From Deltaproteobacteria bacterium (GTDB taxonomy: Bacteria; UBA10199; SPLOWO2-01-44-7), in the NCBI GenBank assembly GCA_016213065.1, contig JACRBV010000050.1, forward strand, positions 1 to 35,318: a stretch of DNA of 35,318 nt, given 5' to 3'. This document shows positions 1 to 35,318 of the stretch, in pieces. The notes under the pieces were generated by a model. That model saw only the letters and a list, made by a program, of their open reading frames with translations. It made no database searches and had not been told where the DNA came from. Every line of letters begins with the position of its first letter. Within the stretch, counting starts at the first letter, position 1. Made by a program: the position numbers and the translations under genes.

Positions 1-161
1 AGTCATTTCGTAAAAGCGCCGTTTTGACCGTAGCCGTATGACGAGTGAAATTTTGACAGATTCCTGAATTTAGAAGATGACGAAGGAAATCTTCTAAATT
101 CATTCTCGGAATCTGCCAAAATTTCGGGAGGACTAGGCGAAGGGAAGGCGCAGAAATGACT
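1..161. repeat. Long nested palindrome upstream of valS
   Basis: A perfect 14-bp inverted repeat (65-78 with 89-102, 10-nt loop) sits inside outer arms 50-64 and 108-122 that differ at one base, which would be a G-U pair in RNA. Further out, 1-9 (AGTCATTTC) is complementary to 153-161 (GAAATGACT) and GCGCC 16-20 to GGCGC 147-151. The whole stretch could fold into one branched hairpin. No T-run follows the stem, and no T-box consensus is visible although the next gene is an aminoacyl-tRNA synthetase. It may be a mobile palindromic element cut by the window edge. No convincing protein is encoded here. Confidence 0.6.
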
Positions 162-237
162 ACCCCACTCTGCCAAAACAAACGCATATATGGCGAAGAT
201 TGACAGTGAGGGGGGTGTTCGTTTAGATTCTTTCGCC

Positions 238-2924
238 ATGTCACAGGAACTTGCGAAAGCTTATGAGCCGAAAGAAGTCGAAAAGAAATGGTATGACTTC
301 TGGCTCAAGAATAATTTTTTTCATGCTGAAACTTCTTCGAAAAAACCGCCTTACTGCATTGTTATTCCCCCGCCCAACGTTACGGGCGCCCTTCACATGG
401 GGCATGCCCTCAATCATACGCTTCAGGATATTTTGATCCGGTGGAAAAGGATGTCGGGTTTTGAAACACTTTGGCTACCCGGAACCGATCACGCCGGCAT
501 TGCCACTCAAAATGTGGTGGAGCGGGAAATCCTCGCCAAAGAGGGGAAAACAAGACACGACTTGGGGCGCGAGGCGTTGATTCAGAAAATTTGGGGATGG
601 AAAGAGCAATACGGCGACCGGATTTTAAAACAACTTCATGCGCTCGGTTCGAGTTGTGATTGGGAGCGTGCCCGCTTTACTCTGGATGAAGGGCTTTCGC
701 GGGCGGTGCGTGAATGTTTTGTTCAGTTGTACAATAAAAAATTGATCTATCGCGGACATTATATTGTGAACTGGTGTTCGCGTTGCCATACGGCACTTGC
801 CGATGATGAAGTGGAACATGAAGAACACAAAGGAAATCTTTGGTACATAAGATATCACATGAAAGAAGTCAGAGGTCAGGAGTCAGAAGTCAGAGGTCAG
901 AGGTCAGAGGTCAGAGAAAACTATCTTGTCGTCGCAACCACGCGTCCTGAAACGATGCTGGGAGATTCTGCTGTGGCGGTGAATCCTAAAGACAAGCGTT
1001 ATAAAAAATGGATTGGAAAGATATTGGTGTTGCCGGAAACAGGGCGTGAAATTCCGGTCATCGCCGATAATTTTGTCGATTCGAAATTCGGAACCGGCTG
1101 TGTGAAGGTGACGCCGGCGCATGATCCAAACGATTTTCAGATGGGGCTTCGTCACAATCTTCCGCAAATCAATATCATGAACGAAGATGCGACGATGAAT
1201 AACAATGTGCCGGCGAAATATCGCGGACTCAAACGCGAAATTTGCCGCAAACAGTTGGCCCATTCTCTGGAACAGCAGGGGCTCCTCACAAAAACTGAGG
1301 AACATTTGCATGCAGTCGGGCATTGTTATCGTTGCAACACCGTTGTTGAACCGTGGCTCTCGGAACAATGGTTTGTGAAAATGAAACCGCTGGCCAAAAA
1401 AGCAATTACTGTGACTAAAAATAAAAAAGTTTCATTTTTTCCGAAACGCTGGGAGAAATTTTATCTCTCATGGCTTCACGATGTGCGCGACTGGTGCATC
1501 TCGCGACAAATCTGGTGGGGACACAGGATTCCGGTTTGGTATTGCGCAAAGAAATGTCCGCCGATTGTTGCGATTAAAACGCCAACGAAATGTCCCAAGT
1601 GCGGTAGTTCCTCATTGGAACAAGACAAAGATGTTTTGGATACGTGGTTTAGTTCAGCCCTCTGGCCTTTTTCCACACTTGGTTGGCCCAAAAAAACCAA
1701 AGAGCTTGAAAAATTTTATCCCACGAATGTTTTAATCACCGACCGTGGTATTATTTTTTTCTGGGTGGCGAGAATGGTGATGATGGGACTTGAGTTCATG
1801 AAGAAGGAACCCTTTCATCATGTCTATATTAATGGAACCGTTTTGGATGAAAATGGACAAAAGATGTCAAAGAGCCGACCGGAAACCTGCGTCGATCCGC
1901 TCAATGCCATTGAAAAATACGGTGCCGATGCGCTTCGTTATTCACTGATGTTGCTGGCGACGGAAGGTCAGGACCTCAGGTTATCTGAATCGAAATTTGA
2001 AACAGGAAAACATTTTTGTAACAAACTTTGGAACGCCACCCGTTTTGCGTTGATGAATCTGCAGAATTACAAAGGCCAGAAACCCAATGTAAAAGAGCTT
2101 TCACTGGCCGATCGCTGGATTTTGAACCGTCTCGATAAAACGATCCGGAAGATCAATAAAGAATTGGAAGGTTATCATTACTGTGATGCGGCACAAACTC
2201 TGTACCGTTTTGTCTGGAACGAATTTTGCGACTGGTATTTGGAGATGATTAAATCAAATATTTCCAATTCACCCACAACGCAAGCTACGCTGGCAGGCAC
2301 TCTGGAAACTATTTTGCGGCTGGCTCATCCCTTTCTGCCTTTTATCACGGAAGAGTTGTGGCAACATATAAAGAAGTCAGAGGTCAGAAGTCAGAAATAT
2401 CCATTGTTGTTGCTGAGTATCCCAAGGCTTCCAAAAAAATTCCGTATGCCAAAGAGGCAAAAGAGGTTGAATTATTACAACAGGTCATTGGGGCAATTCG
2501 CAATTTGCGCGGAGAACACAATGTGAATCCGAAGCAAAAGATGGAGGCCTTTATTAAAGTCGCATCAAAAAAAATACAGGATATATTGATGACGAATCAA
2601 AACACCATCAAAGAATTGGCTCAGATTTCCGAATTGAAATTCGTCAGCGCTCGTGAAGTGCCCGAGAAGACGGCTGTAGCTGTTGCGGGGGATGTTGAAA
2701 TTTATGTTCCGTTCCAACAGCTTTTTGATATCCATGCGGAACGTTCACGCATTCAAAAAGAAATAGGAAAAACAGAGCAGGATATTGTTTCTTTCCAACG
2801 AAAACTGGCGAATGAAAATTTTGTGGCCCGCGCTCCAAAAGAAGTGGTGGCAAAAGAACAATTACGTTTGCAAGAATATCAGGAAAAATTGGGTAAATTA
2901 AAAAATGCACTGGGTCAGTTATAG
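238..2924 (+). CDS. valS: Valyl-tRNA synthetase, frame disrupted near the 3' end
   Basis: Charges tRNA-Val in the cytoplasm. The class I motifs are clear: HMGH in PNVTGALHMGH, KMSKS in NGQKMSKSRP, the CP1 editing-domain start TTRPETMLGD, Zn-type CxxC pairs, and a C-terminal coiled-coil arm (about 2735-2915). The first reading frame stops at 2524-2526, shortly after the conserved HPFLPFITEELWQ. The rest of the anticodon-binding domain (IGAIRNLRGEHN) and the coiled coil continue one base back, open from about 2358 to 2924. Together they give about 895 residues, normal for the family. The frame change coincides with a 7-bp repeat array (2372-2398); a similar array (864-916) is kept in frame as about 18 extra residues. 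ATG 238 matches the usual N-terminus; ATG 190 would add 16 residues, and neither has a well-placed Shine-Dalgarno. An 8-bp inverted repeat pairs the two ATG regions (190-197 with 232-239). The gene may be a sequencing artefact, a phase-variable gene, or one rescued by -1 slippage. Confidence 0.9.
864..916. repeat. Heptamer tandem repeat inside valS, array 1
   Basis: Seven consecutive 7-bp units of consensus AGARGTC (AGAAGTC, AGAGGTC, AGGAGTC, AGAAGTC, then AGAGGTC three times) plus a 4-nt partial unit. They encode a Ser/Glu/Val/Arg/Gly/Gln-rich stretch at about residues 209-227, just before the editing-domain motif TTRPETMLGD. The reading frame is maintained across the array. Confidence 0.92.
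2372..2398. repeat. Heptamer tandem repeat inside valS, array 2 (at the frame break)
   Basis: Three units (AGAAGTC, AGAGGTC, AGAAGTC) and a partial unit, of the same family as the array at 864-916. The upstream frame is correct up to the array and the frame one base back is correct after it. Gain of one 7-bp unit or loss of two would join the two frames. Confidence 0.9.
2433..2439 (+). other. Phased A AAA AAA slippery heptamer in valS
   Basis: Seven A residues are phased as CCA AAA AAA in the upstream valS frame, which is the X XXY YYZ arrangement for -1 slippage. A -1 slip moves the ribosome into the frame that encodes the C-terminal part. The site lies between the frame-disrupting repeat and the premature stop at 2524. 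Whether slippage happens is not shown. Confidence 0.45.
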
Positions 2925-3055
2925 TTAGCTCAAAACAAAATGTCTGGTTTCTTCTTGTCATTCCCGCGAAGACGGGAATCTAGACGTCATCCCGACGAAA
3001 ATCGGGAACCAGAAATGAAAGACTGGATCCCTGCCTTCGCAGGGATGACAACAAA
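2920..3055. mobile_element. Palindromic miniature element, type A copy 1, between valS and nadC
   Basis: The left end (from TATAG at 2920, with CTCAAAACAAAATGTCTGG) matches the left end of the element at 14146. Inside are the arms GTCATTCCCGC...GCGGG-type and GGATCCCTGCCTTCGCAGGGATGACAA found in many proteobacterial intergenic repeats. The right terminal repeat is not recognisable, so this copy seems decayed and its right boundary is approximate. Its left end contributes the TAG stop codon of valS (2922-2924). Confidence 0.7.
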
Positions 3056-3090
3056 TGCATTTTCCGGTATTTCCATAGACGGAGGCAAAA

Positions 3091-3921
3091 TTGGAACTAA
3101 GCACCTTAATCGACAAAGCGATTGAAGAAGATTTGGGAGAAGGGGATATCACTACGGATACCCTTGTGGACCCTAAGTTGCCGGCGCTTGCGGTTCTGTC
3201 CTCCAAGCAAACGTGCGTGCTTGCCGGTCTTGATATTGCCCACAAAGTTTTTACTCGCATCGATCCTCAATGCAAATGGGATCCACAAACAAAAGATGGA
3301 GAATGGGTTGAAGCGGGAGAAACGATTGTCAAAATTCGGGGAAAAGCGGCTTCTCTTTTGAAAGCGGAGAGGGTGGCCCTCAATTTTCTGCAACATCTTT
3401 GTGGGATTGCGACACAGACTCGCAAATTTGTTGATGCGGTAAGTAACACAAAAGTGAAAATTCTCGATACGCGCAAAACCCTTCCGGGTTGGCGCGCGCT
3501 GGAAAAATATGCGGTCCGTATGGGCGGCGGGAACAATCACCGGTTGGGACTCTTCGATCGTTATCTCATCAAAAATAATCACATCGATATTGCAGGCGGT
3601 ATTTCAAAGGCGGTTGAAAAAGTTTTGAGCCACAAAAAATCCAGCATACTGGTGGAGGTAGAAGTGCGCAATCTTGAGGAACTGAAAATAGCCCTGAAAT
3701 ACCCCGTGGATATTATTTTGTTGGATAATTTTGACACCAAACTTGCGAAAGAAGCGGTCCAGATTGGCAAAGGGAAAGTAAAGTTTGAAGCCTCGGGCGG
3801 AATCAATCTTTTCAACGTCGCCGAATACGCCGCAACTGGTGTTGATTTCATCTCTGTTGGAGCGTTAACCCACTCCGCTCCCGCGGCCGATTTGCATCTT
3901 GTGATTACTGGAACCGTTTGA
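3091..3921 (+). CDS. nadC: Nicotinate-nucleotide pyrophosphorylase (carboxylating)
   Basis: Converts quinolinate and PRPP to nicotinate mononucleotide in de novo NAD synthesis. The 276-residue protein has the family's N-terminal EEDLGEGDITTD, the LNFLQHLCGIAT helix, DTRKTLPGWRALEKYAVRMG and GGGNNHRLGLFD (substrate-binding Arg/His), KNNHI, LDNF and the C-terminal EASGGI...VDFISVGALTHS barrel end. The start is TTG at 3091, supported by GGAGG at 3081-3085 with a 5-nt spacer and by the expected N-terminus. It follows a palindromic element and ends inside the 3' end of pckA on the other strand (17-bp overlap), so the two transcripts converge. Confidence 0.95.
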   Translation: MELSTLIDKAIEEDLGEGDITTDTLVDPKLPALAVLSSKQTCVLAGLDIAHKVFTRIDPQCKWDPQTKDGEWVEAGETIVKIRGKAASLLKAERVALNFLQHLCGIATQTRKFVDAVSNTKVKILDTRKTLPGWRALEKYAVRMGGGNNHRLGLFDRYLIKNNHIDIAGGISKAVEKVLSHKKSSILVEVEVRNLEELKIALKYPVDIILLDNFDTKLAKEAVQIGKGKVKFEASGGINLFNVAEYAATGVDFISVGALTHSAPAADLHLVITGTV

Positions 3922-5413
3922 AATTTTTTGTGAACAGGTCAGCAAGTTTTGTGGCCTGCACGGCGTAGGCCTGTTTATCTTTCCACGCATTGGAGGGGTT
4001 GAGAATATTGCCGGGAACGTTGGGACATTCTGACGGAATACTCAGATGAAATTGTGGCACCGGTGTGAAATTTGTTTTTGAGAGAGACCCATTTAAGCAG
4101 GCATTGATGATTGCGCGTGTGTGAGGAAGGCTGATTCTTTCTCCCACACCAACCGGTCCGCCAATCCAGCCTGTGTTGATGAGATAAACCGGAACTTGAT
4201 GTTTCTTTAATTTTTTTCCAAACATTTCAGCATAAAAAGTTGCGGGCCTCGGCAAAAATGGGGCTCCAAAGCAACTGCTGAAAGTTGCCTGCGGGTCTTT
4301 CACGCCAGCTTCCGTGCCGGCGAGCTTTGCGGTGTAGCCGGAAAGGAAATGATACATCGCTTCTTCGGGTGCCAGCCGGGAAACGGGTGGCAATACACCA
4401 AAGGCGTCGGCCGTTAAAAAGAAAATGACATTGGGATGGCCGCCCACGCTGGGGATTTTTGCGTTGTCGATGTAATCAAGCGGATACGCGGCACGGGTAT
4501 TTTCGGTGATGCCGGCATCGGTGTAATCAATTTTCTTTGTCGCCGGATTGAGAACCACGTTCTCTACGACGGTTCCTTTTTTGATGGCTCCCCAAATCTG
4601 CGGCTCATATTTATGCGAAAGATTAATGCACTTGGCGTAACAGCCCCCTTCCAGATTAAAGACGCCATGATTGTTCCATGCGTGTTCATCATCGCCAATC
4701 AAACGGCGGTGCGGGTCCGCGGAAAGCGTTGTCTTTCCTGTGCCGGAGAGGCCGAAGAAAAGGGCGACATCTTCTTTTTCTCCGACATTAGCGGAACAGT
4801 GCATCGTCAAAATTTCTTTTTCGGGCAATAAATAATTCAGGGTTGTGAAGATTGATTTTTTAATTTCACCGGCGTATTGCGTTCCGCCAATTAAAATAAT
4901 GTTCTTTTCAAAGTTAAGGATGACGAAAGTTTCGGAGTTGGTGCCGTCTGTTTTTGGATCGGCCAGAAAGAGGGGCGCGGCAATAATCGTCATGTTGGGC
5001 TCGCCCCGAAGTTTTTCATTGGGCGCAAAACGCAAAAACAGATGATTGGCAAAAAGAGCGTGCCACGCAAGTTCCGCCACAACGCGGATGGTGAAACGTT
5101 GTTCCGGATCAGCGCAGGCATAACCTTCGTGAATAAAAACCTCTTTTTTCTGCAGATGATTCAAAACTTTTTTCAAAAGAGGATCAAATTTTTCCGGATC
5201 AAACGATAGATTGCCCGCACCCCACTCAATTTTGTCGTGGATGGCGGGACTCGGAACAAAAAAGCGGTCGTTGGGAGAACGTCCCGTTCTTTTTCCGGTG
5301 GTGACAACCAAAGCACCGTTGGAGGCAAGCGTCCCCTCTTTACGGTTTAATGCCTGTTGCAGAAGATCATCCACCGAAAGATTCACGAATTTTTTTTGAA
5401 AATTTTGTTCCAT
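3905..5413 (-). CDS. pckA: Phosphoenolpyruvate carboxykinase (ATP)
   Basis: Interconverts oxaloacetate plus ATP with PEP, CO2 and ADP, the entry to gluconeogenesis. The 502-residue protein has the N-terminal TGKRTGRSPNDRF signature, the metal/substrate region GGTQYAGEIKKS, the kinase-1a loop GLSGTGKTT (residues 221-229), kinase-2 LIGDDEHAW and the ENTRAAYPL adenine-binding region. It is slightly shorter than the usual 520-540 residues without a missing motif. It starts one base after the sdhB stop codon, so it is almost certainly translated from the sdhCAB transcript, linking succinate oxidation with use of the resulting oxaloacetate. Confidence 0.96.
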   Translation of the reverse strand: MEQNFQKKFVNLSVDDLLQQALNRKEGTLASNGALVVTTGKRTGRSPNDRFFVPSPAIHDKIEWGAGNLSFDPEKFDPLLKKVLNHLQKKEVFIHEGYACADPEQRFTIRVVAELAWHALFANHLFLRFAPNEKLRGEPNMTIIAAPLFLADPKTDGTNSETFVILNFEKNIILIGGTQYAGEIKKSIFTTLNYLLPEKEILTMHCSANVGEKEDVALFFGLSGTGKTTLSADPHRRLIGDDEHAWNNHGVFNLEGGCYAKCINLSHKYEPQIWGAIKKGTVVENVVLNPATKKIDYTDAGITENTRAAYPLDYIDNAKIPSVGGHPNVIFFLTADAFGVLPPVSRLAPEEAMYHFLSGYTAKLAGTEAGVKDPQATFSSCFGAPFLPRPATFYAEMFGKKLKKHQVPVYLINTGWIGGPVGVGERISLPHTRAIINACLNGSLSKTNFTPVPQFHLSIPSECPNVPGNILNPSNAWKDKQAYAVQATKLADLFTKNFKRFQ

Positions 5414-5414
5414 T

Positions 5415-6158
5415 TTATTTTTTGAGTGCGGCTTTGAGATATTTTCTGTTTAGCCGCGCGATGGTTTCCAGACTAATTCCTTTGGGACAGGCCTTGGCGC
5501 AGGCACCCGTGTTGGTGCAGGCGCCGAATCCTTCTTTATCCATTTGATCCACCATTTTTTGCACGCGGATTTCAGTTTCCACTTCTCCCTGCGGCAATAA
5601 ATCCAGATGGCTCACTTTGGCCGCCACAAAAAGCATGGCCGAGGCATTTTTGCAGACTGCCACGCAGGCGCCGCAACCAACGCAGGTGGCCGCCAAAAAA
5701 GCTTTGTCGGAATTTTTCTTCGATATCAGAATATTGTTGGCGTCTTGCGCGCAACCGGTGTTGGTCGAAACAAATCCACCCGCTTTGATAATGCGGTCCA
5801 AAGCAGTGCGGTCCACAGAGAGATCCTTAATCAACGGAAAAGCGCGGGCGCGAAAAGGCTCAATCACAATGCAATCACCGTCTTTGAAATGCCGCATGTA
5901 AATTTGGCAGGTGGCGGTTCCCGGCAAAGGTCCGTGGGGATTGCCGTTGACGACCATGGAGCAGGAGCCGCAAATTCCTTCTCTGCAATCGTGATCAAAA
6001 GCCACGGGGTCTTTTTCTTCCTTCACGAGTTTTTCGTTGAGCACATCGAGCATTTCCAACAAGGAAAGATCAGGCGAAATTCCTTCAAGTTTGTAGTCGA
6101 CCAACTTGCCTTTCTCTCTGGAATTTTTTTGACGCCAAATTTTTAAATTAAAATTCAC
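5415..6158 (-). CDS. sdhB: Succinate dehydrogenase / fumarate reductase iron-sulfur subunit
   Basis: Carries electrons from the flavoprotein to the membrane cytochrome b subunit. The 247-residue protein has the [2Fe-2S] ligands C58, C63, C66 and C84 (CREGICGSC), then C159/C162/C165/C169 ([11 protein letters not shown]) and C214/C220/C224 for the [4Fe-4S] and [3Fe-4S] clusters. Its start overlaps the sdhA stop (6155-6158, ATGA), indicating translational coupling, and pckA follows one base after its stop. The spacing and length resemble the Bacteroidetes/delta-type enzyme with a single cytochrome b558 anchor. Confidence 0.96.
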
Positions 6159-8071
6159 TTATAACTCCGCGCGCTTTGTTTCACTTTTTCAAACACCAGA
6201 GGTTCTTTATTCAAAATGGGCTCTTTGTCTGACCCCGCATATTCCCATGCCGCTACATAACTGAATTCGGCATCGTTGCGGAGGGCTTCATTGTCCGCTG
6301 TCTGATATTCTTCCCGGAAATGTCCGCCGCACGATTCCTTGCGATGCAGGGCGTCCCTGCACAGCAAATCCCCAAGTTCCAAAAAGTCGGTCAGGCGTCC
6401 TGCTTTTTCCAGTTCCATATTGATGTTGCTTGTGTCGGAGGGAATTCGGATATTTTTCGGATATTCCTGCCGGAGCACCGCAATTTTTTCCATCGCTTCT
6501 TTCAAACTCTTTTCGGTGCGCGACATGCCGCATTTCTCCCAAAGCAAATGTCCCAATTCGCGATGCACTTCATCCACTGTTTTTGGTCCCTTGCTTTGCA
6601 ACAGCGTTTCGATTTCTTTTTTCACACCGGCTTTTGCATTTTTGAAAGCGTCATTATCACCACTCACTTTTTCAAGAGAGGAAGAAGCTAGATAGTTGCT
6701 GATGGTGTAAGGGATGATGAAATAGCCATCTCCTAGCCCCTGCATCAAGGCGGAAGCGCCAAGCCGGTTTGCGCCGTGGTCTGAAAAATTGGCTTCGCCC
6801 AAAACAAAAAGTCCCGGGATGGTGCTCATCAAATTATAATCGACCCACAAACCGCCCATGGCATAGTGCGGGGCAGGGTAGATGCGCATCGGCACTTCGT
6901 TTGGATTTTCGCTGGTGATCTCGCGATACATGTCGAAGAGATTTCCGTATTTTTCGTTGATCGCTGTTTTCCCCAAACGTTTGATGGAATCGGCAAAATC
7001 CAGATAAACTGCGCGGCCGGTGGGACCCACACCGCGTCCTTCATCCGCGCGGAACTTGGCTTGGCGGGAGGAGATGTCGCGCGGAGCAAGGTTTCCGTAA
7101 CTTGGATAAATTCTTTCGAGATAGTAATCGCGTTCCTCTTCGGGAATTTGTTTCGGATTGCGTTTGTCGCCCGCTTGTTTTGGCACCCATACGCGTCCGT
7201 CATTTCGGAGTGACTCGGACATCAGCGTTAATTTTGATTGCCCTTCGCTCGCTTGCGGAATGCAGGTGGGGTGGATTTGCGTGTAGCACGGATTAGCGAA
7301 ATGAGCGCCGCGCTTGTAGGCGCGCCAGATGGCGGTGGCATTCGACATTTTTGCGTTGGTGGAAAGATAAAAAACATTCGCGTAACCGCCCGTTGCCAAA
7401 ATCACGGCGTCGCCGACATACGTTTCCAATTCGCCGTTTAGAAGATTGCGTACAACAATGCCGCGCGCTTTGCCGTTGATGACAACAAGATCCATCATTT
7501 CACGACGCGTGACGAGATCAACCGTGCCCGCCGAGACTTGTCGCATCAGCGCAGAGTAAGCGCCAAGCAATAACTGCTGGCCCGTTTGCCCGCGTGCGTA
7601 GAACGTGCGCGAAACTTGCGCGCCGCCAAAAGAGCGGTTGTCCAGCAGTCCGCCATATTCGCGCGCAAAGGGAACGCCTTGCGCGACACACTGATCAATA
7701 ATATTTCCCGAAATTTGTGCGAGGCGGTAAACATTGGCCTCGCGTGCGCGAAAATCTCCACCTTTTATTGTGTCGTAGAAAAGCCGCAAAACAGAATCGC
7801 CGTCATTCTGATAATTTTTGGCGGCGTTGATTCCTCCCTGCGCGGCAACCGAATGCGCCCTGCGCGGACTTTCATGAATGCACAGCGTGGTAACATTATA
7901 ACCGAGTTCGGCAAGAGAAGCGGAAGCAGAAGCGCCCGCCAAGCCCGTTCCAACAACAATCACACGGTACTTTCTTTTGTTGGACGGGTTCACGAGCTTC
8001 ATCTGAAATTTATGCAGATCCCATTTTTCTTCGAGAGGTCCGCCCGGAATATGTGCATTGAGTTCAACCAT
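6155..8071 (-). CDS. sdhA: Succinate dehydrogenase / fumarate reductase flavoprotein subunit
   Basis: Catalytic subunit oxidising succinate to fumarate (or the reverse). The 638-residue protein has the dinucleotide-binding [10 protein letters not shown] near residue 41, the covalent-FAD histidine H73 in [10 protein letters not shown], the substrate-site HPT and PRDISSR (catalytic Arg) motifs, and [11 protein letters not shown]. The long form with an N-terminal extension ([12 protein letters not shown]) matches enzymes partnered by a single cytochrome b558 subunit. It overlaps sdhC by 8 bp and sdhB by 4 bp. Confidence 0.96.
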
Positions 8072-8723
8072 TTTTAAAGAAAACGTAAAGCGGTTGTGAA
8101 ATAAAACCGGCCGTCACCACTACCGCGTAGAAAATACCAAATTTTTCAAGCACCGGACTCCATTTGTCGTCTTTGAGTCCCAGCGACTGAAACCCGGAGG
8201 CAAAACCGTGACTCAAGTGAACACCCAAAACCAGCAGGCAAAAAACATACAGGCCTACATAAGTCCGATTATGAAAAATCTCCAGCGTCAGCCGGTAAAG
8301 GTCGCGCATCTCAACGCCGTTGTAGGTAACTGTATATTCGGGCCCGAATTTGAAAGTAATAAGATGATAGATCACAAAAACGGCGAGGATACTTCCCTGA
8401 AACATCATAGTTCTGGATTGAATGGGAGTTTTTTTCTCGTGGTTCGATGCTTTTGCGTAGCCTTGGGGTCTGGCCATCCGGTTACGAATTGTAAGAATAA
8501 TTCCCATCAAAAAGTGAAGGCCAAAAATAGTTACAAGACCCGCCTCGATAATATAAATGAGATGACTGCTGATGAGATTGTGGCTGTAGGTGTTGTAGGC
8601 TTCAGGGCCTACGAAAATCAGGAAATTTCCCGCCATGTGGGTGAGGACAAAGAGAGCCAGCCCAAGGCCGGCCATGCCCGTTAATTGTTTCCGTCCAATG
8701 CTGGAAGTAAGATATCGAATCAT
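8064..8723 (-). CDS. sdhC: Succinate dehydrogenase cytochrome b558 membrane subunit
   Basis: Membrane anchor and quinone site for SdhAB. The 219-residue protein starts with [14 protein letters not shown] and has about five hydrophobic segments with His residues suitable as haem ligands ([26 protein letters not shown]). The motifs are those of the one-gene cytochrome b558 family (TIGR02046-like) found in Bacteroidetes, epsilon and delta lineages. A possible Shine-Dalgarno (AGAAGG) lies about 11 nt before the ATG. It is the first gene of sdhC-sdhA-sdhB-pckA; the promoter should lie between 8724 and about 8790. Confidence 0.93.
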
Positions 8724-8791
8724 TTGGACGCGGACCTTCTACTACTTGAAATAAATTTGTCCATGAGAAATTCCCAAGATGAGGTTTCAAT

Positions 8792-8944
8792 TATGAGACT
8801 GTTGAAAAATATGTATTTTTCATTGTGTCATTCTGAACACATTCGCTTCGCTCAGTGTAAACTCCGTGAAGGATCTGCTTGACAACAAAGTGGATCCTTC
8901 GCTCCGCTCAGGATGACAAAAAGTGTATTCTTTAACACTCTCTA
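8792..8944. mobile_element. Palindromic miniature element, type B, between sdhC and the kinase gene
   Basis: The core arms are GTCATTCTGA...TTCGCTTCGCTCAG and GGATCCTTCGCTCCGCTCAGGATGACA (about 8826-8925). The homology continues outward: TATGAGACTGTTGAAAAATA (8792-8811) is nearly complementary to the right end, read on the minus strand as TAGAGAGTGTTAAAGAATA (8926-8944). Both ends begin with TA. The right end supplies the TAG stop codon of the kinase gene. Confidence 0.7.
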
Positions 8945-11092
8945 ATGAGATTTTTCTACATGAACAACTTTGAAGTTGCCATCGTCCTGAACGATGCCGA
9001 CGAGAGAGACGGGACCTTCCTGAAATAATTTGACAAATCTTTTGGCCCTCTCAACGTCTTCCTTGTGAAGACCCTCATCCATATGAAGAGACTTCTGAAT
9101 CATATCTCCCCATGGAAGATGGATCGTAAAACTGAGATCAAAAGTTGTTATTGTAGGTGGAGGTGTCTTGAATTCACCAATTGGTTGGCTTACAATCCCC
9201 CGAGATTCTTTCACGACAACATTATCCACAACAACATTATTTAAAAAGATGTAGGCACCACCGTGTGCTCGTTTTAAATCCTCTGCCGTATCAACAGGGT
9301 GCAGAGGAACTGCGCCTCGCTGATATTCTTTAAGTGTGGCGCCCGTGATTTTTCCAGCTCTGTAAAGAGCAAGAGAGCCGATCTCAACATAAGGTTTCAA
9401 GTGGCGCAGTTGCCGTTGTTTCCACAGTCCAAGGCCAGCCAGTAGTGCACCCGCACCAGCCAAAATAAAACCCCACGTGGGTGGAAACTTTTCAAAATAC
9501 AATGCCAATGTATCAACTGTTGCTAAAAGCCCTCCAATCACAGTAGCTTCCTGCCAGAGTTCCTGGCTTACAAAATCCTTTGCGCTCCTTCGATCCCCTT
9601 CTGTATCATGTAGTCTTTGCAAATATTGATGCGCTCCCATGGTCATTATTTCCGAAGCATTCGCGGCGGCAATGGCGACGGCAGTAGCAACGGCTTGCGC
9701 AGGCGCAACTTCTGCTGGAAGAGTGGCGGGAGGATTCGTAGGTCTTGCTTTGGCTTGGCGCCGCACCTCCGGTTTTTTATCCACCAGCATGGCAAGGTTG
9801 TCCAAAAATTCACGGCTCAAATATCTTTCGCTTGTCGCACGAAGTTCTGCGATGGTTTTCAGTGGGGAATCATATTGAAAGTGAACGTCCCTAAATTTTC
9901 CGCGAATCAAGTCGATAAGAACTAATCCCAGTCCGTAAAGATCGGTGGCATCGCTGAAAACAAGCCCGGATTTATAGTGCTCTGGCGTGGTGTAGGCAAA
10001 AGTTCCCTTGATGCCGCTGTAACTGGACTGGTCTCTTGCCTCTCCTTCAAACCGTGCGAATCCAAAATCAATGATTTTAACCGTGAAGGTTCCGTCTGCA
10101 TTTTCGATGATCATCAAATTGCTGGGTTTGATATCTCTGTGGATAATACCCTTGGCGTGGGCGGCTTGGAGCCCGTCCATGGTCTGTCTTGTGATCTCCC
10201 ACAGCTGGGCTTCGCTAAAGCGGCGCCCCTCTTGAACAAGTTGCGCAAGGGTTTTTCCGTCCACATATTCGGTGATGACGATCATCTCCTTGGTTCCCCA
10301 GAAGGGGTGGGGAATTTCCGCGATGTCGTGCAAGCGGACGACGTGTTCATTGTCGATATTGCCAAGAGCTTTTGCTTCATCCCGAAGTCGCTTAGCTTGT
10401 CTGGGATCGCGCAGAATTTTGCCGGCATATTTTATGTGCGCTCCATCTTCAAGGAGGAGAATTGTTCCCTGACCGGCGGTAGCGATGTTGCCAACAACGA
10501 TGTAGGAACCCTTTTCACCCGGAAAACTTTTGAGTGATTGGGCGGTGGGTTTGGCGGCGGAAAGCGTCTCTGCGGGAGGTGCTTCGGGTCTTGATCTGTT
10601 TGGAGCTGAAATTTCTCTGTCCGTTTCCTCCATCCCTGTTCGTGAACCTTGAGGGCGTGCACGCTCTCCAACTCCGGAGGCTTCCATGACCACAACTACA
10701 CGCCCATCGGAGGTGAGGCGTTGTACGGGATGGGGTGCAAGGTGATGCGCAAAAATACCGGCCACAGTAGCGGCATCGGCGAAGCGTTGAGATTGAGATT
10801 GGACCGCTGAGGTTGTTCTTCCTCTTGCCATTTGAAATCGGGCCCAAGTTTCGGGAGGTATTTGCGCGATGTATTGGGCGAGTTGGCGGGTGACGACTGC
10901 ATCCAATCTTCCGCCCCGAAGAGTTTGAAGTAACGAGGTGACTTCATCAACAGGTGATGCAGGAGTAAAAACAGAAAGAGCCAGCAGATAACTGCTGACG
11001 ACACCCCTGTCCGCCGAGGTCAATCCTGTTTCAAGAAGAATATCCGCCGCGCCTTGCGCGGAGGGAGCCAAAAAAACAGCTGAAAGTCCCAT
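8942..11092 (-). CDS. Membrane-associated Ser/Thr protein kinase with unknown flanking domains
   Basis: Hanks-type kinase of 716 residues from ATG 11092, preferred because AGAGGA lies 6 nt upstream; a TTG at 11128 would add 12 residues. The first 190 residues are Ala-rich, then Pro-rich and unassigned. The kinase domain spans about 196-440, with a degenerate glycine loop (GNIATAGQGT), VAIK-type Lys225 (YAGK), HRDIKPSN with Asp320, DFG at 343-345 and TTPEHYKSG in place of APE. An Ala-rich linker follows, then two likely membrane segments (about 515-535 and 540-558) and a 150-residue C-terminal domain I do not recognise. The topology puts N- and C-terminal parts on the same side, presumably cytoplasmic. 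It stands alone, and its TAG stop comes from the end of a palindromic element. Confidence 0.85.
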   Translation of the reverse strand: MGLSAVFLAPSAQGAADILLETGLTSADRGVVSSYLLALSVFTPASPVDEVTSLLQTLRGGRLDAVVTRQLAQYIAQIPPETWARFQMARGRTTSAVQSQSQRFADAATVAGIFAHHLAPHPVQRLTSDGRVVVVMEASGVGERARPQGSRTGMEETDREISAPNRSRPEAPPAETLSAAKPTAQSLKSFPGEKGSYIVVGNIATAGQGTILLLEDGAHIKYAGKILRDPRQAKRLRDEAKALGNIDNEHVVRLHDIAEIPHPFWGTKEMIVITEYVDGKTLAQLVQEGRRFSEAQLWEITRQTMDGLQAAHAKGIIHRDIKPSNLMIIENADGTFTVKIIDFGFARFEGEARDQSSYSGIKGTFAYTTPEHYKSGLVFSDATDLYGLGLVLIDLIRGKFRDVHFQYDSPLKTIAELRATSERYLSREFLDNLAMLVDKKPEVRRQAKARPTNPPATLPAEVAPAQAVATAVAIAAANASEIMTMGAHQYLQRLHDTEGDRRSAKDFVSQELWQEATVIGGLLATVDTLALYFEKFPPTWGFILAGAGALLAGLGLWKQRQLRHLKPYVEIGSLALYRAGKITGATLKEYQRGAVPLHPVDTAEDLKRAHGGAYIFLNNVVVDNVVVKESRGIVSQPIGEFKTPPPTITTFDLSFTIHLPWGDMIQKSLHMDEGLHKEDVERAKRFVKLFQEGPVSLVGIVQDDGNFKVVHVEKSH

Positions 11093-11171
11093 AAATGTTC
11101 CTCTACCACTGTCATCGGCAGAACTCAAAATTTGTTGCGTGTGCGTGGCAGATTTTTTTTAGTGCCCGCTC

Positions 11172-11186
11172 AGGTGTCCGACACCT
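11172..11186. promoter_or_regulatory. Palindrome AGGTGTC-C-GACACCT upstream of the kinase gene
   Basis: A perfect 7-bp inverted repeat about a central C, 80 bp upstream of the kinase ATG. A related half-site (ACACCTGTCGGA) begins near 11195. It could be an operator or an isolated extragenic repeat unit; the rest of 11093-11253 shows no gene. Confidence 0.3.
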
Positions 11187-11253
11187 TCCCCATACACCTG
11201 TCGGATTTTTGACGGTATTTTCGGAATGCTTTCGCGAAATATTTTCTGGGCCA

Positions 11254-11505
11254 TTATATTTTGAGTTGTTTTTTGAAATCTTCCAAATGGGAGGGATATT
11301 TTCTTTCCACAATTTCTGAGGCGCTGAGCAAAACGCCGCGGGGATTGCCGATATAATAGGGGAGCATTTCCAGAACCAGATTTTTGAAATTTTCGTAACC
11401 CAGTTTTGTTTTGTCGATGATGGAGTAAATATCGTCCGGGTCCTGTTTTCGAAAACGCTCCAGTTTTAATTTAATCAAATCTTCTGCGGTGGATTTTGTT
11501 TTCAT
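11254..11505 (-). CDS. Small protein of unknown function, second gene of a coupled pair
   Basis: 83 residues from ATG 11505, which overlaps the stop of the upstream gene as ATGA; longer readings are less likely because they run into that gene. The sequence is charged, contains FRKQDPDDIYSIIDKTKLGYENF and ends in a Lys-rich helix. The DPDDIYSII stretch recalls the C-terminal part of some nucleotidyltransferase-like partners in toxin-antitoxin pairs, but the resemblance is weak and no catalytic motif is present. Possibly a stress or toxin-antitoxin component; function not assigned. Confidence 0.6.
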   Translation of the reverse strand: MKTKSTAEDLIKLKLERFRKQDPDDIYSIIDKTKLGYENFKNLVLEMLPYYIGNPRGVLLSASEIVERKYPSHLEDFKKQLKI

Positions 11506-11909
11506 GTCAGATTTTTTTCCTGATAGAACCGGAATTGTGCCAGTTGCAACTGCGACAAAACAGGTTCCTGATTTAGTCTCCAATCTCCCAGAAATTGAAA
11601 ATGGGAAGCTTCTTCTTTTGAAGTGTCGAGAAATCTCACATCTTCCAAAAGAGTTTTATAGAAGGAGCGCCGCCTTGGGTTGAGATGACTTTTGAGTTTT
11701 GCCTCTTCCAGAAGTTTTTTCCGCAAGCAATCGAGAGCGGGAAGTGCTTTTTCGGTCAGTTCATAAAACACACGCCCTTTTTTATAAACTTTTTTGAGAA
11801 ATTTTAACCGCGCCAAGGAGGCCAATGTTTTAAGATCATTTTTAACCTGATCTCTCGATAACACACCAAAAAGGGAAAGTTTTTGGAGAAGTTTTTCTTT
11901 ATTATTCAT
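11502..11909 (-). CDS. Probable winged-helix protein, first gene of a coupled pair
   Basis: 135 residues, Lys/Leu-rich. Residues 1-60 read like a winged helix: helices around LLQKLSLFGVLSRDQVKNDLKTL and LARLKFLKKVYKKG, then a wing-like RVFYELTEKALPALD. This suggests a DNA-binding or antitoxin-type regulator of the pair. The upstream region 11910-12000 is very AT-rich and holds two small palindromes. No Shine-Dalgarno is visible before the ATG. Its stop overlaps the next gene's start (ATGA), so both are co-translated. AbiEi-like antitoxins are one possibility, unproven. Confidence 0.6.
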   Translation of the reverse strand: MNNKEKLLQKLSLFGVLSRDQVKNDLKTLASLARLKFLKKVYKKGRVFYELTEKALPALDCLRKKLLEEAKLKSHLNPRRRSFYKTLLEDVRFLDTSKEEASHFQFLGDWRLNQEPVLSQLQLAQFRFYQEKNLT

Positions 11910-11952
11910 AATATAAGTATTTAATATTACACATAGATATTACTATAACGAC

Positions 11953-11982
11953 TTACTCAAGTCAAGTAACTAAAAATAGTTA
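11953..11982. promoter_or_regulatory. Adjacent AT-rich palindromes in the divergent region before sucC
   Basis: TTACT (11953-11957) pairs with AGTAA (11965-11969), and TAACTA (11967-11972) with TAGTTA (11977-11982). They lie between the small gene pair (starting at 11909, minus) and sucC (12082, plus) in a 170-bp AT-rich region likely to hold both promoters. They could be operators for the winged-helix protein; this rests on position only. Confidence 0.3.
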
Positions 11983-12081
11983 GTTATTATGGTATGTTAT
12001 ATATTTTTAAAAGTTTGATTTTTCCATGCCCAGATTCGGGACTTGTCAAGTGGGGTGGATGGTGTTAGGCAGGCCGCGTTT

Positions 12082-13248
12082 ATGAAAATCCACGAATATC
12101 AGGCGAAAGAATTGCTCAAAAAATTTGGTGTGGCGGTGCCTCAGGGTGTGTTGGCTTTAAATGGGGATGAAGCCGTTGCTGGCGCAAAAAATATCGGTTT
12201 TCCTATCGTCGTGAAGGCGCAGATTCATGCAGGCGGCCGAGGGAAAGGTGGTGGAATCAAGTTAGCCAAGACGCCCGAAGAAACAAAAACTTTTGCCGGT
12301 CAAATTTTGGGAATGACGCTGGTGACTCCTCAAACAGGTTCTGAAGGAAAATTAGTTAAAAAAGTTTGGATCGAAAAAGCAACCGACATCGCCAAAGAAT
12401 TTTATTTGGGATTGGTGTTGGATCGTGCCTGCTCTGAACTCGTGTTGATGGCTTCTCCCGAAGGAGGAGTGGAAATTGAAGAAGTGGCCAACCGTTCGCC
12501 GGAAAAAATTTTTAAAACATGGATCAATCCCACCACCGGTTTGGAGCCTTTTCAGGCAAGAAAACTTGGATTTCAACTGGGTCTCGATAATAACACCGTC
12601 AAAAAATTTGCTTCTTTCGCGATGAATCTCTACCGCTTTTTTATGGCCACCGATGCATCCATGGCCGAAATCAATCCGCTCGTTCTCACTAAACAAGGCG
12701 ATGTGCTGGCGCTCGACGCCAAAGTTAATTTTGATGACAACGCCCTTTTCCGTCATCCCGATATCGCGGAACTTCTCGATCCCAATGAAGAAGACAAAGA
12801 CGAACTCGAAGCTTCAGTACACGACCTTAACTACATCAGCCTGTCGGGAAACATTGGTTGTCTGGTGAATGGCGCGGGACTTGCGATGGCGACGATGGAC
12901 ATTATCAAACTGGCTGGTGGTGCGCCGTGCAATTTTTTGGATGTGGGCGGTTCTGCTTCGCAGGAAACGGTGACGGAAGCTTTCAGAATTCTTTTGCGTC
13001 ACGAAAAAATAAAAGTGATCTTCGTCAATATTTTTGGCGGTATTTTGAAATGTGATCTGTTGGCAGAGGGCATTGTGGCCGCGGCAAAGGAACTCGATGT
13101 GACTGTGCCGCTGGTCGTTCGGCTTTTGGGAACAAATGTGGAAGAGGGAAAGAAAATTTTGGTGGCCTCCGGGCTTAATATCATCAGTGAAGACGATATG
13201 ACCAAAGCGGCACAGAAAGTGGTTGCCTGCGCCAAAGAATCAATATGA
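12082..13248 (+). CDS. sucC: Succinyl-CoA synthetase (ADP-forming) beta subunit
   Basis: With SucD converts succinyl-CoA to succinate with formation of ATP or GTP. The start at ATG 12082 gives 388 residues, the same length as the E. coli protein, and the family N-terminus [12 protein letters not shown]. An ATP-grasp domain follows ([39 protein letters not shown]), then the ligase/flavodoxin-like C-terminal domain with [11 protein letters not shown], GGxxNFLDVGG and NIFGGI. An upstream in-frame start at 12043 would add 13 atypical residues. It is coupled to sucD through an ATGA overlap. Confidence 0.96.
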
Positions 13249-14111
13249 GTATTTGGGTGAATAAAAATACAAAGGTTGTTGTGCAGGGAATCACCGGACA
13301 AGCGGGTTCCACGCATGCTAGAGGGTGCAAGGAATATGGAACGCAAGTTGTCGCGGGTGTAACGCCGGGCAAGGGTGGACAAAATTTTGAAGGGATTCCC
13401 ATTTTTGATACCGTTTCTCAAACCGTGCAAAAAACCGGAGCCAACGCGAGTCTCATTTTTGTTCCCGCCGCTTTTGCCGCCGATGCCGTTTACGAAGCGG
13501 CCGATGCTGGCATCACTTTTATCGTTTGCATCACCGAAGGCATTCCGGTTTTGGATATGATTCCGGTCAAACAGGTTTTACGCGCAAATAAAATCCGCCT
13601 GATTGGTCCCAACTGTCCGGGCATTATCACTCCGGGCGAATGCAAAATAGGAATCATGCCCGGGCGCATTCACAAGCCCGGAAAAATCGGTGTTGTCTCA
13701 CGCTCCGGCACATTAACTTACGAAGCTGTGGATCAACTCACAAAAGCGGGGTTGGGGCAGAGCACCTGTGTGGGAATTGGCGGAGATCCGATCATCGGCA
13801 CTTCGTTTATTGATTGCCTCGATGCTTTTGAAAAAGATCCGCAAACCGAAGCCATTGTGATGATCGGCGAAATTGGCGGATCACAGGAAGAAGAGGCGGC
13901 GGAATTTATTCAATCCAATGTCAAAAAACGCGTGGTTTCTTTTATCGCGGGGCAAACAGCTCCCGAAGGAAAAAGAATGGGACACGCGGGCGCCATTATT
14001 TCGGGAGGAAAGGGAACTGCCAAAGAAAAAATTGCCAAATTGGAAAAATGCGGCATCGCCGTTTCCAGAAGCCCCGCAACAATTGGCAAAACAATGGCCG
14101 AGATTATTTAA
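13245..14111 (+). CDS. sucD: Succinyl-CoA synthetase alpha subunit
   Basis: 288 residues. The CoA-binding Rossmann domain is seen in [13 protein letters not shown] and GVTPGKGGQ, followed by the conserved [19 protein letters not shown] and GRSGTLTYE-type region. The phosphorylated histidine is H247 in GHAGAI (equivalent to E. coli His246). The ATG overlaps the sucC TGA. The DUF192 gene starts 12 bp downstream and may belong to the same transcript. Confidence 0.96.
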
Positions 14112-14123
14112 AAAGGAGTCACC

Positions 14124-14834
14124 ATGAAATTATTTTCTTTGTTGGTATGGCAAGCGCAAAACAAAATGTCCGGTTTCTTTTTGTCATTCCCGCCCCGTAT
14201 CGCGGTACGGGGTAAACTCCGGCGGGAATCCAGAAAAGCTGAAAAAGACTGGATCCCTGCCTTCGCAGGGATGACAAGCTTGCATACGCAAAAACAGACA
14301 TTTTGTTTTGCACTTGTTATAATCGGTTTGATTGGGTTCACTCTCGGTTGTGAACGTAATAAAGAGGTGCAGACTGAAGAAGCTTCTCCCGTTCCTTTGC
14401 AACAACAAGCGGCGGGACAAGCAGTTCCGGCCCCCGGTGAAGCGGCCAGTATTAGCGTTGGGAATGTTGTGTTAACTCCAAGAGATGCATCTCCTGTCAC
14501 TTTCACTGTTGAAGTCGCCAAGACGCCTGAAGAAAAAAGCCATGGTTTGATGGGCCGTGAAAATTTGGCCGACAAACATGGGATGTGGTTTGTGTTTGAT
14601 GAAGAGGTGCAAGATCCCTTCTGGATGAAAGATACGCCGCTTGCACTTGATATTATTTTTATCGATAGAAATAACAAGATTGTCGATATCATTCCCAATG
14701 CGGTTCCTAATTCCACGGATATTTTAACGCCGCATCAAAAATATCGGTATGTGCTGGAAGTCAAAGCGGGAACCGCCGCCAATCTAAAGCTGAACCTTGG
14801 CGACAAAGTCGAATTCCGCCTCGGCCCTCCCTAA
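14124..14834 (+). CDS. DUF192-family lipoprotein with a palindromic element inserted in its signal peptide
   Basis: 236 residues as read. An AAGGAG ribosome site precedes ATG 14124. Residues from about 130 form a DUF192 domain (VAKTPEEKSHGLMGRENL, MWFVFDEEVQDPFWMKDTPLALDIIFID, YVLEVKAGTA), a small secreted beta-fold family of unknown activity. The N-terminus is odd: MKLFSLLV is followed by about 58 residues coded by a palindromic element, including WIPAFAGMT, before hydrophobic residues and TLGC return. Dropping 174 bp with one TA retained gives MKLFSLLVIGLIGFTLGC, a plausible lipoprotein signal although the -3 position would be Thr. Initiation at ATG 14271, within the element, would also give a workable signal (MTSLHTQKQ then the hydrophobic core). 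Function or export in the present form is uncertain. Confidence 0.85.
   Translation: MKLFSLLVWQAQNKMSGFFLSFPPRIAVRGKLRRESRKAEKDWIPAFAGMTSLHTQKQTFCFALVIIGLIGFTLGCERNKEVQTEEASPVPLQQQAAGQAVPAPGEAASISVGNVVLTPRDASPVTFTVEVAKTPEEKSHGLMGRENLADKHGMWFVFDEEVQDPFWMKDTPLALDIIFIDRNNKIVDIIPNAVPNSTDILTPHQKYRYVLEVKAGTAANLKLNLGDKVEFRLGPP
14146..14321. mobile_element. TA-bounded palindromic miniature element, type A copy 2, inside the DUF192 gene
   Basis: Terminal inverted repeats of about 27 bp: 14146-14172 (TATGGCAAGCGCAAAACAAA, then ATGTCCG) against 14295-14321, differing at four positions. The ends are TA, as for elements moved by IS630/mariner-type transposases. The interior has nested hairpins: CCCCGTAtcgcgGTACGGGG and GGATCCCTGCCTTCGCAGGGATGAC. 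The 176 bp minus one TA equals 174 bp, or 58 codons, so the host reading frame is kept. No transposase is encoded. Confidence 0.8.
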
Positions 14835-14844
14835 AACGGAGTCC

Positions 14845-15756
14845 TCAATTCGCCGGTTTTGCGGGTACGGGCTGTTGCGGCGCTTCGAGTGATTCAAATT
14901 CTTTCGCGTACACAACCTTGTTTTTCTCTTTGAGCTCCGTCAACAATTTTGTCCGCGCGTCGCCGCGTGTTTTGAAGAGCACCTGATTTTTGACTTCTTC
15001 AAACGGCGCCTGTTCTGCGGGGGCGGTAACGGTAATGATACTGTAACCGCTGGTTGTTTTGATGGGGCCGGCAATTTCTCCCACCTTCATGGTGTAGGCT
15101 TTTTCGATGAGTGGTTCAAATCCGCGGCGAGTCAGCTTAGGATCGCTTTTGGAAACATAACCCAAATCGCCTCCCTGATCTTTTGTCATGGGATCTTCTG
15201 AAGTCTCTTTTGCAAGTTTGGCGAAATCCTCCCCGCCTTTGAGTTTGTCATAAATTTCATTGGCGATTTTCAAAGCATCCGGTTCCGAGTGCTTCGCGAC
15301 ATTGAGATTCTTGATTTTGCGGGCCGCTTTCATTTCTTCCGGTGTGGCATAGCGAACCATGATCTGGGAGAGTTTGAGTCTCTCAAATTCCCCTTTGTTT
15401 GCGTCGTAATATTTTTTGGCCTCTTTAAGGGAACTGTCTTCCACAAAAGCCTGCGCCAGAATCACTTTTCCGTAGAGATCAATTTTGTTTTTAACATCTT
15501 GTTTGCGATCCAAACCTTCTTTTTTGGCGGCTTGATAAAGGAGTTCCTGTTCCACCAGATTGTCGAGTATCTGTTTTTTTCCAAAGGGGGTGGCAAGTTG
15601 GGTGGCGATATTGGGATTGAGGGTTGAGAGAAATGCAAGATCACCCTCTGTGATTTTCTTGCCGTTGATTTCAACAACTGTTTTGCCTGATGACGAATTG
15701 CAACCGGAAATCATCAAGCAAAGAGAAAGAAAAAATAAAACACCTGTTTTTTTCAT
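14845..15756 (-). CDS. PpiC-type peptidyl-prolyl isomerase / periplasmic foldase lipoprotein
   Basis: 303 residues. A lipoprotein signal peptide ends LMISGC with Cys19 as the acylation site. A SurA/PrsA-like N-terminal helical region (VVEINGKKITEGDL, KKQILDNLVEQELLYQAAKKEG) is followed by a parvulin domain at about 125-255: LSQIMVRYATPEE, GGEDFAKLAKETSEDPMTKDQGGDLGYVSK, FEPLIEKAYTMKVGEIAGPIKTTSGYSIITV. It should assist folding of exported or outer-membrane proteins from the inner or outer membrane leaflet. AAAGGGGG precedes the ATG. It lies 50 bp after the acylphosphatase gene, so it may be in the same operon or have its own promoter. Confidence 0.92.
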   Translation of the reverse strand: MKKTGVLFFLSLCLMISGCNSSSGKTVVEINGKKITEGDLAFLSTLNPNIATQLATPFGKKQILDNLVEQELLYQAAKKEGLDRKQDVKNKIDLYGKVILAQAFVEDSSLKEAKKYYDANKGEFERLKLSQIMVRYATPEEMKAARKIKNLNVAKHSEPDALKIANEIYDKLKGGEDFAKLAKETSEDPMTKDQGGDLGYVSKSDPKLTRRGFEPLIEKAYTMKVGEIAGPIKTTSGYSIITVTAPAEQAPFEEVKNQVLFKTRGDARTKLLTELKEKNKVVYAKEFESLEAPQQPVPAKPAN

Positions 15757-15806
15757 GAAACCCCCTTTAAAAGATATGATTTCGATATCAATATTTTTGA
15801 AAATGT

Positions 15807-16079
15807 CTAGTCTGTAATACGAAAGTCCCCGAAGCGATTTTCTTTTTCACTCCATTCTGCATCGACTTTTTCAACGTGCGCGGCGGGAGGACCTTTGTGA
15901 CACCACTCTATAAACTCATCAAGTTTTTCCTGCGAACCTTCGGCAAATGTTTCCACACGGCCGTCGGGAAGATTGCGCACCCAACCCGTTAATTTTAATG
16001 CGATTGCTTTTTTATGCGTGTGCATCCGAAAAAAAACACCCTGAACCCCTCCGGAAATAAAAAGATGAACCTGCGGCAT
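15807..16079 (-). CDS. acyP: Acylphosphatase
   Basis: 90 residues, full length. Hydrolyses acyl phosphates. The family signature GVQGVFFRMHT holds catalytic Arg18, and GWVRNLPDGRVE holds catalytic Asn36. The start lies two bases after the efp stop codon, so the two genes are co-transcribed. Confidence 0.95.
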   Translation of the reverse strand: MPQVHLFISGGVQGVFFRMHTHKKAIALKLTGWVRNLPDGRVETFAEGSQEKLDEFIEWCHKGPPAAHVEKVDAEWSEKENRFGDFRITD

Positions 16080-16081
16080 TT

Positions 16082-16645
16082 TTATTTGCCTTTGCCGCGT
16101 TCCAAATAGGCATCGGTGTTGGGATTGATTTTGATGATGTCGCCCACTTCCACAAACTGCGGCACTTTGATGGTGTGCCCCGTTTCAATCACGGCGTTTT
16201 TATAGGAGGCGCTGGCAGTGGCGGTGCGCATGCCGGGCTCGGCTTCAATCACTTTAAATTCCAGAGAAGAAGGAAGATCAACCCCGACCGGGTTTTCTTC
16301 ATAGAAAGTAATTTTGATGATGGAATTGGGAAGCAGATAATGTCCGGCATTTCTAAGTTGGCCGATGGTCATCGTGATCTGTTCGTAATTTTCAGTATTC
16401 ATGAAATGATATTGTTCCTGCTCTTTGTAAAGGAATTGCATTTCGTGGGTGGTGAGGTTGGCTTTTTCAATGTCATCCGTGGCGGAAAAACGATATTCCT
16501 TTTGAATGCCATCTTTGAGTCGCATCAACTTTGATTGAAAAAATGCCCTGAGGTTTCCCGGTGTTCTGTGGACCGATTCCATGCAACGGCACAATTCGCC
16601 ATCCATAATGACAACCATTCCGGGTCTTAAATCGCCAGCTTTCAT
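16082..16645 (-). CDS. efp: Elongation factor P with an unusual loop tip
   Basis: 187 residues with all three beta-barrel domains. It binds ribosomes stalled at polyproline and stimulates peptide bond formation. AAGGAG precedes ATG 16645. The sequence begins KAGDLRPGMVVIMDGELCR and ends with the domain III signature VKVP-like IKVPQFVEVGDIIKINPNT. The loop that normally carries a modified Lys or Arg (PGKGQ or PGRG-type) reads HRTPGNLRAF here. Asn31 occupies the E. coli Lys34 position, with Arg33 two residues on. No modification genes (epmA, epmB, earP) are in the window. It heads efp-acyP. Confidence 0.95.
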   Translation of the reverse strand: MKAGDLRPGMVVIMDGELCRCMESVHRTPGNLRAFFQSKLMRLKDGIQKEYRFSATDDIEKANLTTHEMQFLYKEQEQYHFMNTENYEQITMTIGQLRNAGHYLLPNSIIKITFYEENPVGVDLPSSLEFKVIEAEPGMRTATASASYKNAVIETGHTIKVPQFVEVGDIIKINPNTDAYLERGKGK

Positions 16646-16665
16646 GTGTTCTCCTTATGCTTGCT

Positions 16666-16798
16666 TAGAGTGTATCTAATAAGTGGGTGTCATCCTGAAC
16701 ACATTCGCTTCGCTCAGTGTAAACTCCGTGAAGGATCTAATTGGTAAATAATTGGATTCTTCGCTTCGCTCAGAATGACAACTTTCGTAAACAATTTA
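16666..16798. mobile_element. Palindromic miniature element, type B, upstream of efp
   Basis: The core (16690-16781) has the arms GTCATCCTGA...TTCGCTTCGCTCAG and GGATTCTTCGCTTCGCTCAGAATGACA, nearly the same as the element at 8792. Weakly similar outer arms start with TA at 16666 and end with TA at 16797. It lies 20 bp before the efp start, so the efp promoter may be inside it or very close. Confidence 0.6.
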
Positions 16799-16875
16799 TG
16801 AAATATGTTCCATGCGTCACGCGGAGGTGCGTATAGTTGATTTCACAAACCAGCTCAAGGGGTTTTTTAACAGCA

Positions 16876-16921
16876 AGTGGTGGAAAATGGTTTACAGTTA
16901 CTTGCACCATTCCCCACCACT
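16876..16921. repeat. 16-bp stem hairpin downstream of the BON gene
   Basis: AGTGGTGGAAAATGGT (16876-16891) pairs with ACCATTCCCCACCACT (16906-16921) with two mismatches that could be G-U pairs; the loop is 14 nt. It lies 30 bp after the BON gene stop. No T-run follows on either strand, so it is not a classic terminator but could protect the 3' end of the mRNA. The rest of 16799-16950 holds no recognisable gene. Confidence 0.45.
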
Positions 16922-16950
16922 CCCATTACGTAACTCATGGTGTGGAAGAA

Positions 16951-17775
16951 TCAGTATTTCCCCAGACCCACTCGTATCTCCGTTTTTCTTGTCATTTTAT
17001 CTTCTACCGAAACAACACCCGGCACATTTTCCGCCGTCTGCCGGATGTAACGTGTCTGATCGTAGCTGGAAACCTCACCACCCAATGTCACCTTGCCGTT
17101 ATTGACCGCGACGCGCAGTTGAATATCACTGTCTTTCAGATAGGAATCCAGCAAGGAACGGATATTTTCCGCAAGAAGCTGATCCGACGCCCTTTTCCCA
17201 ATGACGTGGATATTATTCGTAACGCTTTTGACGCCTTTCGTATTCGCCGCTACATAAGCCGCCATGATTCGGTGATGCAAAGCGTTGGTTGTTCCTTTGA
17301 GCGTGACGTTTCCGTCCCGAACTTCAATGCCAAGATCACGGATTTCAATCTGGCAATGAGCGGGGATCGCTGTCGCGATGTTCCGTTGGATCTCGTAGTC
17401 GGGAACAGAGGAGGGGTTGACCTTTAACTCCTTGGTCGAATAGTTTTTACCCCATGTCCTTTCAATGATTTCTTCCAAGAGTTGCTTCTCTGCAAGGTTC
17501 ATGACGGAGCCGAACAAAATAAGGGAATCATCTTTCCTGTTGATTTGAACGTCTGTTGCATGAATGCGGGAGTCGAGTTGCAGGTGTTGACGGATCAATG
17601 CAACCGGATCCATTGCAGTATCTATCATGGGGGCTCGCGTCGCCCCCTCCAACGGCAAAGCCGTTGGAGCCTCCACCTTACGTTCGCCTTGCTCACTGGT
17701 GGCCCGTGCAGGGTGACTGCCTGAAATAAAAAGGGCTATGATGAAACAAACCATCCATTTTTTATTCGTTTTCAT
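16951..17775 (-). CDS. Exported protein with three BON domains
   Basis: 274 residues with a Sec signal peptide (MKTNKKWMVCFIIALFISGS, cleavage likely after HPARA). Three BON-type modules follow at about 57-120, 125-195 and 200-270, each with the V..G.V.L.G pattern (DSLILFGSVMN, GNVTLKGTTNALHHR, GKVTLGGEVSSYDQ). BON proteins such as OsmY act in the periplasm and are thought to bind membranes. The start follows AAGGAG and lies two bases after the DUF2231 gene, so the two are co-transcribed. A GC-rich double hairpin (17629-17669) lies in the coding sequence just after the signal peptide. Confidence 0.85.
   Translation of the reverse strand: MKTNKKWMVCFIIALFISGSHPARATSEQGERKVEAPTALPLEGATRAPMIDTAMDPVALIRQHLQLDSRIHATDVQINRKDDSLILFGSVMNLAEKQLLEEIIERTWGKNYSTKELKVNPSSVPDYEIQRNIATAIPAHCQIEIRDLGIEVRDGNVTLKGTTNALHHRIMAAYVAANTKGVKSVTNNIHVIGKRASDQLLAENIRSLLDSYLKDSDIQLRVAVNNGKVTLGGEVSSYDQTRYIRQTAENVPGVVSVEDKMTRKTEIRVGLGKY
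17629..17669. repeat. Tandem GC-rich hairpins in the BON gene
   Basis: GGGGGC/GCCCCC (17629-17634 with 17642-17647, 7-nt loop) directly abuts CTCCAACGGC/GCCGTTGGAG (17647-17656 with 17660-17669, loop AAA). Both stems are perfect. They encode the linker APTALPLEGATRAP after the signal peptide. Confidence 0.7.
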
Positions 17776-17777
17776 AA

Positions 17778-18323
17778 TTAGTTCTCCTTATGATTATGTG
17801 AATTCGGGTTTTCATCCCCATGATGATGACCGGAATTTTCTCCTTCAGCTTCTCCATTATTAGAAACGGCTTTTACGGCGGCTCCTTCGATGAAGACCAT
17901 TCGCATGCCCAGATCGGCATTTTGCAAAATCAACAAAACTACAAATCCCAACAGAAAAAGAAAAAGTTTTGATGCCTTTGGAATCCCTTCGCGTTTCAGG
18001 AAACTCCAGATCGTCAGCAAGCCTCCCAGCCCAAGGATGGTGAATCCGATTGTTTGATGGGTTTTCATCATTCGATGGACGGTTTCACCATGCGGAAAAC
18101 TTGTCTCTGCCCAGTAACCGGTAAAGACCGTGATCAGAGTGCTGACGAGTCCTAACACCAGACATATCCGTCCCGCTAACAGAAAGTCATTTCTCCTCCG
18201 AGAGATTCCGACTATGTAGAAGAACAATGCTGTCGGAAAAAGGGCGATGGGGAAATGAACAAAAACGGGATGAACATTAAAAAACTGACTAAGACCCCGA
18301 AAACCTAGAAGCGACCAATCCAT
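17778..18323 (-). CDS. DUF2231 membrane protein with His-rich tail
   Basis: 181 residues, about four membrane segments. The N-terminal HPVFVHFPIALFPTALF motif is characteristic of DUF2231. Further conserved-looking sites are GYWAETSFPHG and MMKTHQTIGF. The C-terminus is His-rich (SGHHHGDENPNSHNHKEN), suggesting metal binding, presumably on the side facing the tail. AGGGAGA precedes the ATG. It forms an operon with the BON gene and probably with the His/Cys-rich gene 68 bp upstream. A role in envelope metal or redox homeostasis is inference. Confidence 0.8.
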   Translation of the reverse strand: MDWSLLGFRGLSQFFNVHPVFVHFPIALFPTALFFYIVGISRRRNDFLLAGRICLVLGLVSTLITVFTGYWAETSFPHGETVHRMMKTHQTIGFTILGLGGLLTIWSFLKREGIPKASKLFLFLLGFVVLLILQNADLGMRMVFIEGAAVKAVSNNGEAEGENSGHHHGDENPNSHNHKEN

Positions 18324-18391
18324 AAATTATCTCCCTATTTTGAGTATGGTGCTAAAAAAAATACAACTACCCCTTCAAAAAGAGGAGATTC

Positions 18392-18832
18392 TCAAATCAG
18401 GAAAACTTGATTTTGAATATAGATCGGGACTGACTTTGGGGGACCGTGATAGTTGGAGTTGATGAAAAGATGTGGTGGAGATGCAAGAAATGTCGTTGTG
18501 GAAAAGGCCCTGCCGGTAAGTGATACGACGTAAGCATATTTCACAGGCGCCGGTGTGGCGGATGAAGCCAGAATAACGCTTTCCATTTTAACGCAATCAC
18601 AGAAATGAGGCGTTGGTGATGTGTTGTGGGATGGATGATGAGGGTCCTGCGCATGTTGACTTGCTAGTTTGGTATGCGCCTGATGACACTTGCCATGATG
18701 GGCGGTTGTATCAAGACAATGACAAAAAAAAGCGACTCCGAGATAACCCACATAAAACAAACCGGTAGCAGACAGAATGGCCTTCTTTTTTGCAGACCTT
18801 CGAATTTGGTTCAAAAAAATATTCATTTTCAA
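18392..18832 (-). CDS. Small membrane/periplasmic His- and Cys-rich protein
   Basis: 146 residues from TTG 18832 (AAGGA 8 nt upstream); ATG 18826 would remove two residues. One hydrophobic segment (about 18-38) is followed by a cluster of possible metal ligands: CHC, HHGKCHQAH, HAQDPHHPSH and HFCDC. The C-terminal 60 residues are hydrophobic and aromatic. Such proteins are often found near heavy-metal efflux genes, but none is in the window. It precedes the DUF2231 gene with its own His-rich tail, so a shared metal-related role is plausible. Confidence 0.65.
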   Translation of the reverse strand: MKMNIFLNQIRRSAKKKAILSATGLFYVGYLGVAFFCHCLDTTAHHGKCHQAHTKLASQHAQDPHHPSHNTSPTPHFCDCVKMESVILASSATPAPVKYAYVVSLTGRAFSTTTFLASPPHLFINSNYHGPPKSVPIYIQNQVFLI

Positions 18833-18890
18833 ACCGGTTCCTTCAGCGTTTCGAACGCTATTTCAGATGAGGGATCAAGTAAAGCGCATT

Positions 18891-19673
18891 TTAGATTTTC
18901 CATTCTATTTCACTATAATGTAGGGGATCTTCCGGGTGGGGAACAATGTTTAACCAGAATGTAGCCGCACCTTTCTGGTTTTTGGAGACTGCCAAAAAAG
19001 TTTGTCCCCAATGAGTGGGTTTTTTGTCAGGTGCGCAGTCGGTGATGCATCCTTTAGTCCATACCACATAAGGCCAAGCGAGTACTCCTGCAAAATGTCC
19101 GGCGCCGCGTGAAAGAGACCACCTTTTTTTAATGTGAATCCCTTTCACATATTTCTGAAGCGGGTTTTTGGTTTTAATTTTAAAAAGTGGCGAGGATTTT
19201 TTCAGCAGATTTTTTTTACGGTCAACGGGTGCGCCATAAAGAGAAATCTCTTCCGGAATAATTTTTCCATTCGGTTTTAAAAAACGTTTTTTTACATCTT
19301 CCAATGTCGGAATAAAATTTTCATCGAAAGCAAGCGGTCCCACCGTTTCCTGAATCAAGACATCCGCTTTTTCAACAAGTTCCACATTGAAAGAATGGTC
19401 TTCCAGAAAACAAATTTTATTTTTCATACCAAGTTGCTCCGCTTGCCATTGTGCGAACTCCAGCGCTTCTCCATCTACATCCATCGCATAAACTCTTTTG
19501 GCGCCTTTATGGCATGCGGCAAAGCTGAGCAGGCCAAGACCGCAACCAACGTCCACCACGACATCGCCCGGTTTCACTTTTTTTGTGATGGCGCGCAAAA
19601 GCGAAAGACTTCGCTCCATATCAAAAATCATGTGGGCATGTCGCCGGATGACGGAATGAAAGGGTTTATTCAT
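18891..19673 (-). CDS. SAM-dependent methyltransferase, PRMT-like
   Basis: 260 residues. Motif I VVDVGCGLGLLSF (39-51) and an acidic post-I (YAMDVDGEA) bind S-adenosylmethionine. The double-E-like loop has Glu109 and Glu118 (QETVGPLAFDE), and the THW loop motif is seen as THWGQ (220-224), both typical of protein arginine methyltransferases. The N-terminal helix FHSVIRRHAHMIFDMER also fits. The beta-barrel part is short compared with eukaryotic PRMTs. The substrate is unknown; a protein arginine is likely but small molecules cannot be excluded. It is a single gene, facing the tRNA gene tail-away. Confidence 0.8.
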   Translation of the reverse strand: MNKPFHSVIRRHAHMIFDMERSLSLLRAITKKVKPGDVVVDVGCGLGLLSFAACHKGAKRVYAMDVDGEALEFAQWQAEQLGMKNKICFLEDHSFNVELVEKADVLIQETVGPLAFDENFIPTLEDVKKRFLKPNGKIIPEEISLYGAPVDRKKNLLKKSSPLFKIKTKNPLQKYVKGIHIKKRWSLSRGAGHFAGVLAWPYVVWTKGCITDCAPDKKPTHWGQTFLAVSKNQKGAATFWLNIVPHPEDPLHYSEIEWKI

Positions 19674-19724
19674 TTTTTTCTATTGCACCCTCTTTGTTTC
19701 TTGTTTACTGCTGTATCAGCTTAC

Positions 19725-19797
19725 GCTCCCTTCGTCTAGAGGCCTAGGACGCTGCCCTCTCACGGCGGTAACACGGGTTCGAATCCCGTAGGGAGCA
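19725..19797 (+). tRNA. tRNA-Glu (CTC)
   Basis: A full cloverleaf of 73 nt: acceptor GCTCCCT/AGGGAGC, D-loop GTCTAGAGGCCTAGGAC, anticodon stem CTGCC/GGCGG with loop CTCTCAC (anticodon CTC at 19759-19761), T arm ACGGGTTCGAATCCCGT. It closely follows bacterial tRNA-Glu. Discriminator A; CCA is not encoded (CAA follows). Confidence 0.96.
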
Positions 19798-19813
19798 CAA
19801 TAAGATCGATGCA

Positions 19814-20164
19814 CTATCTCGGTGCACCTGTTTCCATGTTGTAGGCGTTGAAAAATTCGACGTCGTCTTCGGAATGGTTCCAGCAGTAATAACCCTCGCC
19901 GTTGTCAAAATTAACAAGCCACGGACCTTTCGGTTCGCAACCGAGTTTTGTTATTTTTTGCGTCCACTTTTCAACAATGGTCTCGAGTTCTTGTTCGTAA
20001 TAGGAACGTTGCGAAGGGGCGGGATCGATCTCCTCAATATGATTTTTGAGTCGCTCCACTTGCAACACCGCCTCGTCTGTGATGCGCTTGACAAGAGGAA
20101 GCAATTCACGCGCCTCTTCCAGACTAAAACACCTCTTCCGATTGAATTCGAAAATCGCCACCAT
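19814..20164 (-). CDS. DUF2203-family protein
   Basis: 116 residues from ATG 20164. The sequence MVAIFEFNRKRCFSLEEARELLPLVKRITDEA is the usual N-terminus of DUF2203, and the C-terminus GPWLVNFDNGEGYYCWNHSEDDVEFFN is its conserved end. Function is unknown; a coiled helical centre is predicted by composition. On the minus strand TATACT lies 11 bases upstream of the ATG with TGGACA 15 bp before it, so the message may be nearly leaderless. Divergent from the PEGA kinase gene. Confidence 0.85.
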   Translation of the reverse strand: MVAIFEFNRKRCFSLEEARELLPLVKRITDEAVLQVERLKNHIEEIDPAPSQRSYYEQELETIVEKWTQKITKLGCEPKGPWLVNFDNGEGYYCWNHSEDDVEFFNAYNMETGAPR

Positions 20165-20280
20165 ATGCGTTGAGTATAGCAGAGGGGAACCCCTGTCCAC
20201 CAAGGATTTGTGTGAGATTTGGTACAGTTTGTTTTTTGGGGGACAAGATATGCGCTGGTTGCACAAAAAATAGTTTCTGA

Positions 20281-21876
20281 ATGGGAATGAATCTTGCAAG
20301 AAAGTGGGGGATGCGACTTCCTTACTCCTTTGGCCGTTACGTGATGACCCAAAAAATTGCGCAGGGGGGAATGGCCGAAATTTTCAAAGGAAAATTTGTG
20401 GGGGAGAGTGGTTTCACCAAAGAGGTGGCGATCAAACGTCTGCTTCCAATCTGGTCGGACAATCCCAATTTTATCAACATGTTGATTGATGAAGCCAAAG
20501 CATTGGTTCATCTCAATCATCCCAACATCGTCCAGATTTTTGATTTGGGACGTGACGAAAAAACTTTTTATATCTCGATGGAATGGGTGGATGGCATCGA
20601 CCTTCGCCGGTTTTTTTTGAAGGGTGTCGAAACCGAAAGGGAATGTCCTCTTTCTATCACCCTTTTTATTATTTTAGAGGTTTTGAAAGCGCTCGACTAT
20701 GCCCACCATAAAATCCATCTGGTCCACCGCGACGTTTCGCCCCAAAATATCCTTCTCTCTTATGAAGGGCAGGTGAAACTGACCGATTTTGGAATTGCCA
20801 AGGGGAATCACCGTTCTCAGGAAACCACGCAAGCGCAGGTGAAGGGGAAATATACTTACATGTCTCCGGAACAGGCGCGCGGAGAAACCATCGATTGCCG
20901 GACCGATTTATATGCGCTGGGAATTGTTTTCTATGAATTGTTGGAGGGGAAACGCCTCTTTGATGGAGTAAATGATTTGGCAACTTTGGAACAGGTTCGG
21001 GAAGCAAGACTCCCGAAGGGCGCTTTGCAAAAGTGGCCCGCTATTTTGCGCGGGATTGTGTTGAAGGCGCTTCAAAAAGAAACGCAATATCGCTATCAAA
21101 CCGCCGCAGAGTTTTTGAAGGACTTGCAAAAGTTTATCGAAAAACAAAACCTCAGAACAGCTTCTTCAGAGTTGGCTTCGTATCTCTCTGAAATATCGCC
21201 GAAAAATGAAGATAAAGTAGGTGTTGAGACAACCGTTTCGAACGGAACGGGTGTGGAGAAAAAATCTTTCCCCACGCCGCTTTTTTTTGGGATTCTTTTC
21301 TTTTTTCTGATGTGTCTCGGCGGCGGTTTTTTATGGAGGTCGTCCAAAAAAGAAACCACGAAGCAAAATAATGTGTCTGTCGCTGAAAAAATTGCCATCC
21401 CCCCTTTGAGAGGATCCATCACCATCAATTCCAAACCAAAATCGTTCCGTGGGCATTTAAGTTTTGGAGGTATGGAAAAAGATTTTGAAACACCTTTCCA
21501 TTTGGCCGATCTGGATGTGGAAGAGGAAAAAGAAGGAAAAATCAAAATCTTGAGCGACAAAGGTAAAGAAATTATTGAGAAATTTTCCTTGGGTCCCCTC
21601 AACCCAAATTGGGCCAAGACGGTGGTGGTGGAAGAACCCAAACCCGGTTCTCTGAAAGTGGCGGCCAAACCATGGGGGCAGGTTTCCATTCCGGGAGTTG
21701 TGAGGGATCGGGAAACGCCTCTGAACACCGTTCACTTGGAGCCGGGAGAATATCGAGTGCAGGTCGCCTACCCTCCCACCAATCAAAAAACCGAAAAAGT
21801 GATTCAAATAGCCAGCGGCGCCGACATTGTCTGCCAAGCCGACTTCAGCACCAAACCAACCCTTGTTTGCCGCTGA
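20281..21876 (+). CDS. Ser/Thr protein kinase with C-terminal PEGA domain
   Basis: 531 residues from ATG 20281; ATG 20311 (MRLPYSFGRY), with AGTGGGGG directly before it, is also possible. The kinase domain is at about 18-285: glycine loop IAQGGMAEIFKG, Lys52 (VAIKRL), HRDVSPQN with Asp151, DFG 169-171, MSPEQARGE and DLYALGIVFYELL. A membrane segment at about 331-352 is followed by an outside region and a PEGA domain at about 456-522 (GSLKVAAKPWGQV, LEPGEYRVQV). The kinase is cytoplasmic and the PEGA domain periplasmic, an arrangement common in myxobacterial signalling. No linked phosphatase or FHA partner is seen. Confidence 0.92.
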   Translation: MGMNLARKWGMRLPYSFGRYVMTQKIAQGGMAEIFKGKFVGESGFTKEVAIKRLLPIWSDNPNFINMLIDEAKALVHLNHPNIVQIFDLGRDEKTFYISMEWVDGIDLRRFFLKGVETERECPLSITLFIILEVLKALDYAHHKIHLVHRDVSPQNILLSYEGQVKLTDFGIAKGNHRSQETTQAQVKGKYTYMSPEQARGETIDCRTDLYALGIVFYELLEGKRLFDGVNDLATLEQVREARLPKGALQKWPAILRGIVLKALQKETQYRYQTAAEFLKDLQKFIEKQNLRTASSELASYLSEISPKNEDKVGVETTVSNGTGVEKKSFPTPLFFGILFFFLMCLGGGFLWRSSKKETTKQNNVSVAEKIAIPPLRGSITINSKPKSFRGHLSFGGMEKDFETPFHLADLDVEEEKEGKIKILSDKGKEIIEKFSLGPLNPNWAKTVVVEEPKPGSLKVAAKPWGQVSIPGVVRDRETPLNTVHLEPGEYRVQVAYPPTNQKTEKVIQIASGADIVCQADFSTKPTLVCR

Positions 21877-21880
21877 CAGG

Positions 21881-21916
21881 TTACCATATGGTAGCAGGTA
21901 CCATGTGGTAAAATTT
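21881..21916 (+). terminator. Possible intrinsic terminator after the PEGA kinase gene
   Basis: TTACCATATGGTA (21881-21893) pairs with TACCATGTGGTAA (21899-21911) with one mismatch and a 5-nt loop, followed by AATTTTGTT. Each arm is itself a palindrome, so it could also be a repeated operator for the gene starting at 21973. Confidence 0.45.
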
Positions 21917-21972
21917 TGTTCGCAACTTTTTTTGCAAAGTGCCGATGATTATAGAGTAAAGGGGAAACAGAT

Positions 21973-23635
21973 ATGTCTTTTGGTCTGACATTGCAGACGT
22001 TTAACGATCTTATCGCCTTTTAATCCGGCCTTGAATTGTTTGTTGTGCAGGCGGGAGTGGAGCCGGCGGATATTGAAACGGCTCAAGCTACCTATTCACT
22101 CATTGAAACAACACAGGCCAATCCATTTCATGATAGAAGAGTTTTACAACGAAGGCTTTTGGAATCAGCCATGAGGGATCCAAAAATTGCTGAAGTATTC
22201 CTGCGTGCTTTGGCATTGAAACCGTCTTCTGTCCCACAACACACGCAACGTTTTGCAACACATTTCGATCCCTCTCTCTTTTTGAAAAACAAGACCGGTT
22301 CCGCACAACTTGCTGTTGGAGCAAGCGCATCACGAAGGCCAAGAAATTCGCCTCACCGTGCCGCGGTCTTTGCGGCTGGTCCGGCGAGAGGGATCGCTGA
22401 AAGACTCCGACTTCTTAACAAAAATCCGTATTTTCTGGTTATCATACCCTCAGACCGCAAATCTTTTCTTGATGGACTTGCAATGATTTCGCAACGAGAC
22501 AATATTTCTGCCTCTCCCCGTGCAAAATTGATTGTTGTAAAGTTGTCTGACGGTGGCACGGAAATCAGGATGCTTCAAAGCTCTATGTCACATGGCAAAG
22601 TTGTTTTGGAGGGAGAAAGAATTGTATGGCGCGGTTCGGTGAGGATTAGTCATGATGGTTCCAAAATGGATTTTGACGGTTTGGATAATTCTAATAGCTC
22701 GGATAGTTCTCATTGGTTACATGTCCCCCATGAATCCATTAAGACTGTCATTGGAGATGTTAATCTGGAACCACATGAATTGGCCATGCTTCACAAGACT
22801 GACAAACCGCCGCCAAGACAAACTCCAGATGTCGATGCCTATGTGAAAATTTCCTCTTTGGCAGAGGCACTCACTCTTCCAATGATGCGGGAGGTCAACA
22901 TGTTTGTGGTTGTTCGTTTGAAAGATGGTTCCATCGAAATGAGGGCGGGCGCAGGATTACATATGGCGATGATGGGTGAGAATGACGATCTGATCGCGAG
23001 CGGATGGTATGAGGTAAAAGGAAGAACAGTTACGCTTCACATTGATGGCAGGGAGGGCGATATTTCAGATATGGAAATTGATAGATTGATCCGGTCCCGA
23101 GTATTTAAGTGATGACGTCTGGGGAAATTCGGTTGCTATCGAATTTGAAACTCCACAACCATCATCCGCCGAAATAGAAGCAAGCTTATCTATACATAAC
23201 GTCATAAGTAATTGCGCATAGATGTCATTCTGAGCGAAGCGAAGAATCCCATGCCAATACTGTCCTCACTGGATTCTTCGCCTGCGGCTCAGAATGACAC
23301 CAGATAAGACATGTGCAAGTAATAATGATGTCGTCGCGTATATCTTACATAAAGCCAATAGAAATGATCACATCTACATTCCCAGAAATTGAGCAGAAGT
23401 ATTCACGGCTGTGCAAACATTTGAGAATATGTTTACGAGAAATATAAAGGGAATCATTGTCGAAATGGCAGATAGAGAACTTGAATTGAGGCTCGTAGCT
23501 GATAACAGAGGGACCCACCACAGCCTTGTGCTATTGGAAGAAAATTATTTGTCTTTCGGCAGTTATGATCATTACATTTCAGACGAAATAAAAATATTTC
23601 TGCATAAGTTTGATGATTGTGGCATTGGTCCGTAG
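21973..23635 (+). pseudogene. Decayed gene with repeated beta-type domains (nonsense, frameshift and element insertion)
   Basis: AAAGGGGAAACAGAT precedes ATG 21973, which reads MSFGLTLQTFNDLIAF and then TAA at 22021-22023; the same frame stays open to 23112 (about 358 residues from TTG 22036). Near 23090-23112 the coding signal moves to another frame (DDVWGNSVAIEFETPQPSSA), is split by a palindromic element (23191-23342), meets TGA at 23390 and ends at 23635. The protein has a repeated module: IVVKLSDGGTEIRML (about 22525), FVVVRLKDGSIEMRAG (22900) and GIIVEMADRELELRLV (23450), each followed by a glycine- or acid-rich strand region. I do not recognise the family. The piece 22036-23112 may still be expressed from an internal start, but no good ribosome site is visible. 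Confidence 0.7.
23191..23342. mobile_element. TA-bounded palindromic miniature element, type B, inside the decayed gene
   Basis: Core arms GTCATTCTGAGCGAAGCGAAGAATC (23224-23248) and GGATTCTTCGCCTGCGGCTCAGAATGACA (23271-23299). Outer arms TATACATAACG...TAATTGCGCAT and, on the minus strand, TATACGCGACG...TACTTGCACAT extend to TATAC ends at 23191 and 23342. The 152 bp minus one TA is 150 bp, or 50 codons. Confidence 0.7.
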
Positions 23636-23672
23636 ACCAAAATCCGTACACGTCCGCTTCATTTTCGTCGCT
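23634..23672. repeat. 39-bp direct repeat, left copy, flanking the ORF6N gene
   Basis: AGACCAAAATCCGTACA followed by CGTCCGCTTCATTTTCGTCGCT. It matches 24289-24327 at 34 of 39 positions; all five differences are transitions. It begins in the stop codon of the decayed gene. Confidence 0.85.
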
Positions 23673-23698
23673 CTATTTGGCAAGATGTAAAAAAATTC

Positions 23699-24295
23699 TC
23701 ACTCTTTTTGTCGAAATCCAATTTGTTTGTGTGGCGTTGGGGTTGCTGGTTCCATTAGTTGCCGGATTGCATTGAATAGGGATCGGATATGCACATCATG
23801 CTTGGTTACTTTTTGTTCTAGTTCCGCAAGTTTTTGAGCAAGCCCTTTGTGGGTTGCCAAAATTTCCTTCAGTTTGATAAAGGCTCGTACAACATAAATG
23901 CTAACCTCTATGGACCTATGTGTATTGAGTACGCTGGCCACCATAATTGCTCCATGTTCCGTAAAAGCATAGGGTAACGAGGTGGAATGTTTAAGATTTT
24001 TGAACCGGTCACAAATTGTGACCAGTTCATCTTTTTCACTTCCAGTTAATTGAAATATGAAATCCAAAGGAAAACGTTCCTTGTTTCGTTTAATCGCCTG
24101 ATTCAGAACTTTTGTAGGTACTCCATATAAGACAGCTAAATCGACGTCCAGCATGACTCGTGCACCACGGATCAGCAAGATTTGTTCGGCAATACTTTCC
24201 GTGTTCGATGTGTGTATCACATAAAATATATGAGCAAGAAGAATGCCAAGTATAAAGTGGCCAATAAACATATTTGAACATTTTGAACAGACCAA
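23699..24295 (-). CDS. ORF6N-domain (KilA-N related) DNA-binding protein
   Basis: 198 residues in the longest reading. The ORF6N domain is clear: ILLIRGARVMLDVDLAVLYGVPTKVLNQAIKRN, then RFPLDFIFQLT, LPYAFTEHGAIMVASVLN and a coiled-coil tail (LAQKLAELEQKV). The domain is known from phages, and solitary copies are widespread on bacterial chromosomes. The first 26 residues are hydrophobic and unlike the family, so initiation at GTG (Val27, about 24217) is likely. The gene lies between two 39-bp direct repeats, which suggests it arrived as a discrete cassette. Confidence 0.9.
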   Translation of the reverse strand: MVCSKCSNMFIGHFILGILLAHIFYVIHTSNTESIAEQILLIRGARVMLDVDLAVLYGVPTKVLNQAIKRNKERFPLDFIFQLTGSEKDELVTICDRFKNLKHSTSLPYAFTEHGAIMVASVLNTHRSIEVSIYVVRAFIKLKEILATHKGLAQKLAELEQKVTKHDVHIRSLFNAIRQLMEPATPTPHKQIGFRQKE

Positions 24296-24327
24296 AATCC
24301 GTACATGCCTGCTTCGTTTTCGTCACT
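24289..24327. repeat. 39-bp direct repeat, right copy, flanking the ORF6N gene
   Basis: AGACCAAAATCCGTACA followed by TGCCTGCTTCGTTTTCGTCACT, in the same orientation as 23634-23672 and 655 bp away. Confidence 0.85.
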
Positions 24328-24392
24328 TGCAACTCCTCAGCGCATCATTAAACATTCATTAAACTGGCACTGATTTTGCTCTTCTGGTTTGG

Positions 24393-27300
24393 GTGAAACT
24401 TCTTCTTTTTTTAGGATTGCTGTTGGCGTCACCCACACCCGACTTGATGACTCCGGAAGATGCGAGACAGCTTGCCGAAGTGATCGAAATGCCCGGAGTG
24501 GACCGGTTTATCAGCGATCAGGTTCAACAAAAATTGATTCAGGAGATGGGAAATAAAATGGCCGAGTGGGCGGCGGAAGGGTTGCATCAGTTGGTAAAAC
24601 CCGGTGCCGGAGATCCAAAACCGGAAACCAAAACAAGCCTCAAAGAAATATTTTTGCAAAACCCCCAGCTTTCAAAACAGCTCAAAATCGAAATTCAGAA
24701 ACGTCTGGAGGCGTGGATTCCAAAACAGGCGGAAAAAACACTCCGGGATGTATTCGGGCAGAATGAGGAATTGAAAGAGATCAAAGACCGGGTTGAAAAA
24801 GTTTTGAACACATCATTCAAAGACCAACTCGATGGTCTTATTTCTCCGTGGTATGACCAAATGTTGACAAGAAGTTTTTCCAAGGCCTCCGAGGCCCTTT
24901 CCGAGGCCAATGCGAATGCTTTTTTATCAAAACAGGTGTCGGATTTGATCGGCAAGGCGACCGTTCAGGGGCTTCAAAATCAGATCCGGGAAAATTTACC
25001 TTCCGCTCAGTTCGCAAAAGTAAAAGAGAAGGTGATGGGACTGCATATTGTTGATCTGCCGAATCAGGCCTATGGCGGTATTTTGGCCGCCTCCGCGGCG
25101 ATGCACTTTGCAAAAGCTTTTGCCGGCATGCACGTTAATCTTTATGAACTCAAGCGGGGCAAAGAGGTAAGCGAGACAATGCTCTGGCAGTTGCGCACCA
25201 AACAGTATGTTTCTTTTAATCTGGGCGATTTTATCGGGATGGTCAAAATGCTCGGGGATCAGGTGGGGAGTTTTCATTGGGGCGCTCTGAAGCAGATGGC
25301 GAAGTGGAATCCCGCCAACCAATTTTTGGAAAAACTCGACGGGCTTGAAAAACAACTGAAAAAAATCGACGATCTCTATGACAAAACCACCGGAAAAGTT
25401 CAGGAGGGTTTTGAAAATGTGCTGGGAGATTTGCGCGGGGAATTGGACAAAATGTCGAGGGAAATGCTGGGTCCCCTGACGATGAAACTTCCGTGTCTCA
25501 CTCCAGAAGGCTGTCCCGATTTGTTGCCGGATATTTTAGGCAAAACGCCCATGGATTATCTGAAAAAGTTTTATGCCGATTCGGGATTGAAAGAAACGTT
25601 GAAGGAAGTGAACAAACAAATTTCGGGAGGTTTGGCGGGGGCGGCCGTGGCAACCACCGATTTTTTGCACATCACCGGACCCGTGGCGGAAATTCTGAAG
25701 GTGGAAAAAATTCCGCCGCAAAATCCTTCGCAGGATTCCGATTTTGATCCTGTGTTTTTGCACACGGGAGAATTTTATTTACCCGTGACCGATGTGACAC
25801 TGCCGGGCGGAAACATGAAATTGCAGTTCACGCGGATTTATCGTTCACAATCCGAATTCATGGGAGCGCTCGGTTTCAACTGGACTCATAATTTCGCGGA
25901 GCGTCTTCTTTTCTGGGATAGTCCCGACGGGTCCGGATACACGTATGTTGATAACTCCAGTAAAAAATTCTTCTTCCGCCAAATGGAAGAGGGGTTTGAA
26001 TCTCCGGCCGGTCTCTTTTTGACGCTGAAAGAAATTGATTCCGGATTTGTGCTTGAAGATTGGGAGGGAGGAACGCGTTATTTTAATAAAGAAGGAGTGC
26101 TCGCCAAAATTCGCAATGCGGCGGGCGAAGAACAAACGCTTGTCTATGAGGATAAAGACCTTTTACAGCGTGTGGAAGATGGCAGACAGCATACTCTCCA
26201 ATTTTTCTATCAACCCGATGGATTGCTGGAAAGAGTTGAAGATTTCACGGGGCGTGTCTGGAAATTTGAATACAACAAAGAACACGAACTCATTGCCGCT
26301 ACCTCTCCGGGTACGCCTGATTTTCCAAAAGGAAAAACCACCCATTACCATTACGACAAACATCGCCTGATTTTAATGATGGATCCTAAAGGTCAGATCT
26401 TTTTGCAAAATTATTACGGCGAGTCGGGTGAAAATTTTGGAAAGGTGATGATGCAAAAATATGGGAATGAGACGGCTTCCATTGAAGCCAGATATGATGG
26501 CTTAAATACGTGGGTAAAGGATCGCAGAGGCATCTTGCATCTTTATGAACACGATGAAGAGGGACATTTGTTGCGCCGAAAACTTGTGAAAGAAAATGAA
26601 ACACAAAAAACACTGCGTCAGTTTGAATACAACAAAGCCGGTTTGTGTACGGCGGAAATTTTTCCGAGCGGATTGAAAATTGAATACCAGTGGGAAGGAC
26701 CGAAGTTGGTGAAAAGAACAATGGTGGCGAGGGATGGAACGAAATTGATTCTGAATAGTTCTTCTCATCCCGAATCCTCGACAATTTCAGAAAAGACAGA
26801 GCCGTTTTATCAATACGATTTGTGGGGAAATATTATTTCCGTGACAAGTGCCGACGGCGAAACCAGAAAACTGGAAGTGAACGCCTCCAACTTGGTGATC
26901 AAAGAAAACATCAAAGGAGAAAATCGTTTTTACCGCTATGATGCCAACGACAACATCATCCAGATGAAAATTCCCGAAAGGAAACTCGAAGTCTCTTTTG
27001 AATACGACGTGCTCGATCGACTCACCGCGAAAAAAGAAATTTTGGATGGTGATCACGCCATCACCACGCGTTATGAACAAGACCCGGAAGGCCATCTCAC
27101 CCGTTTTGTTTATCCGATGGGGAATGAAGATCGGTTTGTCTACGATGATGAGGGACGGCTTATGCAGAAGATTCGCGGGTTTGGGACATTAGAACAGTCG
27201 GTTGAAAAATACGAATACGATGAAGATGGCAATCTGGTTGCGGTCATTGATGGGGAAGGAAACAAGACCACCTATTTTTACGATCCTTTCGGCAGAAATA

Positions 27301-29657
27301 CCGGTTTTCGAACTCCGATGGGAAATGAAACTCAATACATACTTAATGAAGAGGGCTATGTTGTCGAAAAAGAACAGAGGGATGGCGACGGAAAATTATT
27401 GGCGAAAGAAAAATGGGAATATAAACAAGAAAAAATCGCAAAATATTTTAGATATCTTTTTCGCGACAATCCGAAAAAGGGCACATGGATTGAGATGACA
27501 TTGCGAGCGCAAGCGAAGCAATCTCCATTTGAGTCCACGGGAGATTCTTCGGCCTTAAGGCCTCAGAATGGCATTCAATCGAATGGCTTCGTTCGAGACT
27601 CCCTCGGTCGTCCGATTCAAATCGAAAAAACGAAACTGGAGTGGGATGACAATGGGCGTTTGGCGGTCCTCACCGCGGAAAATGGCGAGACCACAACTTA
27701 TGCCTATGATGCGCAAAATCGCCTGTCGCTGGAACATTATCTCAACGGCACGGAAGTCAGATATGCCTACGATGACGCCGACCGTCTGACGGGGATAATA
27801 GACCGGAGAGGTCTTGCTTGGCGGTTTGATTATAATAAGGATGGCAAACCGATTTGCCGCCATGCCGGACGGCAGGAACAGCATTTTGTTTATGACGGAT
27901 TGGGGCGCCTCATCGAGTCGATTGATTTTAACGAACCCGATGATGCCGGAGATGACATCTCCGCCCGATTCGTTTGGGATTCCTTTTCCCACGCGGTCGG
28001 CGAGTCGCTGAACGGACGCTGGGTCTACAAAAATTACGACAAGGAGGGAAACAAGATCGCCCTCGATTATCCTTCAAAGCTTCAAATCATTCGGCAGTTT
28101 GATACCGGTAGAAAAATGACAGGTACTTTTGTGGAAGGAAAAGAAATCATTCCCACACCCGAAGTGCAGGATATTTTCAGTTTGGAAGAGCCGCCGTTGC
28201 GGCGGCCAAGCCGCGATGAGGCTGGTTTGGTGAGACAGGACGGGAATTTTTTGTATCGCTATGATGATTGGGGGCGCCTGATCGAAATTCAAAATCAAAA
28301 TGGTGAATCCCTTTCACGTTATACTTATGATGTCTTTAATCGTGTAGCCCGCACGGACAAGGAAGAGTTCAGTTACGATGAGTGGGAAACCATCCAAACT
28401 TTTTCAAAAGGGACGGCGGCGCAAAGCATTATTTATGCCGATCATTTCGATACCCCTCTTTTGCTGATGAATCACTCCGGTGAAAGAAAAGGAAATTATT
28501 ACTATCATCAAGACCGCCGAGGTTCCGTTCGTTTTTTGAGTGACGCGGACGGAAAAATTCTAGAACGTTATGACTATTCCCCCTTTGGAGCGATGGAAAT
28601 TCACGACAACAACGGCAACCTCTTGCGGGATTCGCAGGTAGGAAATTTTCTGGGCTATATCGCGCGCCCATTTGATGGGCAAACCAGACTTGTCAATTTA
28701 CGCATGCGTTATTACGCGCCGGAGTTGCGGGAATTTATAACGCCCGATCCGCTCGGCTACAAAAATAATTTTTTTGCCGACTCGAGCGTTTTTACTCCCC
28801 GCAATTTCTCGTACCATCAAGGTCAGGGAGGAGCCTCTCGTACCACCATTCCTAATTTTGTGAGGGATGGTGAAAAAACACTTCTTCTCGATATTGATCT
28901 GTTTTATGAAAACCCGCCTAGAGATTTTTCCGCACCCGAAATGAATTTGTATGCCTATGCCGGCGGCGACCCCATCAACAATTTTGATCCGCTGGGGTTG
29001 TATTCGTTGGTTGTAGATAAGAGCAGAAACGAGATGACACTGTACGATCAGTATCGGAAAGAGATTGGACGATGGGAGTCGCGAACGGAGGGAATGGGAG
29101 ATGGAAAGAAGAAATCTATCAGAAATCATGATTGGACCATAACGAATGGAGATACACCCACGGGGACTTATAAGATTGATCCGGACCGTGTGATTAAGCG
29201 CTCCGAAATCAACGAGCGGGCTCGCAACGATCCGGGTCATGGACTTAAGCGCTCCGAAATTGGCAGATGGCCTCGCGGAAAAGGAAAAATAGATAATGAT
29301 AAATCTTATGGATTAGGAAAAATAAATATGGAACCTGTTTCCGGCAATGCACTCATTGCCAAGAACAAATATAGGCGCAATGGTTTCGCAATTCACGGAG
29401 GAGGCAAGAGCAAACTGGTGCCTGATCCTTTCAAACCTGAGCAGGGTTGGGCGCCAACGCAAGGATGCGTTCGAATGCAAAACCGTGATGTGATTGAATT
29501 AATCAACGAGATTCGTATTCTTAGAGATGCAGGAGATATAAATGGAACCGTGGAAGTCGTCGATTCTATCTCACAATCCTTTCCTGATCTGAATTATCGC
29601 AATCAACATGATATAAACCCAATTTTACCCCCCTTTCCGGGAAGGAGTCCCAAATGA
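24393..29657 (+). CDS. Secreted RHS/YD-repeat protein with a C-terminal L,D-transpeptidase-like domain
   Basis: 1754 residues from GTG 24393, no clear ribosome site. A short Sec-type signal (MKLLLFLGLLLASPTP) opens the protein, followed by about 420 mostly helical residues of no known family. A DUF6531-like start is at about 448-490 (HTGEFYLPVTDVTLPGGN, FTRIYRS), then about 30 YD-type repeats to about 1400 and the RHS core RMRYYAPELREFITPDPLGY near 1437-1457. Unusually, about 60 residues separate this from NLYAYAGGDPINNFDPLGLY (about 1518-1536). The variable tip (1537-1754) has IHGGG with His1668 and APTQGCVRMQNRDVIEL with Cys1692, the layout of YkuD L,D-transpeptidases; the His normally before Gly-Cys is Gln. 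A 93-bp palindrome is in frame at about 1032-1063. The stop overlaps the next gene's start (ATGA). Likely a peptidoglycan-acting polymorphic toxin. Confidence 0.88.
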   Translation: MKLLLFLGLLLASPTPDLMTPEDARQLAEVIEMPGVDRFISDQVQQKLIQEMGNKMAEWAAEGLHQLVKPGAGDPKPETKTSLKEIFLQNPQLSKQLKIEIQKRLEAWIPKQAEKTLRDVFGQNEELKEIKDRVEKVLNTSFKDQLDGLISPWYDQMLTRSFSKASEALSEANANAFLSKQVSDLIGKATVQGLQNQIRENLPSAQFAKVKEKVMGLHIVDLPNQAYGGILAASAAMHFAKAFAGMHVNLYELKRGKEVSETMLWQLRTKQYVSFNLGDFIGMVKMLGDQVGSFHWGALKQMAKWNPANQFLEKLDGLEKQLKKIDDLYDKTTGKVQEGFENVLGDLRGELDKMSREMLGPLTMKLPCLTPEGCPDLLPDILGKTPMDYLKKFYADSGLKETLKEVNKQISGGLAGAAVATTDFLHITGPVAEILKVEKIPPQNPSQDSDFDPVFLHTGEFYLPVTDVTLPGGNMKLQFTRIYRSQSEFMGALGFNWTHNFAERLLFWDSPDGSGYTYVDNSSKKFFFRQMEEGFESPAGLFLTLKEIDSGFVLEDWEGGTRYFNKEGVLAKIRNAAGEEQTLVYEDKDLLQRVEDGRQHTLQFFYQPDGLLERVEDFTGRVWKFEYNKEHELIAATSPGTPDFPKGKTTHYHYDKHRLILMMDPKGQIFLQNYYGESGENFGKVMMQKYGNETASIEARYDGLNTWVKDRRGILHLYEHDEEGHLLRRKLVKENETQKTLRQFEYNKAGLCTAEIFPSGLKIEYQWEGPKLVKRTMVARDGTKLILNSSSHPESSTISEKTEPFYQYDLWGNIISVTSADGETRKLEVNASNLVIKENIKGENRFYRYDANDNIIQMKIPERKLEVSFEYDVLDRLTAKKEILDGDHAITTRYEQDPEGHLTRFVYPMGNEDRFVYDDEGRLMQKIRGFGTLEQSVEKYEYDEDGNLVAVIDGEGNKTTYFYDPFGRNTGFRTPMGNETQYILNEEGYVVEKEQRDGDGKLLAKEKWEYKQEKIAKYFRYLFRDNPKKGTWIEMTLRAQAKQSPFESTGDSSALRPQNGIQSNGFVRDSLGRPIQIEKTKLEWDDNGRLAVLTAENGETTTYAYDAQNRLSLEHYLNGTEVRYAYDDADRLTGIIDRRGLAWRFDYNKDGKPICRHAGRQEQHFVYDGLGRLIESIDFNEPDDAGDDISARFVWDSFSHAVGESLNGRWVYKNYDKEGNKIALDYPSKLQIIRQFDTGRKMTGTFVEGKEIIPTPEVQDIFSLEEPPLRRPSRDEAGLVRQDGNFLYRYDDWGRLIEIQNQNGESLSRYTYDVFNRVARTDKEEFSYDEWETIQTFSKGTAAQSIIYADHFDTPLLLMNHSGERKGNYYYHQDRRGSVRFLSDADGKILERYDYSPFGAMEIHDNNGNLLRDSQVGNFLGYIARPFDGQTRLVNLRMRYYAPELREFITPDPLGYKNNFFADSSVFTPRNFSYHQGQGGASRTTIPNFVRDGEKTLLLDIDLFYENPPRDFSAPEMNLYAYAGGDPINNFDPLGLYSLVVDKSRNEMTLYDQYRKEIGRWESRTEGMGDGKKKSIRNHDWTITNGDTPTGTYKIDPDRVIKRSEINERARNDPGHGLKRSEIGRWPRGKGKIDNDKSYGLGKINMEPVSGNALIAKNKYRRNGFAIHGGGKSKLVPDPFKPEQGWAPTQGCVRMQNRDVIELINEIRILRDAGDINGTVEVVDSISQSFPDLNYRNQHDINPILPPFPGRSPK
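27488..27580. mobile_element. In-frame palindromic element inside the RHS gene
   Basis: GATTGAGATGACATT (27488-27502) faces AATGGCATTCAATC (27567-27580). The inner arms are GCGAGCGCAAGCGAAGCAATCTC and GGAGATTCTTCGGCCTTAAG, a GTCATTGCGAGCGAAGCGAAGCAATC-type repeat common in proteobacterial genomes. Length 93 bp, or 31 codons. It replaces YD-like sequence with a Ser/Gln/Ala-rich stretch (TLRAQAKQSPFESTGDSS) between two repeats. Confidence 0.7.
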
Positions 29658-30187
29658 CAATCATAAAAAAATCCGCATTTCTGTTGGTGATGCTTCTCTC
29701 CATCCCATTGTGGGCTGAAGGACGCATTATCTATGGTGAAGGTTTTGCTTTTTCCGTGGAAGCGCCGACCAAATGGGTTTTGGATGTTTCCAATGCCCCG
29801 CCGGAACTCAATCTCATTTTGTACCCGCAAGGCCAAACTTGGGCCGATGCTTCTTCCGTGATGTATGCGAGAGTTTTGAAGAAGGGAAAGAGACAGATTC
29901 AGGATATTATAAAGGAAGACGAAGCCGATTTTTTACAACGTTGCCCGCAGGGAAAAATCGAGAAAAAATCGCTGACGGTCAAAATCAAAAACCCTTCAGA
30001 GACACGAAGTTTTCTTTGCTCCGGCAATGCTTATGAAGCCGTGACTTTCATTGATATCGAAAAAGTGGCGGTTCTTTTTGTCCTCAGTAGCCGCACCGAA
30101 ACCGCCTTCAATGCCGGTTTGAAAGATTTCGAAAATCTGGTCCGTTCTTTCGGCTGGATTGCCTCAGAAGTGAAAGCCAAACATTGA
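29654..30187 (+). CDS. Secreted small protein, candidate immunity protein of the RHS toxin
   Basis: 177 residues with a Sec signal peptide (MTIIKKSAFLLVMLLSIPLWA, cleavage after AEG or LWA). The mature part begins GRIIYGEGFAFSVEAPTKW and has alternating strand and helix patterns (LNLILYPQGQTWADASSVMYARVL, VAVLFVLSSRTETAFNAGLKDFENLV). It recalls PsbP/Mog1-like folds, to which DUF1795 Eag chaperones of RHS effectors belong, but those lack signal peptides. The start overlaps the RHS stop by 4 bp (ATGA), so the two proteins are co-translated. The periplasm is where an L,D-transpeptidase toxin would act, so immunity is the favoured role; a structural or chaperone role remains possible. Confidence 0.7.
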   Translation: MTIIKKSAFLLVMLLSIPLWAEGRIIYGEGFAFSVEAPTKWVLDVSNAPPELNLILYPQGQTWADASSVMYARVLKKGKRQIQDIIKEDEADFLQRCPQGKIEKKSLTVKIKNPSETRSFLCSGNAYEAVTFIDIEKVAVLFVLSSRTETAFNAGLKDFENLVRSFGWIASEVKAKH

Positions 30188-30213
30188 CAGATACATATAA
30201 AAGGTGCATATCT

Positions 30214-30411
30214 ATGCATATGAGAACAACACTTAATTTGGACGAGGCGCTTTACCGTGAGGCCGTCGAGGCTACCGGCGTTGAAGAGAAAACCCGGCTT
30301 ATTCACATGGGATTGAAGGCATTGATTCAAGGTGCCGCCTATAAACGGGTGGCACAGCTTTTTGGAAAAATCCCGGAAGCCAAACTCCCCAGAAGGCGAA
30401 GAATACGATGA
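30214..30411 (+). CDS. vapB: VapB-type antitoxin
   Basis: 65 residues from ATG 30214, preceded by AAGGTG at 7 nt. The N-terminal MRTTLNLDEALYREAVEATG is the ribbon-helix-helix segment of DUF2191 VapB antitoxins, and the basic C-terminus (KLPRRRRIR) contacts the toxin. It overlaps vapC by ATGA. It neutralises the VapC RNase and probably autorepresses the operon. Confidence 0.88.
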   Translation: MHMRTTLNLDEALYREAVEATGVEEKTRLIHMGLKALIQGAAYKRVAQLFGKIPEAKLPRRRRIR

Positions 30412-30782
30412 TCTTGGTGGATAGCAGTGTCTGGATTGATTTCTTTCACGGCAAAACAACAGCCACATCTTTGGGCCTGCTTGTCGAAACCGAAAAAGTG
30501 CTTTTGCATCCTTGGATTTTGGGAGAATTGATGGTGGGGCATTTGGGGAAACCAAGACAAAATCGCCTGAATGATTTGGGATTATTACCGAAGGCGGCGA
30601 TTCATTCCATAGAGGTCCTGAAAGATTTTGTAGAGCAGGAAAAACTTTTTGGTCTTGGCTTTTCTCTGGTCGATATCCAACTGGTTTATTCTTCTCTTTT
30701 GGAAGACGCTTTTATATGGACCTTTGATCGTAAACTCGATCTCTTGGCAAAACATTACAAAAAAGCCTATAGCGCTCTCTAA
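30408..30782 (+). CDS. vapC: VapC-type PIN-domain ribonuclease toxin
   Basis: 124 residues. The PIN acidic residues are visible as Asp5 ([11 protein letters not shown]), Glu40 (ILGELMVG), Asp89 (GFSLVDIQL) and Asp107 ([11 protein letters not shown]). The fold needs Mg2+ or Mn2+ and cuts RNA, commonly tRNA or rRNA. Coupled to vapB by a 4-bp overlap. It lies between the RHS module and uvrB, whose start is 5 bp past its stop. Confidence 0.93.
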
Positions 30783-30787
30783 CACAC

Positions 30788-32776
30788 ATGCAAAAATTCC
30801 AACTCACCACCGACTTCACGCCCAAGGGAGATCAACCTCAGGCCATTGAAAAACTCACCGAAGGGGTTCTCAAAGGTAAGAAAGATCAGGTTTTGCTGGG
30901 AGTGACCGGATCGGGAAAAACTTTTTCGATTGTCCATGTGATTGCCAACGTCAACAAACCGACTCTGGTGATTGCCCCAAACAAAACGCTGGCCGCTCAA
31001 CTTTATGCCGAGTTCAAAGAGCTCTTTCCCAATAACGCCGTTGAATATTTCGTCAGCTACTATGATTATTACCAACCCGAGGCTTACGTTCCGTCGCGGG
31101 ATCTCTACATTGAAAAAGATTCGGCCATCAACGAACAGATTGACCGGTTTCGTCATTCGGCAACGCACGCCTTACTCACGCGTAAAGATGTCATCATCGT
31201 TGCGAGTGTCTCCTGCATTTATGGTTTGGGTTCACCGGAGGCTTATCACGGCATGCTCTTGCGGACCTCGGTTGGAAAGCCTTTGGAGCGCTCTACCTTG
31301 TTGTCAAAACTGATTGAGATTCAATATGAGCGTGGCGATTATGATTTTCACCGCGGAACTTTCCGCGTGCGCGGCGACACGGTTGAAATTTTTCCGGCGT
31401 ATGAAGATTGCAAAGCGGTACGTCTTGAATTTTTCGGAGATGAACTTGAAAAAATTGTGGAGATTGATCCACTCACCGGTCAAATTCAGGGCAAATTGGA
31501 TGAGATATGTATTTATCCCGCCAGCCACTTTGTAACTCCCGAAGAACATCTCAAGAAGGCCATCAAAGAGATTGGAAAAGAACTCGAAGCACGTCTGAAA
31601 CATTTTAAAGAGCACAACAATCTTTTGGAAGCCCAGCGCATTGAACAACGAACCCGCTATGATCTGGAACTGATGGAAGAAATGGGCGTCTGCAAAGGCA
31701 TCGAAAATTATTCGCGTTACTTCACCGACCGCAAAGCGGGCGAGGCGCCTCCCACCTTGCTTGAATATTTTCCGCGCGATTTTCTTCTCATCATCGATGA
31801 GAGTCACATTACGATTCCGCAAATTGGGGGCATGTATAAAGGAGACCGTGCGCGCAAGACTACGCTTGTTGAATATGGTTTTCGTCTTCCGTCTGCATTG
31901 GACAACAGACCCCTTCGTTTCGATGAGTTTGAAAAGTGGGTGCATCAAGTTGTTTATGTTTCGGCCACTCCTTCTGAATACGAACTGCAAAAATCAAAAG
32001 GAGAGATTGTTGAGCAGGTGATTCGTCCCACCGGTTTGATGGATCCAAAAATTGAAATTCGCCCCACCGAAGGACAAATCGAAGATCTCTACGAGGAAAT
32101 TTTAAAACGAATCGCCGCAAAAGAACGCGTGCTCGTGACAACGCTGACCAAAAAAATGTCCGAGCAGTTGGCCGAATTTTATCGGGAGAAGGGGTTGAAG
32201 GTCCGCTATCTTCATTCCGATATTGAAACTTTGGAGAGAATCGAAATTTTGCGCGATTTGCGTTTGGGAGAATTTGATGTCCTGATTGGTATTAACCTTT
32301 TAAGAGAAGGACTCGATCTTCCGGAAGTCTCCCTCGTCGCCATTCTGGATGCGGACAAAGAGGGTTTTTTGCGTTCCGAACGTTCCTTAATACAGACCTT
32401 CGGCCGCGCGGCCCGTAATATTCATGGGATGGCCCTTCTCTATGCTGACAAAATAACGCGTTCCATGAAGGCGGCTATTAGTGAAACGGAGCGACGGCGC
32501 AAAAAACAGGAAGCCTATAACAAGAAACACAACATTACCCCCGCCACGATCCAAAAGAAAATTTCCGACGTTTTATCCTCTATTTACGAGCAGGACTACC
32601 CCGACATTCCCGGCGAGACACCCCTTGAAATTCCCACTTTGGAAGCCCTTCCCAAGATATTGGAAAAACTTCGCAAAGAAATGCTGGGCGCCGCTAAAAA
32701 ACTCGATTTTGAAAGAGCGGCAGATCTTCGGGACCAAATTCGAAGACTGGAAGAGAATGCCCTTAAAATGGCGTAA
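30788..32776 (+). CDS. uvrB: UvrABC excision nuclease subunit B
   Basis: 662 residues, normal length. Damage-verification helicase of nucleotide excision repair. Walker A is GVTGSGKTF, the beta-hairpin region [15 protein letters not shown], Walker B DESHIT, helicase motifs [64 protein letters not shown] and QTFGRAARN. The UVR domain at the C-terminus ([29 protein letters not shown]) binds UvrC. It begins 5 bp after vapC, with no clear own promoter. Confidence 0.97.
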
Positions 32777-32859
32777 TATTTGTGGTTGCGCATTGCGGTA
32801 CTTTTATATATGACGCTTCAACATTCATTTTTTTTAAAAACTTGCAAAGGAGAATCCGT

Positions 32860-34116
32860 ATGTTTCGAAGCAAAACAATTCGCATCTTGTTGTTGGTAGT
32901 CCTGATCTTGGCAGGTCGTGCCGTTTATGCCCAAACAATCAATGTCAATGAGTTTCAACCCCTTCCCGCGGAACCAAAATCTTCCGGATGGGATAGTGGT
33001 TTTTATATTCGCTCCGCCGACGACAATTTTAAAATGAAAGTGGGAGGCAAAGTTCAGGTTCAGCAGATTACGCAAAAAAAGACCGGCCTCCAAAAGATTT
33101 TTAATTCCTCCACTGGAAGATTTATAACACCGGATTCTTTTTCGGACACCTTCGCGGTTCGCCGTGCGAGTATCATGACATCGGGAACTATTTATGAAAA
33201 GGTTGACTGGGCCGCGGTTGTTCAGACAAGAACAGCCCCTCCCAATGCTACCGCTCAAAGAATTCTTTTCTTAGGAGATGTTGCTTACAATGTTGCTCCT
33301 TATTTTTCAGTCGACATGGGAATCGTTTCTCTCCCTTTTGAAAAATCGGTTTCTTCAAGCTGGCTTTTGGCCGTGGAGCCACCGGTTACAGCAACTCAGA
33401 CAGACGGTCTTAAAGATCTGACTATTGCTCGTCAATCTTTTGGTTCCTCTGATGATTTGGGGCTTACGATCAGCGGTGATATTGGAAAGTATTTCAGATA
33501 TGAGGCGGGTGTTGTCAACGGAAGCGGTTTCATTCCCGAGAATAGCGATAACAACCTTTCTTACGGAGGCCGCCTCGAATTTAATATTTTGGGTTCTATT
33601 CCTCCCAGCCAGACCGATTTTGCCTGGTCTGAAACTCCAAAACTGGTGTTGGGTCTGGGTACTATCTTTGAAGACGTGCAAGCTCCCGACGATTTTGTTT
33701 CCACCATCACCCGCAAATGGGATTGGTCTTCGGTGGGTGATTTTGCATTTCGGTACCGTGGCTTTGCCGTCAATGGTGCGGGGTATTACAGAAAATCAAA
33801 GTACACTAGCACAGCCGGTGTTCCCTCGGTTGACACCAATGCGGATGGTTATCTGATCGACAAAGGCTATTACGCAAACGCGGGTTATTATGTAATGCCT
33901 AAGAAACTGGAATTGCAGATCAACGCCGCGCAGATTTTCAGAGAAGGACCGGACAATGATGCCAACGAATTTGGCGGTGGATTGAACTGGTACATCCACA
34001 AAAACAACGTCAAACTCCAACTCGATTACAGTCGTGTGTTGGATTATGACGCAGTTCCCGGATTGAACAACGCCGCTTATCACCGTATTCGCACAATGTT
34101 CTCTCTGATTTTGTAA
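32860..34116 (+). CDS. Outer-membrane porin, phosphate-selective porin O/P family
   Basis: 418 residues. The start is set by AAAGGAG (32846-32852) and the signal peptide MFRSKTIRILLLVVLILAGRAVYAQ, cleaved after VYA. The mature protein begins with a Pro/Asp-containing linker, then SGFYIRSADDNFKMKVGGKVQVQ, typical of OprP/OprO, followed by alternating strands (DTFAVRRASIMTSGTIYEKVDWAAVVQ, LELQINAAQIFREGP, NEFGGGLNWYIHKNNVKLQLDYSR) and ends with an aromatic-poor terminal strand MFSLIL. The selectivity is not deducible; the family includes phosphate and polyphosphate porins. No Pho box was recognised upstream. Confidence 0.88.
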   Translation: MFRSKTIRILLLVVLILAGRAVYAQTINVNEFQPLPAEPKSSGWDSGFYIRSADDNFKMKVGGKVQVQQITQKKTGLQKIFNSSTGRFITPDSFSDTFAVRRASIMTSGTIYEKVDWAAVVQTRTAPPNATAQRILFLGDVAYNVAPYFSVDMGIVSLPFEKSVSSSWLLAVEPPVTATQTDGLKDLTIARQSFGSSDDLGLTISGDIGKYFRYEAGVVNGSGFIPENSDNNLSYGGRLEFNILGSIPPSQTDFAWSETPKLVLGLGTIFEDVQAPDDFVSTITRKWDWSSVGDFAFRYRGFAVNGAGYYRKSKYTSTAGVPSVDTNADGYLIDKGYYANAGYYVMPKKLELQINAAQIFREGPDNDANEFGGGLNWYIHKNNVKLQLDYSRVLDYDAVPGLNNAAYHRIRTMFSLIL

Positions 34117-34135
34117 CGAGCAAACAAAGATTTTT

Positions 34136-34729
34136 ATGGCATTCATCAACGAGCAAAATAAAGAGATAAATTGTAAGGTTGTTTATTATGGTCCCGGGCG
34201 TTCCGGAAAATCGACCAGTCTTCGTTACATCTACCAGAACATCAAAGAGGAAAAGCGCGGTGAATTGATTTCTCTTTCCAACACGAAAGACCGCACGCTT
34301 TATTTCGATTTTGTTCCCCTTGAATTGGGAAATTACAAAAATTTTCAGGTGCGTCTCCATCTTTACACGGTCCCCGGTGATGTGGCCTATGAAGCCGCCC
34401 GCAAAATTATTTCGAAGGGGATTGATGGAGTTGTTTTTATGGCCGATTCCCAGTTGGAACAACTAGAATCAAACATGAAAAGTATGTTGGAGTTGACCGA
34501 AATGCTGGAAGATCAAGGCAGTGATTTCACAACTCTTCCAATGGTGATTCAATACAACAAAAGAGATCTTCCCAATGCCGTGCCGGTTGCCGAATTAAAA
34601 CGTTTGCTAAATCCCAGAAATGTTCCCGATTTTGAAACCACCGCCACCGAGGGCAAAGGCGTTTTCGAATCCCTAAAAGCAATAGGCACCCAAGTCCTAA
34701 AAAGCCTCAGGTCAGAGCAATTTTCTTAA
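34136..34729 (+). CDS. MglA-family small Ras-like GTPase
   Basis: 197 residues. P-loop GPGRSGKST (19-27), switch I/beta region DRTLYFDFVPLELG, PM3 TVPGD (78-82), ADSQ, and NKRD as the guanine-specificity motif (QYNKRDLPN). MglA controls polarity and gliding motility in Myxococcus and related regulators elsewhere. The threonine in TVPG is typical of MglA, but residue 82 is Asp instead of the Gln that is catalytic in M. xanthus MglA. No mglB (roadblock) gene is adjacent. The 3' end overlaps hicA by 18 bp. Confidence 0.9.
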   Translation: MAFINEQNKEINCKVVYYGPGRSGKSTSLRYIYQNIKEEKRGELISLSNTKDRTLYFDFVPLELGNYKNFQVRLHLYTVPGDVAYEAARKIISKGIDGVVFMADSQLEQLESNMKSMLELTEMLEDQGSDFTTLPMVIQYNKRDLPNAVPVAELKRLLNPRNVPDFETTATEGKGVFESLKAIGTQVLKSLRSEQFS

Positions 34730-34963
34730 ATCTTCAATGTCCAATTCTGCATCCCTGAGAATGGCCTTCAGCGTCCTTCGTTTTAGGGAAACGCCCGAAT
34801 GGATAGGGACTACGGTTCTTTTGTTTTTGGAAGGGTGCTTGTAGATGGCATGGCTGGAACCGGTTTGGCGGACAAAAACAAAACCCATTTTTTCCAACAC
34901 GCGGACAATTTCTTTTGAAGTGACGACTGGAAAGCGCGTTGACATTTTTTTAAGCCGCAACAT
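34712..34963 (-). CDS. hicA: HicA-type mRNA interferase toxin
   Basis: 83 residues from ATG 34963; ATG 34945 (MSTRFPVVTSKE) fits the family better and gives 77 residues. It has the double-stranded RNA-binding-like fold with catalytic His in GSSHAIYKHP, followed by RTVVPIHSG, SLKRRTLKAILRDAEL, all diagnostic for HicA/YcfA. It cuts mRNA when free of HicB. The order is hicB then hicA. The 3' end overlaps the MglA-like gene on the opposite strand. Confidence 0.93.
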   Translation of the reverse strand: MLRLKKMSTRFPVVTSKEIVRVLEKMGFVFVRQTGSSHAIYKHPSKNKRTVVPIHSGVSLKRRTLKAILRDAELDIEDLRKLL

Positions 34964-35180
34964 GCAGTGAAGTGACGGTTACTGAATCGCTGGGAATTTC
35001 TTCACCATTTTTTTGTAAATCAGCAACGACACCGGCTATGGCATGGCGCAGTTCACTGAGAGTTTCCTCGTAACTTTCACCTTGCACATGACAACCCGGT
35101 AAAGAAGGACATTCTCCATAGAAACCCCCTTCCTCACAGGGTTCAATGATAACGGTAAAATGGTATTCTTGTTTTGCCAT
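34950..35180 (-). CDS. hicB: HicB-type antitoxin
   Basis: 76 residues from ATG 35180 (MAKQEYHFTVIIEPCEEGGF); a longer reading to 35234 is not supported. CPSLPGCHVQGESYEETLSELRHAI is the conserved HicB core. The short form lacks a separate C-terminal DNA-binding domain. It neutralises HicA, encoded immediately downstream. The window's last 138 bp (35181-35318) hold no recognisable gene. Confidence 0.93.
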   Translation of the reverse strand: MAKQEYHFTVIIEPCEEGGFYGECPSLPGCHVQGESYEETLSELRHAIAGVVADLQKNGEEIPSDSVTVTSLHVAA

Positions 35181-35318
35181 GAAGTAAACATAGCTTTTAC
35201 AAGCTAAGCTCCTTTGAGAACCCGCCGTGCCCAATTAAGGCAACGGGCTCGTCAAGATAACAATTCAGTTACAGAGCAAACGCAAAAATATCTTGCTCAA
35301 AAGTGGCCCAGTTTGCCA

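What the first reader, a model, noticed from the sequence alone, without database searches (positions are those of the whole stretch)
24393..30187. RHS protein ending in an L,D-transpeptidase-like domain, coupled to a secreted partner: a likely peptidoglycan-targeting toxin-immunity pair
The C-terminal 218 residues, after the RHS core motif DPLGLY, contain IHGGG (His1668) and APTQGCVRM (Cys1692), the layout of the YkuD catalytic site. RHS proteins carry interchangeable toxic tips at exactly this place, and L,D-transpeptidase-fold toxins that attack the cell wall are known in type VI secretion (Tlde1). The adjacent gene overlaps by ATGA and has a Sec signal peptide, as expected for immunity in the periplasm. 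The RHS itself has an N-terminal signal and no visible VgrG, Hcp or PAAR partner, suggesting a delivery route other than type VI secretion. The combination appears new to me.
Basis: partly seen in the sequence, partly recalled or inferred. Interest (0 to 1): 0.85.

Follow-up and report, generated by a model that had tools for sequence, protein, structure and literature searches.

The report
RHS protein with cell-wall-enzyme tip
The window holds a large secreted RHS protein ending in a cell-wall-remodelling enzyme (an L,D-transpeptidase) coupled to a small secreted partner; it is probably a toxin with its antidote of a kind already predicted in 2012, but the two partner families seen in this little-known bacterial phylum look new.

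Summary
The 1754-aa RHS gene (24393-29657) ends, right after DPLGL, in a 218-aa domain that matches Pfam YkuD over the curated cut-off (48.4 bits, E 2e-12) with His1668 and Cys1692 in place. A gene for a 177-aa protein with a signal peptide overlaps it by ATGA. Across all 46 held genomes of the phylum the same RHS backbone carries YkuD tips in 10 genomes, one metzincin-like tip and one broken tip, at a locus that is largely conserved. The window's partner family has 5 members in the phylum: 3 directly behind RHS-YkuD genes and 1 in an island of wall-attacking effectors. In a sister lineage an unrelated secreted partner takes its place. The partner models as a PsbP/Mog1 fold, shared by the periplasmic immunity protein Tsi3 and by Eag chaperones. 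No TssB was found in the genome. The best reading is a Sec-exported polymorphic toxin with a periplasmic immunity protein (0.6). Weak points: G002, G011 and G031 have intact tips and no partner, and the partner family also occurs elsewhere. RHS toxins with L,D-peptidase tips, Sec export and linked immunity were catalogued in 2012 (PMC3482391), so the 'combination appears new' claim fails. New member of a known kind.

The parts
24393..29657 (+). RHS protein, 1754 aa: signal-like N-terminus, region 1-450 of unknown fold, DUF6531 plug 452-523, YD/RHS repeats, RHS core, YkuD tip
   Evidence: ORF; Pfam PF05593 181 bits, PF20148 59.7 bits, PF03734 43.8 bits; NCBIfam Rhs_assc_core 49.2 bits
28575..29000 (+). 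C-terminal part of the RHS core with the two DPxG motifs (D1452 and D1532); a roughly 58-residue insertion lies between them in this subfamily
   Evidence: motif positions; alignment A6; Rhs_assc_core model splits into 1-56 and 56-76
29001..29654 (+). C-terminal tip, L,D-transpeptidase (YkuD) domain, residues 1537-1754; His1668, Cys1692
   Evidence: PF03734 48.4 bits, E 2e-12; invariant H, C, R, GDTPxGxY; best fold hits in the PDB are L,D-transpeptidase-type or related cell-wall peptidase entries
29654..30187 (+). secreted partner (type A), 177 aa, PsbP/Mog1-like fold, candidate periplasmic immunity protein
   Evidence: ATGA overlap; signal-like N-terminus; AlphaFold2 model pLDDT 68; Foldseek hits PsbP, Mog1, DcrB, SciW/EagT6, Tsi3
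20281..21876 (+). Ser/Thr protein kinase gene upstream; a kinase gene is also found just before the RHS gene in G004, G031 and G036 (genomic context, role unknown)
   Evidence: PF00069 134.7 bits; neighbours

Best explanation
A Sec-exported RHS polymorphic toxin with its immunity gene. The RHS shell is exported, cleaves itself after DPLGL (inferred from the conserved DPxG motifs), and releases a Cys-dependent L,D-transpeptidase/L,D-carboxypeptidase domain. This domain acts on tetrapeptide stems of peptidoglycan in the periplasm of neighbouring cells. The co-translated PsbP/Mog1-fold partner goes to the producer's own periplasm and blocks the tip's active site, as Tsi3 does with Tse3. Shown here: the domain, its catalytic residues, the gene coupling, the recurrence and exchange of partners, the partner's fold at moderate confidence, and the lack of TssB. 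Inferred: export, cleavage, toxicity, delivery and inhibition.
For: YkuD domain over the cut-off in tips of G000, G002, G003, G004, G009 and G039 with invariant catalytic residues. Partner A is directly downstream of such tips in G000, G009 and G039, which belong to three families; only 5 of 46 phylum genomes have it at all. Partner B, unrelated and also with a signal-like N-terminus, overlaps the 3' end of the tip in G003, G004 and G005 and occurs in no other genome of the phylum. The tip is exchanged for a metzincin-like HExxHxxGxxD domain in G024 on the same backbone, upstream of the porin and uvrC genes that also flank the locus in the window's family. A partner-A homologue in G032 sits 4 nt behind a small protein with an H...SxGC motif, in an island with a YkuD protein (with its own signal-bearing neighbour) and a VgrG3-like peptidoglycan hydrolase. 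The partner fold matches Tsi3 (PMC3792639). Precedents: Tox-LD-peptidase in RHS toxins via T2SS/T6SS (PMC3482391); signal-bearing, T6SS-independent Rhs4 and Rhs5 of M. xanthus (PMC10433427); Sec-exported teneurin-like toxins with immunity genes (PMC13018210).
Against: G002, G011 and G031 have intact tips and no detectable partner. Tip and backbone trees are largely congruent, so most tips are inherited vertically; the A-to-B partner switch is one event in one clade. No orphan tip-immunity cassettes were seen next to the gene. The partner family has members away from L,D-transpeptidases in G014 and seven genomes of other phyla. The tip model is low in confidence (pLDDT 55.7). No delivery machine was identified.
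Confidence: 0.6

Rival explanations
1. A self-directed envelope protein: the YkuD domain links the RHS protein to, or remodels, the producer's own peptidoglycan, and the partner is an accessory or regulator, not an antidote.
For: Fixed locus and mostly vertical inheritance; intact tips without partner in G002, G011 and G031; the best fold hit is Bdellovibrio Bd1075, which from general knowledge is an L,D-carboxypeptidase acting on the cell's own wall.
Against: Placement exactly after the RHS self-cleavage motif; replacement of the tip by a metzincin-like domain in G024; fast divergence of the tip (33-40% identity against 62-67% for the adjacent core); partner exchange with tip type.
Confidence: 0.25
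2. The RHS-YkuD protein is a toxin, but the partner is a chaperone or adaptor for the RHS protein, like the PsbP/Mog1-fold Eag chaperones of type VI Rhs effectors, and not an immunity protein.
For: Foldseek matches to SciW and EagT6; PsbP/MOG1-like adaptor genes next to RHS toxins (PMC3482391).
Against: Eag genes lie upstream and act in the cytoplasm on N-terminal transmembrane segments (e.g. eagR1 upstream of rhsA, PMC8765631; mode of action from general knowledge); this gene lies downstream, overlaps the tip and has a signal-like N-terminus. In the tip-B clade the place is taken by an unrelated protein although the backbone is the same.
Confidence: 0.08
3. The toxin acts outside or on other organisms (for instance a predation factor released near a contact apparatus), so immunity is optional; the partner merely protects or stabilises in some lineages.
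For: In G009 the RHS-partner pair is followed by a Tad/Flp pilus operon, and a Tad-like apparatus is used for contact killing in M. xanthus (PMC10433427); several lineages lack a partner.
Against: Seen in one genome only; no such operon next to the RHS gene in the window or in the other loci read.
Confidence: 0.07

Closest known systems
Tox-LD-peptidase of RHS polymorphic toxins (Zhang et al. 2012, PMC3482391)
   Same: L,D-peptidase domain at the C-terminus behind RHS repeats, export by Sec/T2SS, T6SS or TcdB/TcaC, linked immunity gene; delta-proteobacteria listed
   Different: Listed immunity families are Imm16 and Imm57; the partners here matched neither (no Pfam hit for P0003 at E up to 1; no Imm57 match over cut-off in 46 genomes). 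Long insertion between the two DPxG motifs here.
Tlde1/Tldi1 of Salmonella (PMC9638812)
   Same: Cys L,D-transpeptidase-fold effector against peptidoglycan with a coupled immunity protein that has a Sec signal
   Different: Tlde1 is a small T6SS effector of its own Pfam family (PF10908); the window tip matches PF03734 and not PF10908, and sits on a Sec-exported RHS protein.
Tse3/Tsi3 of Pseudomonas aeruginosa (PMC3792639)
   Same: Periplasmic immunity protein of PsbP/Mog1-like beta-sandwich shape against a peptidoglycan enzyme; found by Foldseek with the partner model
   Different: The enzyme is a muramidase delivered by T6SS; no sequence relation shown.
Sec-exported RHS/teneurin-like toxins: M. 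xanthus Rhs4 and Rhs5 (PMC10433427), bacterial teneurin-like proteins (PMC13018210)
   Same: Large RHS/YD protein with signal sequence, variable toxic C-terminus, adjacent immunity gene (teneurin-like), no T6SS needed or identified
   Different: Different tips; no YkuD tip was mentioned in the passages read; different N-terminal regions.

Membership tests
RHS polymorphic toxin | RHS/YD repeats and conserved core ending in DPxGL, with DUF6531 plug | tested here: met
RHS polymorphic toxin | DPXGX18DPXG aspartyl-protease motif | tested here: inconclusive
   Both DPxG motifs are conserved, at 1452 and 1532, but 76 residues lie between them because of an insertion instead of 18-19 (motif from PMC10684867)
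RHS polymorphic toxin | variable C-terminal domain on a conserved backbone | tested here: met
   YkuD types A, B and C, metzincin-like tip in G024, broken tip in G001; but most tips are vertically inherited
RHS polymorphic toxin | cognate immunity gene downstream | tested here: inconclusive
   Secreted partner present in G000, G003, G004, G005, G009 and G039; absent in G002, G011, G031 and G024; G036 ends at a contig end
RHS polymorphic toxin | toxicity of the tip and rescue by the partner | not testable with these tools
   needs an expression assay
L,D-transpeptidase (YkuD, PF03734) | profile match over the curated cut-off | tested here: met
   48.4 bits against 23.4
L,D-transpeptidase (YkuD, PF03734) | catalytic His and Cys with S/T-x-G-C | tested here: met
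   H132, T153, G155, C156 and R158 of the tip invariant in seven homologues
L,D-transpeptidase (YkuD, PF03734) | L,D-transpeptidase fold | tested here: met
   top Foldseek hits Bd1075, YkuD, an Acinetobacter L,D-transpeptidase and DpaA, best E 2.6e-4, although TM-scores are only 0.3-0.4 and pLDDT is 55.7
Tlde1 (PF10908) | match to the Tlde1 domain profile | tested here: not met
   no match for the window tip; 15.6 bits for G002, below the cut-off of 30.1
T6SS effector | T6SS sheath gene in the genome | tested here: not met
   no TssB/VipA in the 96%-complete genome; other T6SS genes not searched
Imm57 | match to PF15596 | tested here: not met
   no match over cut-off in 46 genomes
PsbP/Mog1-like proteins (partner) | fold similarity | tested here: met
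   Foldseek E 5e-7 to PsbP, TM-score up to 0.58, single-sequence model pLDDT 68; by sequence only 17 bits for one relative

The most novel reading that the evidence does not exclude
A Sec-exported RHS delivery protein kept at one chromosomal locus through a phylum-level lineage carries L,D-transpeptidase tips that are neutralised by two unrelated new immunity families, one of PsbP/Mog1 fold, and is delivered by contact through a Tad-like apparatus instead of a type VI system.
Probability: 0.12. Interest if true: 0.65.

Novelty: new member of a known kind. Interest (0 to 1): 0.4.

Why it matters
If right, it adds two periplasmic inhibitor families of L,D-transpeptidases, enzymes that in other bacteria help resist beta-lactams. 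It also shows a Sec-exported RHS system in a poorly studied phylum with no T6SS sheath gene found in the window's genome. Protein inhibitors of L,D-transpeptidases would be directly testable.

Tried and rejected
Type VI delivery: no TssB in the genome. Membership in Tlde1 and Imm57: not met. Partner as a known Pfam, NCBIfam or PADLOC family: no hit above cut-off; dsrA at 15.6 bits is spurious. Relatives in plasmids: none for the partner, only ordinary L,D-transpeptidases or short matches for the tip. Viral contigs: tip relatives are phage YkuD enzymes, and the two loci read (L099, L116) are not RHS genes. First genome-contig scan empty; the second returned one locus whose contig length equals that of G002. 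Outside the phylum the tip profile found only weak matches; those read were standalone L,D-transpeptidases. Profile comparison of the tips with the small G032 protein e1 was not significant, so its L,D-transpeptidase nature rests on a motif only. N-terminal 450 residues: no PDB relative.

Full report
What was checked. The gene at 24393-29657 encodes a 1754-residue RHS protein, and the next gene, 29654-30187, overlaps it by ATGA. The window is contig C50 of a 1.8-Mb, 96%-complete genome. Its phylum is represented by 46 held genomes of one class. One relative, G002, has a contig of the same length as JAUSII010000085.1, deposited as 'Deltaproteobacteria bacterium'; the phylum itself could not be named with the tools.

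The tip. Residues 1537-1754 match Pfam YkuD with 48.4 bits, E 2e-12, cut-off 23.4. In an alignment of seven tips the residues GDTPxG, the His of IHG, and T-x-G-C with Arg are invariant. An AlphaFold2 model made with phage relatives is of low confidence (pLDDT 55.7). Even so, its ten best PDB matches are L,D-transpeptidase-type or related cell-wall peptidase entries, led by Bdellovibrio Bd1075 and B. subtilis YkuD. The genome has one other YkuD gene, on contig C140. The L,D-transpeptidase assignment is therefore firm.

The backbone. A search with the C-terminal RHS core found full-length relatives in 12 genomes including the window's own. All share a long insertion (about 58 residues in the window) between the two DPxG motifs. 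Ten carry YkuD-type tips: a loose type A (G000, G002, G009, G039), type B (G003, G004, G005) and type C (G011, G031, G036). The YkuD profile is over its cut-off for the type A tips and for G003 and G004; the type C tip of G011 scores 18.6 bits, below it. G024 has an HExxHxxGxxD metalloprotease-like tip and G001 a broken tip. The locus is largely conserved: a Ser/Thr kinase gene upstream in G000, G004, G031 and G036; uvrB, a porin gene and uvrC downstream in G002 and G003, with uvrB and the porin also next to the RHS gene in the window, G004 and G005; the porin and uvrC also downstream in G024 (uvrB, porin and uvrC named by reading the sequences, not by profile). Tip and backbone trees are broadly congruent, so this is mostly a vertically inherited gene whose tip has diverged fast (33-40% identity against 62-67% for the neighbouring core within the family) and has been replaced once.

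The partners. The window's partner has homologues in 5 of 46 phylum genomes. Three lie directly behind RHS-YkuD genes, in three different families. One (G032) lies 4 nt behind a small protein with an H...SxGC motif, in an island that also encodes a YkuD protein overlapping a gene for a signal-bearing protein, and a VgrG3-like peptidoglycan hydrolase of 172 bits. One (G014) stands apart. Type B tips have another secreted partner, overlapping the tip gene in G003, G004 and G005 and absent from all other genomes of the phylum. No partner is found behind the intact tips of G002, G011 and G031. In 385 genomes the type A family was found in 12; the seven outside the phylum are not next to L,D-transpeptidase or RHS genes within the 1.5 kb read on each side. 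The single-sequence model of the partner (pLDDT 68) matches PsbP, Mog1, DcrB, the Eag chaperones SciW and EagT6, and the immunity protein Tsi3. The fold thus fits both an inhibitor and a chaperone; the signal-like N-terminus, the downstream position and the partner exchange favour the inhibitor.

How it probably works. The RHS protein is exported by Sec, cleaves itself behind DPLGL and presents or releases the tip, which attacks tetrapeptide stems in the periplasm of a neighbour. The producer keeps the partner in its own periplasm. Export, cleavage, delivery, toxicity and inhibition are inferences. The genome lacks TssB. In G009 the RHS-partner pair is followed by a Tad/Flp pilus operon (pilin, TadE, TadG, RcpC, secretin, ATPase, TadB-like). 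As a Tad-like apparatus serves contact killing in M. xanthus (PMC10433427), this is a lead for delivery, from one genome only.

Known or new. Zhang et al. 2012 (PMC3482391) list Tox-LD-peptidase in RHS polymorphic toxins exported by T2SS/Sec, T6SS or TcdB/TcaC, with immunity families Imm16 and Imm57, and propose wall hydrolysis as the action. Signal-bearing, T6SS-independent Rhs toxins are known in M. xanthus (PMC10433427), and Sec-exported teneurin-like toxins with immunity genes were shown in 2026 (PMC13018210). What remains new are the two partner families and the lineage. The finding is a new member of a known kind.

Noticed in passing
window 23634-24327: An ORF6N gene (23699-24295, minus strand; PF10543 99 bits; matches PADLOC candidate family PDC-S05, 182 bits) lies between two 39-nt direct repeats (87% alike) just upstream of the RHS gene, as if inserted or duplicated there.
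   Followed up: partly
L018:8358-15824 (G009): The RHS-YkuD gene and its partner are directly followed by a Tad/Flp pilus secretion operon; possible delivery route.
   Followed up: partly
L023:7927-16001 (G032): Island with candidate wall-targeting effectors: a 246-aa protein with partner-A homologue, a VgrG3-like hydrolase (PF21277, 172 bits) and a YkuD protein overlapping a gene with a signal-like N-terminus; two of the effectors begin MGFAxExG.
   Followed up: partly
window 29178-29260: The window's tip has an extra stretch of about 40 residues absent from most of its relatives, containing a 32-nt direct repeat (81% alike).
   Followed up: no
L057 and L020 (G005, contigs C50 and C43): Two different versions of the type B RHS tip at contig ends; either two copies or strain mixture in the assembly.
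   Followed up: no
L039 (G001): The same RHS locus with a broken tip, followed by two small genes ahead of uvrB that resemble DUF4160 and DUF2442 (naming from memory, not scanned).
   Followed up: no
window 30408-30782: Small PIN-domain-like gene (17.7 bits, below cut-off) between the partner and uvrB; a similar gene is also present in G003.
   Followed up: no
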